Shown piece by piece: positions 1 through 64,000 of a stretch of 64,000 nucleotides of DNA. The DNA comes from Methanosarcina thermophila TM-1 (lineage in GTDB: Archaea; Halobacteriota; Methanosarcinia; Methanosarcinales; Methanosarcinaceae). Made by a program: the position numbers and the translations under genes. The first letter of the stretch is position 1. Every line of letters begins with the position of its first letter. Location: NCBI RefSeq assembly GCF_000969885.1, contig NZ_CP009501.1, positions 1,240,001-1,304,000 on the forward strand, given 5' to 3'. Below the pieces are notes generated by a model that made no database searches, was not told the origin of the DNA, and saw nothing but the letters and a program-made list of their open reading frames with translations.

Positions 1-952
1 TTTCACTGACCCTGAAAAAGCCAGTGAAGGGTACAGGCAGGTATTCAGAGAAGGGCTGGTACTGGATTATGAGCTTGCGATTCAGCACAGGACTGGAAAT
101 GTTACACCGGTTCTGTATAATGCGTCAGTTTACCGAAATGAGGCTGGTGAAGTTATTGGTGTTTTTGCTGCAGCCCGTAACATTACAGAGCTAAAAAAGG
201 CAGAACAATTGCTAAAATTGAAATTAGAAGAACTTGCTCGCTCAAATGCAGAACTGGAACAATTTGCATATGTATCTTCCCATGATCTGCAGGAACCCTT
301 GAGAATGATAGCAAGCTACCTGCAGCTTTTGCAGAGAAAATACCAGGGAAAACTCGATGAGAAGGCGGATAAATACATTTATTTTGCCGTTGACGGGGCT
401 TCCCGCATGCAAAACCTGATTAATGACCTTCTGGAGTTCTCAAGAGTGACCACCAGAGCCAAAGAATTCGAACCCACAGACTGCGAATCTATTCTGGATC
501 AGGTAATTTCTGATTTAGAGATACCCATAAAAGAAAATGAAGCCAGTATATCTTATGGTAAACTACCTGTGGTAATGGCGGACTCTACCCAGTTAACTCA
601 GGTATTCCAGAACCTCATCAGCAACGCTATAAAGTTTCGCAGCGAAAAAGCCCCTGAAATCGAGATTTCTGCAAAGAAAAAAGACAATGAATGGTTATTT
701 GCAGTAAAAGATAACGGAATCGGAATTGAGTCCAAATTCTCGGAGAGAATCTTTGAGGTTTTTAAAAGACTTAATAAAAGAGAAGAATATCCAGGAACAG
801 GCATAGGTCTTTCAATCTGTAAAAAAATTGTAGAGAGGCATGGAGGACGTATTTGGGTAGAATCTGTTCCAGGTGAAGGTTCAGTCTTTTACTTCACTCT
901 GCCCATAATTCCTGTGAAATCTCATGATAAAGACTCTATAACAGAAAAATGA
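1..952 (+). CDS. PAS sensor histidine kinase, C-terminal part (5' end outside the window)
   Basis: The reading frame is open from base 2, so the gene begins before the window; a TTG at 209 is internal. The first ~65 residues are the end of a PAS domain (ends ARNITELKKAEQ). Then come a HisKA dimerisation/phosphoacceptor helix (SSHDLQEPLR, His is the phosphorylation site) and a HATPase_c domain with N box (NLISNAIKF), G1 (DNGIGI) and G2 (GTGIGLSICKKIVERHGG). The protein would autophosphorylate on His and pass phosphate to a receiver. No membrane segment is seen in the part present. The lone receiver gene 98 bases downstream is the obvious partner. The family assignment is firm; the input signal is unknown. 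Confidence 0.93.
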   Translation, partial: FTDPEKASEGYRQVFREGLVLDYELAIQHRTGNVTPVLYNASVYRNEAGEVIGVFAAARNITELKKAEQLLKLKLEELARSNAELEQFAYVSSHDLQEPLRMIASYLQLLQRKYQGKLDEKADKYIYFAVDGASRMQNLINDLLEFSRVTTRAKEFEPTDCESILDQVISDLEIPIKENEASISYGKLPVVMADSTQLTQVFQNLISNAIKFRSEKAPEIEISAKKKDNEWLFAVKDNGIGIESKFSERIFEVFKRLNKREEYPGTGIGLSICKKIVERHGGRIWVESVPGEGSVFYFTLPIIPVKSHDKDSITEK

Positions 953-1050
953 AATTTAGAATAACTTTTGAGCCTCAAAAGTCTTGTTCAAAACTTAAAA
1001 CATTTTAAGGAAATTTGAATCTATATTCATAGCCAGGAAGGTCATAAAAA

Positions 1051-1497
1051 ATGAGAACCCGGACCATGTCTAAATCCGTAGAAATCCTCTTAGTGGAAGA
1101 CAGTAAAGGAGATGTAGGCTTAATTGAAGAAGTTTTCGAAGATGCGAAAATCGGGAATACTCTTCATATTGTAGAAGATGGAGAAGAGGCAATCGCTTTT
1201 TTACGCGGCGAAGGACAATTCTCAGACGCTCCACGCCCGGATATAATTCTTCTGGATTTAAATTTACCAAAAAAAGATGGGCGCGAGGTTCTTGAGGAAG
1301 TAAAAAGCGACGATGAGCTTAAGAACATACCTGTTGTGATTTTAACGACTTCAAAAGCCGAAGAGGACATACTGAAATCTTATAATCTCCATGCCAATGC
1401 ATACATTACCAAACCTGTTGACTTTGATCAATTTATAAAAGTAGTTAAATCCATAGAAAGCTTTTGGCTTGAGATTGTAAAACTGCCGTCGAAATGA
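1051..1497 (+). CDS. Single-domain response regulator (receiver only, Rcp1-like)
   Basis: This is a stand-alone CheY-like receiver of 148 residues. Acidic residues near the N-terminus (LLVEDSKGD), the phosphoacceptor Asp in LLDLNLP (about residue 69), the switch Thr in ILTTSKAEED and the Lys in ITKPVDF are all present. The long alpha4 insertion resembles the Rcp1 group that partners with phytochrome-type and PAS kinases. There is no output domain, so it probably acts in a phosphorelay or by protein contact. The ATG at 1051 follows GGAAGGT; an internal ATG at 1066 is an alternative. It sits between two histidine kinase genes on the same strand. Confidence 0.93.
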   Translation: MRTRTMSKSVEILLVEDSKGDVGLIEEVFEDAKIGNTLHIVEDGEEAIAFLRGEGQFSDAPRPDIILLDLNLPKKDGREVLEEVKSDDELKNIPVVILTTSKAEEDILKSYNLHANAYITKPVDFDQFIKVVKSIESFWLEIVKLPSK

Positions 1498-1529
1498 GAT
1501 TAAATTAACCCCTGATAGGTCGCTTGGAT

Positions 1530-3443
1530 ATGGATAAGAAGATTGAAATCTTACTTATTGAGGACAACCCCGGGGATGCAGCTCTAATTGAAGATATGCT
1601 CGAAGAATTCTCTAGCTTTCCGTATGAGCTTAAAAATGCTGCAACCCTGAATGAAGGTTTGAATCTTCTTAAGGAAAATTCGTTTGATGTAATACTAGCC
1701 GACCTGGGATTACCGGACAGCGATGGCATTGACACTTTTCTTGAGATTCATGCAAGGAACTCGCGAATTCCCATCATAATCCTGACAGGTATGACTGATG
1801 AAAGGCTCGGAATCAATGCCGTAAAGCAAGGTGCTCAAGACTACTTGGTCAAAGGGCAGGTAGACGGAAAATTACTGATACGTTCTATCCAGTATTCCAT
1901 TGAACGTAAAAAATCCGAGGAAAAAATCCAGAACTTAGCAAATGTTGTGGAATCATCAAATGATGCTATTATAACAAAATCGCTTGACGGAATTATTACA
2001 AGCTGGAATAAAGGGGCAGAGCAGATCTATGGGTATTCGGCTGAGGAAGCTCTGGGCAAGCCCGCAGATTTCTTAATACCATCTGAATTGAATAATGAAT
2101 CAAAAAGATTACTTGAGATGGTTAAACGGGGAGAAAAGGTTCACCAGTATGAAACCTCACGGGTAAGAAAAGACGGCAGGATTATAGACGTGTCAATGAC
2201 CCTTTCCCCGATTTTTGACATCTCCGGAGAACTTGCAGCAGTCTCGATAATTGCCAGAGATATAACCGAGAGCAAAAAAGCCGAAGAGAGGCTTCAGAGA
2301 AGTGAGGAAAGGTATCGTATAATTGCGGAGCAGACAGGGCAGCTCATATACGAATACGATATTGAGGATGGTAAAATTTACTGGGCAGGTGCCATAGAAA
2401 AGGTCACGGGATATACTCAGGAAGAACTGACGAATATCGGGATTGAACTATGGATAAATAATGTCCACCCTGACGACCAGGTAAGAGTCTGGAACCAGAA
2501 AATGAATGATTACATCCAGAACACAAAAAACGCTGAAAGTAAGAGAAATTGCCACCTGGAATATCGTTTTAGAAGGAAGGATGGAGAATATATTTATATC
2601 GAGGAGCATGTTGTTTGCCTTCAAAAAGGAAATTATCTCACAAATAAAGTCTTCGGGATAATGAAAGATATCACGGAAAAGAAAAAGGCTGAAAATGTGC
2701 TAAAAAGGATTGAAGAAGCTCGTAAAAAAGAAATCCACCATCGGATAAAAAATAACCTTCAGGTCATCTCATCCCTGCTTGATCTTCAGGCTGAGAAATT
2801 CGCTGGTAGTGACAGTTATGACCCTTCAAAAGTCCTTGCAGCATTCAAGGACAGCCAGAACAGGGTTATTTCTATGGCTCTTATTCATGAGGAGCTGTAT
2901 GGATCGCGAGAGGTCAGCACACTTAATTTTGGAGCATACCTGCAGAAGCTGACCGAGGATCTCTTAAGGTGTTATAATGTCGGAGCCTCAGGAATCAATC
3001 TGCGTCTGGAAATCGAGGAAAATACTTTTTTTGACATGGATACCGCAGTTCCTTTAGGAATGGTTGTCAACGAACTTGTATCAAACTCCCTCAAACACGC
3101 ATTTCCAGACAAAAAATCTGGAGAAATTCGGATTAAGCTTTCCAGGGAAGAAAATCGAAAATTCAAGAACGATAAGCTCAAAGGCAAAAATGAAGGGCGC
3201 AAATGTAAAAATTACACGCTAACCATTTCAGACAACGGAACAGGTATACCTGAGAGCCTTAATATAGAAGATTCCGACACATTAGGGATACAGCTGGTAA
3301 CTATCCTGGTAGACCAGCTAGATGGAGTACTCGAATTGAACAGGAACTCCGGAACTGAGTTTATTATTGAGTTCTCGGTAGAAGAGAAGCAGCAGGAAAC
3401 TTATCAGGAGCCTTTGGAATCTCCAGAAACTTTACTTTTCTAA
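1530..3443 (+). CDS. Receiver-PAS-PAS-HisKA_2 hybrid histidine kinase
   Basis: A 637-residue cytoplasmic sensor. The order is an N-terminal receiver (residues ~5-120, phospho-Asp in VILADLGLP), PAS 1 (~130-250, ending IARDITESKKAEE), PAS 2 (~255-380, ending MKDITEKKKAE), a HisKA_2 domain with phosphoacceptor EIHHRIKNNLQVISS, and a HATPase_c domain (VNELVSNSLKHAF, ISDNGTGIP). The receiver placed before the PAS domains suggests it is a relay target of another kinase, perhaps the one upstream. I chose ATG 1530, which has GATAGGT nine bases upstream; TTG 1524 is too close to it. No membrane segments are seen. It is co-directional with the two preceding signalling genes. Confidence 0.92.
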   Translation: MDKKIEILLIEDNPGDAALIEDMLEEFSSFPYELKNAATLNEGLNLLKENSFDVILADLGLPDSDGIDTFLEIHARNSRIPIIILTGMTDERLGINAVKQGAQDYLVKGQVDGKLLIRSIQYSIERKKSEEKIQNLANVVESSNDAIITKSLDGIITSWNKGAEQIYGYSAEEALGKPADFLIPSELNNESKRLLEMVKRGEKVHQYETSRVRKDGRIIDVSMTLSPIFDISGELAAVSIIARDITESKKAEERLQRSEERYRIIAEQTGQLIYEYDIEDGKIYWAGAIEKVTGYTQEELTNIGIELWINNVHPDDQVRVWNQKMNDYIQNTKNAESKRNCHLEYRFRRKDGEYIYIEEHVVCLQKGNYLTNKVFGIMKDITEKKKAENVLKRIEEARKKEIHHRIKNNLQVISSLLDLQAEKFAGSDSYDPSKVLAAFKDSQNRVISMALIHEELYGSREVSTLNFGAYLQKLTEDLLRCYNVGASGINLRLEIEENTFFDMDTAVPLGMVVNELVSNSLKHAFPDKKSGEIRIKLSREENRKFKNDKLKGKNEGRKCKNYTLTISDNGTGIPESLNIEDSDTLGIQLVTILVDQLDGVLELNRNSGTEFIIEFSVEEKQQETYQEPLESPETLLF

Positions 3444-3768
3444 CCTGATTATGGTCAAACTTTCTTTACGGCTGGCAAGTCAATTACCAATTTCTCCAGG
3501 CTTATTTTTGCTACATACTGTATCAGGATACTCATTATTTGTCAGAATTGCTTTAAACTGGCAGAGAAAGATTATATAAAGAAAAAAATTAATAATGTTG
3601 AAAGTCTAATGTTATTGTGCTTACATTTTACATCATTACCATGTGTAAAATTATGCCTTTCATGTAATGATGTTGCATTATTTAGTTCACTGATTTTTGA
3701 ACTGAGCAGGTTATTGTGGAAAAAAACTCTATAGTTCAGAAATTGGTAAAACCACAAGGGGGGAACAT
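3444..3768. other. Intergenic region with an inverted repeat
   Basis: No gene is seen here. A TATA-like stretch (GATTATATAAAG) lies near 3570. An inverted repeat with arms ACATCATTACCATG (3630-3643) and CATGTAATGATGT (3661-3673), one mismatch bulge and 17 bases apart, could be a regulator site or a hairpin in the leader of the DJ-1/PfpI gene. Confidence 0.4.
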
Positions 3769-4338
3769 ATTTCAAAGAAAATCCTTATCTTAACAGGGGA
3801 TTGCGCTGAGGATTATGAGGTTAAGGTACCTCAGCAATCACTCCAGATGCTGGGCTACAAGGTGGATATATCGGCACCCAATAAAAAAGTCGGTGACATG
3901 CTGCAACTGGTCGTACATGACTTTACTACGCTCGATACCTATATTGAGCTTCCCGGGCATCATATCTCGGTAGATATCCCCGCTTCCGAAGTAAATGTGA
4001 ATGAATATGAAGGTCTTGTTGTTCCGGGTGGCAGAGCTCCTGAATACATCCGTATGTATGATGATACTCTTAAACTCGTACAGGACTTCTTTAAGGCTGG
4101 CAAGCCTGTAGCAGTCATTTGCCACGGCTTGCAACTTCTGGCAGCCGCTAAGGTTCTGGAAGGATATCGGGTAACATCATATCCGGCATGTGCTGCAGAA
4201 TGCCGGCTAGCAGGTGCTGATTGGCAGTCTGAACCCGTAATTACGGATAAAAATCTGGTAACAGCTCAAGCCTGGCCAAACCACCCTGCCTGGTTAAGAG
4301 CCTTTGTCGAACTGCTTGGCGCAAAGATAAAGGTTTAA
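3769..4338 (+). CDS. DJ-1/PfpI family protein with a probable ATT start
   Basis: The protein belongs to the DJ-1/PfpI class I glutamine amidotransferase-like superfamily, whose members act as peptidases, glyoxalases/deglycases or stress chaperones. It has the typical N-terminus (ISKKILILTGDCAEDYEV), the GLVVPGGRAPEYIR loop and a nucleophile elbow AVICHG with Cys118. The nearest ATG (3847) would remove the conserved first beta-strand. No ATG, GTG or TTG occurs upstream in frame, but ATT at 3769 follows AAGGGGGG at a normal distance and gives 189 residues, a usual family length. The substrate is unknown. Family call is firm; the ATT start is inference. Confidence 0.85.
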   Translation: MSKKILILTGDCAEDYEVKVPQQSLQMLGYKVDISAPNKKVGDMLQLVVHDFTTLDTYIELPGHHISVDIPASEVNVNEYEGLVVPGGRAPEYIRMYDDTLKLVQDFFKAGKPVAVICHGLQLLAAAKVLEGYRVTSYPACAAECRLAGADWQSEPVITDKNLVTAQAWPNHPAWLRAFVELLGAKIKV

Positions 4339-4622
4339 AGAGGGCACTAAAGTCTCACCAATGAATCATGTTACCCAAAACCAAGCCTCCTCATCGTTTT
4401 CGCTCAAGCACAACCATTGTGCGGGTTGATCACCAACTTTCACAACACTTGACCATGCAGTCACGCCGGTTTTTGATCAAACTTTTTTCTAAAAAGTTTG
4501 TGATTAAACATTTTTTAAAGAGTTTGCTCTCAAGCAGTTTTTTGAAAAGGCTTGCGCTCAAGCATTTTTTGAAAAGGTTTGTGGGACTCAGGCAGCAGAG
4601 CCAGGAATTAATTTATTATTAA
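4339..4622. repeat. Dispersed repeat copy A (degenerate CTCAAGC / AAAAGG units)
   Basis: The stretch is built from degenerate ~28-base units containing TTTTTGAAAAGG and TTGCGCTCAAGC. The 26 bases at 4538-4563 are identical to the reverse complement of 24037-24062, and CGTTTTCGCTCAAGC at ~4395 also recurs inverted near 24064-24078. An 84-codon open frame exists here, but it encodes only the repeat (reiterated FLKRL/KHFLK) and I do not regard it as a gene. Confidence 0.7.
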
Positions 4623-5107
4623 GAATTAATTATTCTACTTAAGTTTTTTAAAATTGTTTAGTTTTAAAAACATTAATTTAAGTCTAATGACTTTATTTTT
4701 GAAGTCTAATGACTTTATTTTTGGAAAGGGAAAGGTTGACTGACGGGAAATCGGGGCGTTATTCAGAATCGGGGCAAATTTCAGAATTGGGGCAAATATC
4801 CCCGTTTACCCGCATTTATTGAGAGGTAAATTAGTTTTTGGCCTTACTCTTAAAAAAATGAAAATTATCGTACATATAGATTTCCAGCAAAATCAGGAAA
4901 AAATCTCGAAAAATCCTGAAAGTAGGAAAGAAATTTAGCATAAATTCATAAAAATTGAGGAAGAAAAAATTATCTCACCAGAAACTATTTATAGAATAGC
5001 TGTAATTAGAGGGTTGCATCGGTGTGAGAGGTGCTCCCTGAGGCAGCGGGGCAGCAGGATGGCACGAAAAATCATCTGGTGTAAATTAGTAAAGTAGAAA
5101 AGCAACT
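4623..5107. other. AT-rich intergenic region with a tandem duplication
   Basis: No protein gene is seen. A 22-base unit beginning AAGTCTAATGACTTTA is directly duplicated (4680-4701 and 4702-4723). Around 4760-4800 the sequence CAGAATYGGGGCAAAT recurs. A TATA-like CTATTTATAG lies near 4985-4994, about 115 bases before the tRNA, and may start the tRNA/RNA polymerase transcript. Confidence 0.4.
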
Positions 5108-5184
5108 GGGCCCGTAGCTCAGTCAGGCAGAGCGACTGGCTTTTAACCAGTCGGCCTAGGGTTCAAATCCCTACGGGCCCGCCA
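5108..5184 (+). tRNA. tRNA-Lys (anticodon TTT)
   Basis: A complete cloverleaf is visible. The acceptor arm pairs GGGCCCG with CGGGCCC, followed by discriminator G and an encoded CCA. The anticodon stem GACTGG/CCAGTC flanks the seven-base loop CTTTTAA, which gives anticodon TTT (lysine). The T-arm contains the usual GGTTCAAATCC. No intron is seen. It lies about 85 bases upstream of rpoH on the same strand. Confidence 0.96.
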
Positions 5185-5268
5185 TATTCTTTATTATACC
5201 CGGCGGAAGGCCATTAGCTGGAGAGTTTAACTAAATTTTTTTAATACTTTATTTTTGGAGGAAAGGAT

Positions 5269-5505
5269 TTGACAAAATTCAGCCTGCTCGACCATGAGTT
5301 GGTCCCGAAACATGAAATCATGTCTGAGGGAGAGTTAAAGTCTATTTTAAGCAAGTATTCCATTGAAAAGGAACAACTTCCGAAAATCAAAGCACAGGAT
5401 CCTGTTGTTAAAGAAATAGGAGCTGTCGTCGGAGACGTAGTGAAAATCACAAGAAAAAGTCAAACTGCGGGGGAGGCAGAGTATTACAGACTTGTGATCG
5501 AGTAA
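5269..5505 (+). CDS. rpoH: DNA-directed RNA polymerase subunit H
   Basis: A 78-residue protein matching archaeal RpoH, the counterpart of the C-terminal domain of eukaryotic Rpb5. It is part of the lower jaw of RNA polymerase. Diagnostic features are the LVPKHEIMSE N-terminus, LPKIKAQDPVVK, and a C-terminus ending VGDVVKITRKSQTAGEAEYYRLV. The start is TTG at 5269, preceded by GGAGG. It opens the archaeal rpoH-B2-B1-A1-A2 operon, which confirms the assignment. Confidence 0.97.
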   Translation: MTKFSLLDHELVPKHEIMSEGELKSILSKYSIEKEQLPKIKAQDPVVKEIGAVVGDVVKITRKSQTAGEAEYYRLVIE

Positions 5506-5664
5506 GCGGAGGGGAGTAGACCGCTTGCATGATCTCATGTATTCTTTAAGGAATGTTTTTTTGAATTTTATGCACCATCATACAGAAAAATTTAACAACT
5601 GCATACCGATCAGAAGATCACAACTCCTTAATTCTCATAATAACAAAGCAAAGAGGGTGCTATC

Positions 5665-7314
5665 ATCGTAATAGATACTAATGTACTGTCGCAGGCTTAT
5701 TTTACACGGGACAAAATAGTGCAGCATCATATAGACTCATTTAATAAGTTTATAGATTACGGGCTGCAAAAGATCATAGATGAACAAAGAATAATAGAAA
5801 CCGATATCGAAGACACCTACCTGAAACTCGGCAAAATACGGGTAGAGCATCCTGTGGTAAAGGAAGCTGACGGGGCAATTGAAAAACTTTATCCCAATGA
5901 GGCAAGGCTCAGGAACCTCTCGTACTCAGGCCCTCTTTATCTTGAGATGAGCGTGGTAAAAGACGGGGTTGAATCCGAGGTAATGGAGGCAAAAATAGGG
6001 CAGCTTCCGATCATGGTCAAATCCAAGGTCTGTAACCTTCCAGGACTTAGCGAAAGCGAAAAAATCCGCTATGGGGAAGATCCTCTTGACCCAGGGGGAT
6101 ACTTCATTATCGGCGGTACCGAAAGAGTGGTTATGACCCTTGAGGACCTCGCTCCTAATAAGATTCTTGTAGAGTATGGTGAAAGGTACGGCGACACTAT
6201 AGAGGTTGCAAAAGTTTTCTCCCAGAGACGCGGATACAGGGCACTCGTAATTGTGGAAAGGGGAAGAAAATCCTTGCTTGAGGTTTCTTTCCCTTCTATC
6301 TCAGGCAGGGTATATTTTGTTACCCTTATGAGAGCGCTTGGGATAGTAACTGACGAAGATATCGTAAATGCTGTTTCGAGTGATCCCGAAATTATCAAGT
6401 TTATGCTGGAGAACCTGGAAGAAGCCGAAGTCGAAACCCAGGAGGAAGCAATCGAAAAAATAGGAGCAAGGGTTGCTGCAGGCCAAGCAAAGGAATACCA
6501 GATAAAAAGGGCAAATTACGTTATTGACAGGTACCTGTTCCCGCATCTTGGGAACGATATAAGGGACCGGATCTCCAAAGCTCACTTCCTGGCAAGAATG
6601 GCTGAATCCTGTTTTGAGCTGGCACTTGGCAAGCGTGCGGAAGACGACAAAGACCACTATGCAAACAAAAGATTAAAACTCGCAGGTGATCTGATGGAAG
6701 ATCTTTTCAGAGTATCTTTCAACAGACTTGCAAGAGACATAAAGTACCAGCTAGAGCGCGCAAACATGAGGAAAAGAGAACTCAACGTCGCCACAATAGT
6801 AAGGGCAGATGTGCTCACTGACCGCCTGCAACATCCTCTTGCAACCGGAAACTGGGTTGGAGGAAGAACAGGTGTATCCCAGCTCCTTGATAGGAACGAC
6901 TATATCTCAACGCTCTCCCACCTGCGCCGTGTAATATCTCCGCTTTCACGTGCCCAGCCTCACTTCGAGGCAAGAGACCTTCACGCAACCCAGTGGGGGA
7001 GGCTCTGTCCCTCGGAAACTCCTGAAGGCCCGAACTGTGGACTGGTGAAAAACTTTGCCGAAATGGTTGAGCTTTCAACAGGAATAGAGGATACCGATAG
7101 CTTGAAGAAAATACTCTACGACCTGAATGTCGAGCCTGTGGTTGTAAAAGTACCCGAACTTCCACCCAAACTGAAGGAAACCCTGCTTGACGAGTTCGGA
7201 GAAGAGATTATAGAAGAGTTTGAAGAGCCTTCAGAAATTGAAACCAAATATAAAGATGATGAATTCTACGATTATTCAGATATGGATGATCTCGGATCTA
7301 TGTACGATGATTGA
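5665..7314 (+). CDS. rpoB2: DNA-directed RNA polymerase subunit B'' (N-terminal part of split subunit B)
   Basis: This is the N-terminal half of the second-largest polymerase subunit, separate from B' as in methanogens. Recognisable stretches include the protrusion/lobe region ([11 protein letters not shown]) and [25 protein letters not shown] and [12 protein letters not shown] of the fork. The first conventional start (GTG 5719) would give a protein starting [11 protein letters not shown], but family-like sequence [20 protein letters not shown] reads upstream in frame to a TAA at 5641. GAGGGTG at 5653-5659 points to ATC at 5665 (or a neighbouring ATC/ATA) as a non-canonical start, giving about 549 residues. 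The product is certain; the exact start is not. The stop abuts rpoB1. Confidence 0.94.
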
Positions 7315-7328
7315 GGGGTCGATGTCAG

Positions 7329-9143
7329 ATGGCTAAAGCAAAAGTATTCATAAACGGGGAGCTTGTCGGAACCCATGATAACCCTGCAGAGCTTGTAGAA
7401 GAGCTCAGAAAAATGAGGCGTCAGGGATTCATATCCAGACAGGTAAATGTCGCTCTTAACGATAACACAAGAGAAGTAATTATAAACTCCGATATGGGCA
7501 GAGCAAGAAGGCCCCTCTTAGTTGTGGAGAACGGAGCTCTGAAAATAACCCCTGATCACATAGAGAGACTTAAGAACAAGGAAATCACTTTTGATGACCT
7601 GGTAAAAGAGGGCTGTATAGAGTATCTCGATGCCGAAGAAGAAGAAAATGCCTATATTGCGCTCTATGAGGCTGACATTACTCCAAAGCACACGCACATG
7701 GAGATCGATCCCGAACTTATATTAGGGATTTCTACAGGAATGGTGCCTTATCCGGAACACAATTCATCTCCGCGTAACACTATGGGTGCAGCCATGATCA
7801 AGCAGTGTATCGGGGTTGCAACTGCTAACCAGAAACTCAGACCTGATACCCGCGCCCATATCCTTCACTATCCTCAAAAGGCACTTACCACTACCAGAAC
7901 CTCGGATGCAATAGGCTTTGACGATAGACCCGCAGGGCAGAACTTCGTGGTTGCAGTCCTGTCTTATGAAGGATATAATATTGAAGATGCCCTGGTTATT
8001 AACAAAGGCTCAATCGAAAGAGGTCTTGGGAGAAGTCACTTCCTCAGAACTTTCGAAGGTGAAGAAAGAAGGTATCCTGGCGGACAGGAAGATAAGTTTG
8101 AGATTCCCGATTCCGAATACCGTGGAGCTCGCAGCGCAGAAGCGTATGCTAATCTGGATGTCGATGGGCTTGTAAACCCAGAGACCCCAGTCGGACCTAA
8201 CGACGTGCTGATCGGGAAGACCAGCCCTCCAAGATTCCTTGAAGAACCGTCAGATTTCGGGATTGCGGTTGAGCAGAGGAGAGAAAGCTCTGTCACCATG
8301 CGGTCCAACGAAAAAGGAATTGTTGATACAGTTATTTTAACCGAGTCCATTAACAGAACGAGACTTGCAAAGGTAAAGGTAAGAGACGAAAGAATTCCAG
8401 ATATAGGAGATAAATTCGCCTCAAGACACGGACAAAAAGGTGTTATAGGTCTTAAAGTTCCGATTGCAGATATGCCGTTTACAGAATCCGGTCTAACCCC
8501 TGACCTGATTATTAACCCGCATGCAATTCCTTCCCGTATGACTGTAGGTCACGTTCTGGAAATGATTGGCGGGAAAGTAGCTTCCATGGAAGGCCGAAGA
8601 GTAAATGCGACAGCTTTCTCCGGAGAAAAAGAAGAAGACCTTAGAGAAGCCCTGAAAAGGCATGGGTTTGCCCATACCGGAAAAGAGATTTTCTACGATG
8701 GAGCGACAGGCAGAATGATTCCGGCAGATGTCTTTGTTGGGGTTATTCTCTACCAGAAACTGCACCATATGGTCACTTCCAAGATGCATGCAAGGTCACG
8801 CGGGCCTGTACAAGTGCTTACTCGCCAGCCAACTGAAGGTCGAGCCAGAGAAGGTGGTCTCAGATTCGGAGAAATGGAGCGTGATGTGCTGGTAGGGCAC
8901 GGAGCTGCCATGTCGTTGAAAGAGAGGCTGCTTGATGAATCGGATAAAGTTGTGGAACTTGTCTGCTCTCACTGTGGAATGATTGCAACGTATGACAAGC
9001 AGCGGAATATTTCATTCTGCTCAGCCTGCGGGGCTGACACGGACATATATCCTGTGGAAATGAGCTACGCATTCAAACTGCTGCTTGACGAAATAAAATC
9101 CCTGGGAGTCGCACCCAGGCTTAATCTTGAAGATGCGGTATGA
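7329..9143 (+). CDS. rpoB1: DNA-directed RNA polymerase subunit B' (C-terminal part of split subunit B)
   Basis: The 604-residue C-terminal half of subunit B. It contains [15 protein letters not shown], the hybrid-binding [13 protein letters not shown] motif, the anchor [20 protein letters not shown], and a C-terminal zinc site (CSHCGMI...CSAC). Together with B'' it forms one wall of the active-site cleft. I chose ATG 7329, which has GAGGGGT nine bases upstream; the frame extends to a TTG at 7311 overlapping the rpoB2 stop. Only 14 bases separate it from rpoB2, so the two are translated from the same message. Confidence 0.97.
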
Positions 9144-9155
9144 GGTGAGGTAGAT

Positions 9156-11798
9156 ATGGCAAACATACCTCCTATTCCGAAAAGAATTGCTTCTATTAAA
9201 TTTGGCTTAATGTCCCCTAAGGAAATCCGTAGGATGAGCGCAACGCCAATTATCACAGCTGACACGTATGACGATGACGGATTCCCAATTGACATGGGGC
9301 TTATGGACACGAGACTCGGGGTTATTGACCCCGGGCTTCGCTGCAAAACTTGCTCAGGGAGAGCAGGCGAATGTCCAGGACACTTCGGACATATTGAACT
9401 TGTTGCTCCAGTAGTCCATGTAGGTTTCAACAAAGTAATCCGAAAACTCCTCAGGGCAACCTGCAGGAAATGCAGCAGGCTTCTCCTTGAGCCTGCACAG
9501 AAACAGTACTTTCTGGAGCACCTTTCAGGTATTGAGGAAATCGGGCATATGCCTGATGACCTGATCAATGAGGCATACAAGGAAGCCAGCAAAGTAAAGG
9601 TCTGTCCTTACTGCAATGAGGAACAGCTCGAAATTAAATTCGAAAAACCCACTGAATACCTTGAGAATGGGGAGAAGCTGACACCTACTGAAATAAGGGA
9701 CCGCTTCGAGAACATTCCTGACGAGGATATTCAGGTTATCGGAATGGATCCGAAGAATGCAAGACCTGAATGGATGATTCTTACAGTTCTGCCTGTACCT
9801 CCTGTTACGGTTCGTCCTTCAATTACCCTTGAATCCGGGCAGCGCAGTGAAGACGACCTGACACACAAGCTGGTAGACATTATCAGGATAAACCAGCGCT
9901 TCCAGGAAAACAGGGAAGCAGGCGCCCCTCAGCTCATTATTGAGGATCTCTGGGAACTCCTTCAGTATCACGTTACAACCTTCTTTGACAATTCCGTTTC
10001 AGGAATACCTCCGGCAAGGCACAGGTCAGGCAGACCTTTAAAAACCCTTTCCCAACGTTTGAAGGGTAAGGAAGGACGTTTCAGAGGAAGTCTATCAGGT
10101 AAACGTGTTAACTTCTCCGCCCGTACCGTAATCTCTCCAGGTCCCAACCTTAGCATTAATGAGGTAGGGGTTCCTCTGCCCATTGCGCGTACCCTGACAC
10201 TGCCCGTTATGGTAACACCAAGGAACATAGAGCAGCTCAAGATTTACGTGCGCAATGGTGAGGATATACACCCCGGAGCAAATTATGTACTGCGTCCTGA
10301 CGGCAGGCGTATAAAAGTCACCAATATGAATAAAGAAGACCTTGCCGAAAAACTGGAGTTCGGATGGATAGTTGAACGACAGTTGAAGGATGGGGATACT
10401 GTTCTCTTTAACAGGCAGCCCTCTCTGCACAAGATGAGCATTATGGCTCATTCTGTAAAGGTGCTTCCGGATAAAACATTCAGGCTGAACCCTGCAGTAT
10501 GCCCTCCGTATAACGCTGACTTTGATGGGGATGAGATGAACCTGCATGCCTTACAGACTGAAGAGTCCAGAGCTGAGGCAAAGATTCTCATGCAGGTTCA
10601 GGAAAATATTCTTTCCCCACGTTTCGGAGGTCCCATTATAGGCGGGATTCACGACCATATTTCAGGGCTTTTCCTGCTGACACGCTTTGAAAACCACATC
10701 TCCAAGCATGACGCTTACGATCTTCTTCGGAAGAGCAGTGTCCGAACTCTGCCAGAGCCTGCAGGGTATGATCCTGATGGAGAACCCTACTGGACAGGAA
10801 AGCAGATCTTCAGCCAGATCCTGCCCGAAAGCCTGAATTTGAAGTTTACAGCTCAGGTCTGCTCACACTGTGACACCTGTAAAAAGGAAGAATGTCCGAA
10901 CGATGCCTATGTGGTAATCCGGAACGGGAAGCTCATCACTGGCACAATAGATGAGGCAGCTATAGGAGCATTTAAAGGAAAGATCCAGGATCGCATTGTC
11001 AAGGAGATAGGCCCTGAGGCCGGAGCCCGCTTTGTGGATGATATGACAAGACTTGCAATTCGAGCTCTCATGCGGACAGGCCTGAGTTTCGGAATAGCTG
11101 ATGAAGACATTCCGAGAGAAGCGAAGATCCAGATCAATGAAGTTCTCGAAAAAGCTGAGGAGACTGTGCAGAATCTCATTAAATCTTACCAGAACAAGGA
11201 ACTTGAACCCCTTCCAGGAAGAACCCTTGATGAAACGATTGAAATGAGCATTATGCAGAAGCTCGGGAAAGCCAGGGACGATACCGGTAACATAGCAGAC
11301 AGTCACATGGGACTTGAAAACCCTGCTGTTATTATGGCACGTTCAGGAGCCAGAGGTTCCATCCTGAACCTTACCCAGATGGCAGCCTGTGTTGGACAGC
11401 AAGCCGTGCGTGGTGAACGTATCCGCAGAGGATATACAGGCAGGACATTGCCCCATTTCGAAAAGGGAGACCTTGGTTCAGAAGCTCATGGGTTCGTAAA
11501 GTCAAGCTACAAGAGCGGGCTTAACCCTACTGAATACTTCTTCCACGCAATTGGTGGTAGGGAAGGGCTTGTAGACACTGCGGTCAGAACATCACAGTCA
11601 GGGTACCTGCAGAGAAGGCTTGTCAACGCTCTTCAGGACCTGGAAGTTCAGTATGACCTTACAGTAAGGGATACAAGAGGCGTGCTCGTACAGTTCAAGT
11701 TTGGAGAAGACGGGATTAACCCCACGAAAAGCGATTTTAGCAAACCCGAGACGGTCCACAGGATTGTCAACTCGGTAGTAAACAAGGAGGTGGCCTGA
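9156..11798 (+). CDS. rpoA1: DNA-directed RNA polymerase subunit A'
   Basis: The 880-residue N-terminal part of the largest subunit. It carries the zinc-binding clamp (CKTCSGRAGECPGHFGH), a second Cys cluster (CRKC...CPYC), the RQPSLHK motif and the catalytic magnesium loop NADFDGDEMN. The bridge-helix region (ESLVDTA-type sequence, here REGLVDTAVRTSQSGYLQRR) lies near the C-terminus. The start ATG follows GAGGTGAGGT. It is 12 bases after rpoB1 and its TGA overlaps the ATG of rpoA2, so translational coupling is likely. Confidence 0.98.
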   Translation: MANIPPIPKRIASIKFGLMSPKEIRRMSATPIITADTYDDDGFPIDMGLMDTRLGVIDPGLRCKTCSGRAGECPGHFGHIELVAPVVHVGFNKVIRKLLRATCRKCSRLLLEPAQKQYFLEHLSGIEEIGHMPDDLINEAYKEASKVKVCPYCNEEQLEIKFEKPTEYLENGEKLTPTEIRDRFENIPDEDIQVIGMDPKNARPEWMILTVLPVPPVTVRPSITLESGQRSEDDLTHKLVDIIRINQRFQENREAGAPQLIIEDLWELLQYHVTTFFDNSVSGIPPARHRSGRPLKTLSQRLKGKEGRFRGSLSGKRVNFSARTVISPGPNLSINEVGVPLPIARTLTLPVMVTPRNIEQLKIYVRNGEDIHPGANYVLRPDGRRIKVTNMNKEDLAEKLEFGWIVERQLKDGDTVLFNRQPSLHKMSIMAHSVKVLPDKTFRLNPAVCPPYNADFDGDEMNLHALQTEESRAEAKILMQVQENILSPRFGGPIIGGIHDHISGLFLLTRFENHISKHDAYDLLRKSSVRTLPEPAGYDPDGEPYWTGKQIFSQILPESLNLKFTAQVCSHCDTCKKEECPNDAYVVIRNGKLITGTIDEAAIGAFKGKIQDRIVKEIGPEAGARFVDDMTRLAIRALMRTGLSFGIADEDIPREAKIQINEVLEKAEETVQNLIKSYQNKELEPLPGRTLDETIEMSIMQKLGKARDDTGNIADSHMGLENPAVIMARSGARGSILNLTQMAACVGQQAVRGERIRRGYTGRTLPHFEKGDLGSEAHGFVKSSYKSGLNPTEYFFHAIGGREGLVDTAVRTSQSGYLQRRLVNALQDLEVQYDLTVRDTRGVLVQFKFGEDGINPTKSDFSKPETVHRIVNSVVNKEVA

Positions 11799-12976
11799 TG
11801 AGTATCAGTGAAGCTACAATCGATAGCATGATAAAAGATCTGCCTCTTCCTTCAAATATCCTTAATACGCTTAGGGAAGACGCCATTAAAGCGGGTGTAA
11901 GCAAGAAGGAAATGGAAGAGATTATAGAAAGGTTGATGGAAGAGTATCAGGCCTCATGCATTGAGCCCTGTGATGCTGCCGGTGTGGTTGCAGCCCAGTC
12001 TATAGGAGAGCCGGGTACCCAGATGACGATGCGTACCTTCCACTATGCTGGTGTCGCCGAGATTAACGTTACTCTCGGTCTGCCCCGTCTTATCGAAATC
12101 GTGGACGCAAGGAAAATTCCGAGTACTCCTATGATGACAATTGCCCTTTCCAAAGAACATCCAGATGACTATGCTTACAACAGGGAGAAAACAAGAGCTC
12201 TTGCCTGGGAAATTGAAGCGACCAAGGTAGATCACATTGCTGATGTGACAACCGATCTTTCCCAGATGCAGCTGATAATAGACCTGCATGAAAAAGCAAT
12301 GGAAAGCAGGAACATTACTATAGACCAGGTAAAGGAAAAGTTAAGCGATGAACTGAATGCGAAGGTTACCATTTCCCCGGATATAGACAACCAGATTATT
12401 ATTGCCCCTGGAGAGCCTTCTTACAGGGAACTTCTCCAGCTTGCAAAGAGCATCCACAACGTCACTCTGAAAGGCGTTGAAGGAATCAAGCGCGTAGTGG
12501 TTCGTAAGGAAGGGGAAGAATATACCCTCTATACCGAAGGCTCGGCCCTGCGTGAAGTTCTTCAGTTTGAAGGTGTAGATAAAACAAGGACAAGCACGAA
12601 TAATATCAATGAGATCTATGAAGTGCTTGGGATAGAAGCTGCAAGAAATGCGATTATTAAGGAAGCAACCGATACCCTGCGCGAACAGGGTCTTACTGTG
12701 GATATTCGCCACATTATGCTTGTGGCTGACCTCATGACCTGCGATGGAGAAGTAAAGCAGATAGGAAGGCACGGAATCTCAGGTGAGAAGGCAAGTGTAT
12801 TTGCCCGTGCAGCTTTTGAGGTTACAGTAAATCACCTGCTGGATGCAGGGATGCGTGGGGACGTAGACCAGCTTCAGGGTGTTACGGAAAACATTATTGT
12901 CGGTCAGCCTATCCGTATGGGTACCGGGGACGTACACCTGATAAGCCGAAGAAAAAGCGAAGTTGAAGCTGAGTAA
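11798..12976 (+). CDS. rpoA2: DNA-directed RNA polymerase subunit A''
   Basis: The 392-residue C-terminal part of the largest subunit, split from A' as in archaea. The trigger-loop region is intact (AQSIGEPGTQMTMRTFHYAGV), and the C-terminal jaw/clamp sequence GRHGISGEKASVFARAAFEVTVNHLLDA is typical. The ATG shares its first base with the rpoA1 stop (TGATG) and is preceded by AAGGAGGTGG. No intein is present in either A' or A''. Confidence 0.98.
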   Translation: MSISEATIDSMIKDLPLPSNILNTLREDAIKAGVSKKEMEEIIERLMEEYQASCIEPCDAAGVVAAQSIGEPGTQMTMRTFHYAGVAEINVTLGLPRLIEIVDARKIPSTPMMTIALSKEHPDDYAYNREKTRALAWEIEATKVDHIADVTTDLSQMQLIIDLHEKAMESRNITIDQVKEKLSDELNAKVTISPDIDNQIIIAPGEPSYRELLQLAKSIHNVTLKGVEGIKRVVVRKEGEEYTLYTEGSALREVLQFEGVDKTRTSTNNINEIYEVLGIEAARNAIIKEATDTLREQGLTVDIRHIMLVADLMTCDGEVKQIGRHGISGEKASVFARAAFEVTVNHLLDAGMRGDVDQLQGVTENIIVGQPIRMGTGDVHLISRRKSEVEAE

Positions 12977-13024
12977 GGTGAAGTTTCGGTTTTTGACCTG
13001 AAACTCAACCTATAATTATTTAAA

Positions 13025-13115
13025 CGTGTAGCCTGATAGAAGACCAGTCCAGATCAGGCATACATTAACCTTTATAAGACTCAAAGAATCCTGCTACAAA
13101 AACTTGAGTCCGCGA
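13025..13115 (+). other. Two potential hairpins between rpoA2 and rpl30e
   Basis: GCCTGAT at 13031-13037 pairs with ATCAGGC at 13053-13059, and GACTCAA at 13078-13084 pairs with TTGAGTC at 13104-13110. They lie in the 250-base spacer of an otherwise compact operon and could be an attenuating or processing structure, or two weak terminators. A TATA-like CTTTATAAG at ~13070 may be an internal promoter. Confidence 0.35.
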
Positions 13116-13212
13116 GGCTCTTAACCAGAAAATAAATATAAGGCATCAGGTATTTAGAGTACCATATATTCACCGAGATTGGAAAATCTTTATTAAGAAA
13201 GAGGTCGAGTAG

Positions 13213-13533
<321 letters not shown>

Positions 13534-13553
13534 TAGAAGGAGTTGGCAACGTT

Positions 13554-13979
13554 TTGGGTGAAATAAGACTTACTGCAGAAAGCATCCAGTACATTGCGTT
13601 ATTTGAAAATATGACACGAGCCAAAATTCTCGACTGTATCCCTGAAGAGGAAAGGCTCGTTTATGTCGTAAAACAGGGTGATATGGGGCTTGCTATAGGC
13701 AAAAATGGAGAAAATATAAACCGTGTTAAAAAAGCCCTGGATAAACCCATAGAACTTGTGGAATATTCAGATGACCCTGTAGCCTTCTTGAAGAACGCTT
13801 TCGGACCAGTGTCCGTGAGTTCGGTAAACATTATAAACAAAAATGGCAAGCGTTTAGCTTATGTAGAGGTACCCAATAAAGAGAAGGGTCTTGCTATAGG
13901 CCGCAACGGGAAGAACATCGAAAAAGTAAAGATGCTTGCCCGTCGCCATCATAACATAGAAGATGTAATCTTGCAGTAA
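13554..13979 (+). CDS. nusA: Archaeal NusA-like transcription factor (two KH domains)
   Basis: A ~141-residue archaeal NusA, consisting only of the two RNA-binding KH domains and lacking the bacterial N-terminal and S1 domains. The paired KH signature motifs are visible: GLAIGKNGENINRVKKAL and GLAIGRNGKNIEKVKML. It is thought to act in transcription elongation or termination, though its archaeal role is less well defined. The start is probably TTG 13554 (product beginning GEIRLTAESIQYI), with GGAG about ten bases upstream; a TTG at 13530 overlaps the L30e stop. Confidence 0.94.
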   Translation: MGEIRLTAESIQYIALFENMTRAKILDCIPEEERLVYVVKQGDMGLAIGKNGENINRVKKALDKPIELVEYSDDPVAFLKNAFGPVSVSSVNIINKNGKRLAYVEVPNKEKGLAIGRNGKNIEKVKMLARRHHNIEDVILQ

Positions 13980-14007
13980 TCGATCATAATTTACGTTGAT
14001 CCATTAA

Positions 14008-14514
<507 letters not shown>

Positions 14515-14517
14515 TAA

Positions 14518-15081
<564 letters not shown>

Positions 15082-15089
15082 TCGTTTAT

Positions 15090-15170
15090 GTGGGTTGCCC
15101 GATTTAAAAGTGATTATATAACAAATTACGTGGGTTGCCCGATTTAAAAATTGATTATATGACAAATTAC
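15090..15170. repeat. Tandem ~40-base direct repeat between rps7 and EF-2
   Basis: The unit beginning GTGGGTTGCCCGATTTAAAA and ending ACAAATTAC occurs twice in a row (15090-15129 and 15130-15170) with only a few differences. It includes TATA-like TTTAAAA and GATTATAT elements, so the duplication may have doubled a promoter for the EF-2 gene. Confidence 0.8.
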
Positions 15171-15192
15171 ATTTGATTAGAAAGGTATTAGC

Positions 15193-17385
15193 ATGGGACG
15201 AAGAAAGAAGATGGTCGAGCGCGTAATAACGCTCATGAATGAGCCGACAAAAATTAGAAATATCGGTATCGTTGCGCATATTGACCATGGAAAAACTACA
15301 TTATCGGACAACCTGTTAGCCGGCGCCGGCATGATTTCAAAGGAACTTGCTGGCAGACAGTTGTTCATGGACTCCGATGAAGAAGAACAGGCAAGAGGTA
15401 TCACAATTGACGCCTCTAACGTTTCAATGGTTCACACTTTTGACAATGAAGATTACCTGATCAACCTGATCGACACCCCAGGGCACGTTGACTTCGGTGG
15501 GGACGTTACCCGTGCCATGAGAGCTGTGGATGGGGCAGTCGTGGTCGTGGATGCAGTCGAAGGTACAATGCCCCAGACTGAGACCGTACTGAGACAGGCT
15601 CTCAGGGAACACGTCAAACCCGTACTTTTCGTTAATAAAGTAGACAGGCTGATCAATGAGCTGCAGGTCGATGCTCAGGAAATGCAGGTCCGTCTTGGAA
15701 AGGTCATTGATCACGTGAACAATCTCATTAAAAACATGAACCCTGAAAAGTACAAGGCAGGCTGGAAAGTTGACGCTGCAGTCGGAACTGTTGCTTTCGG
15801 GTCCGCACTTTACAACTGGGCAATCAGTGTGCCTATGATGAAGAAAACAGGGATCTCCTTTAAGGAAGTATTCGACTACTGTAAAGCTGGAGACATGAAG
15901 TCCCTGGCTGAGAAGTGCCCGCTGCACGAAGCTGTGCTTGATATGGTCATTCACTTCCTGCCAAACCCGATTGAAGCCCAGAAGGAAAGGGTACCTATTA
16001 TATGGCATGGGGATACGAAATCTGAGATCGGACAGTCTATGATCAACGCAAATGCAGACGGAGAGCTCGCATTCATGGTGACTGACATTTCCGTTGATCC
16101 TCATGCAGGTGAGGTTGCAACTGGAAGGTTATTCAGTGGCTCTCTTACTCGTGGCATGGAAGTCTACACCTCAGGCAGTATAAAGAAGAGCAGGGTCCAG
16201 CAGGTGGGTATCTTCATGGGTCCCGAAAGGCTTGAAGTGGACAAGATTCCTGCAGGAAACATTGCTGCAGTTACCGGTCTTAAAGAAGCAATCGTGGGTT
16301 CCACCGTAACAACCCTTGAAGGTATGACACCTTTCGAGAGCATAAGGCACGTAAGCGAGCCCGTGGTGACTGTAGCTGTAGAAGCCAAGCACACCAAGGA
16401 CCTGCCCAAACTGATTGAGGTTCTCAGACAGGTTGCAAAGGAAGACCCGACCCTTCAGATCACTCTTGACGAGGAAACCGGGGAGCACCTTATGGCAGGT
16501 ATGGGAGAACTTCACCTTGAGGTTATTGCCCACAGGATCGAAAGGGACAAAAACGTGGAAATCACCACGAGCAAGCCAATTGTCGTTTACAGGGAAACCG
16601 TTAAGAAGAAGATCGAACCTGTAGAAGGAAAATCTCCGAACAGGCACAACAGGTTCTATATCTATGTTGAGCCTCTTGACCCTGAGATTGTCAATGCTAT
16701 CAAAGCCGGCGACATTACCATGGAAATGCCCGAACTTGAACGCAGGCAGAAGCTCATTGAACTCGGGATGGACAAAGAAGAGGCAAAAGGCATTGTTGGG
16801 ATCTTCAATTCCAATATCTTCATTGATATGACCAAAGGTATCCAGTACCTGAATGAGACAATGGAACTCGTGCTTGACGGATTTGAAGAAGTTATGCGTG
16901 CAGGCCCGCTCACAAGGGAGCCAGTTGCAAATGTAAAATGCGTGCTCGTAGATGCCAAGCTTCACGAGGATGCAATCCACAGAGGTCCGGCTCAGGTTAT
17001 TCCTGCTGCAAGGCAGGCAATCCAGGCAGGTATGCTTATGGCTGACGACACCCTGCTCGAGCCTTACCAGAAGGTCTTTGTCCAGGTGCCCCAGCTTTTA
17101 ATGGGTGGTGCAACAAAAGAACTGCAGGGCCGCCGTGGGGTTATTCTTAATATGACCACGGAAGGAGACCTGGCAATCATTGAGGCCAGAGTGCCTGTAG
17201 CTGAGATGTTCGGATTTGCAGGTGAGATCAGGTCTGCAACTGAGGGGCGCGCAATGTGGAGCACAGAGTTTGGAGGCTTTGACTTTGTGCCTTCCAGCCT
17301 CCAGAATGAAATTGTTGGCCAGATTAGAGAAAGGAAAGGACTGAAGAAGGAACTGCCCAAACCTTCCGACTTCCTTTCAATGTAA
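15193..17385 (+). CDS. fusA: Translation elongation factor aEF-2
   Basis: A 730-residue GTPase that drives ribosomal translocation. The G domain has G1 (AHIDHGKTT), G2 (RGITI), G3 (DTPGHVDF) and G4 (NKVD) motifs. The diphthamide loop [12 protein letters not shown] near residue 596 carries the His modified in archaeal and eukaryotic EF-2. The ATG follows AAAGGT. The gene is monocistronic-looking at its 3' end, where a hairpin overlaps the stop codon. Confidence 0.98.
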
Positions 17386-17416
17386 GCGGATTTTCCGCTT
17401 TACCTTAATATTTTTA
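17384..17416 (+). terminator. Hairpin overlapping the EF-2 stop codon
   Basis: AAGCGGA (17384-17390), a three-base loop and TCCGCTT (17394-17400) form a perfect seven-base stem that begins in the TAA stop. A T-rich stretch (TTAATATTTTTAGG) follows. It is a plausible transcription terminator or processing site before EF-1alpha. Confidence 0.55.
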
Positions 17417-17760
17417 GGTTATACCTGTCTTCCAGCAGGATAGAAAAAGTACCTGACTGATCTCGAAGGGAAGAGAATCCCTATCGATCTGGAAATACGG
17501 TCAATCGGAAAGCTTTAAGATAAGGTATGCCTATATTGGGGAAAACGTCCAGGCCACTGAAAAATTCAGAGAGCAGCGGTTCACGAAGAAGTTCGGAAAA
17601 AGATGCTGAAAAATTGATCAAGTATTAATATTGATCAAATATTGATGAGACGTAAAAACATAGAAACGTGTGAATCAATATTGGGATCCGCCCTAATCTT
17701 AATATAGTAAATATTTGATATACCATTGAAACTCATCCAGAATTACAGGAGAATTTTAAT
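17401..17760. other. Leader/intergenic region before EF-1alpha
   Basis: No recognisable gene; the longest open frame is a 33-codon Ser/Lys-rich frame near 17527-17628 without family resemblance. AT-rich TATA-like sequence (ATATAGTAAATATTTGATATA) at about 17700-17725 is a likely promoter for EF-1alpha, giving it a start of its own apart from EF-2. Confidence 0.4.
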
Positions 17761-19375
<1,615 letters not shown>

Positions 19376-19603
19376 CCGAGAAAAAAGACAGGCTACAGAA
19401 ATTCTCTGTACCCGGTCTTGCAAACATCTTTTTCACTTCTTTATTCCAGAATGTCATATTCCTCTTAATATAAATTTGAGAAGATTGCCGGCGACCGTCG
19501 AATCAGACGTTTTTCTCGCCAGCTTCTCTGCAAACTATAAATCTCTTCATTATCTTCTTGCGTTCTTACGCTCTTCTTGCGTTCTCCTTTTATCATTATA
19601 TCC

Positions 19604-21121
19604 TCAGAAACGGCGTTCTACTGTATAAGTGACAAGTTTCGTCCCTCTGGCAGGCACCGTTACTCTGAATTCTATCGTAAAGGCATTGATTTCTTCATAA
19701 CTGTCTGAACTTTCCAGGATTTCCCATTCCCCGTAGAGGTGCTCCACAATCGTGACGGGCTGATCCTCAGATTTACTGTTATTAATTTCGATCTGATAGG
19801 TGACCCGCTCTACATTATCGCTTATGCGCTGGTAATCGGTTTCATTCCGCCTGGCTGTCAGATCGAAAGCTGAGCCCACACTCACTCTTAACTCCTCGCC
19901 TTCAGGAGTGTGTTTTATCCGGTCTTCCCCAAGGAACTGGAGCTCTCCTGAAGAATCAGTACTGTAAATTCTCATAACTCCTGCTGGAACAGGCATCCCA
20001 AGCCCGCTTTCGTTTGTGTTTTGAAGCGTAAGATAAGCCAGGATTCTCTCACTCACAGAACTATCATAGATCAGCTTCTTTTCTATGGGCACTGAATTGG
20101 CAGACAGCAGAGAAATCTGCTTTGCCTGGTTATTTTCCAGGGTTACCGGGTTTTCAAGGGTATATAGATGGTACTCAAAAAGAGGCTCCTGGACAAAGGG
20201 TGTTTGCGTTGCTCTTTCGTCAGCAACGGCTCTTTCTTCCATAACCGGAGTCGCTGCTTCAGAAACACGATTTATCTGGCCTGAAACTAGCTTCAGAACT
20301 GCATTTTCAAAGGTTATTCCTGCCCTGTTGTCAATGTTAGCCCATCCTCTAATATCTGCCTCGGTATTCTCCGCATTGCTCATCAGGATATAAGCCGCCT
20401 TCCAGTTCATTCCGCTCGTCAGGTAGGAAATTAAAAGTTCCCTCGCCCCGGATACAGGAGAATAAATCTGCCATATGAGAGCGGGTCTTATAGAAAGCCC
20501 GGACGAATCTGCAAGTTCGACTTTTGAGAAGTCCTCAATTACCACGACCTGTTCTGCTTCGGTTTTAAGAACTATGCTGTTGCCTGAATGACTTAACAAT
20601 GTGCCGGTATACATTTCACCGTTCCTGTCGGTTACATTGACTTCTCTGCCAAGGTATTTTTCAAGCAGATTCGAACTGTCCAAAACGTCATACTCGTAGT
20701 TCTGCTCAAGTACAGCAGTATCCTCATATTCCGCATCCTCGATGATAACAGAAGTCGGGTCTATTCCGGAAGGAATATCCGTGTACTCAACCTGATTGAC
20801 CCCACTTTGCAGCTCGATCTCTCGCCTTTCCTTCACAAGGGCAATTCCCTGTTCATAAATCGTAATCTCAGAATTTTCCACAACCCCTCCACCCGCTTCT
20901 GAGGTTAAATTTATCGAAGTGTCTGAGGTCAGGTTTCCTGCGATCCTTGGTGACCTGATCACGGATTCAATGCCAGCACCTGTGTTAATTGCGGTCGTAT
21001 TATTTGCAGGCTCGTATTCCTGAGCTATAACTCCCATACTCAGGGGAACCAGGTTTGAAAAAAGCAGCATTCCCCCAAAGAATCCCAATATAAGCCAGAA
21101 GAGAAGTTTCTTCACTCCCAT
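19604..21121 (-). CDS. Exported protein with a DUF4139-type domain
   Basis: A 505-residue protein with an N-terminal signal/anchor segment (LLFWLILGFFGGMLLFSNLVP). After a polar linker it has the beta-rich N-terminal part (YEQGIALVKERREIELQSG, DPTSVII) and the GMNWKAAYIL motif typical of DUF4139 proteins, ending in a beta-rich C-terminus without a second membrane anchor. The family has no established biochemical role; it is predicted to face the cell exterior. It is convergent with S10 and has no obvious operon partner. Confidence 0.8.
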   Translation of the reverse strand: MGVKKLLFWLILGFFGGMLLFSNLVPLSMGVIAQEYEPANNTTAINTGAGIESVIRSPRIAGNLTSDTSINLTSEAGGGVVENSEITIYEQGIALVKERREIELQSGVNQVEYTDIPSGIDPTSVIIEDAEYEDTAVLEQNYEYDVLDSSNLLEKYLGREVNVTDRNGEMYTGTLLSHSGNSIVLKTEAEQVVVIEDFSKVELADSSGLSIRPALIWQIYSPVSGARELLISYLTSGMNWKAAYILMSNAENTEADIRGWANIDNRAGITFENAVLKLVSGQINRVSEAATPVMEERAVADERATQTPFVQEPLFEYHLYTLENPVTLENNQAKQISLLSANSVPIEKKLIYDSSVSERILAYLTLQNTNESGLGMPVPAGVMRIYSTDSSGELQFLGEDRIKHTPEGEELRVSVGSAFDLTARRNETDYQRISDNVERVTYQIEINNSKSEDQPVTIVEHLYGEWEILESSDSYEEINAFTIEFRVTVPARGTKLVTYTVERRF

Positions 21122-21360
21122 ACTATTAAATGTAATTTAATTTTATATATATGTGCTTTATTGAGAATTCGGGGGAAGTTACACTTAAAAACTCAAATTC
21201 TGAATAGATATTCTTCAAAAAAATACAGAATGAGCTTATTAAAAGAGGGAAAATAAAAAATAAGGCATTATTAGAGAAGTTTTATATCACTCTGTATAAT
21301 ACCTCAATTGCCATTAATTGAATAAGGCACTCAGGAACTCTCTATAAAACGAATAATTGA

Positions 21361-21771
21361 TTACTTTAGCAACTTCAATGCATCCCTGCAAGCTGCTACA
21401 GCAGGTGCCCCTGAGGTTATGAATATAACATCCATAAGCCCCATTATTTCTTCTTTTGTAGCTCCGTTGTTGAGTGCACTCTGCATCTGCACAACTGTGC
21501 ATCTTTCACATTGCTTGGATGCAACAACAGCAAGTGCTACAAGGATTTTTGTTTTTGCAGATAGAGCTCCGTCTGACAGTAACTTTTTATTGCATCGATT
21601 ATACTTTTTAAGAAATTCACTGTCAAGCTCTCCAACGATCTCAAGAATGTGTGGTGTGAAACCCAGCTTCTCGCTCATGCTTTCCAGTAACTCTTCATGT
21701 TCAAGATCTTCCTGTTCTTCCCGACGAACGCCGCCGCAACATCCTTCCCCATATTCTTCCATATTTATCAA
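21361..21771 (-). CDS. Carboxymuconolactone decarboxylase/AhpD-like protein
   Basis: A 136-residue helical protein of the CMD/AhpD superfamily. The core reads [22 protein letters not shown]...[26 protein letters not shown], with a redox-capable CERC pair. AhpD-type members act as alkyl-hydroperoxidase-like thiol proteins, but the His that follows the CxxC in AhpD is not present, so peroxidase activity is uncertain. The N-terminus is rich in Glu and has a Cys pair (GEGCCGG). It is transcribed alone, downstream of a broken regulator. Confidence 0.85.
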
Positions 21772-21846
21772 TCCCCACTGAAATTCAACTGAATATATTA
21801 GATATCAGCTATTAATTTAGTATTATTGTATCTGTATGTATATTAT

Positions 21847-22659
21847 TTATCTATTCCTGAAGCTCCTTAACTCGTCTCCAGATGATTTGTCAAGATCAAA
21901 TATTTCTCCCCCATTCCACAGGAGCTCAAATTCCTTACCCAGACTCGTTGCAAGCCCTGTATCCCAGATTTTTATAACCGAAAGAATACGGTCACTATCG
22001 TGGGGTGAAGCTGAGATAGCACCACAGCACTCTCATCAATAATACCGAAACAGGAGTTAAGATTCTTGGTAAACCTTATATCGACGCCTTTTTTAAACAT
22101 GCCAAAATTTTCTTCTCCCTGCATTGAAAGCAAAGAAGAAAGCGGTGTAAAACGATGGGATACAAGCAGCCTGATTTTGACCCCGCGGTCAATAGCTCTC
22201 AAAACTTCGGGCAGCAAGCTGGCAATTATGGACATGCCAAAGGCAGGAGGAATTAAACATAATGACTTTTTTTACCTCGCTATAAACCGAAATGGCAAAC
22301 TTCCTGATTTCAGACTCAGTTACGGCAGTCGTCCAGAAAATCTCATCCTTTTGCTTTTGAACAGGAACGTTTTTAAGAACCTGTTTTGCCTCTTCAACAG
22401 AGCCTTTTCAAGCTTCGATATCTCTTTCTGCCTCAAATTTTCGCTTCTCAAAAAAGGAATTTAAAGCTATTTCAGGATCAACTGCCCTGAATTTTTTTGG
22501 TCTTGAGACCTGGATTTCTACAAAACCCTTTCCTGCAAGAGATTCAAGCACAGTATATATCTTCCCATAGGGTACGTCGGCGTCTTTACAAATAGAATTT
22601 GCTCCAGAAACCCCGAATTTTAAAAGAGAAAGGTATGCGGCTGCTTCATAAGCCGTCAA
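21847..22659 (-). pseudogene. TrmB-family transcriptional regulator, disrupted
   Basis: The N-terminal part (22408-22659) is a clear TrmB-type winged helix (LTAYEAAAYLSLLKFG...VPYGKIYTVLESLAGKGFVE). An in-frame TGA follows EAERDIEA, after which the same frame continues with family-like DEIFWTTAVTESEIRKF. A frameshift near 22237-22250 moves into the frame of IASLLPEVLRAIDRGVKIRLL, and another near 21985-21995 leads to IWDTGLATSLGKEFELLW and a TAA at 21847. One stop and two shifts indicate a real pseudogene rather than one sequencing error. The frame extends a little upstream of 22659 without a good start. Confidence 0.8.
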
Positions 22660-22904
22660 CCGATATCCTGAAGTAGCCTTTTCTTTTACAAAGGTGATTT
22701 AACAGTTAGAAACTTAAAAAATATTCCTAAAAAATAAGCTCCAATAAAAAATCTCCATTTTATTTTCAAAGTCTCCAAATAATTTTAAGTACCTTTCCTC
22801 CCCAAATTCATATATTAACGATAATATAGTTCTTACTATAGTTTTTACACCCGATTGGAATTGAGTCAGTATTAACTTTTATCAGAAAAAGGAAAGAAGA
22901 AAAC

Positions 22905-23321
22905 ATGTACACAGAAGAGAACAAAGCAATAGTTCGTCAATTTTTCGAAGTAGGACCTTGTAAGGGGGATATAAATGCTGTTAATGAACTGTTATCACCT
23001 GATTTCACTATGCATGTTCCCCTACCTGCTCCAGCGGGAATTGAAGGAATAAAGGAAGTAATTACTACATGCAGGTCAGCCTTCGAGCACCTCAATGTTA
23101 CAATTGAGGATATGGTTGCTGAAGGTGATAAAGTGGTCGCCCGTTTTACAGCTCGAGGCATACATAGCGGCGATTTCATGAATTTACCGGCTACAGGCAA
23201 GCCTATAACCATAACTGGTATAGAGATTTTCCGCATTAAAGATGGTAAGATTGCAGAGTTATGGGGTGAGGTTAACCTACTTGGGCTCATGCAGCAGCTA
23301 GGAATTTTCTCTTCACCCTGA
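22905..23321 (+). CDS. SnoaL-like (NTF2-fold) protein
   Basis: A 138-residue protein of the SnoaL-like/ester-cyclase group in the NTF2 superfamily. It shows the pattern VRQFFEVG...NELLSPDFTMHVP, the GIEGIKEVITTCRSAF helix, VARFTARGIHSGDFMNLPATGKPITITGIEIFRIKDGKI and W in AELWGEVN. Such proteins bind small hydrophobic molecules; the ligand here is unknown. The upstream region has TATA-like TATATTAACGATAATATAG. It stands alone between a pseudogene and a hemerythrin-like gene. Confidence 0.85.
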   Translation: MYTEENKAIVRQFFEVGPCKGDINAVNELLSPDFTMHVPLPAPAGIEGIKEVITTCRSAFEHLNVTIEDMVAEGDKVVARFTARGIHSGDFMNLPATGKPITITGIEIFRIKDGKIAELWGEVNLLGLMQQLGIFSSP

Positions 23322-23452
23322 CCATCAGGGGTTAATCTGATCAGATATTCCAGACAGTTTGAGCAGGATATGGGGTAAAAATAGAAGGATACACAAGAAA
23401 GGAAATGTATAAGCTCAGAGATGAAGTATTTTTCTAATATAAGGGGAGTAAG

Positions 23453-24004
23453 ATGAGACCTACAGTTGACCTAAAAGAGGAACACAAAGCTGTTAAACTG
23501 ATGCTGAGAATCCTTGATGGAATGTGCACAAATATAGAATCCGGGAAAAGTGTTGAGCAGGAGCATCTTGACGGACTGATAGAATTTATGAGAGTATTTG
23601 TTGATAGATGCCACCACACAAAGGAGGAAGCTTACCTTTTTCCTGAAATGGAAAAAGCAGGAATTTCCGGTTCAGGAGAGTTAATAGCCTCACTTAAAAA
23701 AGAACATGAAGAGGCAAGGCAGTATGTCAACAGAATAGAAAAAGCAGCTTCAGAAAAGGGCAATAGAGAATTTTCAGCTATAGTTGAGAATTCGAGAGCC
23801 TATATTCAACTTCTAAATCCGCATATTGAAAAAGAAGACAATAAGCTTTTCCCGATGGCTGACACGCACCTTTCAGAGACTGTTCAGAAAGATTTGCTGG
23901 AACGTTTTGAAGCTGTGGAAATTGAAATAATAGGTCCCGGAAAGCATGAGGAATTCCACAGATGGCTACACGCTATGAGAGATATTTACATTAAACCCAA
24001 GTAA
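23453..24004 (+). CDS. Hemerythrin-like HHE-domain protein
   Basis: A 183-residue four-helix bundle protein. Putative di-iron ligands are His in LKEEHKAV, His-His/Glu in RCHHTKEEAYLFPEME, His in KKEHEEAR and His/Glu in NPHIEKEDNKLFPMAD. Members sense or bind oxygen, NO or iron. In an anaerobic methanogen an oxygen/NO-response role is plausible but inferred. The ATG follows AAGGGGAG. A dispersed repeat follows the stop. Confidence 0.9.
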   Translation: MRPTVDLKEEHKAVKLMLRILDGMCTNIESGKSVEQEHLDGLIEFMRVFVDRCHHTKEEAYLFPEMEKAGISGSGELIASLKKEHEEARQYVNRIEKAASEKGNREFSAIVENSRAYIQLLNPHIEKEDNKLFPMADTHLSETVQKDLLERFEAVEIEIIGPGKHEEFHRWLHAMRDIYIKPK

Positions 24005-24019
24005 GCCGTAGAGCCGCAA

Positions 24020-24160
24020 ACCTTTTAGAAAAAACTGCTTGAGCGCAAGCCTTTTCAAAAAAGGCTTGAGCGAAAACGACGTAACCTTTGGATTTGAGAA
24101 ACTTATCCCTTAGCCCTAAAAGGGTTGCAGAGCAACGGTTTTGATCAAGAGATTGAAAAA
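24020..24160. repeat. Dispersed repeat copy B (inverse orientation to copy A)
   Basis: Contains GCTTGAGCGCAAGCC and CTTTTCAAAAAAGGCTTGAGCG, which also pair with each other to form a hairpin. The 26 bases at 24037-24062 are the exact reverse complement of 4538-4563. Both copies sit immediately after the stop codon of an upstream gene. It could double as a terminator between the hemerythrin-like gene and the convergent ferredoxin-like gene. Confidence 0.7.
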
Positions 24161-24161
24161 A

Positions 24162-24530
24162 TTAACCGTGGATCAGCTTAGGAAGGCAGCGGGTGCAGAC
24201 CCACAGGCTTTGCATGTTGTGCCTGATAGGAAGGAGGTAGCTGATATCTTCACCGGCACCGCAGGAGAAACACTGGATTGAGATATCTCTTTTCTTGGGC
24301 TGAGCCTCTGCTTTCTCCCGGTCAAACTCGACAGTGTGTCTCTCTTCGATCGATATTGCGCCTTCTGGACAGACCCCTATGCAGAAACCCATACCGTCGC
24401 AAAGTTCTTCAGATATGACTTTTGCTTTCCCATTAATGATTTCAATAGCACCTTCGGCGCAGGGCGCAACACATTTTCCGCAACCTGTACATTTTTTTTC
24501 GTCAATTTTTATTATCATTCGTTTTACCAT
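24162..24530 (-). CDS. Two-[4Fe-4S] ferredoxin-like protein with an extra C-terminal cysteine domain
   Basis: A 122-residue iron-sulfur protein. The first ~60 residues form a bacterial-type ferredoxin: CTGCGKCVAPCAEGA and, with altered spacing, CDGMGFCIGVCPEGA. In the second motif the usual second Cys is replaced (C-x2-M-x2-C-x3-C), so the second cluster may be [3Fe-4S] or absent. The C-terminal ~40 residues add CFSCGAG and VCTRCLPKLIHG, possibly a metal or further Fe-S site. It is likely an electron carrier or a subunit of a larger redox enzyme; its partner is not in the neighbourhood. Confidence 0.85.
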   Translation of the reverse strand: MVKRMIIKIDEKKCTGCGKCVAPCAEGAIEIINGKAKVISEELCDGMGFCIGVCPEGAISIEERHTVEFDREKAEAQPKKRDISIQCFSCGAGEDISYLLPIRHNMQSLWVCTRCLPKLIHG

Positions 24531-24596
24531 TAAATCGATCCTCTCTCAGGATTTTTCTGTTAAAAATTGTTTGATATGTATATCTAAAGACAGGAC

Positions 24597-25052
24597 TCAA
24601 ATGTCGTCCATCGATAGTTGCATTCTGAGGTCCGGCAAATAGCCTTCCCTGTGCAGCAATTTTTTATAATCGTTAACTAATTTGCACATTTTACGGGTAT
24701 AATCTATGAGATCCGTACCTGTTCCCCCCTTGAATAATAACTTCTCAGTTTTTTCCAGAAGCTCCGGATAAATAAGTACCAGTTCTTCTTTTGTGTGTAA
24801 CAGCAGGGCTGAGAAGTCCCTGTGAATACTCATGCTTCTCTGGAGAAGTTCCAGATCCAGAGTGTTCTGGGAAAGATAGTCTCTGAATTTTGTATAAGCG
24901 TAAAAGTTTGCAATATTATGGTTTAAAGAACTTAGAATTGAATATAGGATATTTCCCGTATTTGGAAGGGGAATATCCCGAAGTTCAAGGTCTGCACCTT
25001 CGTAGTTCTCATCATCTTCAATTCTCCGATCCCCAGTGATATCACGGCTCAT
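24597..25052 (-). CDS. Conserved-looking hypothetical protein
   Basis: I do not recognise this 151-residue protein. It starts with an acidic stretch (EDDENYEGADLELRD), then is predicted mostly helical (ILSSLNHNIANFYAYTKFRDYLSQ; IHRDFSALLLHTKEELVLIYPELLEKTEKLL). There is no signal peptide, membrane segment or Cys motif. It is transcribed in the same direction as the ferredoxin-like gene, 66 bases upstream of it, so the two may form an operon. Coding status is supported by length and composition only. Confidence 0.6.
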   Translation of the reverse strand: MSRDITGDRRIEDDENYEGADLELRDIPLPNTGNILYSILSSLNHNIANFYAYTKFRDYLSQNTLDLELLQRSMSIHRDFSALLLHTKEELVLIYPELLEKTEKLLFKGGTGTDLIDYTRKMCKLVNDYKKLLHREGYLPDLRMQLSMDDI

Positions 25053-25385
25053 ATTATCGACCTTGGCATATTTCGGCGGATTCTATTCACAAGTTAATTT
25101 TTTAAACTTGTTTAATTTCGTTAAAAGATAGTTTATTTTTAAAAAGCAATGTTCGCAATGCGTTCCCCTAAAAACTATATCTGCAAAAAGCTTCACTCTA
25201 GGTGAACCCCATGTTTCAGTCTCGAAATTACTTAATTTACAGGAACTCAGGGCGCAGAATAGTTTTTATCCACAATAGTTTTATCTTTACTCCCCTGCGT
25301 TGTCTTCTAGTAAGCATGCGTGCTGCTAGTTGTATATTATGTTGCTAGTTGCATATTAGTAGATTATTAATAGGTAAATCAATTT
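25053..25385. other. Intergenic region without a recognisable gene
   Basis: AT-rich DNA of about 330 bases. Near 25320-25360 the short motif GTTGCTAGTTGYATATTA is repeated imperfectly. I see no gene or structured RNA. Confidence 0.4.
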
Positions 25386-25730
25386 TCAATGATGTGTGCC
25401 TTCAACAATTTCTATGCCTGCGTCTTTGATCGTTTTTCTGATACTATCAAGGTTTGGGCATTTAGGGTAACTATCTTCCATAAGCATACAGGAGCTGAGA
25501 TGCACAGCATTTAGCCCATATTTTTTCAGGGTGTTCACCAGCCGGTAAACTCTCCTGCCCGAGCAGCCCCCACATGTGAAAAATGCTATCATCTGCGTAT
25601 CCGCATCATAACCCTCAAAGCTGGATTTTCTTTCATTGAAAGCTTTGAAGCAGCCCACTCCGGGGCAGGTCTCCGAGACCAGTTCACAGCGGACAACAGC
25701 TATCTTTTTCGGTTTTGTTTTTTCGGTCAT
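25386..25730 (-). CDS. CGGC-domain protein
   Basis: A 114-residue protein of the CGGC family, small predicted metal-binding proteins of anaerobes. It has IAVVRCELVSETCPGVGCFKAF near the N-terminus, the name-giving FFTCGGCSGRRV, and a C-terminal HLSSCMLMEDSYPKCP. The function of the family is not established. It lies 20 bases downstream of a cupin gene on the same strand, so they are probably co-transcribed. Confidence 0.88.
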   Translation of the reverse strand: MTEKTKPKKIAVVRCELVSETCPGVGCFKAFNERKSSFEGYDADTQMIAFFTCGGCSGRRVYRLVNTLKKYGLNAVHLSSCMLMEDSYPKCPNLDSIRKTIKDAGIEIVEGTHH

Positions 25731-25750
25731 CTTTACACATTCCAGTTGTC

Positions 25751-26089
25751 TTACAGCAGGCGCGAAGCCTCGGTTTGCCTTGGAGCTTTAACAACCAGCA
25801 CTCTGAAAACCTCATTTCCAGGATTCACAAGGCGGTGAGGAATTTTAGCAGGACTTTCAATCAACATATCCCTGCTGACTTCCTCTGTTTCATCCCCAAT
25901 CTCAACTATTCCTTTTCCTTCAAGCACGTAAAAAAATACATCTACTGGTGTTATGTGTTTCTTTAACGCTTCTCCAGGCTTGAGTTCTATATGTACTGCC
26001 TGCGCGTTTTCGGTATCATAAAGCATCCGGACGCTCACATTGTGGGGGTTCGGCTTTTCAGGTGAAGATTTCATCTCAGTAATTTTCAT
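25751..26089 (-). CDS. Small cupin-domain protein
   Basis: A 112-residue single-domain cupin. The first cupin motif is VHIELKPGEALKKHITPVDVFFYVLEG, and the second is IESPAKIPHRLVNPGNE. The first His of the usual HxH pair is replaced, so metal binding may be atypical. Small cupins act as metal-dependent isomerases, dioxygenases or sensors; the substrate here cannot be told. It is the first gene of a two-gene unit with the CGGC protein. Confidence 0.85.
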   Translation of the reverse strand: MKITEMKSSPEKPNPHNVSVRMLYDTENAQAVHIELKPGEALKKHITPVDVFFYVLEGKGIVEIGDETEEVSRDMLIESPAKIPHRLVNPGNEVFRVLVVKAPRQTEASRLL

Positions 26090-26463
26090 CTATTTTCCCC
26101 TTTTGACCATAATTTGTATTTCCCAGCATTAAATCAAGATAGCCTGCACCAGATTTTCAGGCTAATTTTTGATTACTTATCACTTTTATTGCTATATTAC
26201 TTATCAATTGCTCTTTTTCCCAGCATATCCAATTCTAATATCTGCCCATATATGCCTGGACATAGGCTTTCATATTACCTCAGAACTTCATATTACTCCA
26301 AGAGCCAATTTTGGAGAACTGGTAACAATTTTTGCCCCTAGAACCCCGGATAAGATCTGGGGTTAAGGGTGCTTACATAAGGAACATTTTAACTGGAGCA
26401 TTCCGTTCTTCTAAAGACGGCGAGAAGCAATTTAAGCGATATAGAAGTTAATGAATGCTGGGT
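26090..26463. other. Intergenic region without a recognisable gene
   Basis: About 370 bases between two minus-strand genes. Short open frames here have no family resemblance or ribosome-binding sites. The cupin promoter is expected in the first ~100 bases; the repeated ATTACTTATCA / CATATTAC words near 26170-26300 are low-complexity. Confidence 0.4.
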
Positions 26464-27123
26464 TTACAAGCCTACCTGGGTTTTGAAATTCTCAAGACCT
26501 ATATCTTCAATGAACCTCCCAAGTCTCTTTTTCGTACCGGAGCTCTTATAGAAGTTAATAATTCTATCAATTGTCTCAAGAACCTCTTCTTCTGACAGTT
26601 CCTTTGCGACAACCTCAGCAAGCCGTGGAGTCGCGGCTGCAGAGCCTCCAACCATTAAAGTATATCCTTTAGCAGTGCCCATTACCCCTATATCTTTGAT
26701 GGCAGGCTCGGCACAGGAATTAGGACAGCCGGAAACAGCCATTTTCATTTTGGAAGGCATGGGCATTCCGTGGTACTTCTCATCCAGTTTAAGACCCAGA
26801 CTTACAGAGTCCTGTTTTGCCTGCTTGCAGAAAGTCGTTCCCGGACAGAACTTCACGCTTCTTACACAAAGCCCTATAGCTGCGCCGGGCTTCATATCAA
26901 GCTCAGCCCACACATTGTCAAGGTCTTCTTCTTTAAGCCCCACGATTGCAATCCTCTGGGCGGAGGTCACCTTGAGGGCAGCAGCCCCATATTTTTCCGC
27001 AACTTTAGCGATTTTCATGAGGGTTTCCGGCTCCACAATTCCTCCTGGAAGGTGGGGAGCGATTGCATATGTTTCACGGTCTCTCTGAACGATTGCACCT
27101 TTTTCCGGTAAATTGTCTTTCAT
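26464..27123 (-). CDS. Small siroheme/[4Fe-4S] sulfite-reductase-like protein
   Basis: A 219-residue protein with the nitrite/sulfite reductase half-repeat. The siroheme-[4Fe-4S] ligands CPGTTFC (C-x5-C) and SGCPNSCA (C-x3-C) are intact, preceded by the ferredoxin-like domain (APHLPGGIVEPETLMKIAKVAEKYG...VTSAQRIAIVGL). It matches the small dissimilatory sulfite reductase-like proteins of methanogens, much shorter than catalytic DsrA or NirA. Roles in sulfite or nitrite reduction or in siroheme handling have been proposed; the substrate is not shown here. It is divergent from an HxlR regulator with inverted repeats between them. Confidence 0.9.
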   Translation of the reverse strand: MKDNLPEKGAIVQRDRETYAIAPHLPGGIVEPETLMKIAKVAEKYGAAALKVTSAQRIAIVGLKEEDLDNVWAELDMKPGAAIGLCVRSVKFCPGTTFCKQAKQDSVSLGLKLDEKYHGMPMPSKMKMAVSGCPNSCAEPAIKDIGVMGTAKGYTLMVGGSAAATPRLAEVVAKELSEEEVLETIDRIINFYKSSGTKKRLGRFIEDIGLENFKTQVGL

Positions 27124-27195
27124 GGCTGATCTTTCCGAACTTTATGGATTTTTCTGATATATTATATAGACAGATTTTATAAAATGTCAATTATA

Positions 27196-27240
27196 ATAGT
27201 ATCTTTTTGATACCAGTATATTAGAGATACTAATTTATAT
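27196..27240. promoter_or_regulatory. Inverted repeats in the divergent siroheme-protein/HxlR promoter
   Basis: GTATC-TTTTT-GATAC (27199-27213) is a perfect inverted repeat, and AGTAT (27215-27219) pairs with ATACT (27227-27231) right beside it. They sit between the two divergent start codons (27123 and 27266), overlapping the AT-rich promoter region. An HxlR-type dimer binding here would control both genes. Confidence 0.6.
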
Positions 27241-27265
27241 ATAAGGCAGTTTCTATGTTTATACT

Positions 27266-27622
27266 ATGAAAGACTGCACAGTCTACAAGACTATGAATAT
27301 CATCGGGAAAAGATGGACTATCCATATCCTTCTGGAACTGCACAAAGGAGAAAAAAAGGAAAAGCGCTTTAATGAGCTCAAAAGGAAACTCGGCTACATA
27401 ACCCCTAAAATCCTTTCAGAAAGGCTGACCGAACTGGAAATCGAGGGCTTGGTTGCAAAGAGAGTTGACGACTCAACAAAGCCTCCGAAATCCGAATATT
27501 ACCTGACCGAAAGCGGGATGGATTTCGTGAAAATAATACAGGCGATTAAACGCTGGGGGCTTAAGTGGAAGTTCCAGAATGAAGAGTGCGAGAAAGCCAT
27601 TTGCATGTACTGTGACCACTGA
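27266..27622 (+). CDS. HxlR-family transcriptional regulator with a C-terminal Cys cluster
   Basis: A 118-residue winged-helix regulator. The HxlR signature is clear: MNIIGKRWTIHILLELHKG, FNELKRKLGYITPKILSERLTELE, GLVAKRVDDSTKPPKSEYYLTESG. The C-terminus adds ECEKAICMYCDH with three cysteines, suggesting a thiol or metal redox switch. It probably controls the divergent siroheme protein and itself through the inverted repeats between them. The start ATG 27266 is preceded by a TATA-like region but no strong ribosome-binding site, so it may be leaderless. Confidence 0.92.
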   Translation: MKDCTVYKTMNIIGKRWTIHILLELHKGEKKEKRFNELKRKLGYITPKILSERLTELEIEGLVAKRVDDSTKPPKSEYYLTESGMDFVKIIQAIKRWGLKWKFQNEECEKAICMYCDH

Positions 27623-27649
27623 GCCAGGGTTGCTGAAAAATAAATGAAG

Positions 27650-27815
27650 ATGGAAATTTGTATATCTTCTATCTTTTGGAAGGAAATAAAAATAGGAAAC
27701 ACAGAAAGATAGAAGACTGAGAAAGATAAAAGGAACAGAAAGATAGAAGGAACAGAAAAAGAGAAGACACAAAAAGATAGAAGATATACAAAGATAGAAG
27801 ACACAGAAAAAATGG
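27650..27815. repeat. Purine-rich degenerate tandem repeat
   Basis: The motif ACAGAAAGATAGAAG and close variants are iterated roughly eight times on the plus strand, with nearly no pyrimidines. Open frames on the other strand (Phe/Leu/Ser-rich) come from this composition and are not genes. Confidence 0.75.
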
Positions 27816-28009
27816 GAATAGAGATTCCATGCTTTAAGTTTTTTCTGATTTCAGTCCTTTAAGGTTCTGCAACGAGTTTTTCCTTGCCTTCTTGCACTTA
27901 CCATGCTTTCCCTGTTTTCAAGGATTATGGAGCCAAAATTTATAGGTGCAAGTATTTAAGCTCAGAGCTATAATCTGCATATGATATGCAATTATTCGGA
28001 AGGGCGTAA
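27816..28009. other. Leader of the acyl-CoA synthetase alpha gene
   Basis: This, with the repeat before it, makes up the 387-base gap after the HxlR gene. TATA-like AAAATTTATAGG near 27935 and GATATGCAATTATTC before the GGAAGGG ribosome-binding site suggest a promoter within 80 bases of the start at 28010. No gene is seen. Confidence 0.4.
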
Positions 28010-29377
28010 ATGACCACTAAAGAAAATATTGGTTTTTTCTTCAAGCCCGAGAGCATAGCCCTGATAGGAGCGTCACCGAATCCTGAGAAGCTTTCCTATA
28101 CAATCCTGGAAAATCTCCTGAATATGGGATTTCAGGGAAAGATATATCCCATAAATCCAGGCTACCAGGAGATCAGGGGACTTAAATGTTATCCAAATCC
28201 TGGGGAGATAGAGGACAGAATCGATATAGCAATTTTTGCAGTACCTGCATCTATTGTTCTTGAGATTCTTGACGGACCTGTTGAGAATATAAAAGGCGCC
28301 ATAATTATCAGTTCCGGGTTTCGGGAAATTGGACCCGAAGGAAAGGAAATGGAAACTCGCCTGAAAGAAATTTTAGATAAGAAAGGTATTCGGGCTATGG
28401 GACCAAATTGCCTTGGGATCTACGATACAGTTTCAAATGTAGACACATTTTTTATAAAAAGCGATAAGGTCGAAAGACCTGCCAGGGGTGGGGTCTCCGT
28501 GCTTACTCAGAGTGGGTCCTTTGCCGCTATGATTATGGACGAGCTGGCAAACGAAGGAGCAGGGGTCGCAAGGGTGGTAAGCTATGGAAATAAAGTTGAT
28601 GTGGATGAAAGTGACTGCATCGAATTCCTGACAGACGACGAAGCAACAAAAGCCATTGCACTCTACATCGAGTCTGTAGGAAACGGACGCAAGTTCCTTG
28701 CTGCTGCTTCCAGATGTGTGCAAAAAAAGCCAGTGGTAGCTCTCAAAGTAGGAAGGAAGGAACCAGGTGCAAGAGCAGCCAGTTCCCATACTGGCGCTGT
28801 CAGTGGGAGATATGAAGCCTATGAAGCCGCTTTCAGAAAAGCAGGTATAATAGAAGTGGAGAGTTATGAGGAGTTAAAAGACGCCTGCAAAGTACTGAAC
28901 AGGTATTCTCTGGCTGAAGGAAAAAGAGTCCTCATTATAACTGACGGGGGAGGAATAGGAATTTCCATTGCCGATGCATGTGAGGAGGCAGGGCTCAGGG
29001 TTCCCGAAATCCCAGACGAAGCTGTAAAGAGGTTAAAAGAGAAGCTTCCTGTTTTTGCTTCCGTAAAAAACCCTATAGACCTGACAGGCAGTGTAAGGGA
29101 TGAACATTACATTTATGCTCTTCAGGAAGCTTTCAGGGAAGGTTACGACCTTGCAATCGTTAGCCTGCTCTGGGGTCCCCCTCTTCTTACCCCAAAGATT
29201 GCGGAGAAAATTCGGGACTTTGCGGATAGCTGCGGAAAACCAATCCTTATCTGTTCTCCAGGCGGGAAGTTCAGCCGGGAAATGGCTTCAGCTCTTACTG
29301 CCACCGGAATGCCAGTCTTTTTTACCCCGGATAGTGCAGTCAGGGCAGCAAAGGTGTTGTGCGGAGGAATAAAGTAA
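28010..29377 (+). CDS. ADP-forming acyl-CoA synthetase (acetate-CoA ligase) alpha subunit
   Basis: A 455-residue alpha subunit of the NDP-forming acyl-CoA synthetase family, which makes ATP from acyl-CoA, ADP and Pi or the reverse. It has the N-terminal CoA-binding Rossmann domain (IALIGASPNPEKLSYTILENL; IIISSGF; GPNCLGIYD) and two ligase domains (LTQSGSFAAMIMD). The catalytic phospho-His is His260 in ASSHTGA. It lacks the ATP-grasp domain; a separate matching beta subunit gene is at 51629. GGAAGGG precedes the ATG. Confidence 0.93.
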   Translation: MTTKENIGFFFKPESIALIGASPNPEKLSYTILENLLNMGFQGKIYPINPGYQEIRGLKCYPNPGEIEDRIDIAIFAVPASIVLEILDGPVENIKGAIIISSGFREIGPEGKEMETRLKEILDKKGIRAMGPNCLGIYDTVSNVDTFFIKSDKVERPARGGVSVLTQSGSFAAMIMDELANEGAGVARVVSYGNKVDVDESDCIEFLTDDEATKAIALYIESVGNGRKFLAAASRCVQKKPVVALKVGRKEPGARAASSHTGAVSGRYEAYEAAFRKAGIIEVESYEELKDACKVLNRYSLAEGKRVLIITDGGGIGISIADACEEAGLRVPEIPDEAVKRLKEKLPVFASVKNPIDLTGSVRDEHYIYALQEAFREGYDLAIVSLLWGPPLLTPKIAEKIRDFADSCGKPILICSPGGKFSREMASALTATGMPVFFTPDSAVRAAKVLCGGIK

Positions 29378-29458
29378 GTTAAGCCCGATTTGAGCCGAAA
29401 AATCCTGAACAACCGGGGACTTAAAAAGTTAAAGGATGAGAATAGAACTACATGGCGG

Positions 29459-30592
29459 TTACGAAAAATCCGGAGCCGAAGAAAAGATCGACCACCGCCT
29501 GTATTCCATGGCTTGCTTAACTCTTTCCACAGCAAGCTGGACTGCAGCTTCCCTTGGCAGGATTCCTTTTGTTTTTGCAGCTTCCAACACCTGAGCCGTA
29601 TTGTTCCTCACTTTCTCTTCAATTGCCTCAAAAGCTGCGTGCCGGGTAGCTCCCTGATACTCAGACGCCGCACAGATTACGCCGCCTGCGTTTGCGATAA
29701 AGTCCGGGACATAAAGAATACCGGCTTCATAGAGGAGTTTTTCAGCTCCTTCTGTAATCGGTATGTTTGCTCCTTCAATAATCAGTTTAGTATTCAGAAG
29801 ATGGACATTGCTCTCATTGATTATATCTGGACGGGCTGCAGGAATCCATATGTCACAGGGGATGGAGATAACTGCATCTCTGTCAAGCTTTCTCCCTTCA
29901 GGATAGTCATGTACACTTTTTCCTTCATTCTTAAGCCTTATAAGGGCATCTACGTCAAGCCCGTCTGGGTTGTAAACTGAGCCGCGGGAATCGGCAACTC
30001 CTACCAGAACAGCTCCACTACTGGTAAGGAAACGAGCAGCGTGCATCCCAACTGCCCCAAAACCCTGAATAACTAAACGAGCTCCATTTAGCTCAAAATC
30101 ACAGTATTGAAGCGCTACCTCGGTAGATTTTGCAAGCCCCCAGCCTGTAGCCCCCACTTCATCAAGAGGAATTCCTCCAGCCCCACAAGGAAGCCCTACT
30201 GCCCTTCCGATCTCATCTTTTATGCATGCCATACAGAACTCGTCAGTTCCCATATCAGGGGCGAAAATGTATTCCTTCGTGTATCTTAAGGCACTGGCAA
30301 GCGTTCGAAGTTTCTGGATTTTCTTTTCCTGCGGCATCCGGGGGTCACCATAAATGACAAGTTTACCGCCCCCGAAAGGAATGTCTGCAGCTGCATTCTT
30401 AAGGGTCATGGCTCTTGCAAGCCTGAAACATTCTTCAGCACTCACATCAGGAGCCATACGGACCCCTCCAAGAGCAGGTCCCCGGGCGATGTTATCCACT
30501 ACAAGAATCGCTCTAAGGTCAACTGATGGTTCATAGATATGGATGATTTTAAATGGTCCAAGCTCATCCGCAAATCGGAACATGTCTTCCAT
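29459..30592 (-). CDS. Glu/Leu/Phe/Val dehydrogenase family protein
   Basis: A 377-residue NAD(P)-dependent amino-acid dehydrogenase. The N-terminal catalytic domain has GPALGGVRM, the glycine-rich Lys loop PFGGGKLVIYGDPR and FAPDMGTDE; the nucleotide domain has IQGFGAVGMHAA. The GGGKLVIYGDPR loop and the short length (GDH is ~415) resemble leucine/phenylalanine dehydrogenases, while the rest is closer to glutamate dehydrogenase. Substrate is therefore open. It converges on the acyl-CoA synthetase gene with 81 bases between them. Its end overlaps no other gene. Confidence 0.9.
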   Translation of the reverse strand: MEDMFRFADELGPFKIIHIYEPSVDLRAILVVDNIARGPALGGVRMAPDVSAEECFRLARAMTLKNAAADIPFGGGKLVIYGDPRMPQEKKIQKLRTLASALRYTKEYIFAPDMGTDEFCMACIKDEIGRAVGLPCGAGGIPLDEVGATGWGLAKSTEVALQYCDFELNGARLVIQGFGAVGMHAARFLTSSGAVLVGVADSRGSVYNPDGLDVDALIRLKNEGKSVHDYPEGRKLDRDAVISIPCDIWIPAARPDIINESNVHLLNTKLIIEGANIPITEGAEKLLYEAGILYVPDFIANAGGVICAASEYQGATRHAAFEAIEEKVRNNTAQVLEAAKTKGILPREAAVQLAVERVKQAMEYRRWSIFSSAPDFS

Positions 30593-31020
30593 TTTAATTT
30601 TATCTCCTGTTTTCTCAGTCTTAATTTCCTTTTACTTATGATCTTCTTACTTTTTTAATACTTTACTAATTATTCATTACTAAATTACTTACGTTCGCTG
30701 CCTGTATCTAGAAGACAATACTATAATTAAAGCTAAAAGTTCTGTAAATGATCGCACGAATGTATAGAAAGCTGATTTCTGTAGATATCAGAATTTATAT
30801 AGCCTTTTTACTATAGTTATTAAATTTTTCTATGAGGTTTATAGCATCTTTTACTATAGTTATTAAATTTTCCGACAGTAGGTCAGGACTTGGTCTCAGG
30901 ACAAATGTTTCAATAACTGAATAAAGTAACGTGAGATTGGTAATATTAAATATATTTTTCAAGAGAGACTGTAAGAAGATTTAATCATCTTTATCTTTAC
31001 TCAATTGCAGTCATCTGCAG
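30593..31020. other. Intergenic region with a direct repeat
   Basis: About 430 AT-rich bases with no gene. ATAGCCTTTTTACTATAG and its continuation TTATTAAATTTTTC at 30799-30830 are repeated with small changes at 30841-30873. The dehydrogenase promoter must lie at the left end. Confidence 0.5.
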
Positions 31021-31059
31021 GTGAAATGGGGAAAAATCGGAAGAAAGGGGGTTACCGGT

Positions 31060-31779
31060 ATGGAAATATCATTTAGTAGATCGAAGTTCTCCTGGGCAGA
31101 ATATTTTTCGGATAAGAAAAAAGGAGGCCATAGATATTCTACCGATGAATTCCTATATAAGGAAGCTAAGGAGAACTTTTCCACCTCAGTGGAGGTAAAT
31201 CTCTTCTCGATTTTGGGTGCGGCGCCGGAGAGCTCTTGATATATTACGTGCCTTATTACGAAAGGGTGGTAGGTGTTGACTTCTCACGCTCGATGCTTTT
31301 TGAAGCTGAGAAGAAAATCTGGGAGAAAAATTATAAAAATGTAGACTTATTCCTTGCCGATGACAAAACAGTATGGGACAAGTTGAATTCTTCGTTTGAC
31401 CGGATCACGGCATCACAGGTTGTCCAGTACTTGACCCCTGAGCAAATAGATGCTTTTGTCAATAACGCCTGTAGTCATCTAAATGAAGGAGGCAAGATAA
31501 TCTTTTTTGACATAATTGATCCAAGGCTTTATCCCCTGTGGAAAATGGGATGGTTTTCACAGAATTTCAAACTCTGGAAAACATTACCTAAAGCTGGTAT
31601 CGGGAGCATCAAGCAGTTATCGGCTATCCTGAGAAACCGCCCCAGGGATATAATTGGGAATTCTCATAGCCCCCTACCTGATTGAAAAAATTGCCAAGAA
31701 TAACGGTTTCACTATGGAATATATAAAATCAATGTACTACGAGTACAGGTATCATGCAATATTATCAAGGACATCTTGA
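31060..31779 (+). pseudogene. Class I SAM-dependent methyltransferase, two frameshifts
   Basis: The ATG at 31060 has AAGGGGG upstream and begins EISFSRSKFSWAEYFSDKKKGG. Near 31185-31191 the frame shifts; the new frame reads GGKSLLDFGCGAGELL, which is methyltransferase motif I, then VVGVDFSRSML, motif II-like FDRITASQVVQYL and LNEGGKIIFFDI. At a run of five C (about 31670-31674) a second shift is needed: one C fewer would join SHSP to YLIEKIAKNNGF and EYRYHAILSRTS, ending at TGA 31779. The sequence is otherwise well conserved, so decay is recent or one shift is a sequencing error. Confidence 0.8.
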
Positions 31780-32164
31780 TATTTTTCAGATCGCAATCGC
31801 AGTATAAGACTCCTCAAATCATGTTCACATGAAGAACTTTATCGCATTATAACCTGAAATTTAGGGGAATGATTCTGGCTTTTACTGTTTATGATCTAAT
31901 TGCAATTTTTTTCAGAGAGAATTGTAAAAAGTATGTGATTTAAAATTGAGCCTTGAGAGAGCCTTGAGATTCATTCCCTGTCAATAAGAGTTAAAATTGA
32001 GCCTGAGATTCGTTCCCTGTCAATCTTAAACACTTGTAGGAAACTTACTGCAGGGATAAATTTCCTGTCCTTATCCCAGGCATTTTATTTTCGTGCACTA
32101 AAACCAGTCTCTTATGAGATATTTTTCCATATAACTGGGAAATCAGAAAATTGCCAGGGCTACC
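31780..32164. other. Intergenic region with a direct repeat
   Basis: No gene is seen. TTAAAATTGAGCC followed by TTGAGATTCATTCCCTGTCAAT (31939-31985) is repeated as a shorter version at 31991-32024. Confidence 0.45.
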
Positions 32165-32323
32165 TTCTTTAAAAGTATCATTATTTTCTTTTCCAATGCC
32201 GCCAATTCTATTTTCCGATGTGAGGGCAACTCGAAGCGAGCCATGCAGGCTATGATTGCAGGCGGAGTCCTGAACGTCATTCTGGATTCCATATTCATCT
32301 ATACCCTTAACATGGGAATCAAA
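32165..32323 (+). pseudogene. Fragment of a MATE-family transporter gene
   Basis: Fifty-three codons without a stop read FFKSIIIFFSNAANSIF, then RCEGNSKRAMQAMIAGGV and LNVILDSIFIYTLNMGI. This matches the middle of the intact MATE gene at 38159 (FTNVANSILRSEGDSKRAMQ; MILGSVLNVILDPIFIYTLGLGI). No start or further transporter sequence is present on either side. It is the remnant of a deleted or partly copied MATE gene. Confidence 0.85.
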
Positions 32324-32600
32324 AATACAATTAAAACACAGGAATATCAGGTGAAAAATAATATTGATATATTAAATTATACTCTTCATCTAAAATTATT
32401 GTAATATGTAAGTAAAATTTTGAAGATATTAACAAAAAAGCCGAAAGTAAATTAAACTAAAAATGCTCAATATCTGCTGAAAAATATTGATTCAAAGCAA
32501 ATTCTGTAATAAATCAATCGGAAATTTTGAAAAACATTTCAAAAAGCTATTGTACAGGTAATTAAATACCCCTAAATACCCCTAAAAGGAGGTATATAAG
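32324..32600. other. AT-rich leader before the first surface-protein gene
   Basis: No gene. Low-complexity A/T DNA that should contain the promoter for the gene at 32601; AATACCCCTAAATACCCCTAAAAGGAGG just before the start holds a small duplication (TACCCCTAAA) and the ribosome-binding site. Confidence 0.4.
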
Positions 32601-33440
32601 TTGAAAAAATATTTGCCCATACTGGTGATGTCGATTTTTGTTTTTGGGGCTGTGTTAACAGGTGCGGTTGCAAGTGCAGCCGATAACCCATTAGTAAATG
32701 ATACGGCATCAAAGATTTTAAACACAAATGAATCCGCTAATCAATCCGTAAATAAATCTGTTAATCAATCCGCCACCAATAAATCCGTTAATCAACCCGC
32801 CAATAAATCCGCTAATCAATCCATGCCCCTGAATGAGACCAGCCTTACCAATGTAACCGAAAGTGAAGCAGCAGTTCCTGTAGCAGAACAGAAATTCAGA
32901 GTAGGTCCGACAGTCACTCTGAGACCGGTTAATGATGTTATAACTGAAAACGAAGACGGCATTGTTGAACTTTATATCGATAACCCTTCCCTTAATGATG
33001 TGACTCTGAATGTAGACGCAAGGATCAGCGTACCTGCTGGAATTCACGTATACGGGCAGGGTTTTGCTCAGACAGGTGCTGCAGGTACAGTCTATGGAAC
33101 ATTTTCCGTGCCTCCTGGAAGCGCCCGAACAATCTACATCAACATTAAAGGAGAGAAAGTAGGTACTTTCACTGTACACTTCAGCGGTCTGTACTGGCCT
33201 GGAGATAACAAAGACGATTACAACCCGATTTCACTCAGCCACCCCTTTATAGTTGAGCAGGCTTCCAAAAATCCCGGAGAAGCCCCCAACTTTGAGGAGA
33301 GCAACCCCGAAGAAGCTTCCAGCTCTGAAGAGAGCGGAGGAATAAAAGCCGAAGGAGAAGGCTCATTTAGTGCTCCAGGATTCGAGATATTAATTGCGGC
33401 TATAGGACTGCTAGGAGTTTATGCTGCCAAGAGGAAGTAA
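32601..33440 (+). CDS. Surface protein with Asn/Ser repeats and PGF-CTERM-type anchor
   Basis: A 279-residue exported protein. It starts at TTG 32601 after AAAGGAGG, with a signal peptide (residues 1-~26, ends VASAAD). Residues ~40-75 repeat NKSVNQS-like units, a string of N-glycosylation sequons (NxS/T). A beta-sandwich domain (~95-215; GIVELYIDNPS, VPAGIHVYGQGF, PGSARTIYINI) follows, then an acidic Ser/Glu linker and a C-terminal APGFEILIAAIGLLGVYAAKRK-like sorting tail (PGF, hydrophobic helix, basic end) recognised by archaeosortase. Function is likely envelope-associated adhesion or structure. It is paralogous to the next gene. Confidence 0.82.
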   Translation: MKKYLPILVMSIFVFGAVLTGAVASAADNPLVNDTASKILNTNESANQSVNKSVNQSATNKSVNQPANKSANQSMPLNETSLTNVTESEAAVPVAEQKFRVGPTVTLRPVNDVITENEDGIVELYIDNPSLNDVTLNVDARISVPAGIHVYGQGFAQTGAAGTVYGTFSVPPGSARTIYINIKGEKVGTFTVHFSGLYWPGDNKDDYNPISLSHPFIVEQASKNPGEAPNFEESNPEEASSSEESGGIKAEGEGSFSAPGFEILIAAIGLLGVYAAKRK

Positions 33441-33597
33441 GTCAGGTTAAAAAAATATAAGCACGATTTCAGGAAAAATACATGCATTTTTCCTGTTTTA
33501 TTATTTCAATAAGCTAGGAAAGGCACCAATAACTTCGAAAAGCTTTTCAGCTAAGTTGACCGGACGTTTAAAGATCGCAGCCCAAAAAGGTGGTAGA

Positions 33598-34746
33598 ATG
33601 TCTCAAAGGGCTATATTAAAAACACTAATAATCTGCTTTTTAGTCGCTTGTTTCCTTGTAAGCAACCTTTCGTATGTATATGCGTCAGAGAGTTCAGCAG
33701 ATTCTAACGAAAATAAATCAAAGCCTTCAGAAGAAAGAATGCAGCCTTCACGTGAGGCACAGTATCTCGAAGAGCAGTCACAGCCCCCAGAAGATACAGA
33801 CACACAATCCTCAAAAAACGATGAGACCCAAAATGAAGGCGTAAAGCCTTTGGAGGGGGAAGAAAGTCAATCCTTGGAAAATACCCAATCAGAGTCTGCT
33901 GAGAAGACCGAAACAAATTCCGAGGGAAATCCTGAACTACCGACTGAAGAAACAAAAACTGATCCCCAGGAAGAACCGGAATTAGAACCGGCTGAAGAAA
34001 CCGAAGCAAATTCCCAGGAAAGTAAGGAAGCAGTATCATCAGAGAATACGGAAACTCAGCCCTCGGGGGGCACGAAAATAAAAACTGAGGATACAGGAAC
34101 GCAAACCTCAGAAGAAACAGAAATTTCAGAGGATACCGAGAGCGAATCTTCGCGTAGTAAAGGAGACTCGTACCATATAATACGCTCAGAATATACTAAA
34201 ATTGAGAATAACAACTACATACAGCCTGAGCCTGCACAAAAAACAGCTCCAGAGAACACAAAATCAGCCGGGAACTCCAAACCTGCACCCCCCTCTGCAA
34301 GTGTCAGTCTCCATGGTGAAAAGACCTGGGTTATTGCTGGGGAAGACATTCTGCTCAAACTGTCAGCTGTCAATCTTATCACAAAACCTGTAATGCATGT
34401 GCAGGTTATTATTATTCCACCGTCAGGAATGAGTGTCTCTTCCTCGGAGTTTGTCCAGTCGGGTGCAGGTCAGTATACGACAACATATGAACTTGAGCCT
34501 GGACAGGGCAGGGATATTGAAGTAAGAATTGAGACTAACCAGCCTGGAGATTTTACTGTCAAAGGCAGAGTAATATATTATTTCGGCGAAGATACTGAGA
34601 ACGTGGAAGATTATACGCTTGACCTTCCTATACACGTGGAAGAAAAGCCGTATGCTGTAGAAGAAAGCCTGCCCGGATTCAAACTGGTGAGCCTGGTATG
34701 CATATTAGGGGCTGTATTTTTCTTTAAAAGACGCTCGTTATTGTGA
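33598..34746 (+). CDS. Second surface protein: long Glu/Thr/Ser-rich stalk and PGF-CTERM-type anchor
   Basis: A 382-residue exported protein. ATG 33598 follows AAAGGTGG; a longer frame begins at 33556 without a good site. A signal peptide (ILKTLIICFLVACFLVSNLSYVYA) is followed by ~200 residues of low-complexity acidic Glu/Thr/Ser/Gln sequence, likely an extended and possibly glycosylated stalk. Residues ~235-355 form a beta domain similar to that of the upstream gene (PPSGMSVSSSEFVQSGAGQY; EPGQGRDIEVRIE). The end is LPGFKLVSLVCILGAVFFF then basic residues, an archaeosortase-type anchor. The two genes are co-directional, 157 bases apart. Confidence 0.8.
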   Translation: MSQRAILKTLIICFLVACFLVSNLSYVYASESSADSNENKSKPSEERMQPSREAQYLEEQSQPPEDTDTQSSKNDETQNEGVKPLEGEESQSLENTQSESAEKTETNSEGNPELPTEETKTDPQEEPELEPAEETEANSQESKEAVSSENTETQPSGGTKIKTEDTGTQTSEETEISEDTESESSRSKGDSYHIIRSEYTKIENNNYIQPEPAQKTAPENTKSAGNSKPAPPSASVSLHGEKTWVIAGEDILLKLSAVNLITKPVMHVQVIIIPPSGMSVSSSEFVQSGAGQYTTTYELEPGQGRDIEVRIETNQPGDFTVKGRVIYYFGEDTENVEDYTLDLPIHVEEKPYAVEESLPGFKLVSLVCILGAVFFFKRRSLL

Positions 34747-34831
34747 GAACATAAAATCAAAGTTGCCTGTCCTGCAGGCAACTGATGAATAAATCAGGTA
34801 AGGTCATAAATCAGGTAAGGTCATATAAATA

Positions 34832-35509
34832 TCAGATAAGATCCATAAGATGGACTGTGGATTCGTGGATCAGGTAATCGGCTTCGGTAGAATTCAACCT
34901 GCATTCAGCTCTCGTTTTATTAACGAAAGCATTAAAAGTGCTAATTTTCTTTATAGCTTTAGCATCATTTCCTTTTTGAAGATGACAGAGTATGTTGTTG
35001 ACTTTTACGTTGAGGGCAGTTTTAGTTGAGTCATCAGCGCAGTCAAGCTCATCCACGAAGCTGCTTACGACGGGGTATCCTGCGTCTATCCAGACTTTGA
35101 TCCCTTCATTCATGTTATAAACATTGCTGTAACCGGCGTTTACCACGACTTTGCTTGCATTGGTGCTTCGTGTCCCGGTTTTACAATAAATAAGTATTTT
35201 TGTATTACAATCATCCGGCAACTCATCCGTTCGATTTGCCAGCAGATATTCATAAGACAAAATCGGCTCTCCGGGCGGATTCTTGAGGCTCGTGACCGGT
35301 ATCAATACCGCTCCTTTGATATGCGCTGCATGGAATTCATCAGGGGTACGTACATCGAGAATGAAGACATTACCTTCTTCAATCATATTCTTGGCATCAT
35401 TAACACTTACATTTGTGTATGTGCTGCCCTCGGCTCCTGCAACACCTGGTGCGATTATGAGAAAAGCAAAGAGAATTGCAGCAAGATATGGTAAATACTG
35501 CTTATCCAA
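34832..35509 (-). CDS. Exported rhodanese-domain protein
   Basis: A 225-residue protein with a signal peptide (YLPYLAAILFAFLIIAPGVAGA) starting at TTG 35509 behind GAGGGATCT. The rhodanese domain (~30-150) has FILDVRTPDEFHAAHIKGAVLIP, the active-site loop ILIYCKTGTRS with catalytic Cys, and VYNMNEGIKVWIDAGYPV. The remaining ~75 residues form a helical C-terminal extension with one Cys pair-like context (ELDCADDS, ILCHLQKG). It should act outside the membrane on thiosulfate-like or persulfide sulfur; the acceptor is unknown. It is convergent with the surface-protein genes. Confidence 0.9.
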   Translation of the reverse strand: MDKQYLPYLAAILFAFLIIAPGVAGAEGSTYTNVSVNDAKNMIEEGNVFILDVRTPDEFHAAHIKGAVLIPVTSLKNPPGEPILSYEYLLANRTDELPDDCNTKILIYCKTGTRSTNASKVVVNAGYSNVYNMNEGIKVWIDAGYPVVSSFVDELDCADDSTKTALNVKVNNILCHLQKGNDAKAIKKISTFNAFVNKTRAECRLNSTEADYLIHESTVHLMDLI

Positions 35510-35739
35510 TCAGATCCCTCCATTTTATCCAGTTCTACACACCTGAATTTTGAATTTTTTGGATAATTATTCAAAGCGTACTGACGCCCAAACCTGAGTA
35601 ATCATCCAGAATGAACTATTTATTCATACAGTTTGTTCAGATATCTTATCTAAGATGGGTAATCTTTAGATAGTACTTCAACTTATATCATCTTTTTTAA
35701 TTTTATTTAGGACTGAAGGCCCATTGTACTTTTCCATTT

Positions 35740-37551
35740 TTACATTTCGAACCTTGTCATAACTCCGTGAAGCTCGTCGGTAGGGAGCCTGTAAAACTGG
35801 ACAAATGAAGGTGACAATTTCTTAATTACGGAAAATATTCTCCAGACTATATTACTGGTAAATATATCTTCTACTCCGTAGAAAATTGCTTTTTCATAAA
35901 TGCCCTGGTCTTTCAAAATCTGTTCGACGTCAACAATTTCCATATATCCTGCTCTTATTTCAAAAACTTTTAATCCTTTTGCCGGTTCTGCTGTAAACGA
36001 GCTTTCTACTCCAAAAGGACTGTCAGACTTAATAATTGAAATAAAAATATTATTTTCATAAATGATGTTATTTTTAAACATTACATGGGAAATATATTGG
36101 GGAATTCTGGTTATATCCCGTGTAAAGAAAAGTGCAGTTCCACTGATTTTATTTTCAGCAGCATATAGATGATTATATTTTTCAAGGAAATCATCGATTT
36201 TTACAGGCTTCAGCACTTCGTAAAGTCTCTTCTGCCCCGATGTGTATATCACAATAAGAGAGAAGATAAAGAGTGCTATGATAATTGACCAGTAGCCTCC
36301 ATGCGGGATTTTGTAAGTATTTGAGAGAAGGAATATAAAGTCAACAAATGTTATGAACAGCGAGATTATAGTCTTCGATATATCTTTTTTGTAATAGAAT
36401 ATTGAGGCCATCAGTATGCCTGTAATTGTCATGTTCCCTGTAACCGCCAATCCATATGCGGCTGCAAGATTGCTCGATTCCTGAAACACAAGCATCATAA
36501 ATAATACAGCGATTAGAAGCATCCAGTTTACTGCCCCTATATATATCTGTGATCTCAATTGCCCGGAGGTATAATCAATCTTTAGCATTGGCATTACTCG
36601 GGTTGTTATTCCCTGATATACTATTGAAAACACACCGCTAATCATAGCCTGCGAAGCAATAATCGTTGCAACGATGCTCAGGACAAGAAATGGTATATAG
36701 ATAATGCTGGCTTGTTGAGACACCATCTCAAATAATACATTTGTTGAGTCTGGATTTCTAATAAGGAATGATCCCTGCCCAAGATAATTCAAAACCAATG
36801 CTGCAAATACCAGTTTCCAGGCATTTAAAATGGGCTTTCTCCCCAGATGGCCCATATCGGCATATAATGCTTCACCCCCGGTTGCGCATAGAATCACTTC
36901 GGATAGTACAAAAAATCCCGCAATTCCACTATCCAGAAGAAAGCTGATGGCATAATAAGGGTTGATGGCTTTAATTACGCCTGGCGCATAAAATATTGAA
37001 GAAATTCCAAAAAATGCAAGGGATGCAAACCATAAAAACATTATCGGGCCAAATACCCATGTAATCTTTTCTATTCCCTTACTCTGGACTGAAAAAAGGA
37101 TTATAGCAATTATACCGGCAATTAAGATCAGAACACTCTGTCCTGTATTTTCAAAACCAGAAACGATGCGTACTCCCTCAACGGCACTGAGTATGCTTAT
37201 TGCAGGCGTAATAACGCCGTCTCCAATAAGGAATGAAATACCTATATAGGCTAATATTGTGACTAAATAAACCTTTCTGCCTGACCTTAAAAGGGGAATA
37301 AGTATTTCTTTTAAGACAATAGTTCCTCCTTCACCCTTTTTACTAAGGCTCATGGCAAGCCAGGCGTATTCCATAGTCACGATAATGATAAGTGTCCAGA
37401 TAATTAGAGATAAAACTCCTATTACATGAGTTTCAGTCGGTTTTGTAAGAAGAAAGATAACTGTCAGGGTATAAATGGGACTGGTCCCGATATCACCAAA
37501 AACCAGACCCATAGACTTCACTGCTTCCCTGAGTTCTGTTTTGGATAACAT
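35740..37551 (-). CDS. kup: Kup-type potassium uptake transporter
   Basis: A 603-residue KUP/HAK/KT family protein mediating K+ uptake with protons. It begins with the family hallmark MGLVFGDIGTSPIYTL and has about twelve membrane helices, including IGISFLIGDGVITPAISILSAVEG, GEALYADMGHLGRKPI and AYGLAVTGNMTITGI. The C-terminal ~130 residues form the cytoplasmic domain (GTALFFTRDITRIPQYI). Length is normal. It stands alone. A tandem duplication lies upstream beyond its start. Confidence 0.96.
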   Translation of the reverse strand: MLSKTELREAVKSMGLVFGDIGTSPIYTLTVIFLLTKPTETHVIGVLSLIIWTLIIIVTMEYAWLAMSLSKKGEGGTIVLKEILIPLLRSGRKVYLVTILAYIGISFLIGDGVITPAISILSAVEGVRIVSGFENTGQSVLILIAGIIAIILFSVQSKGIEKITWVFGPIMFLWFASLAFFGISSIFYAPGVIKAINPYYAISFLLDSGIAGFFVLSEVILCATGGEALYADMGHLGRKPILNAWKLVFAALVLNYLGQGSFLIRNPDSTNVLFEMVSQQASIIYIPFLVLSIVATIIASQAMISGVFSIVYQGITTRVMPMLKIDYTSGQLRSQIYIGAVNWMLLIAVLFMMLVFQESSNLAAAYGLAVTGNMTITGILMASIFYYKKDISKTIISLFITFVDFIFLLSNTYKIPHGGYWSIIIALFIFSLIVIYTSGQKRLYEVLKPVKIDDFLEKYNHLYAAENKISGTALFFTRDITRIPQYISHVMFKNNIIYENNIFISIIKSDSPFGVESSFTAEPAKGLKVFEIRAGYMEIVDVEQILKDQGIYEKAIFYGVEDIFTSNIVWRIFSVIKKLSPSFVQFYRLPTDELHGVMTRFEM

Positions 37552-38158
37552 AGTTCTTCACCTTATTTTCCAGAAATCCGGGCAAAAACATAATTTGAAA
37601 TAAAAGTTTTATGCATTCAAATCCTAAGACCAAAAATCAAGATTTTCTTCTGCCCTATAAGAGAAAGAGGTATGAAATTTATTGAATCCCTGGATTCAAG
37701 ATCCACTGTTTCATATGACTTGTCTCTATGATTCAAGATTCACTGTTTCATATGACTTGTCTCTATCTGCGAGTCTTTATTTGTTATCTGTGGTTTGTAA
37801 TTTAGTTCTCAATAATATAAGAACGGATTTTATTCTAACAATTGGTAACCCCGAGAATTACTTTTTCGTATATAAAGGCTGTGACCCTTTGTACCTGTGG
37901 GACTGGAATTAATACATATTATGCCAGTCTAATGCCAGTCAATCTATTCCAGTTTTGTTTCACAAGAAATGTTAAGAGTATATCTTAGTTAACATCCATA
38001 TTAACACACATACAGCTATCAATAAAATTGCATAAAATAAGTAAACGGTAATGGTAGAAGACGGAATGATAAAAAATTGTACTCAACAATCAACGAAGAT
38101 ATATACAGAAAAGAAGCAGAGGAAAAAAGGAAAGCCGTAAAAAAATGAGAGGAGTTTT
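37552..38158. other. Divergent intergenic region with a tandem duplication
   Basis: About 600 AT-rich bases between kup and the MATE gene. A 37-base unit starting GATTCAAGATYCACTGTTTC and ending TGTCTCTAT is directly repeated at 37693-37729 and 37730-37766. A 76-codon open frame over it is an artefact of the repeat. Promoters for both flanking genes are expected here. Confidence 0.6.
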
Positions 38159-39568
38159 TTGGTCGAAGAAAAAGGTTTTCTTGTGCATAAAGAGACAACA
38201 GAAGGAGTAAATATTCTTCTCGGTGACCCCCAGAAAGCCGTTATCAAGCTATCAATTCCTATAATAGTTGCAATGTCTGTGCAAACAATATACAACCTTA
38301 CAGACACCTTCTGGGTTGCGGGGCTGGGAGCTGATGCTCTGGCTGCTATGGGATTTGCATTTCCTTTTTTCCTTATCCAGATGGCACTTACAGGCGGGTT
38401 GGGAGTTGGAGGAGGGTCTGCAATTTCCAGGCGGATCGGAGCCAGAGATAAAACAGGCGTAGATAACGTTGCCCTGCATACCTTTGTGATAATGCTCACC
38501 CTGACAGCTGTACTGACCGTGCTTGGATTAGCTTTTGTGGAAGATCTTTTCGTATACAGTGGAGCCGCCGGAAGAACGACGGAGCTCGGAATCAGTTATG
38601 CCAGGGTGTTTTTCGGGGGCAGTTTTATATTCTTCTTTACTAATGTTGCAAACTCCATCCTGAGAAGTGAAGGGGATTCAAAAAGGGCTATGCAGTCAAT
38701 GATTCTTGGCTCAGTCCTGAACGTAATACTCGATCCCATATTTATATATACTCTGGGGTTGGGAATTGCAGGAGCCGCCCTAGCAACCGTTGTCGCTTAT
38801 GCCAGTTCCGGACTGCTGATGTTTTACTGGTTTTTCATCAAAAAAGATACCTATGTAGCTTTCAGGTTCAGTTCCTTCAAATTCGATAAAGCGATAGTAA
38901 AAGATATTTTCAGGGTCGGAATACCCTCCTCAGTTGAGCAGCTTGCCCTGGCGCTGACCGCACTTATAATGAATATTATAATCACGGATATCAGCAGTAC
39001 AGATGGAGTTGCGGTCTATGCCACAGCCTGGAGAGTGACAGGCATAGCAGTTACGCCCCTGATAGGAATTTCAATCGCTATGGTCTCAATTGGAGGAGCT
39101 GCTTTTGGGGAAAAGGATTTTAAAAAAGCCCAGAATGCTCTTTTTTACGCAGTTAAAATCGGATTTCTGGTCGAAGCCGTAATTGCGGTTTTCGTATTCG
39201 TTTTTGCTCCAGAAATTGCTGCTGTCTTTACACAGACCGAAGACGCTGCCCGGATTGCACCAGAACTCACGAGACTCCTTAAGATCATGACAGTGTTCTA
39301 TCCGGCAGTCGCCTTTGGGATGCTTTCCGCTTCTTTCTTCCAGGGAGCAGGAAAAGGCACCAACGCTCTTATAGCTACGCTTTTGCGCAGCCTGATTATG
39401 ACCCCTCTCTTTGCCTTAATTTTTGCTTTCGAATTCAACTGGGGGCTTTCTGGCGTCTGGTGGGGGCTTGTTGCGGGGACAGTAATTGGTTCACTGATTA
39501 CTTTCATCTGGGCACATACATACCTGAAATGTCTAATTCGTACGGATATGAGTTTAAAGAAATACTAA
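38159..39568 (+). CDS. MATE-family multidrug/sodium efflux transporter
   Basis: A 469-residue MATE transporter with about twelve membrane helices in two homologous halves. Typical sequence includes LSIPIIVAMSVQTIYNLTDTFWVAGLG, GGGSAISRRIGA, ILRSEGDSKRAMQ and GIPSSVEQLALALTALIMN. It exports cationic drugs or metabolites using Na+ or H+. The start is TTG 38159 with GAGAGGAG six bases upstream. MarR and TrmB-type regulator genes follow on the same strand and may control it. A 53-codon fragment of a related gene is at 32165. Confidence 0.95.
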   Translation: MVEEKGFLVHKETTEGVNILLGDPQKAVIKLSIPIIVAMSVQTIYNLTDTFWVAGLGADALAAMGFAFPFFLIQMALTGGLGVGGGSAISRRIGARDKTGVDNVALHTFVIMLTLTAVLTVLGLAFVEDLFVYSGAAGRTTELGISYARVFFGGSFIFFFTNVANSILRSEGDSKRAMQSMILGSVLNVILDPIFIYTLGLGIAGAALATVVAYASSGLLMFYWFFIKKDTYVAFRFSSFKFDKAIVKDIFRVGIPSSVEQLALALTALIMNIIITDISSTDGVAVYATAWRVTGIAVTPLIGISIAMVSIGGAAFGEKDFKKAQNALFYAVKIGFLVEAVIAVFVFVFAPEIAAVFTQTEDAARIAPELTRLLKIMTVFYPAVAFGMLSASFFQGAGKGTNALIATLLRSLIMTPLFALIFAFEFNWGLSGVWWGLVAGTVIGSLITFIWAHTYLKCLIRTDMSLKKY

Positions 39569-39794
39569 CATTATGAAGTATTGAACCCTGTATCACAAAG
39601 TATAAATACAATTTAGATTGAATTAGTAAGAAATCAAACAATTAAATAAACGAACAGTAAGAATATGAACTATCAATTTGAAAGATGAGCTGAAAAACAG
39701 GCATAATTTTTCACTATAAGTTCTATTTAAAGGCTTATTGAGAAACTCTTTCAATTTAACATCCGAATTAGAAAACTTCTGGCTGTGGATATCA

Positions 39795-40256
39795 ATGAAA
39801 GAAAAAAAAATAAAAGAAGCAGTAAAACTGCAGTTTGAGATGTTTCATCTGTTTCATAAAAACTTTGCCAGAATCTTTCACCAAACTGGAAACGGGCCTT
39901 ATAACCTGAATAAAAACCAGAACCGGGCTATCATGATTATCGGGGCAGTAGATAATATAATGCCTACAACCCTGGGAAAGTGCCTTGATCTTCAGAAAGG
40001 AAGCCTGACAAGCATGATTGATGCCCTGGAAAAAGAGGGACTTGTCTACAGGAAAGGAGATCCCGAGGACAGAAGAAAAACACTTATTTCTCTTACTGAA
40101 GAGGGGATAGCTTACAGGGAATGGTTTATGGAGGAACTCGAAAAAAAAGCCTCCGAGATCCTCAGAAGGCTGGGTGAAGAGGATATCCTTGCATACCAGG
40201 AAAGCCTGAAGACAATACTTGCAATGCTCAAGAAGCTTGATAGGCTGCCTGAATAA
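39795..40256 (+). CDS. MarR-family transcriptional regulator
   Basis: A 153-residue winged-helix protein from ATG 39795; the frame extends to TTG 39738, which would add 19 residues not typical of the family. Features: NKNQNRAIMIIGAVDNIMPTTLGKCLDLQKGSLTSMIDALEKEGLV (DNA-recognition helix) and the wing YRKGDPEDRRKTLISLTEEG. MarR proteins usually repress neighbouring efflux or stress genes, and the MATE transporter is directly upstream. Twenty-two bases separate it from the next regulator. Confidence 0.9.
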   Translation: MKEKKIKEAVKLQFEMFHLFHKNFARIFHQTGNGPYNLNKNQNRAIMIIGAVDNIMPTTLGKCLDLQKGSLTSMIDALEKEGLVYRKGDPEDRRKTLISLTEEGIAYREWFMEELEKKASEILRRLGEEDILAYQESLKTILAMLKKLDRLPE

Positions 40257-40278
40257 AAGAATCTTGAGGAGGCCTTCA

Positions 40279-40632
40279 ATGCGCACCGAACTTATAGACA
40301 AGTTAAAGAAACTGGGGTTTACGGAGAATGAGGCAAAAGTTTATGTCGGACTCCTGAGCTTGAATGAAGCTACAGCAAGGGAAATTCATGAATTTACTCA
40401 TGTGCCCAGGCCAAAGATTTACTCTGTGCTGGAAAGGATGGTAAAAAAGGGGTACGTGGAAGTTATAGAAGGAACTCCTGCCATTTTCAGAAGCATAGAC
40501 CCTGAGCAATTGACCGAAAAGCTCAAAAATGAATTCCTCCTCTCCCTGAATGAGACCTTAAAAGAACTTAATTTCACAGAAAACCGGAAGAAAGAACTTA
40601 ATTTTCACAGGAAATCGGAAAAAGGATCTTAA
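40279..40632 (+). CDS. Shortened TrmB-family regulator ending in a tandem repeat
   Basis: The ATG at 40279 follows GAGGAGG. The product is 117 residues: a complete TrmB winged helix (LGFTENEAKVYVGLLSLNEATAREI...VPRPKIYSVLERMVKKGYVE, AIFRSIDPEQLTEKL) followed by a degenerate tail. The tail is encoded by three copies of a ~30-base repeat (40561-40590, 40591-40620, 40621-40651), each starting AAAGAACTTAATTTCACAG or similar; a stop falls in the third. Full TrmB proteins have another ~130+ residues for sugar binding, missing here. It may be a functional DNA-binding stub or a recently truncated gene. Confidence 0.75.
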   Translation: MRTELIDKLKKLGFTENEAKVYVGLLSLNEATAREIHEFTHVPRPKIYSVLERMVKKGYVEVIEGTPAIFRSIDPEQLTEKLKNEFLLSLNETLKELNFTENRKKELNFHRKSEKGS

Positions 40633-40651
40633 TTTCACAGAAAACAGGAAG
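40561..40651. repeat. Three ~30-base tandem repeats at the end of the TrmB-like gene
   Basis: Units AAAGAACTTAATTTCACAGA... at 40561, 40591 and 40621 differ at few positions; the third is 31 bases and so falls out of frame. The expansion sits exactly where the C-terminal domain of the regulator would begin. Confidence 0.8.
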
Positions 40652-40850
40652 ACAGATGCTATAAAGTTGGAGTCTGCTTTTTGAAGTGGAATGAAAAATC
40701 CTAGAGTATGGGGGCTCTGTAAAATCCACGTCGTCTGGAGTTTCACAAACTTTTGCAGGAAGAAGAATCCACACCCCTGCTTTGAAAATACTTTAAGAAG
40801 AATAAGAGCTATATGAGGAATTATATACCTGCAACTTCTGGTAATTTAAA

Positions 40851-41216
40851 ATGAAACTGCTAACCGTATACGAAGAAATACAGCCCTATATTACAAAAGA
40901 TGGTTCAATTATTCGTGAACTCATGCATCCTTCTATCCACGGCAACTGCAGCCAGAGCCTTGCTGAAGCTACCGTGCCAGTCGGTGGAAAAACTCTCCTT
41001 CATAAACACCGCCTGACCGAAGAAATTTATCATGTTACGGAAGGCAGCGGAATAATGACTCTCGGCTCTGAAGAATTTGAGGTCAAAAAAGGAGATTCAA
41101 TTTGTATTTCTCCAGGCACTCCGCATAGAATTCAAAATACAGGAGACACAGCGCTGAAAATTCTCTGCTGCTGTGCGCCGGCTTATTCACATGAGGATAC
41201 GGAATTGCTGGAATGA
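40851..41216 (+). CDS. Cupin-domain protein
   Basis: A 121-residue single cupin with a full metal-binding motif 1 (LLHKHRLTEEIYHVTEGSGIM: two His, Glu, His) and motif 2 (PGTPHRIQNTGDTALKIL). The N-terminus ELMHPSIHGNCSQSLAEATVPVG is typical of a widespread subgroup sometimes annotated as mannose-6-phosphate isomerase-like. The end has a Cys triplet (ILCCCAPAYSHED). The substrate is unknown. It is convergent with the first NACHT gene, 18 bases away. Confidence 0.9.
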   Translation: MKLLTVYEEIQPYITKDGSIIRELMHPSIHGNCSQSLAEATVPVGGKTLLHKHRLTEEIYHVTEGSGIMTLGSEEFEVKKGDSICISPGTPHRIQNTGDTALKILCCCAPAYSHEDTELLE

Positions 41217-41234
41217 GCGAATAAAGTCACAAAA

Positions 41235-43430
41235 TCAGGTTTTTAAAAACTTTTCATCATTAAATAAGACAACTTTTGATCTCTCTTCTTTCTCGATATC
41301 ATATAGGATTTCAAATGCGGTATTAACTGAAAATTCATTGTCTGATTTCAGCAGGTCTTCCAGCTGCTTTTTATGTTTAACAGTACAAATTTTTCCAAGT
41401 GCTGCTGCCGCACTCATCCGCACATCTGAATCTTCATTTTCTAGGACTTCAATAACTATGCTTATCCCGGTGACTCCAATCCTTTCTAGACTTTTGATAG
41501 AATTTATTTTATCCAGTCTATACCTGGAATCAATTTTATCGGCAAGTAACGCACACAGTTTTTCCTTTGTTTTTTCACTTGCATTATTTACACACTTTGA
41601 AGCCAGGAAAAGCTCATCTTTTGAAATCATCGAATCCACAAATTCGTCAATAGAATCTGAATCCAGCATTTCAGAGGCGAATATCACAACTTCTTCCCAT
41701 TTTGGATGATTAAAAGCCTCTGATACATCAAATCCACTTTCAAAAAGCTCTTTTAGCTTTATAGCTGCAAAATATTCCTGAAAAGATTGGTGAATTCCGT
41801 ATGATACATAATTATCATTTCTATTAAGTATCCCAAGTTTGAAACAATCTTCAAGAATTACCTGCGGGCTGATTTTTCTGAATAAAGGATCTTCAGAGCT
41901 TCTCTTGACAAATTTGAGAGCTTCAGAATATTTACATGAAACTTCATTCCTGCACTGAAGTTTAAAATACAGGTCAGTCAGAGAGTTCTCGATTTGTGTT
42001 CTGTCTGCGCAGAGATATTTTCCTTTTTTTTCTTGATGACTGAAAAGAGTAGAAATAAAAGCTTCGTACAACTTAGAGCGGTTTGAAGGTAATAAGTCGC
42101 CAGCTTTGTCTTTTTGCTCCATAGCAACTTTGATGGCAATGTAAAGCATCATCGGGTTTGAGAGTATGGATTTTAGCTGTTGATTTTTAAAGATTTTGTC
42201 TTTGAGAGTATTTGCTAGTTCTTTATTTGAAATGCGGCGATTTATGAATATCCCTATTTTCTCATCGGTTAATTCTTCTAATTCCGAGACTTTGAAACTG
42301 CTTTTTATACTCTCAAAAAAGCCTGGTCTTGAAGAAATAACAAATCTGCAATTGTTGTAATCGGTGATGAAATTTGAGATCTTATCATGGGGATAAAACT
42401 CATCAGTAGGTGAAAGTAAGTCAAAGCCGTCGAGGAGAATAGTTGCTTTCCCTTTTAATATCGTTCTTAGAGTTTCCTCTGAGATTCCTTTCCCTTTGGC
42501 TTTCATAGTGACGTATGCGTCAAAAGGTTCCTTTATAAACCGCTCTTCAGCGATGTAAGAATTTAATTCAATGTACAGCGGAACGTTTTCGCTTTTTCCC
42601 TCAAGATAACTTTTAGCAAGAATGTAATTTAACCATCTAAGTGTAGTCGTTTTTCCAGAACCCGATTCCCCGGAAATAATAAGCTTCTCTTCTTTCTCAA
42701 CAAGTTCAAGCACTTCAAATTCTTGTGGTTTATTGTTTTCTCTATCACGAAATTTGAGAGTTATTGGCAGAATCTCTCTGGCTGAAAGTTCTGTATAGAC
42801 ATCACTGATTCCGTTTTTTCCTTCTTCGTCTAATATTTTGTTCAAGTATTTTTCTAATGATTTTTCGAAGTCTGCATCTAATTCTTTTCTACTCTGATCA
42901 GCTTTACTTTCATTTACCACTTCCTTTATTTCTTGAACTGTCTGAGAGATTTCTTGAACTGTTTTATCTGTTCGTTTTGCTAAGTTGAGTATAAGATAAT
43001 CTCTAAGTTCAGGTTCTTTTTCTATTTCGGCGTCTATTATCACAAAAAAGGAATTTAGGATTAGATCTGCATCTTCACGGGAGAAATCTTCCTCGCTGAA
43101 TACTTCAAAAAACTCTTGAATTAAAACATTTGAACAATCAAGTTTATCCGGGTTCATCAGGTATTCTCTGATTGCGTTTTCCACATTTTTCTGATGAAAA
43201 AAAGTATCAATCTGTATTCCATTTAATTTACATTTCTTATTCGAAAACTCTTCAATCGCCTTGTAATATACTTTCGAATATGTATCAAAAATTTCTCCAG
43301 GGATTCTCTTGGAAGAATCATATATTAGGTTAGCAAGATAGCCCAAAGCTAATTCTGAAAAAACCATCGTATCCCTGCTGTCAAAAGAATTTCTTCTCAG
43401 TTTCTCTATCAACTTCCTTATTAAAACCAT
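41235..43430 (-). CDS. NACHT NTPase with N-terminal helical domain and short HEAT tail
   Basis: A 731-residue STAND-type protein. Residues 1-~150 are a helical effector/sensor-like domain I do not recognise with certainty; ~155-205 look coiled-coil (KTVQEISQTVQEIKEVV). After the YTELSAREILPIT motif comes a NACHT module: Walker A GESGSGKTTT (Lys260), Walker B ATILLDGFDLL (~330-338) and sensor-like RFVISSRPGFF. A winged-helix/helical region (KLYEAFISTLF; YGIHQSFQEYFAAIKLKELF) follows, then two or three HEAT units (SVIEVLENEDSDVRMSAAAALGKI). It is a paralogue of the next gene. Cytoplasmic; defence or signalling is inference. Confidence 0.9.
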   Translation of the reverse strand: MVLIRKLIEKLRRNSFDSRDTMVFSELALGYLANLIYDSSKRIPGEIFDTYSKVYYKAIEEFSNKKCKLNGIQIDTFFHQKNVENAIREYLMNPDKLDCSNVLIQEFFEVFSEEDFSREDADLILNSFFVIIDAEIEKEPELRDYLILNLAKRTDKTVQEISQTVQEIKEVVNESKADQSRKELDADFEKSLEKYLNKILDEEGKNGISDVYTELSAREILPITLKFRDRENNKPQEFEVLELVEKEEKLIISGESGSGKTTTLRWLNYILAKSYLEGKSENVPLYIELNSYIAEERFIKEPFDAYVTMKAKGKGISEETLRTILKGKATILLDGFDLLSPTDEFYPHDKISNFITDYNNCRFVISSRPGFFESIKSSFKVSELEELTDEKIGIFINRRISNKELANTLKDKIFKNQQLKSILSNPMMLYIAIKVAMEQKDKAGDLLPSNRSKLYEAFISTLFSHQEKKGKYLCADRTQIENSLTDLYFKLQCRNEVSCKYSEALKFVKRSSEDPLFRKISPQVILEDCFKLGILNRNDNYVSYGIHQSFQEYFAAIKLKELFESGFDVSEAFNHPKWEEVVIFASEMLDSDSIDEFVDSMISKDELFLASKCVNNASEKTKEKLCALLADKIDSRYRLDKINSIKSLERIGVTGISIVIEVLENEDSDVRMSAAAALGKICTVKHKKQLEDLLKSDNEFSVNTAFEILYDIEKEERSKVVLFNDEKFLKT

Positions 43431-43464
43431 CTAAATTAATTCTTTCTATTATATTCGGGAAAAC

Positions 43465-43535
43465 GGGAAAAGCCGCTCGCTGGCAAGCGTGACGAGAACG
43501 ATCAGGATACAGCTAATAAGGTTGTTCTGCCTTAT
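43465..43535 (+). repeat. Dispersed repeat copy C (AGCCGCTC...AATAAGGTTRTTC)
   Basis: The ~60 bases beginning AGCCGCTCGCTGG and containing AGCGTGACGAGAACGA and AATAAGGTTGTTC match the reverse complement of about 62339-62400, with variation in the spacer parts. It lies between the two NACHT genes. Confidence 0.7.
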
Positions 43536-43631
43536 TTTTCCCTTTAATTTTCTTTTTATGCCTTTTTTCAGGCTTTAAGCAGTAAAAGTGAGAAAAGCAT
43601 CCTTTTTAGAAACAAAAATTTTATTTTTTTA

Positions 43632-46600
43632 TCAGCTACCACTGAAAAAAGTGTCCTCTGGACACTCCCACAAATGGGTCTTTAAGATTTCATTCATCTC
43701 GATGCCCTCAAGGATCTCAAAAGCAAGGTTTGCCACGAATTCATTTTCTGAGTCAAGTAAAGCCTTCAACTTCACTTCATCCTCTTTAGTACAGATCCTT
43801 TTTAGAGCCCCTGCCGCTTCGGCTTTTACAAAGCGGTTCCAGTCGTAAAGGGTATTTATAAGAGGTTCGATAGACCTTTTCGGTTTTATCCTGCCGAGAG
43901 CTTTTGCGGCAGCCAGCCGGGTAAAATCGTCCGGATCCTCAAGAGCAGCAATAAGCTGATCCACCGCATTTGAGGCTTTAATCCTGCCAAGAGCTTCGGC
44001 TGCTCCCGATCTTCCTTCATTGTTTCTATCCATCAGTGCGTCAATAAGGGGTTCTACAGCTTTTTTGGATTTTATTTTTCCGAGGGATTTTGCAGCTTCC
44101 TCTTTTACGGAGCCGTTGTCATCAAAAACCAGAACCTCTATAAGGGGCTGCAGGGCTTCTTTTGACCTTATCCGACCCAGGGTTACGGCTGCAAATCTGC
44201 GTACAGTTGCATCTCTGGATTTGAGTGCATTGATTAACGGGGAAACCGCCATCTCACAATCAAAAAATGGCAGTGACTCGGCTGCAAGCCTCCTGACTTC
44301 ATCATCTCCACTATCAAGGGCGCGGATCAGGGACTCAAAAGCTCTTTTGAGCCTGCTTTCCGACAGATTTTGCAGGGCTTTTGCGGCTTCCCTCCGCACA
44401 AGCTTATCTTCGTCTTTGATCGCATGATCAATGAAATCAAAGATTCTATCCGATATCCAGTCAGGGATGCCGTCAGGATTTATCTTGCCCAAAGCTCTTA
44501 CTGCCCCCTGCCTTGTAAGATTATTCCCTGACTTAAAAATCCGAATGAGCGGTTCAAAGACTTCCTGCGATTCAAACTGCCCGAGTGCGTTTGCCGCTTC
44601 CTTCCTGACAAAACGGTTTTCATCTCCCAATGCAAAAAGAAGTGGAACAATAGCTTTGCGGACCTTCATTGCGCCCAGAGCTTTTGCAGCTTCCAGTCGG
44701 ACTAAATGGCTCTCATCATGGAGTTTATTTATCAGGGTTTTAGCCGCCATTTCAGACCCTATTTCCCCTAAGGACTCTGCGGCTGTCTTCCTTACAAACT
44801 CATCCTCGTCCCAGAGCGCGGACACAAGGGGATCGAGGGCTCTTTCCGACCCTACCATGCCAAGTCCCTTCGCGGCTTCCCGACGGACAAAGCGGCTTTT
44901 ATCCCCAAGCATATCAACAAATGTGCCTGATATTTTATCTGATCTTATTTCTCCAAGTGCTTTTGTGGCGATCCAGCGTACAAATTCATCCTCATCCTTC
45001 AGGGCATTTATAAACAATTCAACCGCTTTTTCCGATCTCATCTGACCAAGAGCCTCGGCAGCGCCCATCTGGACAAGCTTGTCTTCTTCCTTAAATGCTT
45101 TTATAAGAGCTTCTGCAGCTTTCCTGGAATTTGTCCTGCCAAGCGCACCTACAGCCCCTATACGGACGAAATCATCATTAGCCCCAAGTGCGGAAATAAG
45201 GATTTCCAGAGCCTTCTCTGATCCTATCTGCATCAAAGCTTCCACAGCCTGCAGACGGACAGTCCGGTTCTTATCTTCAAACATACTCCTGAGCAGTTCG
45301 ATAGCTCTATCGGAACCTATCATCCCAAGAGACTTTACAGCCTCTATACGCACAGAGTAATCCTCATCTTTTATTGCAGCCTCAAGCGGAGCGAGCGCTG
45401 CCTCAGACCTTGTTTCCCCAAGCACCTTTGCAGTTTCTCTTTTTATCCCTATGTCCTTATCTTCAAGAGCTCCTAAATTGGCTATGATTCCACAGGTACC
45501 CAGCCTCCCCAGACTTTGAACCGCCCTTACTTTCTCTCCGATGTATTTACTGTCAAGTTTCCTGGAAAGCAACTCGCACAGTTTCTCTTTTGTCTTAGCA
45601 CTGGCTCTCAAAGTACATTTTGAGGCTAAATCTAGGTTTCCACTTGAGATTATTGAGTTTACAAGTTCATCTCCTGACTCGACTAACTCCGAGGTAAGTA
45701 CTATTACGTTATCCCATCTCGGATTCCTGAACGTCTTTGAGATGTCCATTCCGCTTTCAAGGCACGCTTTCAGCTTTAACGCCGCAAAATATTCTTGAAA
45801 AGATCGATTTATTCCGAACCTTATTTCGGATCTCTTTCTTATAAGGAGTCCGATCCCCATGCAGGATTGAAGAAGCTTTCTGGCTCTTGCTCTTCCAGAC
45901 CTGCCGCACTCAATATACCTTTCTGCCACTTCAAGAGCGTAGCTATACTTACATGAGATCCTGTTCCTGCACTGGAGTTCAAACGACAGATTCATCAGGA
46001 AATTTTCGATGTTTGTTTTTCCAGTACTCAGTTCCTGAGAATCTATTCTTCCACGAGGAATTTTTTTATGATTCGTTCTATCAGAACTTATCTTTAGATG
46101 AAATTGGTTTCGAGATTTGAAAAACTCCTCTCTTAACCTGCTATTCTCAAAAAGCTCAGAAACGAAAGCCTGATAGATTTCCGTATCGTTCGAGGGAACA
46201 GAACCTTCAAGGGTAAAGCATTGAGCGCCTACAGCCTTTTCCTTTGTTTCCATATGTACTGTTGAGAGTTTGATCCAGATATAAAGCAGCAGAGGGTTTC
46301 GAAGGACTGGTTTCGAATGGACCTCACTCAAACTCCTGGCTGTCAAAAGCTTTGCCTGTCTCTTATTGGGGACATTCTTTGCTATAAACAACCTGATTTT
46401 CTCATCAGTTAATTTTTCAAGCTCCGACAGTGCAAATGTACTTTTCAAACTGTCAAAAGGCTCGGGTCTCGAAGCAACAACGTATCTGCAGTCTTCATAC
46501 TCGGAAATAAAATCAGAAACCTCATCAAAAGGTGAAAATTCATCCGAAAGTGTGAGCAGGTCAAGCCCATCTAACAGCAGCAGGGCTTTTCCTTCGAGCA

Positions 46601-47012
46601 ATTTCTTAAAATCTGCCTCAGAAATGCCTTTTTCCTTTACTTTCTTTTTTAAGTAGTTGTAGAAAGAACCCTTAACGTAGGAATCAAGTGCGACATAGAT
46701 CGGGACAAATCCTTCCTTTCTCAGGAGGTACTGCCTGGCATAGACAGTACTCAGCCATTTGAGGGTTATTGTCTTTCCCGAACCTGCACCTCCGTAAATT
46801 ATCAGATGCTTCTCTTTTTCTACAATTTGTGAGATTTCAAAGTCGTAGGCAAGAGAGACCTTTTCTTCGAAAAGCCTGCGGGTAATTGGTAATATCTCTC
46901 TGGCAGATAATTCTACATAATTACAGATTTTATCCTTATCTTCCAGTATTATGTTTTTGAGGTACTTTCCCAGGTCTCCGTTTAAGCCGCTTTCAGTTAC
47001 AGATATAGACAT
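43632..47012 (-). CDS. NACHT NTPase with about 18 HEAT/PBS-lyase-type repeats
   Basis: A 1126-residue protein from ATG 47012 (GGGGG seven bases upstream); ATG 47039 is possible. Only ~30 residues precede the YVELSAREILPIT motif shared with the neighbouring NACHT gene. The NACHT module has Walker A YGGAGSGKTIT (Lys80), Walker B LLLLDGLDLL (~144) and YVVASRPEPF; then helical sequence with FGINRSFQEYFAALKLKACLES. From about residue 510 to 1110 there are ~18 repeats of ~31 residues of the form PLI-AL-D-D-VR--AA-ALG-IGS--A, a HEAT solenoid for ligand or protein binding. Such architecture marks sensor ATPases; target unknown. Confidence 0.92.
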   Translation of the reverse strand: MSISVTESGLNGDLGKYLKNIILEDKDKICNYVELSAREILPITRRLFEEKVSLAYDFEISQIVEKEKHLIIYGGAGSGKTITLKWLSTVYARQYLLRKEGFVPIYVALDSYVKGSFYNYLKKKVKEKGISEADFKKLLEGKALLLLDGLDLLTLSDEFSPFDEVSDFISEYEDCRYVVASRPEPFDSLKSTFALSELEKLTDEKIRLFIAKNVPNKRQAKLLTARSLSEVHSKPVLRNPLLLYIWIKLSTVHMETKEKAVGAQCFTLEGSVPSNDTEIYQAFVSELFENSRLREEFFKSRNQFHLKISSDRTNHKKIPRGRIDSQELSTGKTNIENFLMNLSFELQCRNRISCKYSYALEVAERYIECGRSGRARARKLLQSCMGIGLLIRKRSEIRFGINRSFQEYFAALKLKACLESGMDISKTFRNPRWDNVIVLTSELVESGDELVNSIISSGNLDLASKCTLRASAKTKEKLCELLSRKLDSKYIGEKVRAVQSLGRLGTCGIIANLGALEDKDIGIKRETAKVLGETRSEAALAPLEAAIKDEDYSVRIEAVKSLGMIGSDRAIELLRSMFEDKNRTVRLQAVEALMQIGSEKALEILISALGANDDFVRIGAVGALGRTNSRKAAEALIKAFKEEDKLVQMGAAEALGQMRSEKAVELFINALKDEDEFVRWIATKALGEIRSDKISGTFVDMLGDKSRFVRREAAKGLGMVGSERALDPLVSALWDEDEFVRKTAAESLGEIGSEMAAKTLINKLHDESHLVRLEAAKALGAMKVRKAIVPLLFALGDENRFVRKEAANALGQFESQEVFEPLIRIFKSGNNLTRQGAVRALGKINPDGIPDWISDRIFDFIDHAIKDEDKLVRREAAKALQNLSESRLKRAFESLIRALDSGDDEVRRLAAESLPFFDCEMAVSPLINALKSRDATVRRFAAVTLGRIRSKEALQPLIEVLVFDDNGSVKEEAAKSLGKIKSKKAVEPLIDALMDRNNEGRSGAAEALGRIKASNAVDQLIAALEDPDDFTRLAAAKALGRIKPKRSIEPLINTLYDWNRFVKAEAAGALKRICTKEDEVKLKALLDSENEFVANLAFEILEGIEMNEILKTHLWECPEDTFFSGS

Positions 47013-47282
47013 AAAGCCCCCACAATTTATAAATGGCATTCCCTATCCCGGTTCTATTCTTTTTGTCAGGGGACCCTCTTTATATTTACTCTTATTCGGT
47101 ATGCATCCGGAAGCATCTCGAGGTTGTCAGTAACCGATTTACAGGTTGCTTAATACAGCTGAGATAGAATACGCATGATATATCTATAAAGACTGAGTAT
47201 CTGGCATGGGCGCATTTAGAAATTCTTCAATCATCGGAACCAGCCAATCAGCACGATCTGTTACCCCTTATGCCCCTTTATA

Positions 47283-47705
47283 TCACTCCTGAGGCACAAC
47301 AGCAATAGCGTCCATTTCCACAAGGAAATCAGGATTTGACAGTCCCGACACAAACATAAAGGTGATTGCAGGCGGATTGGGCCTGTTACCCCATACCTGC
47401 TGGAATACCTCAAAACCCGGCTGTAAAGGTTGCCCCTGAACAATATACACATTCCACTTAATAATGTGCTCCAGTTTAGCGCCAGCAGCTTTCAGTGCTG
47501 TTTGCAGGTTGGCTAAAACTTGCTCAGTCTGCTGTCTAATATCGCCTTTTCCAACAATTTTCCCGGAGGCATCAACCGCATCTTGCCCCCCGATGTAAAT
47601 CGTTTTTACCTTACCGGTTACAACAATCACATTAGTGAATGCCGGGTTTTTAGGCAAACCATCTGGATTTATGTACTGGATCTGTCCCTGAGTAGAATTA
47701 TTCAT
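47283..47705 (-). CDS. RidA/YjgF family protein
   Basis: A 140-residue Rid-family protein starting at ATG 47705 with GGGAGGGG upstream. Family features are YIGGQDAVDASGKIVGKGDIRQQTEQVLANLQTALKAAGA, IIKWNVYIV, and the C-terminal PPAITFMFVSGLSNPDFLVEMDAIAV. RidA hydrolyses reactive enamine/imine intermediates; the catalytic Arg of RidA (in a RPAR-like motif) is not obvious here (GNRPNPPAITF), so this is probably another Rid subfamily. It is transcribed alone. Confidence 0.9.
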   Translation of the reverse strand: MNNSTQGQIQYINPDGLPKNPAFTNVIVVTGKVKTIYIGGQDAVDASGKIVGKGDIRQQTEQVLANLQTALKAAGAKLEHIIKWNVYIVQGQPLQPGFEVFQQVWGNRPNPPAITFMFVSGLSNPDFLVEMDAIAVVPQE

Positions 47706-48021
47706 ACTTAAACCCCTCCCCATTATCTAATTCCTTTGACCTTCTGCTCTGAGTGAGTCGAGAATAACATTGTCCCATTATTATAGTACAGCATCCTGCA
47801 AAAAGCTACTCTCAGGGAAGAGATTACAGGCATCTATTAACAAAGGTTTATAAGAAGCTTGAGAATTTATTGCCTACCCCTCGATGAAACCAATTCCATT
47901 ATAAATTGAGTAGATCATCGAGGATTTATTTTCGCCTTTCATGGAAAAAGTAAATTTCAGATTTTTGAGCTGAAATCTGAATAGATATATTAACTTTTTA
48001 AAGTTATTTATACATAACCCC

Positions 48022-48588
48022 TTATTTTTTTCCTATAAGTTCAAGGACATCACATAATTTTTTTGTGGTCTCAAGCACAGTTTGCATTCCAAGGTTGTCC
48101 TCTTCTACCGGGTTCCAGGTGATTCCTCCAAAGTGGGCATTATCACCAACAACTATCATCCCGTGAATGTGCATCCAGTCATGAATTGATTGAATTGTTT
48201 TTTCCTGCCCTCCATTCCTTGAGCCTCCGACTGAAAGGGCTGCTCCGACTTTATTCTTGAGCGCCATATCTTTACGGCGGAGGAGAACAGAACGGTCAAA
48301 AAGGGCTTTTAGCTGGGCAGGGTAATTTCCCATATACACTGGAGCTGCTACGACTATGCCGTCTGAACTCCTCATTTTTTCATAAACTTCTTCCATATCG
48401 TCATCAATTATACAGGAATCTTGTTCTCTGCAGGCTCCACAGGCTTTACAGGGGGCGACTTCTAAATTGGAGATAAAAACAGTGTCGGTCTCAAAGCCCC
48501 TTTCATTTGCAACTTTAAGGACGGCTTCGATCATTTTCTCACAATTTTGGCCCTTTCGTGGGCTACCTGAAATTCCCAGTATCTTCAT
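48022..48588 (-). CDS. Iron-sulfur flavoprotein (NADPH-dependent FMN reductase fold)
   Basis: A 188-residue flavodoxin-like protein. The FMN phosphate loop is GISGSPRKGQN, and the compact cysteine motif CKACGACREQDSC (C-x2-C-x2-C-x5-C) binds the [4Fe-4S] cluster characteristic of Methanosarcina iron-sulfur flavoprotein. Further FMN contacts are APVYMGNYPAQLKALFDR and SVGGSRNGGQE. Isf-type proteins pass electrons from ferredoxin to O2, H2O2 or unknown acceptors. ATG 48588 is favoured, with GGAATGATT just upstream; ATG 48597 is possible. It is divergent from pta, fitting a link with acetate metabolism. Confidence 0.93.
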   Translation of the reverse strand: MKILGISGSPRKGQNCEKMIEAVLKVANERGFETDTVFISNLEVAPCKACGACREQDSCIIDDDMEEVYEKMRSSDGIVVAAPVYMGNYPAQLKALFDRSVLLRRKDMALKNKVGAALSVGGSRNGGQEKTIQSIHDWMHIHGMIVVGDNAHFGGITWNPVEEDNLGMQTVLETTKKLCDVLELIGKK

Positions 48589-48749
48589 TGAAATCATTCC
48601 GGTATTCTTTTATATCAATTTATCATTTATATTCAGTAATATTGTCTTAAGTATTGCGTACGTGATATAAAAATAATCCAGATTGTTATATATTTCGGGA
48701 AAAGGAGTTGTACATAAAAATTTGCTGGCAGTCTGAGATATATATTTTT

Positions 48750-48800
48750 TATTTTTATATATATATATCACTATACCTTTTACGTAAATTTATATATCAA
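48750..48800 (+). promoter_or_regulatory. AT-rich promoter region of pta
   Basis: Two TATA-like stretches are visible, TTTATATATATATATCA (48753-48769) and AATTTATATATCA (48787-48799), upstream of the pta start. A strong AGAGGAGGTTG ribosome-binding site lies at 48830-48840. Which TATA element is used cannot be told. Confidence 0.5.
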
Positions 48801-48846
48801 GACCCAGCTAACTTAAACTACTCTAATTATAGAGGAGGTTGGTTGA

Positions 48847-49848
<1,002 letters not shown>

Positions 49849-49968
49849 ATATGAATGTTTGATTAATTACGAACAATTTAGGAAGCTTTTTATTAACTCT
49901 CATATATAATATTATCTAACGTAAAATCCTAATGTAGATAGAAGCAATGTATGAACTGGGGTTTGAAC

Positions 49969-51195
49969 ATGAAAGTACTTGTTATAAATGCGGGCAGCTC
50001 GTCCCTCAAATACCAATTAATTGACATGACCACCGAATCAGCTCTTGCAGTAGGTCTCTGTGAAAGGATAGGTATTACAGACTCAATTATTACCCAGAAG
50101 AGATTTGATGGCAAGAAACTGGAAAAGACTACTGACTTCCCCAACCACAAAGTAGCTATGGAAGAGGTTGTCAAAAGTCTTACCGATCCGGAATTTGGTG
50201 TCATAAAGGACATGAGTGAGATTAACGCTGTAGGGCACAGGGTTGTGCATGGTGGCGAGAAATTTACTTCTTCGGCTTTAATTGACGAAGATGTAGAGAA
50301 GTCTATAGAGGAATGTTTTGATCTGGCTCCTCTCCACAACCCTCCAAACATGATGGGTATCAAAGCCTGTCAGGAACTCATGCCTGGAGTCCCAATGGTT
50401 GCCGTGTTTGACACAGCATTCCACATGACAATACCAAAATATGCCTACATGTATGCTCTGCCATACGAACTGTACGAAAAATACGGGATCAGGAAATACG
50501 GTTTCCATGGAACCTCCCATATGTATGTTTCTAGAAGAGCTATTGCTATGCTTGGAAAACCCGCAGAGGAAACTAAAATTATCACCTGTCACCTCGGGAA
50601 TGGTTCAAGCATTACAGCTGTCAAAGGCGGAAAATCTGTTGATACAACAATGGGCTTTACTCCGCTCGAGGGAGTTTGCATGGGTACCAGATGTGGTTCA
50701 ATTGACCCTGCAGTCGTCCCCTTCATAATGGAGAAAGAAAACCTCTCTACCAGAGAAATCGACACCCTTATGAACAAGAAGTCGGGTGTGCTCGGAATCT
50801 CAGGAGTCAGCAACGACTTTAGAGACCTTGACGAAGCAGCCTCCAAAGGCAATGAAAGAGCAAATCTTGCCCTCGAAATCTTCGCCTACAAGGTTAAGAA
50901 AGTTATTGGTGAATACACAGCTGTTCTCGACGGCGTCGATGCAATAGTTTTCACCGCAGGCATTGGAGAAAACAGTGCAAGCATCAGAAAGAGAATCCTT
51001 TCGGGTCTTGAGAACTTTGGAATAAAGATTGACGAAGAAAAGAATAAGATAAGGGGACAGGAAATCGACATCTCCACCCCAGATTCAAAAGTCCGGGTCT
51101 TTGTTATCCCGACCAATGAAGAGCTTACCATTGCAAGGGACACAAAGGAAATTGTTGAGACCGAAGCTAAACTGCGCAGCTCTATACCTGTCTGA
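49969..51195 (+). CDS. ackA: Acetate kinase
   Basis: A 408-residue enzyme that phosphorylates acetate with ATP. Starting at ATG 49969 the catalytic residues fall exactly at the M. thermophila numbering: Asn7 ([12 protein letters not shown]), Arg91 (GHRVVHGG), His123 (APLHNPPN), Asp148 (VFDTAFH), His180 (FHGTSH) and Arg241 (MGTRCGS). An in-frame ATG at 49951 would add six residues and is not needed. CATATATAAT at about 49900 may give ackA its own promoter besides pta. A strong hairpin terminator follows. Confidence 0.98.
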
Positions 51196-51218
51196 AGTCA
51201 GTTCAGTATCTGTCTGAA

Positions 51219-51260
51219 GTAAAGGAGCCTTTTCTCCTTTACCTTTCCTTTTTTTAAGTT
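51219..51260 (+). terminator. Hairpin terminator after ackA
   Basis: GTAAAGGAG (51219-51227) pairs perfectly with CTCCTTTAC (51234-51242) over a six-base loop, and CTTTCCTTTTTTT follows. This is a strong intrinsic-type terminator ending the pta-ackA transcript. Confidence 0.85.
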
Positions 51261-51315
51261 AAAACAATACTTTCTGCTGAAATTTTTAAATATTATTTTC
51301 TTTTAAATTAAGCTT

Positions 51316-51497
51316 TGTTCCTAATATTTTATTCCTGATATTTTTGTTCCTGATATTTTTGTTCCTGATATTTCTGTTCTAATATCCTTATTCCTGATAT
51401 TTTTGTTCCTGATATTTCTGTTCTAATATCTTTATTCCTGATATTTTTGTTCCAGATATTTTGTTCCTAATTCCTTGTTCCTATATACCTTTGTTCC
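51316..51497. repeat. Degenerate 15-base tandem repeat (TTCCTGATATTTTTG)
   Basis: About a dozen head-to-tail units related to TTCCTGATATTTTTG, with shorter variants (TTCTAATATC, TTCCAGATATT) interspersed, fill most of the gap between ackA and the acyl-CoA synthetase beta gene. The remainder of the 430-base gap shows no gene. Confidence 0.85.
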
Positions 51498-51628
51498 GAA
51501 TCTCTTTTCTTCTGTCCGTCTGCGTTTTCCCACATTTTCGAAAGTTAACTTTCAGCTTTTTAGAACTGCTATATTATCAAAAAATTAATACTCTTAAAGA
51601 ATAACTGTCCATAAGGTATGGTATAATT

Positions 51629-52372
51629 ATGGAACAGGCAAGTATTGTTCCCAGGATATCCGGGACAGATAGGGTCGCGGCAGCAAGGATTATTGAAGCT
51701 GCCCGGGCAGAAGATCGGCGTATGCTTGGCATTGAAGCTTTTGACATTCTGAAAGCTTACGGCATTCCTGTAGTAAATACCAGATTTGCAAAAACTGTTG
51801 AAGAAGCCGTAAATGCTGCAGAAGATATAGGCTATCCCCTTGTAATGAAGGTCGTATCTCCGCAGATCTCCCATAAATCCGATATTGGAGGAATAAGACT
51901 TCCCCTTCATAACTCTGCCGAAGTCAAGGCTGCCTACTATGATATGATGGAAAGCATCTCAAAGAAAATGCCGGAAGCGTCCCTGGAAGGCGTCCAGTTG
52001 CAGCCAATGCTCTCAGGCGGAAGGGAGGTAATTCTAGGAATGGTGCACGATCCTACTTTCGGGCCCATGCTGATGTTCGGGCTCGGAGGAATATACGTAG
52101 AAATCCTCAAGGACGTAAGGTTTGCAATCGCCCCGGTTGATGAAAGAGAAGCTCGAGATCTTATTACTGGAATTAAAACCTATCCGCTTCTTGCCGGAGT
52201 CAGGGGGGCAAAAGCTTCGGATATTAATGCGCTTGTTGATATAATTCTAAGGGTTTCAGAGTTTGTTTGCGACTTTCCGGAGATTGAGGAATTCGAGATC
52301 AACCCCATGATGGTTTTTGAAGAAGGAAAAGGTGCTCTTGCTGTGGATATGAGGCTGGTATTGAAATGGTGA
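51629..52372 (+). CDS. ADP-forming acyl-CoA synthetase (acetate-CoA ligase) beta subunit
   Basis: A 247-residue ATP-grasp protein forming the beta subunit of the NDP-forming acyl-CoA synthetase. It has [24 protein letters not shown], the nucleotide-binding [58 protein letters not shown] and the C-terminal [10 protein letters not shown]. The loop ISHKSD carries the His that takes part in phosphate relay in this family. Its partner alpha gene is at 28010, more than 20 kb away, although the two are usually fused or adjacent. Downstream is a short intergenic repeat. Confidence 0.93.
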
Positions 52373-52439
52373 ATCGAGCCTGCGGTTTAAAATCCTCTTC
52401 TCCAGAAAATCCTTATTCTTTAACTGATTTGTTCTCCGA

Positions 52440-52516
52440 AAGCCTTAAAAGTCCCGGTATTCTACCAGTCAATTCTGGAAGCCTTAAAAGTTCCGGTATT
52501 CTACCAGTCAATTCTG
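52440..52516. repeat. Tandem 38-base direct repeat
   Basis: AAGCCTTAAAAGTCCCGGT and its continuation to CAGTCAATTCTG (52440-52477) is repeated at 52479-52516 with one change. Directly after it, TTTTATTTTAGCTA also occurs twice (about 52522-52562). Confidence 0.85.
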
Positions 52517-52578
52517 TTTAAGTTTTATTTTAGCTAAATTCTGGTTAAATTTTATTTTAGCTAGACTTTATTCTTAAT

Positions 52579-52800
52579 TTAATCTTCAATAAGCTCAATA
52601 GCATCTTCCGGGCAAGCATCCACGCAGTATCCACACTCTATGCAGTTTTCAGGGCGGGCTACAACTGCCCTCTTTACTCGATCAATTTCTTCGATATCAA
52701 AAACTTCTGCAGGACAAACCTCATAGCAGGCAAGAGCTCCGGTACATTTATTATAATCGATTACTGGATGCATTTCTTCCTCCGCCTTATCCATTCCCAT
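52579..52800 (-). CDS. Ferredoxin with one complete and one altered cluster motif
   Basis: A 73-residue small electron carrier. The C-terminal motif CIECGYCVDACP is a complete [4Fe-4S] site. The N-terminal motif reads CTGALACYEVCP, in which the second ligand Cys is Ala, leaving C-x5-C-x3-CP; this could hold a [3Fe-4S] cluster or none. The start may be ATG 52800 or ATG 52773 (EEEMHPVIDYNKC). It stands alone in the antisense direction to the synthetase beta gene. A role as partner of a ferredoxin-linked enzyme is inferred only. Confidence 0.9.
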   Translation of the reverse strand: MGMDKAEEEMHPVIDYNKCTGALACYEVCPAEVFDIEEIDRVKRAVVARPENCIECGYCVDACPEDAIELIED

Positions 52801-52960
52801 CTACTTTATTCGTTTCTCATACATCTTATCCATTTTTCATCTAGCTTATCCATTTCTCACCACATTGCCCATTTTCCAGGTTAAAAAACCCAATCCGCAG
52901 CGTTAATAATACTACAGCGATTTGTTATTACTCTATATAGCAATCTATTATTCCGGCCTC

Positions 52961-53257
52961 TTACTGGATTTCAACATTTACAACCTCAGAGGATTCCATG
53001 TAAGGCACTATAACAATGAGTTTCCCCTCACAGTATCTTGCGACTGCCTTTTCAGGGACAACTGGACAGCAGAATGCATAAGTTCCTGCATATTCAACTC
53101 CTGTTTCTTCTCTTTTTGCTCTTATAAAAAAGCCTTCCGCAACCATTTTTAATTCGATATCCTCTTTCTTTACCCCCGGCAGATTGATTTGGATTTCCAA
53201 ATTTCCCTTATCATCAGAACACGAAAATACATCAGGCGTCATTTTTACCATTGCCAT
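52961..53257 (-). CDS. Small Hsp20/CS-fold protein
   Basis: A 98-residue protein with an alpha-crystallin/CS-like beta sandwich: LEIQINLPGVKKEDIELKM, FFIRAKR, and YCEGKLIVIVPY. It lacks both the N-terminal arm and the C-terminal IxI tail of true Hsp20 chaperones, so oligomerisation may differ. It shares the unusual CCPVVPEKAVARY-type segment with the gene at 61903. The ATG at 53257 follows a GGGAGAGG-like site. Role as chaperone or co-chaperone is inferred. Confidence 0.82.
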   Translation of the reverse strand: MAMVKMTPDVFSCSDDKGNLEIQINLPGVKKEDIELKMVAEGFFIRAKREETGVEYAGTYAFCCPVVPEKAVARYCEGKLIVIVPYMESSEVVNVEIQ

Positions 53258-53658
53258 ACTACCTCTCCCAAAGAATCTTCTCCCGGTAAATAATAATTAA
53301 TTCTAGTATATTCGGGAATCTGGTATCAGGCGTTAAGGCATCTACATTCCAGGCATTTACTGCAGTACTGGATGATACCCGAACGACACCGGATACTCCG
53401 ATTTTAGATGCGCTGACCGTTTTTGTGAATTATTACCCCTGACAGCCACACAGACCCCAATATTAGAGTAAGGATCTCGATATTTATAATTTATGAATCG
53501 ATATATGATTCACAAACTCCGGGAGTAAAGATGAGAAATGCAGCCAGGGTAACAAAACTTGATTCCAAGACTCTCTAAGTAAGGGATTGCGAACGGTTAT
53601 TCACAGTCTTGTAAGTTTCTAGCACTTTTTTGGAAGGGTGCGATGCCATCCAGACCAT
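53258..53658. other. Intergenic region with a small open frame
   Basis: No recognisable gene. GAATC-GATATAT-GATTC at 53495-53511 is an inverted repeat beside TATA-like ATATTTATAATTT, and a 15-codon frame (ATG 53532, RNAARVTKLDSKTL) follows a GGGAG site. It could be the start of a lost gene, a leader peptide, or chance. Confidence 0.3.
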
Positions 53659-54204
53659 TCAGCTCCATAACTCACGATTTCTGTCGATAAAAGCATACTG
53701 GGTTTCTATCTTTGAGCGAGTGTAAATCAGAGCAGCAGGGTGATAGAGTTTCAAGACGGTTTTTCCTTCGTGTTCTACAGGCACTCCCCATTCGAGTTTT
53801 CTTCCGGGGCAGAAAGATCTCTCGGCTGTATTGCCAAGAAGAATTATAATTCTCGGGTTAAGCAGGATTATCTGGGAAAGAAGGAATGGTTTACAGCATT
53901 CTATTTCATTAATTTTAGGCTTTCTATTCCCAGAGGGATGGCATTTGACCGTATTTGTTACCATCCAGTCTTCTTCGGAAAGTCCCATATATTCAATCAT
54001 TTTGTCGAGTTGCTTTCCCGCCCTTCCATAGAATGGTATTCCAGTTTTGTTTTCACTGTCACCAGGTGCTTCTCCTATGAAGAAAACTTTCGGGTGGCAC
54101 GATCCCTTTCCAATCACCCGTTTTATTGCACTTTTATGGAGCGGGCAACGTGTGCATTTGATTATCTCCCTTGCAACAGTCTCATACCCAGCTTCCACCA
54201 TCAT
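53659..54204 (-). CDS. Uracil-DNA glycosylase, family 4 type (iron-sulfur)
   Basis: A 181-residue DNA-repair enzyme that removes uracil from DNA. Family-4 signatures: CTRCPLHK and downstream CHPSG/CC residues as Fe-S ligands, motif A GEAPGDSENKTGIPFYGRAG with the catalytic region, VTNTVKCHPSGNRKP, LLGNTAERSF and motif B LYHPAALIYTR. Cys spacing (C-x2-C ... C ... C) fits a [4Fe-4S] cluster. The start is ATG 54204; the frame is open further upstream but without a site. It is divergent from pgk. Confidence 0.93.
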   Translation of the reverse strand: MMVEAGYETVAREIIKCTRCPLHKSAIKRVIGKGSCHPKVFFIGEAPGDSENKTGIPFYGRAGKQLDKMIEYMGLSEEDWMVTNTVKCHPSGNRKPKINEIECCKPFLLSQIILLNPRIIILLGNTAERSFCPGRKLEWGVPVEHEGKTVLKLYHPAALIYTRSKIETQYAFIDRNRELWS

Positions 54205-54467
54205 TCTTATTCTTTCTTCGAAATCTTTACGATTATCTTTTTCATATGTCGTCCCGCTCTACCCCCTATAATAACTTACCCTGTAGTTCGATAGATTCTT
54301 AAATTATACAGCTCTTTTTTGCTACTGGCATTTACACAAAATTTATAATCAATCTCATGAGACCTGGCTACAAACAAACTTATTTATGGAAAAAAATCCC
54401 ATGACAAAGATAACCACTATATAATGAAAAGAAATTCTTTAAAATTTATCTTTAAATTTATTCTTCA

Positions 54468-54480
54468 ATATATATAAAAT
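54468..54480 (+). promoter_or_regulatory. TATA box of pgk
   Basis: ATATATATAAAAT lies 27 bases before the pgk start, so transcription should begin roughly ten bases upstream of the ATG, leaving room only for the GAGGGT/AAGGTG sequence. The rest of the ~300-base divergent region from the uracil-DNA glycosylase gene holds no gene. Confidence 0.6.
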
Positions 54481-54506
54481 CTTATTCACAAAGGTGCGCT
54501 GAGGGT

Positions 54507-55745
54507 ATGACTTCTAGAGACTTTCTTACAATCGATGACTTTGACACATATGGAAAGACAATTCTTGTAAGGGTTGACCTGAACTCTCCTATGGATCCAC
54601 AGGGTAATATTCTGGATGATATGCGGATCCGAAGCCATATTACTACCTTGAAGGATCTTGAGGACGCAAAGGTTGTTTTGCTTGCGCACCAGAGCAGGCC
54701 CGGGAAAAAGGACTTTACTACAATGAAGCCCCATGCCAATTTGATGTCTAAATATCTGGGCAAGCAGGTTCTTTACGTGGATGATATCTTTGGAACTTAC
54801 GCGAAGACCAGGATTGCTTCGATGGAAAATGGAGAAGTTATCCTGCTTGAAAATGTAAGGTTCTATTCCGAAGAAACCCTTGAAAGAACCTCAAAAGAAC
54901 ATGCGAATACATTTCCGGTTAAAAAGCTAGCACCCTTTGTGGATATTTTCCTCAATGACGCTTTTGCTGTGTCCCACAGGTCTCATCTTTCCGTAGTCGG
55001 ATTTACTGAGGTTCTCCCGACCGGAGCTGGAAGAGTTATGGAAAAAGAGCTCACAGCTCTGGATCGAGGGCTTAAAGGAAGGGAAAAACCAACGATATTC
55101 GTGCTCGGAGGAGCAAAAGTTGATGACTCTCTCCAAGTGGCGGAAAATGTGCTTTCAAGCGGGGGAGCTGACCGTGTACTCTTTACAGGGGTAGTGGCAA
55201 ATGTAGCACTTGCTGCTTCAGGTGTAGATATCGGGAAAGCCAATATGGACTTTATCAAATCCCAGGGATACGCAGACCAGATTGAGAAAGCAAAAGACAT
55301 ACTTGCAAAATTCAAAGATAAAGTCGGTCTCCCCAAGGACGTGGCTTTGAATGATGATAAAAAGCGAGTTGAAGTACCTGTTTCGGAACTTAACTCAGAA
55401 TCTCTTCCCATAAACGATATTGGCCTTGAAACCATTGTAGATTATACCAGTGAGATTGAGAATGCAAAGACTGTTATCTTAAATGGGCCAGCAGGAATTT
55501 CCGAAGTTGATGATTTTGCTCTTGGGACGCATGAGATTATAAAAGCTGCCATCAAATCAGAATTTTCGATTATCGGCGGCGGACATATCTCGGCAGAAGT
55601 CGAACATCTCGGGCTTGCACACCGTTTCTCTCATATCAGCACAGGTGGAGGGGCATTGATTGATTATCTCTCGGGAGTAAAACTTCCTGGTGTCGAGTCT
55701 CTAAAGGCTGCAGCCAAAAGATATCAGGAAGCTAAGACACTATAA
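54507..55745 (+). CDS. pgk: Phosphoglycerate kinase
   Basis: A 412-residue archaeal Pgk interconverting 1,3-bisphosphoglycerate and 3-phosphoglycerate, used mainly for gluconeogenesis in methanogens. Substrate-binding motifs: ILVRVDLNSPMD, LLAHQSRPG, LLENVRFY, FLNDAFAVSHRSHLS; nucleotide site: FVLGGAKVDDSL, ILNGPAGISE, IGGGHISAEVEHLG and HISTGGGALIDYLSG. The GGGHISAEVE variant replaces the bacterial GGGDT form, as in other archaea. A perfect hairpin terminator follows. Confidence 0.97.
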   Translation: MTSRDFLTIDDFDTYGKTILVRVDLNSPMDPQGNILDDMRIRSHITTLKDLEDAKVVLLAHQSRPGKKDFTTMKPHANLMSKYLGKQVLYVDDIFGTYAKTRIASMENGEVILLENVRFYSEETLERTSKEHANTFPVKKLAPFVDIFLNDAFAVSHRSHLSVVGFTEVLPTGAGRVMEKELTALDRGLKGREKPTIFVLGGAKVDDSLQVAENVLSSGGADRVLFTGVVANVALAASGVDIGKANMDFIKSQGYADQIEKAKDILAKFKDKVGLPKDVALNDDKKRVEVPVSELNSESLPINDIGLETIVDYTSEIENAKTVILNGPAGISEVDDFALGTHEIIKAAIKSEFSIIGGGHISAEVEHLGLAHRFSHISTGGGALIDYLSGVKLPGVESLKAAAKRYQEAKTL

Positions 55746-55791
55746 TTGTCTGATTCCTGAGAAACGGCGTTATTAACAGCAAGTTTTATCT

Positions 55792-55822
55792 ATTCGGCAG
55801 AATTCTTCTGCCGAATCTTTTA
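55792..55822 (+). terminator. Hairpin terminator after pgk
   Basis: ATTCGGCAGAA and TTCTGCCGAAT form an 11-base perfect stem with a three-base loop (55792-55816), followed by CTTTTAAT. It ends the pgk transcript. Confidence 0.85.
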
Positions 55823-56073
55823 ATATCCCTTTAAGAAAAACTTTTCTTGTCTTTTATTCCTTTTTTATTCCTGAAACCTGAAGTTCCGGATATATTCTTT
55901 AACCAGCTCCAATAGACATACTGTTATACTAGCTTCCACGTACTTATACCATAATAACAGGATACATGGCTGGCATTTGCAGCTAATACTGGCAATGCTG
56001 ATAATACTTAGAAACTTGCGCTGGTTAAGTTTACACGGAATAAAGAGAGCAAAGTTGAGGTGTTGGTTCAAAT

Positions 56074-56682
56074 ATGCTAACAGATATCGAAGGTAGAGCT
56101 GCAGTTAAACTTGCAAGGAAAACGATTGAATTATTTTTATCGGAAGGAAGGCTCCCAGAGTCTCAGGAACTGGATTTTGAGCTTTCGCCGGTTTTCGAGG
56201 AAAAAAGGGGAGTTTTTGTAACGCTTACGGAAGATGGGCTTCTTAGAGGTTGTATAGGGCACCCTTATCCGGACTCCACGCTTCGGGACGCAATTATGGA
56301 TTCTGCAATATCTGCGGCAACTCGTGATCCACGCTTTCCGCCTGTTGCAAAAGATGAAATTGAGAATATAGTTGTCGAGGTAACGATTCTTACCCCACCT
56401 GAAAAAATTAATGCTCCTCCGGAAGAGCTTCCTGAGCGTGTAGAAATAGGGAAGCATGGACTGATTGTAAAACAGGGTTATTGTCAGGGACTGCTGCTTC
56501 CCCAGGTCGCTCCTGAACACAATATGGATGCCATCGAGTTTCTTGGTCACACCTGCCTGAAGGCTGGACTTTCGCCTGACGCCTGGCTTAAAGGAGCAGA
56601 GGTTTCCTGTTTCGAAGGACAAATTTTCAAGGAAAAAGAACCACAGGGCGAGGTTATTGAGGAAAGGTATTCAGGTGAATGA
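56074..56682 (+). CDS. AMMECR1-domain protein
   Basis: A 202-residue protein of the conserved AMMECR1 family found in archaea and eukaryotes. The hallmark [10 protein letters not shown] is present, with [10 protein letters not shown] before it and [18 protein letters not shown] and [12 protein letters not shown] after it. The conserved [18 protein letters not shown] part also fits. The biochemical role is not known; in many archaea relatives are linked to the MEMO/radical-SAM AmmeMemoRadiSam trio, but no partner lies here. The start ATG 56074 has GAGGTGTTGG upstream. Confidence 0.95.
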
Positions 56683-57292
56683 GGCACTTCTGGCTTCTGA
56701 ATACTTTTGAGACTCTTAGGAATCGTATTAGGGAGGGCAATATACGACCCTAGAGATCTTATGAACGATGATCTAATTCACTTGAATGACCTGATATATT
56801 TTTTCCTATTTTCAAAAGACAAAGTTTCTTCACTAATCTCAATGGAAGGTTAACCACGGAAAACATGGAAAATTCCCGACAATTGTACCCTTATTTCCTT
56901 TATTCCATACTTCTCGTGCTTTCCGTGGGTATGAAGTAAGTGAATACTTACCTTAAAAACTTTAGTTTTAGCCTTTTGGAGCTACCTTAGAGACCTTAGT
57001 TTAGCCTTTTGGGGCTGATTTTGAGAGACTTCCTTATAGAGCCCAATATACTCCAAATGAGAAAGCAAATAAAAATAATTCACTTTTTAGAATTCATAAG
57101 CAAAGTGAGCTTAATTTGTAAAAAAGGGTAAAATGAGGAAAATTGAGTTTTATTTCAGGAAGCCTGCAAGCTTTCAAAAACTGTTTTTTAAGCCAGGGTC
57201 CGATTTCTGCATCTGCCTGCAGACTTCCTGAACTTCACAACTTGATGACGTTTTACTAATTTGGATTCTTTTTACGACTATCTTACGGCTAA
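56683..57292. other. Long intergenic region with an inverted repeat and duplications
   Basis: About 610 bases without a gene. CCACGGAAAACATGGAA (from 56854) and TTCTCGTGCTTTCCGTGG (to 56928) form an imperfect inverted repeat of about 18 bases with a ~40-base loop. TTAGTTTTAGCCTTTTGGAGCT (56962-56984) is repeated as TTAGTTTAGCCTTTTGGGGCT (56996-57016). Confidence 0.5.
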
Positions 57293-57778
57293 TTACTCAA
57301 TTTGAATCCTTTTTGTGGTTTCAGATTTTGTTTTCGGCAGGGTGACGGTTAAGACCCCGTTTTTGAGCTGAGCAACTGCCCCTTCATCGGTTACATTGTC
57401 TGGAAGGGGAATTTCACGATAATAACGCATGAAAGCCCTTTCTTTTCTCAGGTAACCTTCTTTTTCGGTCTCCTCTTCTTTCCCTTTCCCTGCACTGATT
57501 ACGAGAACATTATCCCTGAGATCGAGTTCAACGTTTTCCTTGTCAACTCCGGGCAGGTCAGTTGTCACAATTACCTTATCATCTTCTTCGGCAACATCAG
57601 TCAGCGGGGAAAAAGTTGCTGCCCCGAACCGGCTTTCCAGCATAGGGAAATTCCTGAACATCTGTTCCAAATAATCATGCATTCTTCTGATTTCTTCAAA
57701 TGGATTCCAGTTTCTGATCTCATCAAATGGGTCCCAGTAATATACATCACGGTCTGATCTCTTTACTGGCAGTCTCAT
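57293..57778 (-). CDS. Hsp20/alpha-crystallin small heat-shock protein
   Basis: A 161-residue Hsp20 starting at ATG 57778 after AAGGAGGACT. The N-terminal arm is aromatic and has a repeat (YYWDPFDEIRNWNPFEEIRRMHDYLEQMF). The alpha-crystallin domain includes PLTDVAEEDDKVIVTTDLPGVDKENVELDL, and GVLTVTLPK; the C-terminal tail is short (KRIQIE, an IxI-like ending). It is an ATP-independent holdase forming oligomers. The GC content and context are ordinary. It is co-directional with the restriction remnant upstream but 630 bases away. Confidence 0.95.
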   Translation of the reverse strand: MRLPVKRSDRDVYYWDPFDEIRNWNPFEEIRRMHDYLEQMFRNFPMLESRFGAATFSPLTDVAEEDDKVIVTTDLPGVDKENVELDLRDNVLVISAGKGKEEETEKEGYLRKERAFMRYYREIPLPDNVTDEGAVAQLKNGVLTVTLPKTKSETTKRIQIE

Positions 57779-58407
57779 ATACAGAGTCCTCCTTATCCGA
57801 TACCAAGATTCTTTCATCTCAAGCCTTTATGATTTTAGAGACCCTGATTTCAGGATTTTCTCATTTCAGGATCTCCTCATTTCAGGCTTGTATCTCACGT
57901 TTTTCCTGGCTTTTGTCTGGTTTTATGGTGATTAATGATCTGTAAATCTGGCACTTGTCCAGAACAGTTATTCCCTTCTCCGTAGGGCACTGCCTGAAAG
58001 GCAGGATAACTGGGTATGAGAGCTCAAGACTCTCATGCTTTTTCCGGAGGAGGAAATAAGTCCGTTTTTTAAAGACGATAGAGGATACGCTTTTGGTCTG
58101 TTCGCAGATTATTTGTAAAGTAACTGATTGGCAGCAGTACAGTCTATATTTAATATACCTGTACGCTGGTTATTGTTTCTCAGTTACTATCCTATAGTTA
58201 GGATTACTAATATTTAAATTTTTTGTTTGTTTTGAATTCAGCAATTATTAAAACAGATACTTTTTTCGGGAAAACTGCAAAATCTTCAGGCAAGAAGAAG
58301 TTCTTTATTGATTTATAATTATAAAATTTATTGAAGTAGTCCAGCCCAAGATAAAATTAAGCTAAATGGAAGTACAGAGGAGGCAAGCCTGAAGTTAAAC
58401 TGAAAAA
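57779..58407. other. Intergenic region upstream of hsp20
   Basis: No protein gene is seen. The left ~150 bases should contain the hsp20 promoter (repeated TTTCAGGATTTTCTCATTTCAGGATCTCC words). Two adjacent hairpins lie at 57990-58036 and are listed separately. The right half is AT-rich without features. Confidence 0.4.
57985..58042 (+). ncRNA. Candidate small RNA or terminator: two adjacent hairpins and a T-run
   Basis: CTGCCT-GAA-AGGCAG (57990-58004) and ATGAGAG-CTCAAGA-CTCTCAT (58016-58036) are two perfect stems 11 bases apart, the second followed by GCTTTTTCC. No gene on the plus strand ends here, so a short transcript ending at the T-run is one explanation. No clear promoter is visible. 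Confidence 0.3.
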
Positions 58408-61400
58408 TTATGTTGCGGAAAAACCGGCATCTCTGCACAGAAGTTCAGCCTGCTTGAGGACATTGTCTGTAGCAAGTTTCTGTTTGTCTGGAGGATATCC
58501 GTACTTCTTTAGAAGTCGTTTCACACTGACCTTTATTTTTGCCTGGATATTCTTCCGGAGAGTCCAATCAACGCCTGCGTTTTGCCTTATAATCCTGACA
58601 AGTTCCGCTGCCATTAGCCTTAATGTCTCATTGCCGAGGATTTCCAGAGCACTTTCATTGTCAGCTAGAGCATCATAAAAAGCAATTTCTTCTTCACTCA
58701 GGCCAAGTCTTTCGCCTCTTTTGTCAGCGTCACTGATCTTCTTTGCAAGCGCAAGGAGTTCTTCTATAACCTGCAAGGTGTCAATTCCCCGGTTCTTATA
58801 TTCATTTATTGCCCGCTCAAGCATCTCGGCAAAAGATTTACCCTGAATCAAATTTCTGCGAGATCTGATCTTTATCTCGTCGTAAAGCAGTTTTTTTCAG
58901 GACTTCATAAGCAAGATTCTTTTGTGGCAGATCACGGACTTCAGCAAGGAATTCCTCTGAAAGGATTGAAATCTCCGGTTTTTTTATTCCAACCGCATCA
59001 AAAACATCAATTATCTCCTCGGTTGTAATCGACTTTGACACCAGTTCTTTTATTGCCGAGTTCATTTCATACTTTGATTTTGCGGGTCTCCTTTCTAGCT
59101 TTACAAGAATTGCCTTTACAGCCTGGAAGTATGCAAGCTCATCCCTAATTCTCTCGGCTTCAGGATCGGGCACCGAAAGTGCAAAGGCTTTGGAAAGCTC
59201 GGTTACATGCTGAATTAGACGCTTCTTTTCCTGAGCTCTCTCATCTTCGGTACGCCCTAGCGAGAGAATGAAATCCGCCCCTTCCCTGACAATTCCCAGC
59301 TTTTCCTTTGGAGAAGCAGAAAAGATTCGCATGTAGTCAAAACCATAGAAAAGATCCTGAACAATCTCGTATTTTTCGAGCATTAATGCAACAGCCTGGT
59401 CCTTATAATCCGCTGGATTGCCCCGGCCTCCGTTGCGAGTATAGTTTGCCATAGCATACTTCAGATCATAAAGAAGTCCCACATAATCAACAATAAGCCC
59501 TCCAGGTTTATCCCGGAAAACACGGTTCACACGGGCTATCGCTTGCATGAGATTATGCCCCTGAAGCCATTTCAGGAAATACATGGTGTGCAGGCAGGGA
59601 GCGTCGAAGCCGGTAAGCCACATATCACAGACTATAACGAGTTTCAGTGGATCGTTCGGATCCTGCATTCTGTCCCGGATCTTCATTCTGCGGCCTTTGT
59701 TCCGAATATGAGGCTGTAGAGGTTCGTCATCGGCTGCACTGCCGGTCATAATCACTTTTATCTGGCCTCTCAGGTCGTCATCATCATGCCATTCCGGGCG
59801 AAGGGCTATGATCTCATTGTAAAGATCGACACACATCTGCCTGGTCATGCAGACAATCATACCTTTGCCGTCCATAGCATCTTCAAGTCTTTTTTCGAAA
59901 TGGGACACAATGTCAGCTGCAAGTTTTTTCAGGTTATCTTTACTCCCTACCACGGCTTCAAGCCGCGACCAGCGAGACTTAAGTTTTTCTGCCTCATATA
60001 AATCCCAATCCCTGGTTATCTGTGAAAAATCAGCATCCAGTGTCTCCCTGGCTTCTTTAACCAGATCGAGCTTCGAAAGGCGGCTCTCATAGAAGATCCG
60101 CACCGTGACCCCGTCGTTTACAGCCTGCTCAATGTCGTAAATATCGATATAATCCCCAAAAACCGCAGGCGTGCTCCTATCATTGAGTTCAATGGGCGTG
60201 CCGGTAAATCCAATAAAAGGTGCATTCGGTAGAGCATCCCGCATGTGCTTTGCAAAGCCGTAGGAGATCTCTGTAACTTTTTCGCCTTCGACCTCCCTTT
60301 CCCGGAATTTTGCATCAAAACCGTACTGGCTGCGGTGAGCCTCGTCAGCAATTACGATGATGTTTCTCCTTTCGGATAGGATAGGAAACTTGCCTTCCTC
60401 ACTTTCGGGCGAGAATTTCTGAATTGTTGTAAATACAATCCCACCAGAGGCAACTGAGAGAAGTTCCCTCAGATGAGCCCTCGATTCTGCCTGAACGGGC
60501 TGCTGGCGCAGAATTTCGCTGCATCGGGCAAAGTTGTCAAAAAGCTGCCCATCAAGGTCGTTTCTGTCAGTAAGCACGACGATTGTAGGATTGTCAAGCT
60601 CAAGTGCAAGTTTCCCCGCATAAAAGATCATTGAGAGGCTTTTTCCTGAGCCCTGTGTATGCCAGACAACCCCGCACTTCCTATCCCCATCTGGCATGCA
60701 GGCAAGTTTTGTCTTCTCTACAGCCCTGTTAACTGCATGGTACTGGTGATATCTGGCAAGCTTCTTGATAACCTTTCCATGGTCATCTTCAAAAACAATA
60801 AAGTGCCTGGTAAGGTCGAGAAGGATTTCCGGCTTGCACATCCCCCTTAGTAGCACCTCCATAGGGGGAATCTTAAAATCTGCGATTTTCTTCCCGTCAA
60901 TTGTTTTCCAGGGTACAAACCACTCCCTGTTCGAGGTAATTGTCCCTGCCATTGCATCCTGCCCGTCACTTATCAGCAGGAAAGCGTTATACCGGAAAAG
61001 TCCGGGAATCTCTCTCTTGTAGGTCTGAAGCTGCTTATAAGCATCCCAGATAATCTCGTCATCTTCAAACCTGGAATCTTCATCCGGTCGTTTTAACTCA
61101 ATAACAACAAGCGGAAGCCCGTTTACAAAAAGTATAATGTCCGGTCTCCTCGTGTTTCCATCTTCTATAACGGTAAATTGGTTGACCGCAAGAAATTCGT
61201 TTTCCGCTGGTTTCGCAAAGTCAAAAAGCCAGACCTTATCATAAACCGTTTCCCCGTCCTGACCCCGATATTCCACATCAACCCCGTTTACAAGCATATT
61301 TTGAAAAGCCCGGTTATTATGCACAAGATCCTGGCTTTCAGCCCGAAGCACTTTTTTTTACTGCTTCTTCCCTTGCTCCTGCCACAACTCCGGGGTTCAG

Positions 61401-61669
61401 TTTATCAACAGCAGCCCTGAGCCGGCGCGGCAGAATAACGGTTCCGAAATCTTCCCTTTCAGCATCTTCCGTTTCCGGCGCAATATCCGGACCGTAAAGG
61501 TAATCATAGCCAAGCTCAGAAAGAATTTCAAGGGCTGCTTCTTCAACTTCGGATTCGGGGATGAAGGCGGGAATAAATACCTCTCCTTTTTCATTTGTCT
61601 GTTCTTTTTCATTTGTCTGTTCTTTTTCGTTTGTCTGCTTTCTTTTTTGTCAAATTTGTGCGAACTCAC
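58408..61669 (-). pseudogene. hsdR: Type I restriction endonuclease HsdR, frameshifted and without HsdM/HsdS
   Basis: Three consecutive frames together encode a full-length HsdR (~1,075 residues). The N-terminal frame has FIPAFIPESEVEEAALEILSE; the main frame (58838-61351) has the nuclease region [19 protein letters not shown], helicase motif [10 protein letters not shown], motif [12 protein letters not shown], motif III FTGTP and [11 protein letters not shown]; the last frame has the C-terminal [17 protein letters not shown] region. The breaks are at an A8 run (61352-61359) and an A7 run (58891-58897); removing one base from each restores the frame. No methylase or specificity gene is in the window. 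Either decayed, phase-variable, or sequencing errors. Confidence 0.85.
61588..61640. repeat. 18-base in-frame tandem repeat near the HsdR start
   Basis: On the minus strand ACAAATGAAAAAGAACAG is repeated about three times, encoding TNEKEQ units in the HsdR frame. Length change by whole units would keep the frame. The true HsdR start upstream of it is unclear because the frame meets TGA a few codons before and a GTG-started frame (GTG at 61669) is out of phase. Confidence 0.65.
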
Positions 61670-61902
61670 TTTTATGGAGGCAGATTTTCGTTTAAATGAG
61701 AGCTTTGCTCATTAAAGCGAGAAAATAAAAATTATAAATGTGTATCCCGGTAAATTTATTTAAGCATAACTATTTTGTTAACGAATTATAATTTGCCTGA
61801 TAGCCTGTTAAAGAACATCCCTGCCATAAGGTTGACGAAATGACTATCTCAATGCAAATGTATAAATATCTTAATATATGACATTACTTTGGGGGTAATA
61901 CC

Positions 61903-62202
61903 ATGGCGGAAACATTAAGACTATCACCAGTAATTAGTGTATTTCCTGACGACAAATACGAAAACCTCCTGATTGAAGTAATCCTTCCGGGAGTGGAAAA
62001 GAAAGACGTTTCTTTCAAGCTTACAACTGACAGCTTTTATGTGAGCAGTAAAAAAGAAGGAGTAACGTATCTGGACAGCTATCCAACCGACTGCCCTGTT
62101 GTCCCAGAAAAAGCGACAGCCAAGTACTCAAACGGTATACTTAAAGTTACAGTACCTTATCAAAAGCCTTTAGAGAAATTAGTTGATGTGAAAATCGAGT
62201 AA
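61903..62202 (+). CDS. Small Hsp20/CS-fold protein (paralogue of 52961)
   Basis: A 99-residue CS/alpha-crystallin-like protein: LLIEVILPGVEKKDVSFKL, FYVSSKK, then YPTDCPVVPEKATAKYSNGILKVTVPY. The CPVVPEKAxAxY segment and the short length match the gene at 52961, so the two form a subfamily distinct from the longer Hsp20 at 57293. GGGGGT precedes the ATG. A chaperone role is inferred. It lies divergent from the HsdR remnant. Confidence 0.85.
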   Translation: MAETLRLSPVISVFPDDKYENLLIEVILPGVEKKDVSFKLTTDSFYVSSKKEGVTYLDSYPTDCPVVPEKATAKYSNGILKVTVPYQKPLEKLVDVKIE

Positions 62203-62334
62203 AACAGCTGTCGCATAGCAAACTTCTTTAGAGGAAAGACAGTTAAGAAAAATCGGGAGTCCAAAACCGGCAAAATTTTAAAAACCGTCACTTTTCTCAG
62301 TTATAAAATTCCCGATTTTCACACTTTTTATAAC

Positions 62335-62405
62335 TTATCAGGAATAACCTTATTCGCTGTCTCATGTCGTTCTTGTCACGCTCGACGCAGGAGAGCGGCT
62401 ATTTC
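62335..62405 (-). repeat. Dispersed repeat copy D (inverse orientation to copy C)
   Basis: The reverse complement reads AGCCGCTCTCCTGCG, then AGCGTGACAAGAACGA and AATAAGGTTATTCC, matching copy C at 43465-43535. It lies between the small Hsp20-like gene and the GIY-YIG-like gene. Confidence 0.7.
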
Positions 62406-62457
62406 GAAATTTTAAGGAAATAACGAAAATAGCCACAAAAGAAAGATATTAGGTCTT

Positions 62458-63120
62458 TTACTCAATAAATCTGTTGATTCCAGCAGCGTTAGCTGTCAAA
62501 TTCTTGATCAACTGCATATCCTCATCAGACAAAGGCTCTTTATTTAATTCATTTACCAACCAGAGCCCACTCGTGTTTATTTTTTCTCTGGGGGAAAACA
62601 ACCCCAGCCAGCTAGGCGAAGGACTGCATTCCTTACATCGGGAAATTGTGGAGATAATTTTTGATTCAAGTTCAAGCCTTTTTTCCTTTTCTTCAACTTC
62701 AATCACAACAAAATTAAAATTTGCCTGTATATATTGGCTTACGTTCTTTTCTACTTCTTTCTGTTTCTCAACGTCAATCAAAACAGAATATTCTTCTTTT
62801 GCCCTCCTGCTGGTCAAATCTAATTCCCACTGATCCAGAAACGGATCTTTATCCCTGTTCAGTAAAGCTCTACCTATATTCTTCCTGAAAATGCTCCGAT
62901 CCTTATTTTCTTTAATGAAATGCTGCTTTAGCCGCGATCTTAACTGGTTTTTACCTGTATGAGTCCCTATTCGAACAATTCTGTCCGTGTTGTGGGCAGT
63001 TTCTCCTTTTTCAAATAAAATGTAAATTCCATTATGAAGAATCTTCTTATCATCAAATGGAAAATTCATCTTTTCCAGATTATTGAACCATCGATGCAGT
63101 TGTTTACAATTTTCACTCAT
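62458..63120 (-). CDS. GIY-YIG-like nuclease domain protein
   Basis: A 220-residue protein. Residues 30-85 fit a GIY-YIG endonuclease core: GIYILFEKGE, then DRIVRIGTHTG in place of YIG, then a basic helix LRSRLKQHF with the candidate catalytic Arg. Candidate catalytic Glu residues occur in the second half (ELESKIISTISRC). The C-terminal ~80 residues (CKECSPSPSWLGLFSPREKI, SGLWLVNELN) are not recognised. It overlaps the upstream DUF6884-like gene by eight bases, so both are translated from one message. It may cut or process nucleic acid; target unknown. Confidence 0.7.
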   Translation of the reverse strand: MSENCKQLHRWFNNLEKMNFPFDDKKILHNGIYILFEKGETAHNTDRIVRIGTHTGKNQLRSRLKQHFIKENKDRSIFRKNIGRALLNRDKDPFLDQWELDLTSRRAKEEYSVLIDVEKQKEVEKNVSQYIQANFNFVVIEVEEKEKRLELESKIISTISRCKECSPSPSWLGLFSPREKINTSGLWLVNELNKEPLSDEDMQLIKNLTANAAGINRFIE

Positions 63121-63517
63121 TTTGACATCTCATTTTAAGATAATGGAGCTGCTTTCCAATTCCTAGTCCTTTTAGAGGAATCTGGTAATTTGAAATATGA
63201 GGCAGTAAATATTTCCTGTATCTTTCGCCCGCAAGGAAAATAAATTCATCTTCTTTCAGATCGGCTTCCTTTTTGATCTGGTCTATTACGCGATCTGCCC
63301 ATTCCTTTGTTTCCTTAAAAGACATATTGGTCAAACATTTATCATAAGGCTCAATTTCCGCCTCCGAATCTACCAGACCGTATTTTGCAGAAAAAATGAA
63401 GATCTTGTCAGGGTTCAAAGATTCAGCGTAATCAAGGCTATATTTGAAAAGTGTACTGATATACAGATCTCTTGCCTTTGCTTTATATGGCAGTTTCTTT
63501 TTCACGCAAGATACCAA
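63113..63517 (-). CDS. DUF6884-like protein
   Basis: A 134-residue protein from TTG 63517, which has GAGATGGTGA seven bases upstream. It shows the pattern I associate with DUF6884 proteins: SCVKKKLPYKAKARDLYISTLF, KIFIFSAKYGLVDSEAEIEPYDKCL, then W in KETKEWADRVIDQI and FLAGERYRKYLLP. The conserved Cys, Arg-Asp and PYD suggest an enzyme active site. Some relatives resemble parts of 7-deazaguanine/archaeosine enzymes, but this link is weak. The overlap with the GIY-YIG-like gene suggests a common function. Confidence 0.65.
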   Translation of the reverse strand: MVSCVKKKLPYKAKARDLYISTLFKYSLDYAESLNPDKIFIFSAKYGLVDSEAEIEPYDKCLTNMSFKETKEWADRVIDQIKKEADLKEDEFIFLAGERYRKYLLPHISNYQIPLKGLGIGKQLHYLKMRCQNE

Positions 63518-64000
63518 ACAATCTTCACCATCTCAACATTCAACCCTGATTTTTCCTGACATGAGTTTTGGGAAAAGAGAGTCACGAATAGAACTAAAGT
63601 TTTGAGACTCTTCAAGATTAGATAATATTTTAGTCATTAAACTATAAATATTTTCAAAAGATTTGATAGCACTGGTTGGAGGTAAAATAGTTTAAATCGG
63701 TCTAAATGTTTTTGTTGAATCTAACTAAATGTTTTTGTTGTAATTGTATTAGAAACAGTATCATATGAATTTTGCTTCATATCTTGAATTAAATTCAGAA
63801 ATGTAAAGAATAAGAAAAAATCTCCATAATCAAACTTACTTTTCAATCCGTATCTTCCCTTAAAACAGATTTTACTAAGAATTTACTAAAAATAAACCAT
63901 GAATATGCTAAAAGTTTTACTAAGAACACGCTAAGAATTTTACTAAGAAAACGCTAAAAATTTACTAAAAATACCAGTTTTTAATCTTGGCGCCTTGCAG
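63518..64000. other. Gene-free AT-rich end of the window with repeats
   Basis: No gene is seen in the last 480 bases. AAATGTTTTTGTTG occurs twice (about 63705-63740). From about 63865 to 63975 a degenerate repeat of TTTTACTAAGAAMACGCTAA and shorter TTTACTAAAAAT units is iterated. Confidence 0.55.

Follow-up and report, generated by a model that had tools for sequence, protein, structure and literature searches.

A two-gene module that joins a DUF6884 protein (gene A) to a GIY-YIG nuclease-like protein (gene B) is real, widespread and already catalogued as a candidate in PADLOC (PDC-M57); what the analysis adds is a link between A and 7-deazaguanine, which makes the pair testable. The best explanation of the module, to which we give just short of an even chance, is a type IV-like restriction pair in which A would recognise a 7-deazaguanine-type base and B would cut. 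The pair was met in a window of 64,000 nucleotides, the whole stretch of DNA analysed here (bases 1,240,001–1,304,000 of the single-contig, 3,127,379-base genome of Methanosarcina thermophila TM-1), and the copy in this window is probably crippled, judging from its sequence, with the start frame of A lost and the type I restriction–modification (RM) locus around it collapsed. The features are as follows, in positions of the window.

62458..63120, minus strand: gene B, GIY-YIG nuclease-like protein, 220 aa, PDC-M57B
63113..63517, minus strand: gene A, 134 aa from a TTG start, DUF6884 protein, PDC-M57A
63113..63120, minus strand: overlap of the A stop and the B start, 8 nt, translational coupling
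63533..63586, minus strand: relic of the hsdS C-terminus (RDSLFPKLMSGKIRVEC and stop), directly upstream of A, last 17 codons and the stop codon
58414..61574, minus strand: hsdR of the type I restriction system, divided among three frames, in its present state a pseudogene
61903..62202, plus strand: Hsp20-like gene between the pair and hsdR, an ORF assigned to its family by inspection

The original prediction had described a GIY-YIG-like and a DUF6884-like gene overlapping by eight bases, and the searches bear this out: both minus-strand ORFs are present, the overlap is exactly 63113–63120, most homologous loci have A/B junctions similar in length to that of the window, and gene A matches Pfam DUF6884 with an E-value of 4.7e-45. 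The PADLOC model PDC-M57A matches A as well (E 8.2e-59), and the PDC-M57B model PDLC04713 matches B with an E-value of 1.5e-105; the Pfam GIY-YIG models match B weakly (E 0.02–0.6). Searches of the PDB with A and B as single sequences gave no match, a PDB profile search with B gave nothing credible, and a profile search with A returned YaaA alone, weakly (E 0.095). The AlphaFold model of B (pLDDT 96.1, pTM 0.91; input alignment of 85 homologues) retains the GIY-YIG fold; a plain Foldseek search with it found no significant match, and the assignment is based on a second look with VIA-align and on the residues. Among the matches listed by VIA-align, all were GIY-YIG structures, including T4 EndoII (Z-score 5.7), UvrC (5.3 and 5.1), Eco29kI (4.7) and the 5hmC-specific restriction endonuclease PD-T4-3 (4.1). 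Residues G31, Y33, R50, G52, R63, H67 and E152 are invariant in the 85 B homologues and give the layout G31-x-Y33, R50-x-G52, R63-x3-H67 and E152, in agreement with the predicted fold. The canonical catalytic set is Tyr, Tyr, Arg, His/Lys, Glu, Asn; B has Arg50 where the second Tyr is expected and does not conserve the Asn, which counts against the type IV-like reading.

Structural and motif comparisons place A in the DUF6884/YaaA superfamily. The fold was taken from a homologous single-ORF A-B fusion (L070; AlphaFold pLDDT 96.5), whose A half aligns with E. coli YaaA (PDB code 5caj) over 129 residues with a Z-score of 10.7. All of 63 A proteins have C4, K8 and A44, which fit the CxxxK and LSAxxG motifs given for DUF6884 (PMC11701544); the LSAxxG position reads FSAKYG in the window copy. 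A similarity of A to CARF/SAVED nucleotide sensors was considered and set aside, the Z-scores of 5–6.6 being within the background of Rossmann-like folds and far under the 10.7 obtained with YaaA. The models of DpdC also match A (E 5.9e-6), in part, over residues 12–89, and the protein in the A slot of two loci (L014 and L089) scores better with DpdC (1.3e-12 and 9.4e-13) than with PDC-M57A (about 1e-8); in a survey of dpd islands, the Pfam domain of DpdC is given as DUF6884 (PMC11888242). These profile matches make A a remote relative of DpdC but not a member of DpdC proper, as the match is partial and a TGT gene lies within 8 kb in 0/80 A-B loci.

One scan of one-per-species genomes gave 80 B loci in archaea and bacteria, with 50–81% identity. 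When variant A proteins are counted, about 69 of these 80 loci have A directly upstream of B and on its strand, so the co-occurrence on which the original prediction depended is found, and the junctions mostly lie within about 25 nt. In seven loci A and B form a single ORF (L015, L026, L045, L047, L050, L069 and L070), and in two divergent archaeal homologues the fusion has the reverse order, GIY-YIG and then YaaA/DUF6884 (L092 and L093; PF03883, 2.8e-14 and 3.7e-10). Sequence distances of A and B co-vary (Mantel r 0.59, a value reached in 0 of 5000 permutations). Chance falls far short of explaining the pairing. The lineages that possess the pair include DPANN, Asgard and Patescibacteria, intact copies are present in, e.g., Methanosarcina sp. 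2.H.T.1A.6 (L010) and Marinomonas communis (L035), and the distribution is patchy, with the pair in 7 of 60 relatives and B-type matches in 30 of 393 genomes of the sampled phylum, many of them haloarchaeal. Homologues of B are absent from 50,697 phages and from 72,556 plasmids, and B is rare in IMG/VR.

No third conserved gene was found: in a set of 145 flanking proteins, each Pfam family is present at most three times and each PADLOC family at most four, and clustering of the flanks of the 80 loci, with antisense readings of A/B excluded, gave no further gene family beyond 3–6 loci (the large flank clusters included such readings, and the largest clusters judged real comprise 3–6 loci). A type I RM system lies beside the pair in L009, L010 and L046. 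A SIR2-family gene is found near the pair in L060, L062 and L084, directly upstream of A in the first two, possibly as a composite defence locus. The arrangement had been called typical of a defence module; the recurrence of the pair and the restriction remnant beside it make defence plausible, but an island context is occasional, being limited to the few loci with type I RM or SIR2 genes, and the pair is self-contained and not part of a fixed defence island. The original prediction also knew of no described role for the pair; our literature search likewise found no function or mechanism described for PDC-M57, although the pair itself is already catalogued in PADLOC, and an archaeal survey describes such candidates as largely unvalidated and embedding-derived (PMC12988326).

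Several variants of the module were observed. B is fused to a Swt1-like HEPN domain in L055 (2309–3838; 6.5e-19) and to HEPN and TPR repeats in L090 (85–2163), which suggests an added effector or sensor. Haloarchaeal loci L094–L110 encode a B-like GIY-YIG protein that is divergent (it matches PDC-M57B model PDLC04714), and the flanks examined contain no recognisable A. Plasmid DUF6884 genes lie beside other annotated nucleases, a GIY-YIG family member in Tolypothrix and an HNH nuclease in Burkholderia (L124 2596–3923 and L123 3501–5128), so DUF6884 may pair with several nuclease types; searches gave no tie between the Tolypothrix GIY-YIG protein and B, and this pairing comes from the record annotation.

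The viral homologues of A connect this family with 7-deazaguanine. The closest phage relative of A, from Fusobacterium phage phiFN37 (51% identity; PDC-M57A 5.9e-49), is encoded in the order ParB-TGT-DUF6884-queuosine transporter, and Rosebushvirus Bananafish carries a DUF6884 gene close to FolE-QueE-QueD-QueC-TGT-ParB; the DNA of Rosebush was reported to carry 7-deazaguanine (PMC6884629). A search of IMG/VR with the A alignment supplied 80 loci, which are not phylogenetically independent; a gene for TGT, QueC, QueD, QueE, FolE or the transporter lies within 6 kb of A in 44, and at least two of these kinds are present in 41. The control, random viral loci of equal total length taken from random 14/16-mer seeds, gave 0 of 94; a RusA-based control was dropped, as it returned near-identical phages. 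Pfam TGT misses divergent phage DpdA, and PHROG 887 (phage TGT/DpdA) and a local phmmer search were therefore used; PHROG 887 was found in 25 of 50 whole viral contigs, and, as a comparison rate, 178 of 50,697 phages match one phage TGT query. Seven of the 80 viral A loci contain B instead of 7-deazaguanine genes and none contains both, and in the 80 cellular A-B loci TGT was found in none and QueC in one. The association points to a possible function of one DUF6884 branch. Most cassette-type A proteins belong to a neighbouring subclade, while L132, L154 and L156 fall among the B-paired A proteins; because of this placement, the ligand may have changed. T4-like viral contigs (L130, L131, L134–L142 and L147) encode A homologues about 50% identical to the window A, with neither 7-deazaguanine genes nor B nearby, which possibly act as a decoy or in counter-defence. 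Further phage lineages also have A homologues without TGT and without B.

The preferred type IV-like reading treats A and B as one two-subunit, modification-dependent system. A, as a protein of the DpdC/YaaA superfamily, would bind the 7-deazaguanine-type base in invading DNA and may flip it out or act on it; B would be an endonuclease of the GIY-YIG type, recruited to such DNA or licensed on it by A. Host DNA would not contain the base, so neither a methyltransferase nor a self-marking enzyme would be needed, and indeed neither a methyltransferase nor TGT is a recurrent neighbour of the pair, as is expected of a nuclease without a cognate modification enzyme. The folds, the conserved active-type residues, the obligate-looking pairing with its fusions and the viral cassettes are observed; we infer the remaining steps, a 7-deazaguanine ligand kept by A when it is paired with B, DNA cutting by B and an antiviral effect. 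7-Deazaguanine bases shield the DNA of phages and of archaeal viruses from host restriction (PMC6884629), and the unrelated GrwAB restricts 7-deazaguanine phages, with escapers that map to dpdA (PMC12137116). If the reading is true, the pair would be a compact counter-move to the 7-deazaguanine disguise, made from a relative of the modification machinery, and the PADLOC candidate would gain a specific ligand, a set of phages and an escape gene (dpdA). Besides the altered catalytic set of B, the retention of B without a recognisable A in some genomes, e.g., the haloarchaeal B-like proteins, counts against it, as do the separate subclade of most cassette-type A proteins, the phage A homologues that have neither TGT nor B, and the lesion interactions reported for YfjM.

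The strongest rival is base- or nucleotide-incision repair, in which A reads a damaged, abasic or ribonucleotide site and B, similarly to UvrC, nicks beside it. YaaA is recovered together with DNA on purification and mutation rates rise when it is lost (PMC4834066), Bacillus YfjM, a DUF6884 protein, was reported among the interactors of abasic and RNA-base lesions, with base flipping in AlphaFold3 models (PMC11701544), and the N-terminal domain of UvrC is among the fold matches of B; however, the patchy presence of the pair in 7 of 60 relatives, its frequent decay in Methanosarcina, its siting inside type I RM loci, the HEPN fusions and the viral 7-deazaguanine cassettes all fit defence better, and we regard repair as unlikely. 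A defence nuclease with another trigger, where the trigger sensed by A is a different modified base or an infection cue and B cleaves DNA or RNA, possibly in abortive infection, is about as improbable: the fusions of B to the Swt1-like HEPN domain and to HEPN with TPRs, the SIR2 neighbours and the CARF/SAVED structures among the secondary fold matches of A (Z-score 5–6.6) would be consistent with it, but these scores lie in the common Rossmann-like range, well under the 10.7 of YaaA, and no cyclase or other signal-making gene recurs. Somewhat less probable again is base-excision restriction, in which A would remove or convert the 7-deazaguanine base and B would cut the resulting site, a nuclease having recruited a protein of the modification pathway to attack the very viruses that modify their DNA in this way. 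A toxin–antitoxin system, with a toxic B neutralised by A, would agree with the small overlapping operon and the frequent decay, but the seven A-B and two reverse fusions favour joint action, B occurs without A in haloarchaea and no B match was found in the 72,556 plasmids, which makes this reading hardly probable. Least credible is a tRNA-directed nuclease with A reading the 7-deazaguanine of tRNA (queuosine or archaeosine) and B cutting the tRNA, since, although DpdC/ArcS-type chemistry acts on 7-deazaguanine and the HEPN fusions point to RNA-cleaving contexts, the viral A homologues lie beside ParB-like and DNA-type TGT genes and the GIY-YIG structures matched by B are DNA enzymes.

The original prediction did not mention that the window copy looks degenerate. 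At the start of A, the relatives (L010, L009 and L005) read ATG...ATTGTTTTGATATC, while the window reads ATG...ATTGTTTGGTATC, with one base fewer; the missing base puts the ancestral ATG at 63531 out of frame, and the TTG start of A would thus not be the ancestral one, although a shorter, TTG-initiated A product is possible. Substitutions L42F, T61C and N63T affect motif positions of A that are at least 95% conserved, and L010 and L009 depart at none of them; in B, P28L replaces a 98%-conserved residue. In other Methanosarcina (L010 and L009), A and B are located between hsdS and hsdR, and comparison of the window with L010, L009, L005 and L090 indicates that homology to the intact loci ends at the hsdS relic. 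Past this end, upstream of the relic, short AT-rich repeats of about 23–24 nt (TTTTACTAAGAA / ACGCTAAAAAT) occur at 63858–63973. An orphan hsdR had been noted nearby, correctly but incompletely: a tblastn search with the intact HsdR of Methanosarcina sp. 2.H.T.1A.6 recovered residues 3–76 in frame -3, 46–896 in frame -1 and 899–1055 in frame -2, and the window contains no HsdM, the rest of the genome giving one weak N6_Mtase match. The type I set of the window is thus incomplete, with hsdR broken, hsdS a relic and HsdM absent. At its N-terminus, HsdR has a K/Q-rich repeat, QMKKNR, encoded by three tandem 18-nt units (61581–61634). The Hsp20-like gene at 61903..62202 is absent from the intact L010 and present in the decayed L008 (blastn synteny); a second Hsp20-like gene, also assigned by inspection, lies at 57293–57817 on the minus strand, and the two flank the broken hsdR. 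Damaged copies occur elsewhere in Methanosarcina: A is frameshifted in L005, L008 comprises a B relic alone, and in L009 the pair is split by about 0.5 kb and the B start is lost. The single-base loss in the window A could be a sequencing error, but decay is favoured, as the locus has three frame breaks that are independent of one another.

The pair shares features with several known systems. The window pair has the two-gene make-up of PDC-M57 and adjacent matches to both of its models, the difference being that the window copy is degenerate and the two genes are not both intact. E. coli YaaA and B. subtilis YfjM (DUF328/DUF6884) share with A the fold and the CxxxK and LSAxxG motifs, but both are stand-alone proteins, whereas A is tied to a nuclease. 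Eco29kI, T4 EndoII, the UvrC N-terminal domain and PD-T4-3 have in common with B the fold and the GIY, R-x3-H and Glu positions; unlike them, B has Arg for the second Tyr and no conserved Asn, and adds a long helical region and a partner that looks obligate. A distant homologue of A by sequence is DpdC, from the Dpd islands for 7-deazaguanine modification of DNA, and viral A homologues occupy a DpdC-like place beside TGT, but A is about half as long and the A-B loci are without DpdA/DpdB or the restriction operon. The type IV restriction systems GrwAB, GmrSD and BrxU have a target class like the one proposed here, modified phage DNA (7-deazaguanine in the case of GrwAB); they are, however, DUF262/DUF1524 NTPase-HNH proteins, and A-B would address such DNA with neither of these domains.
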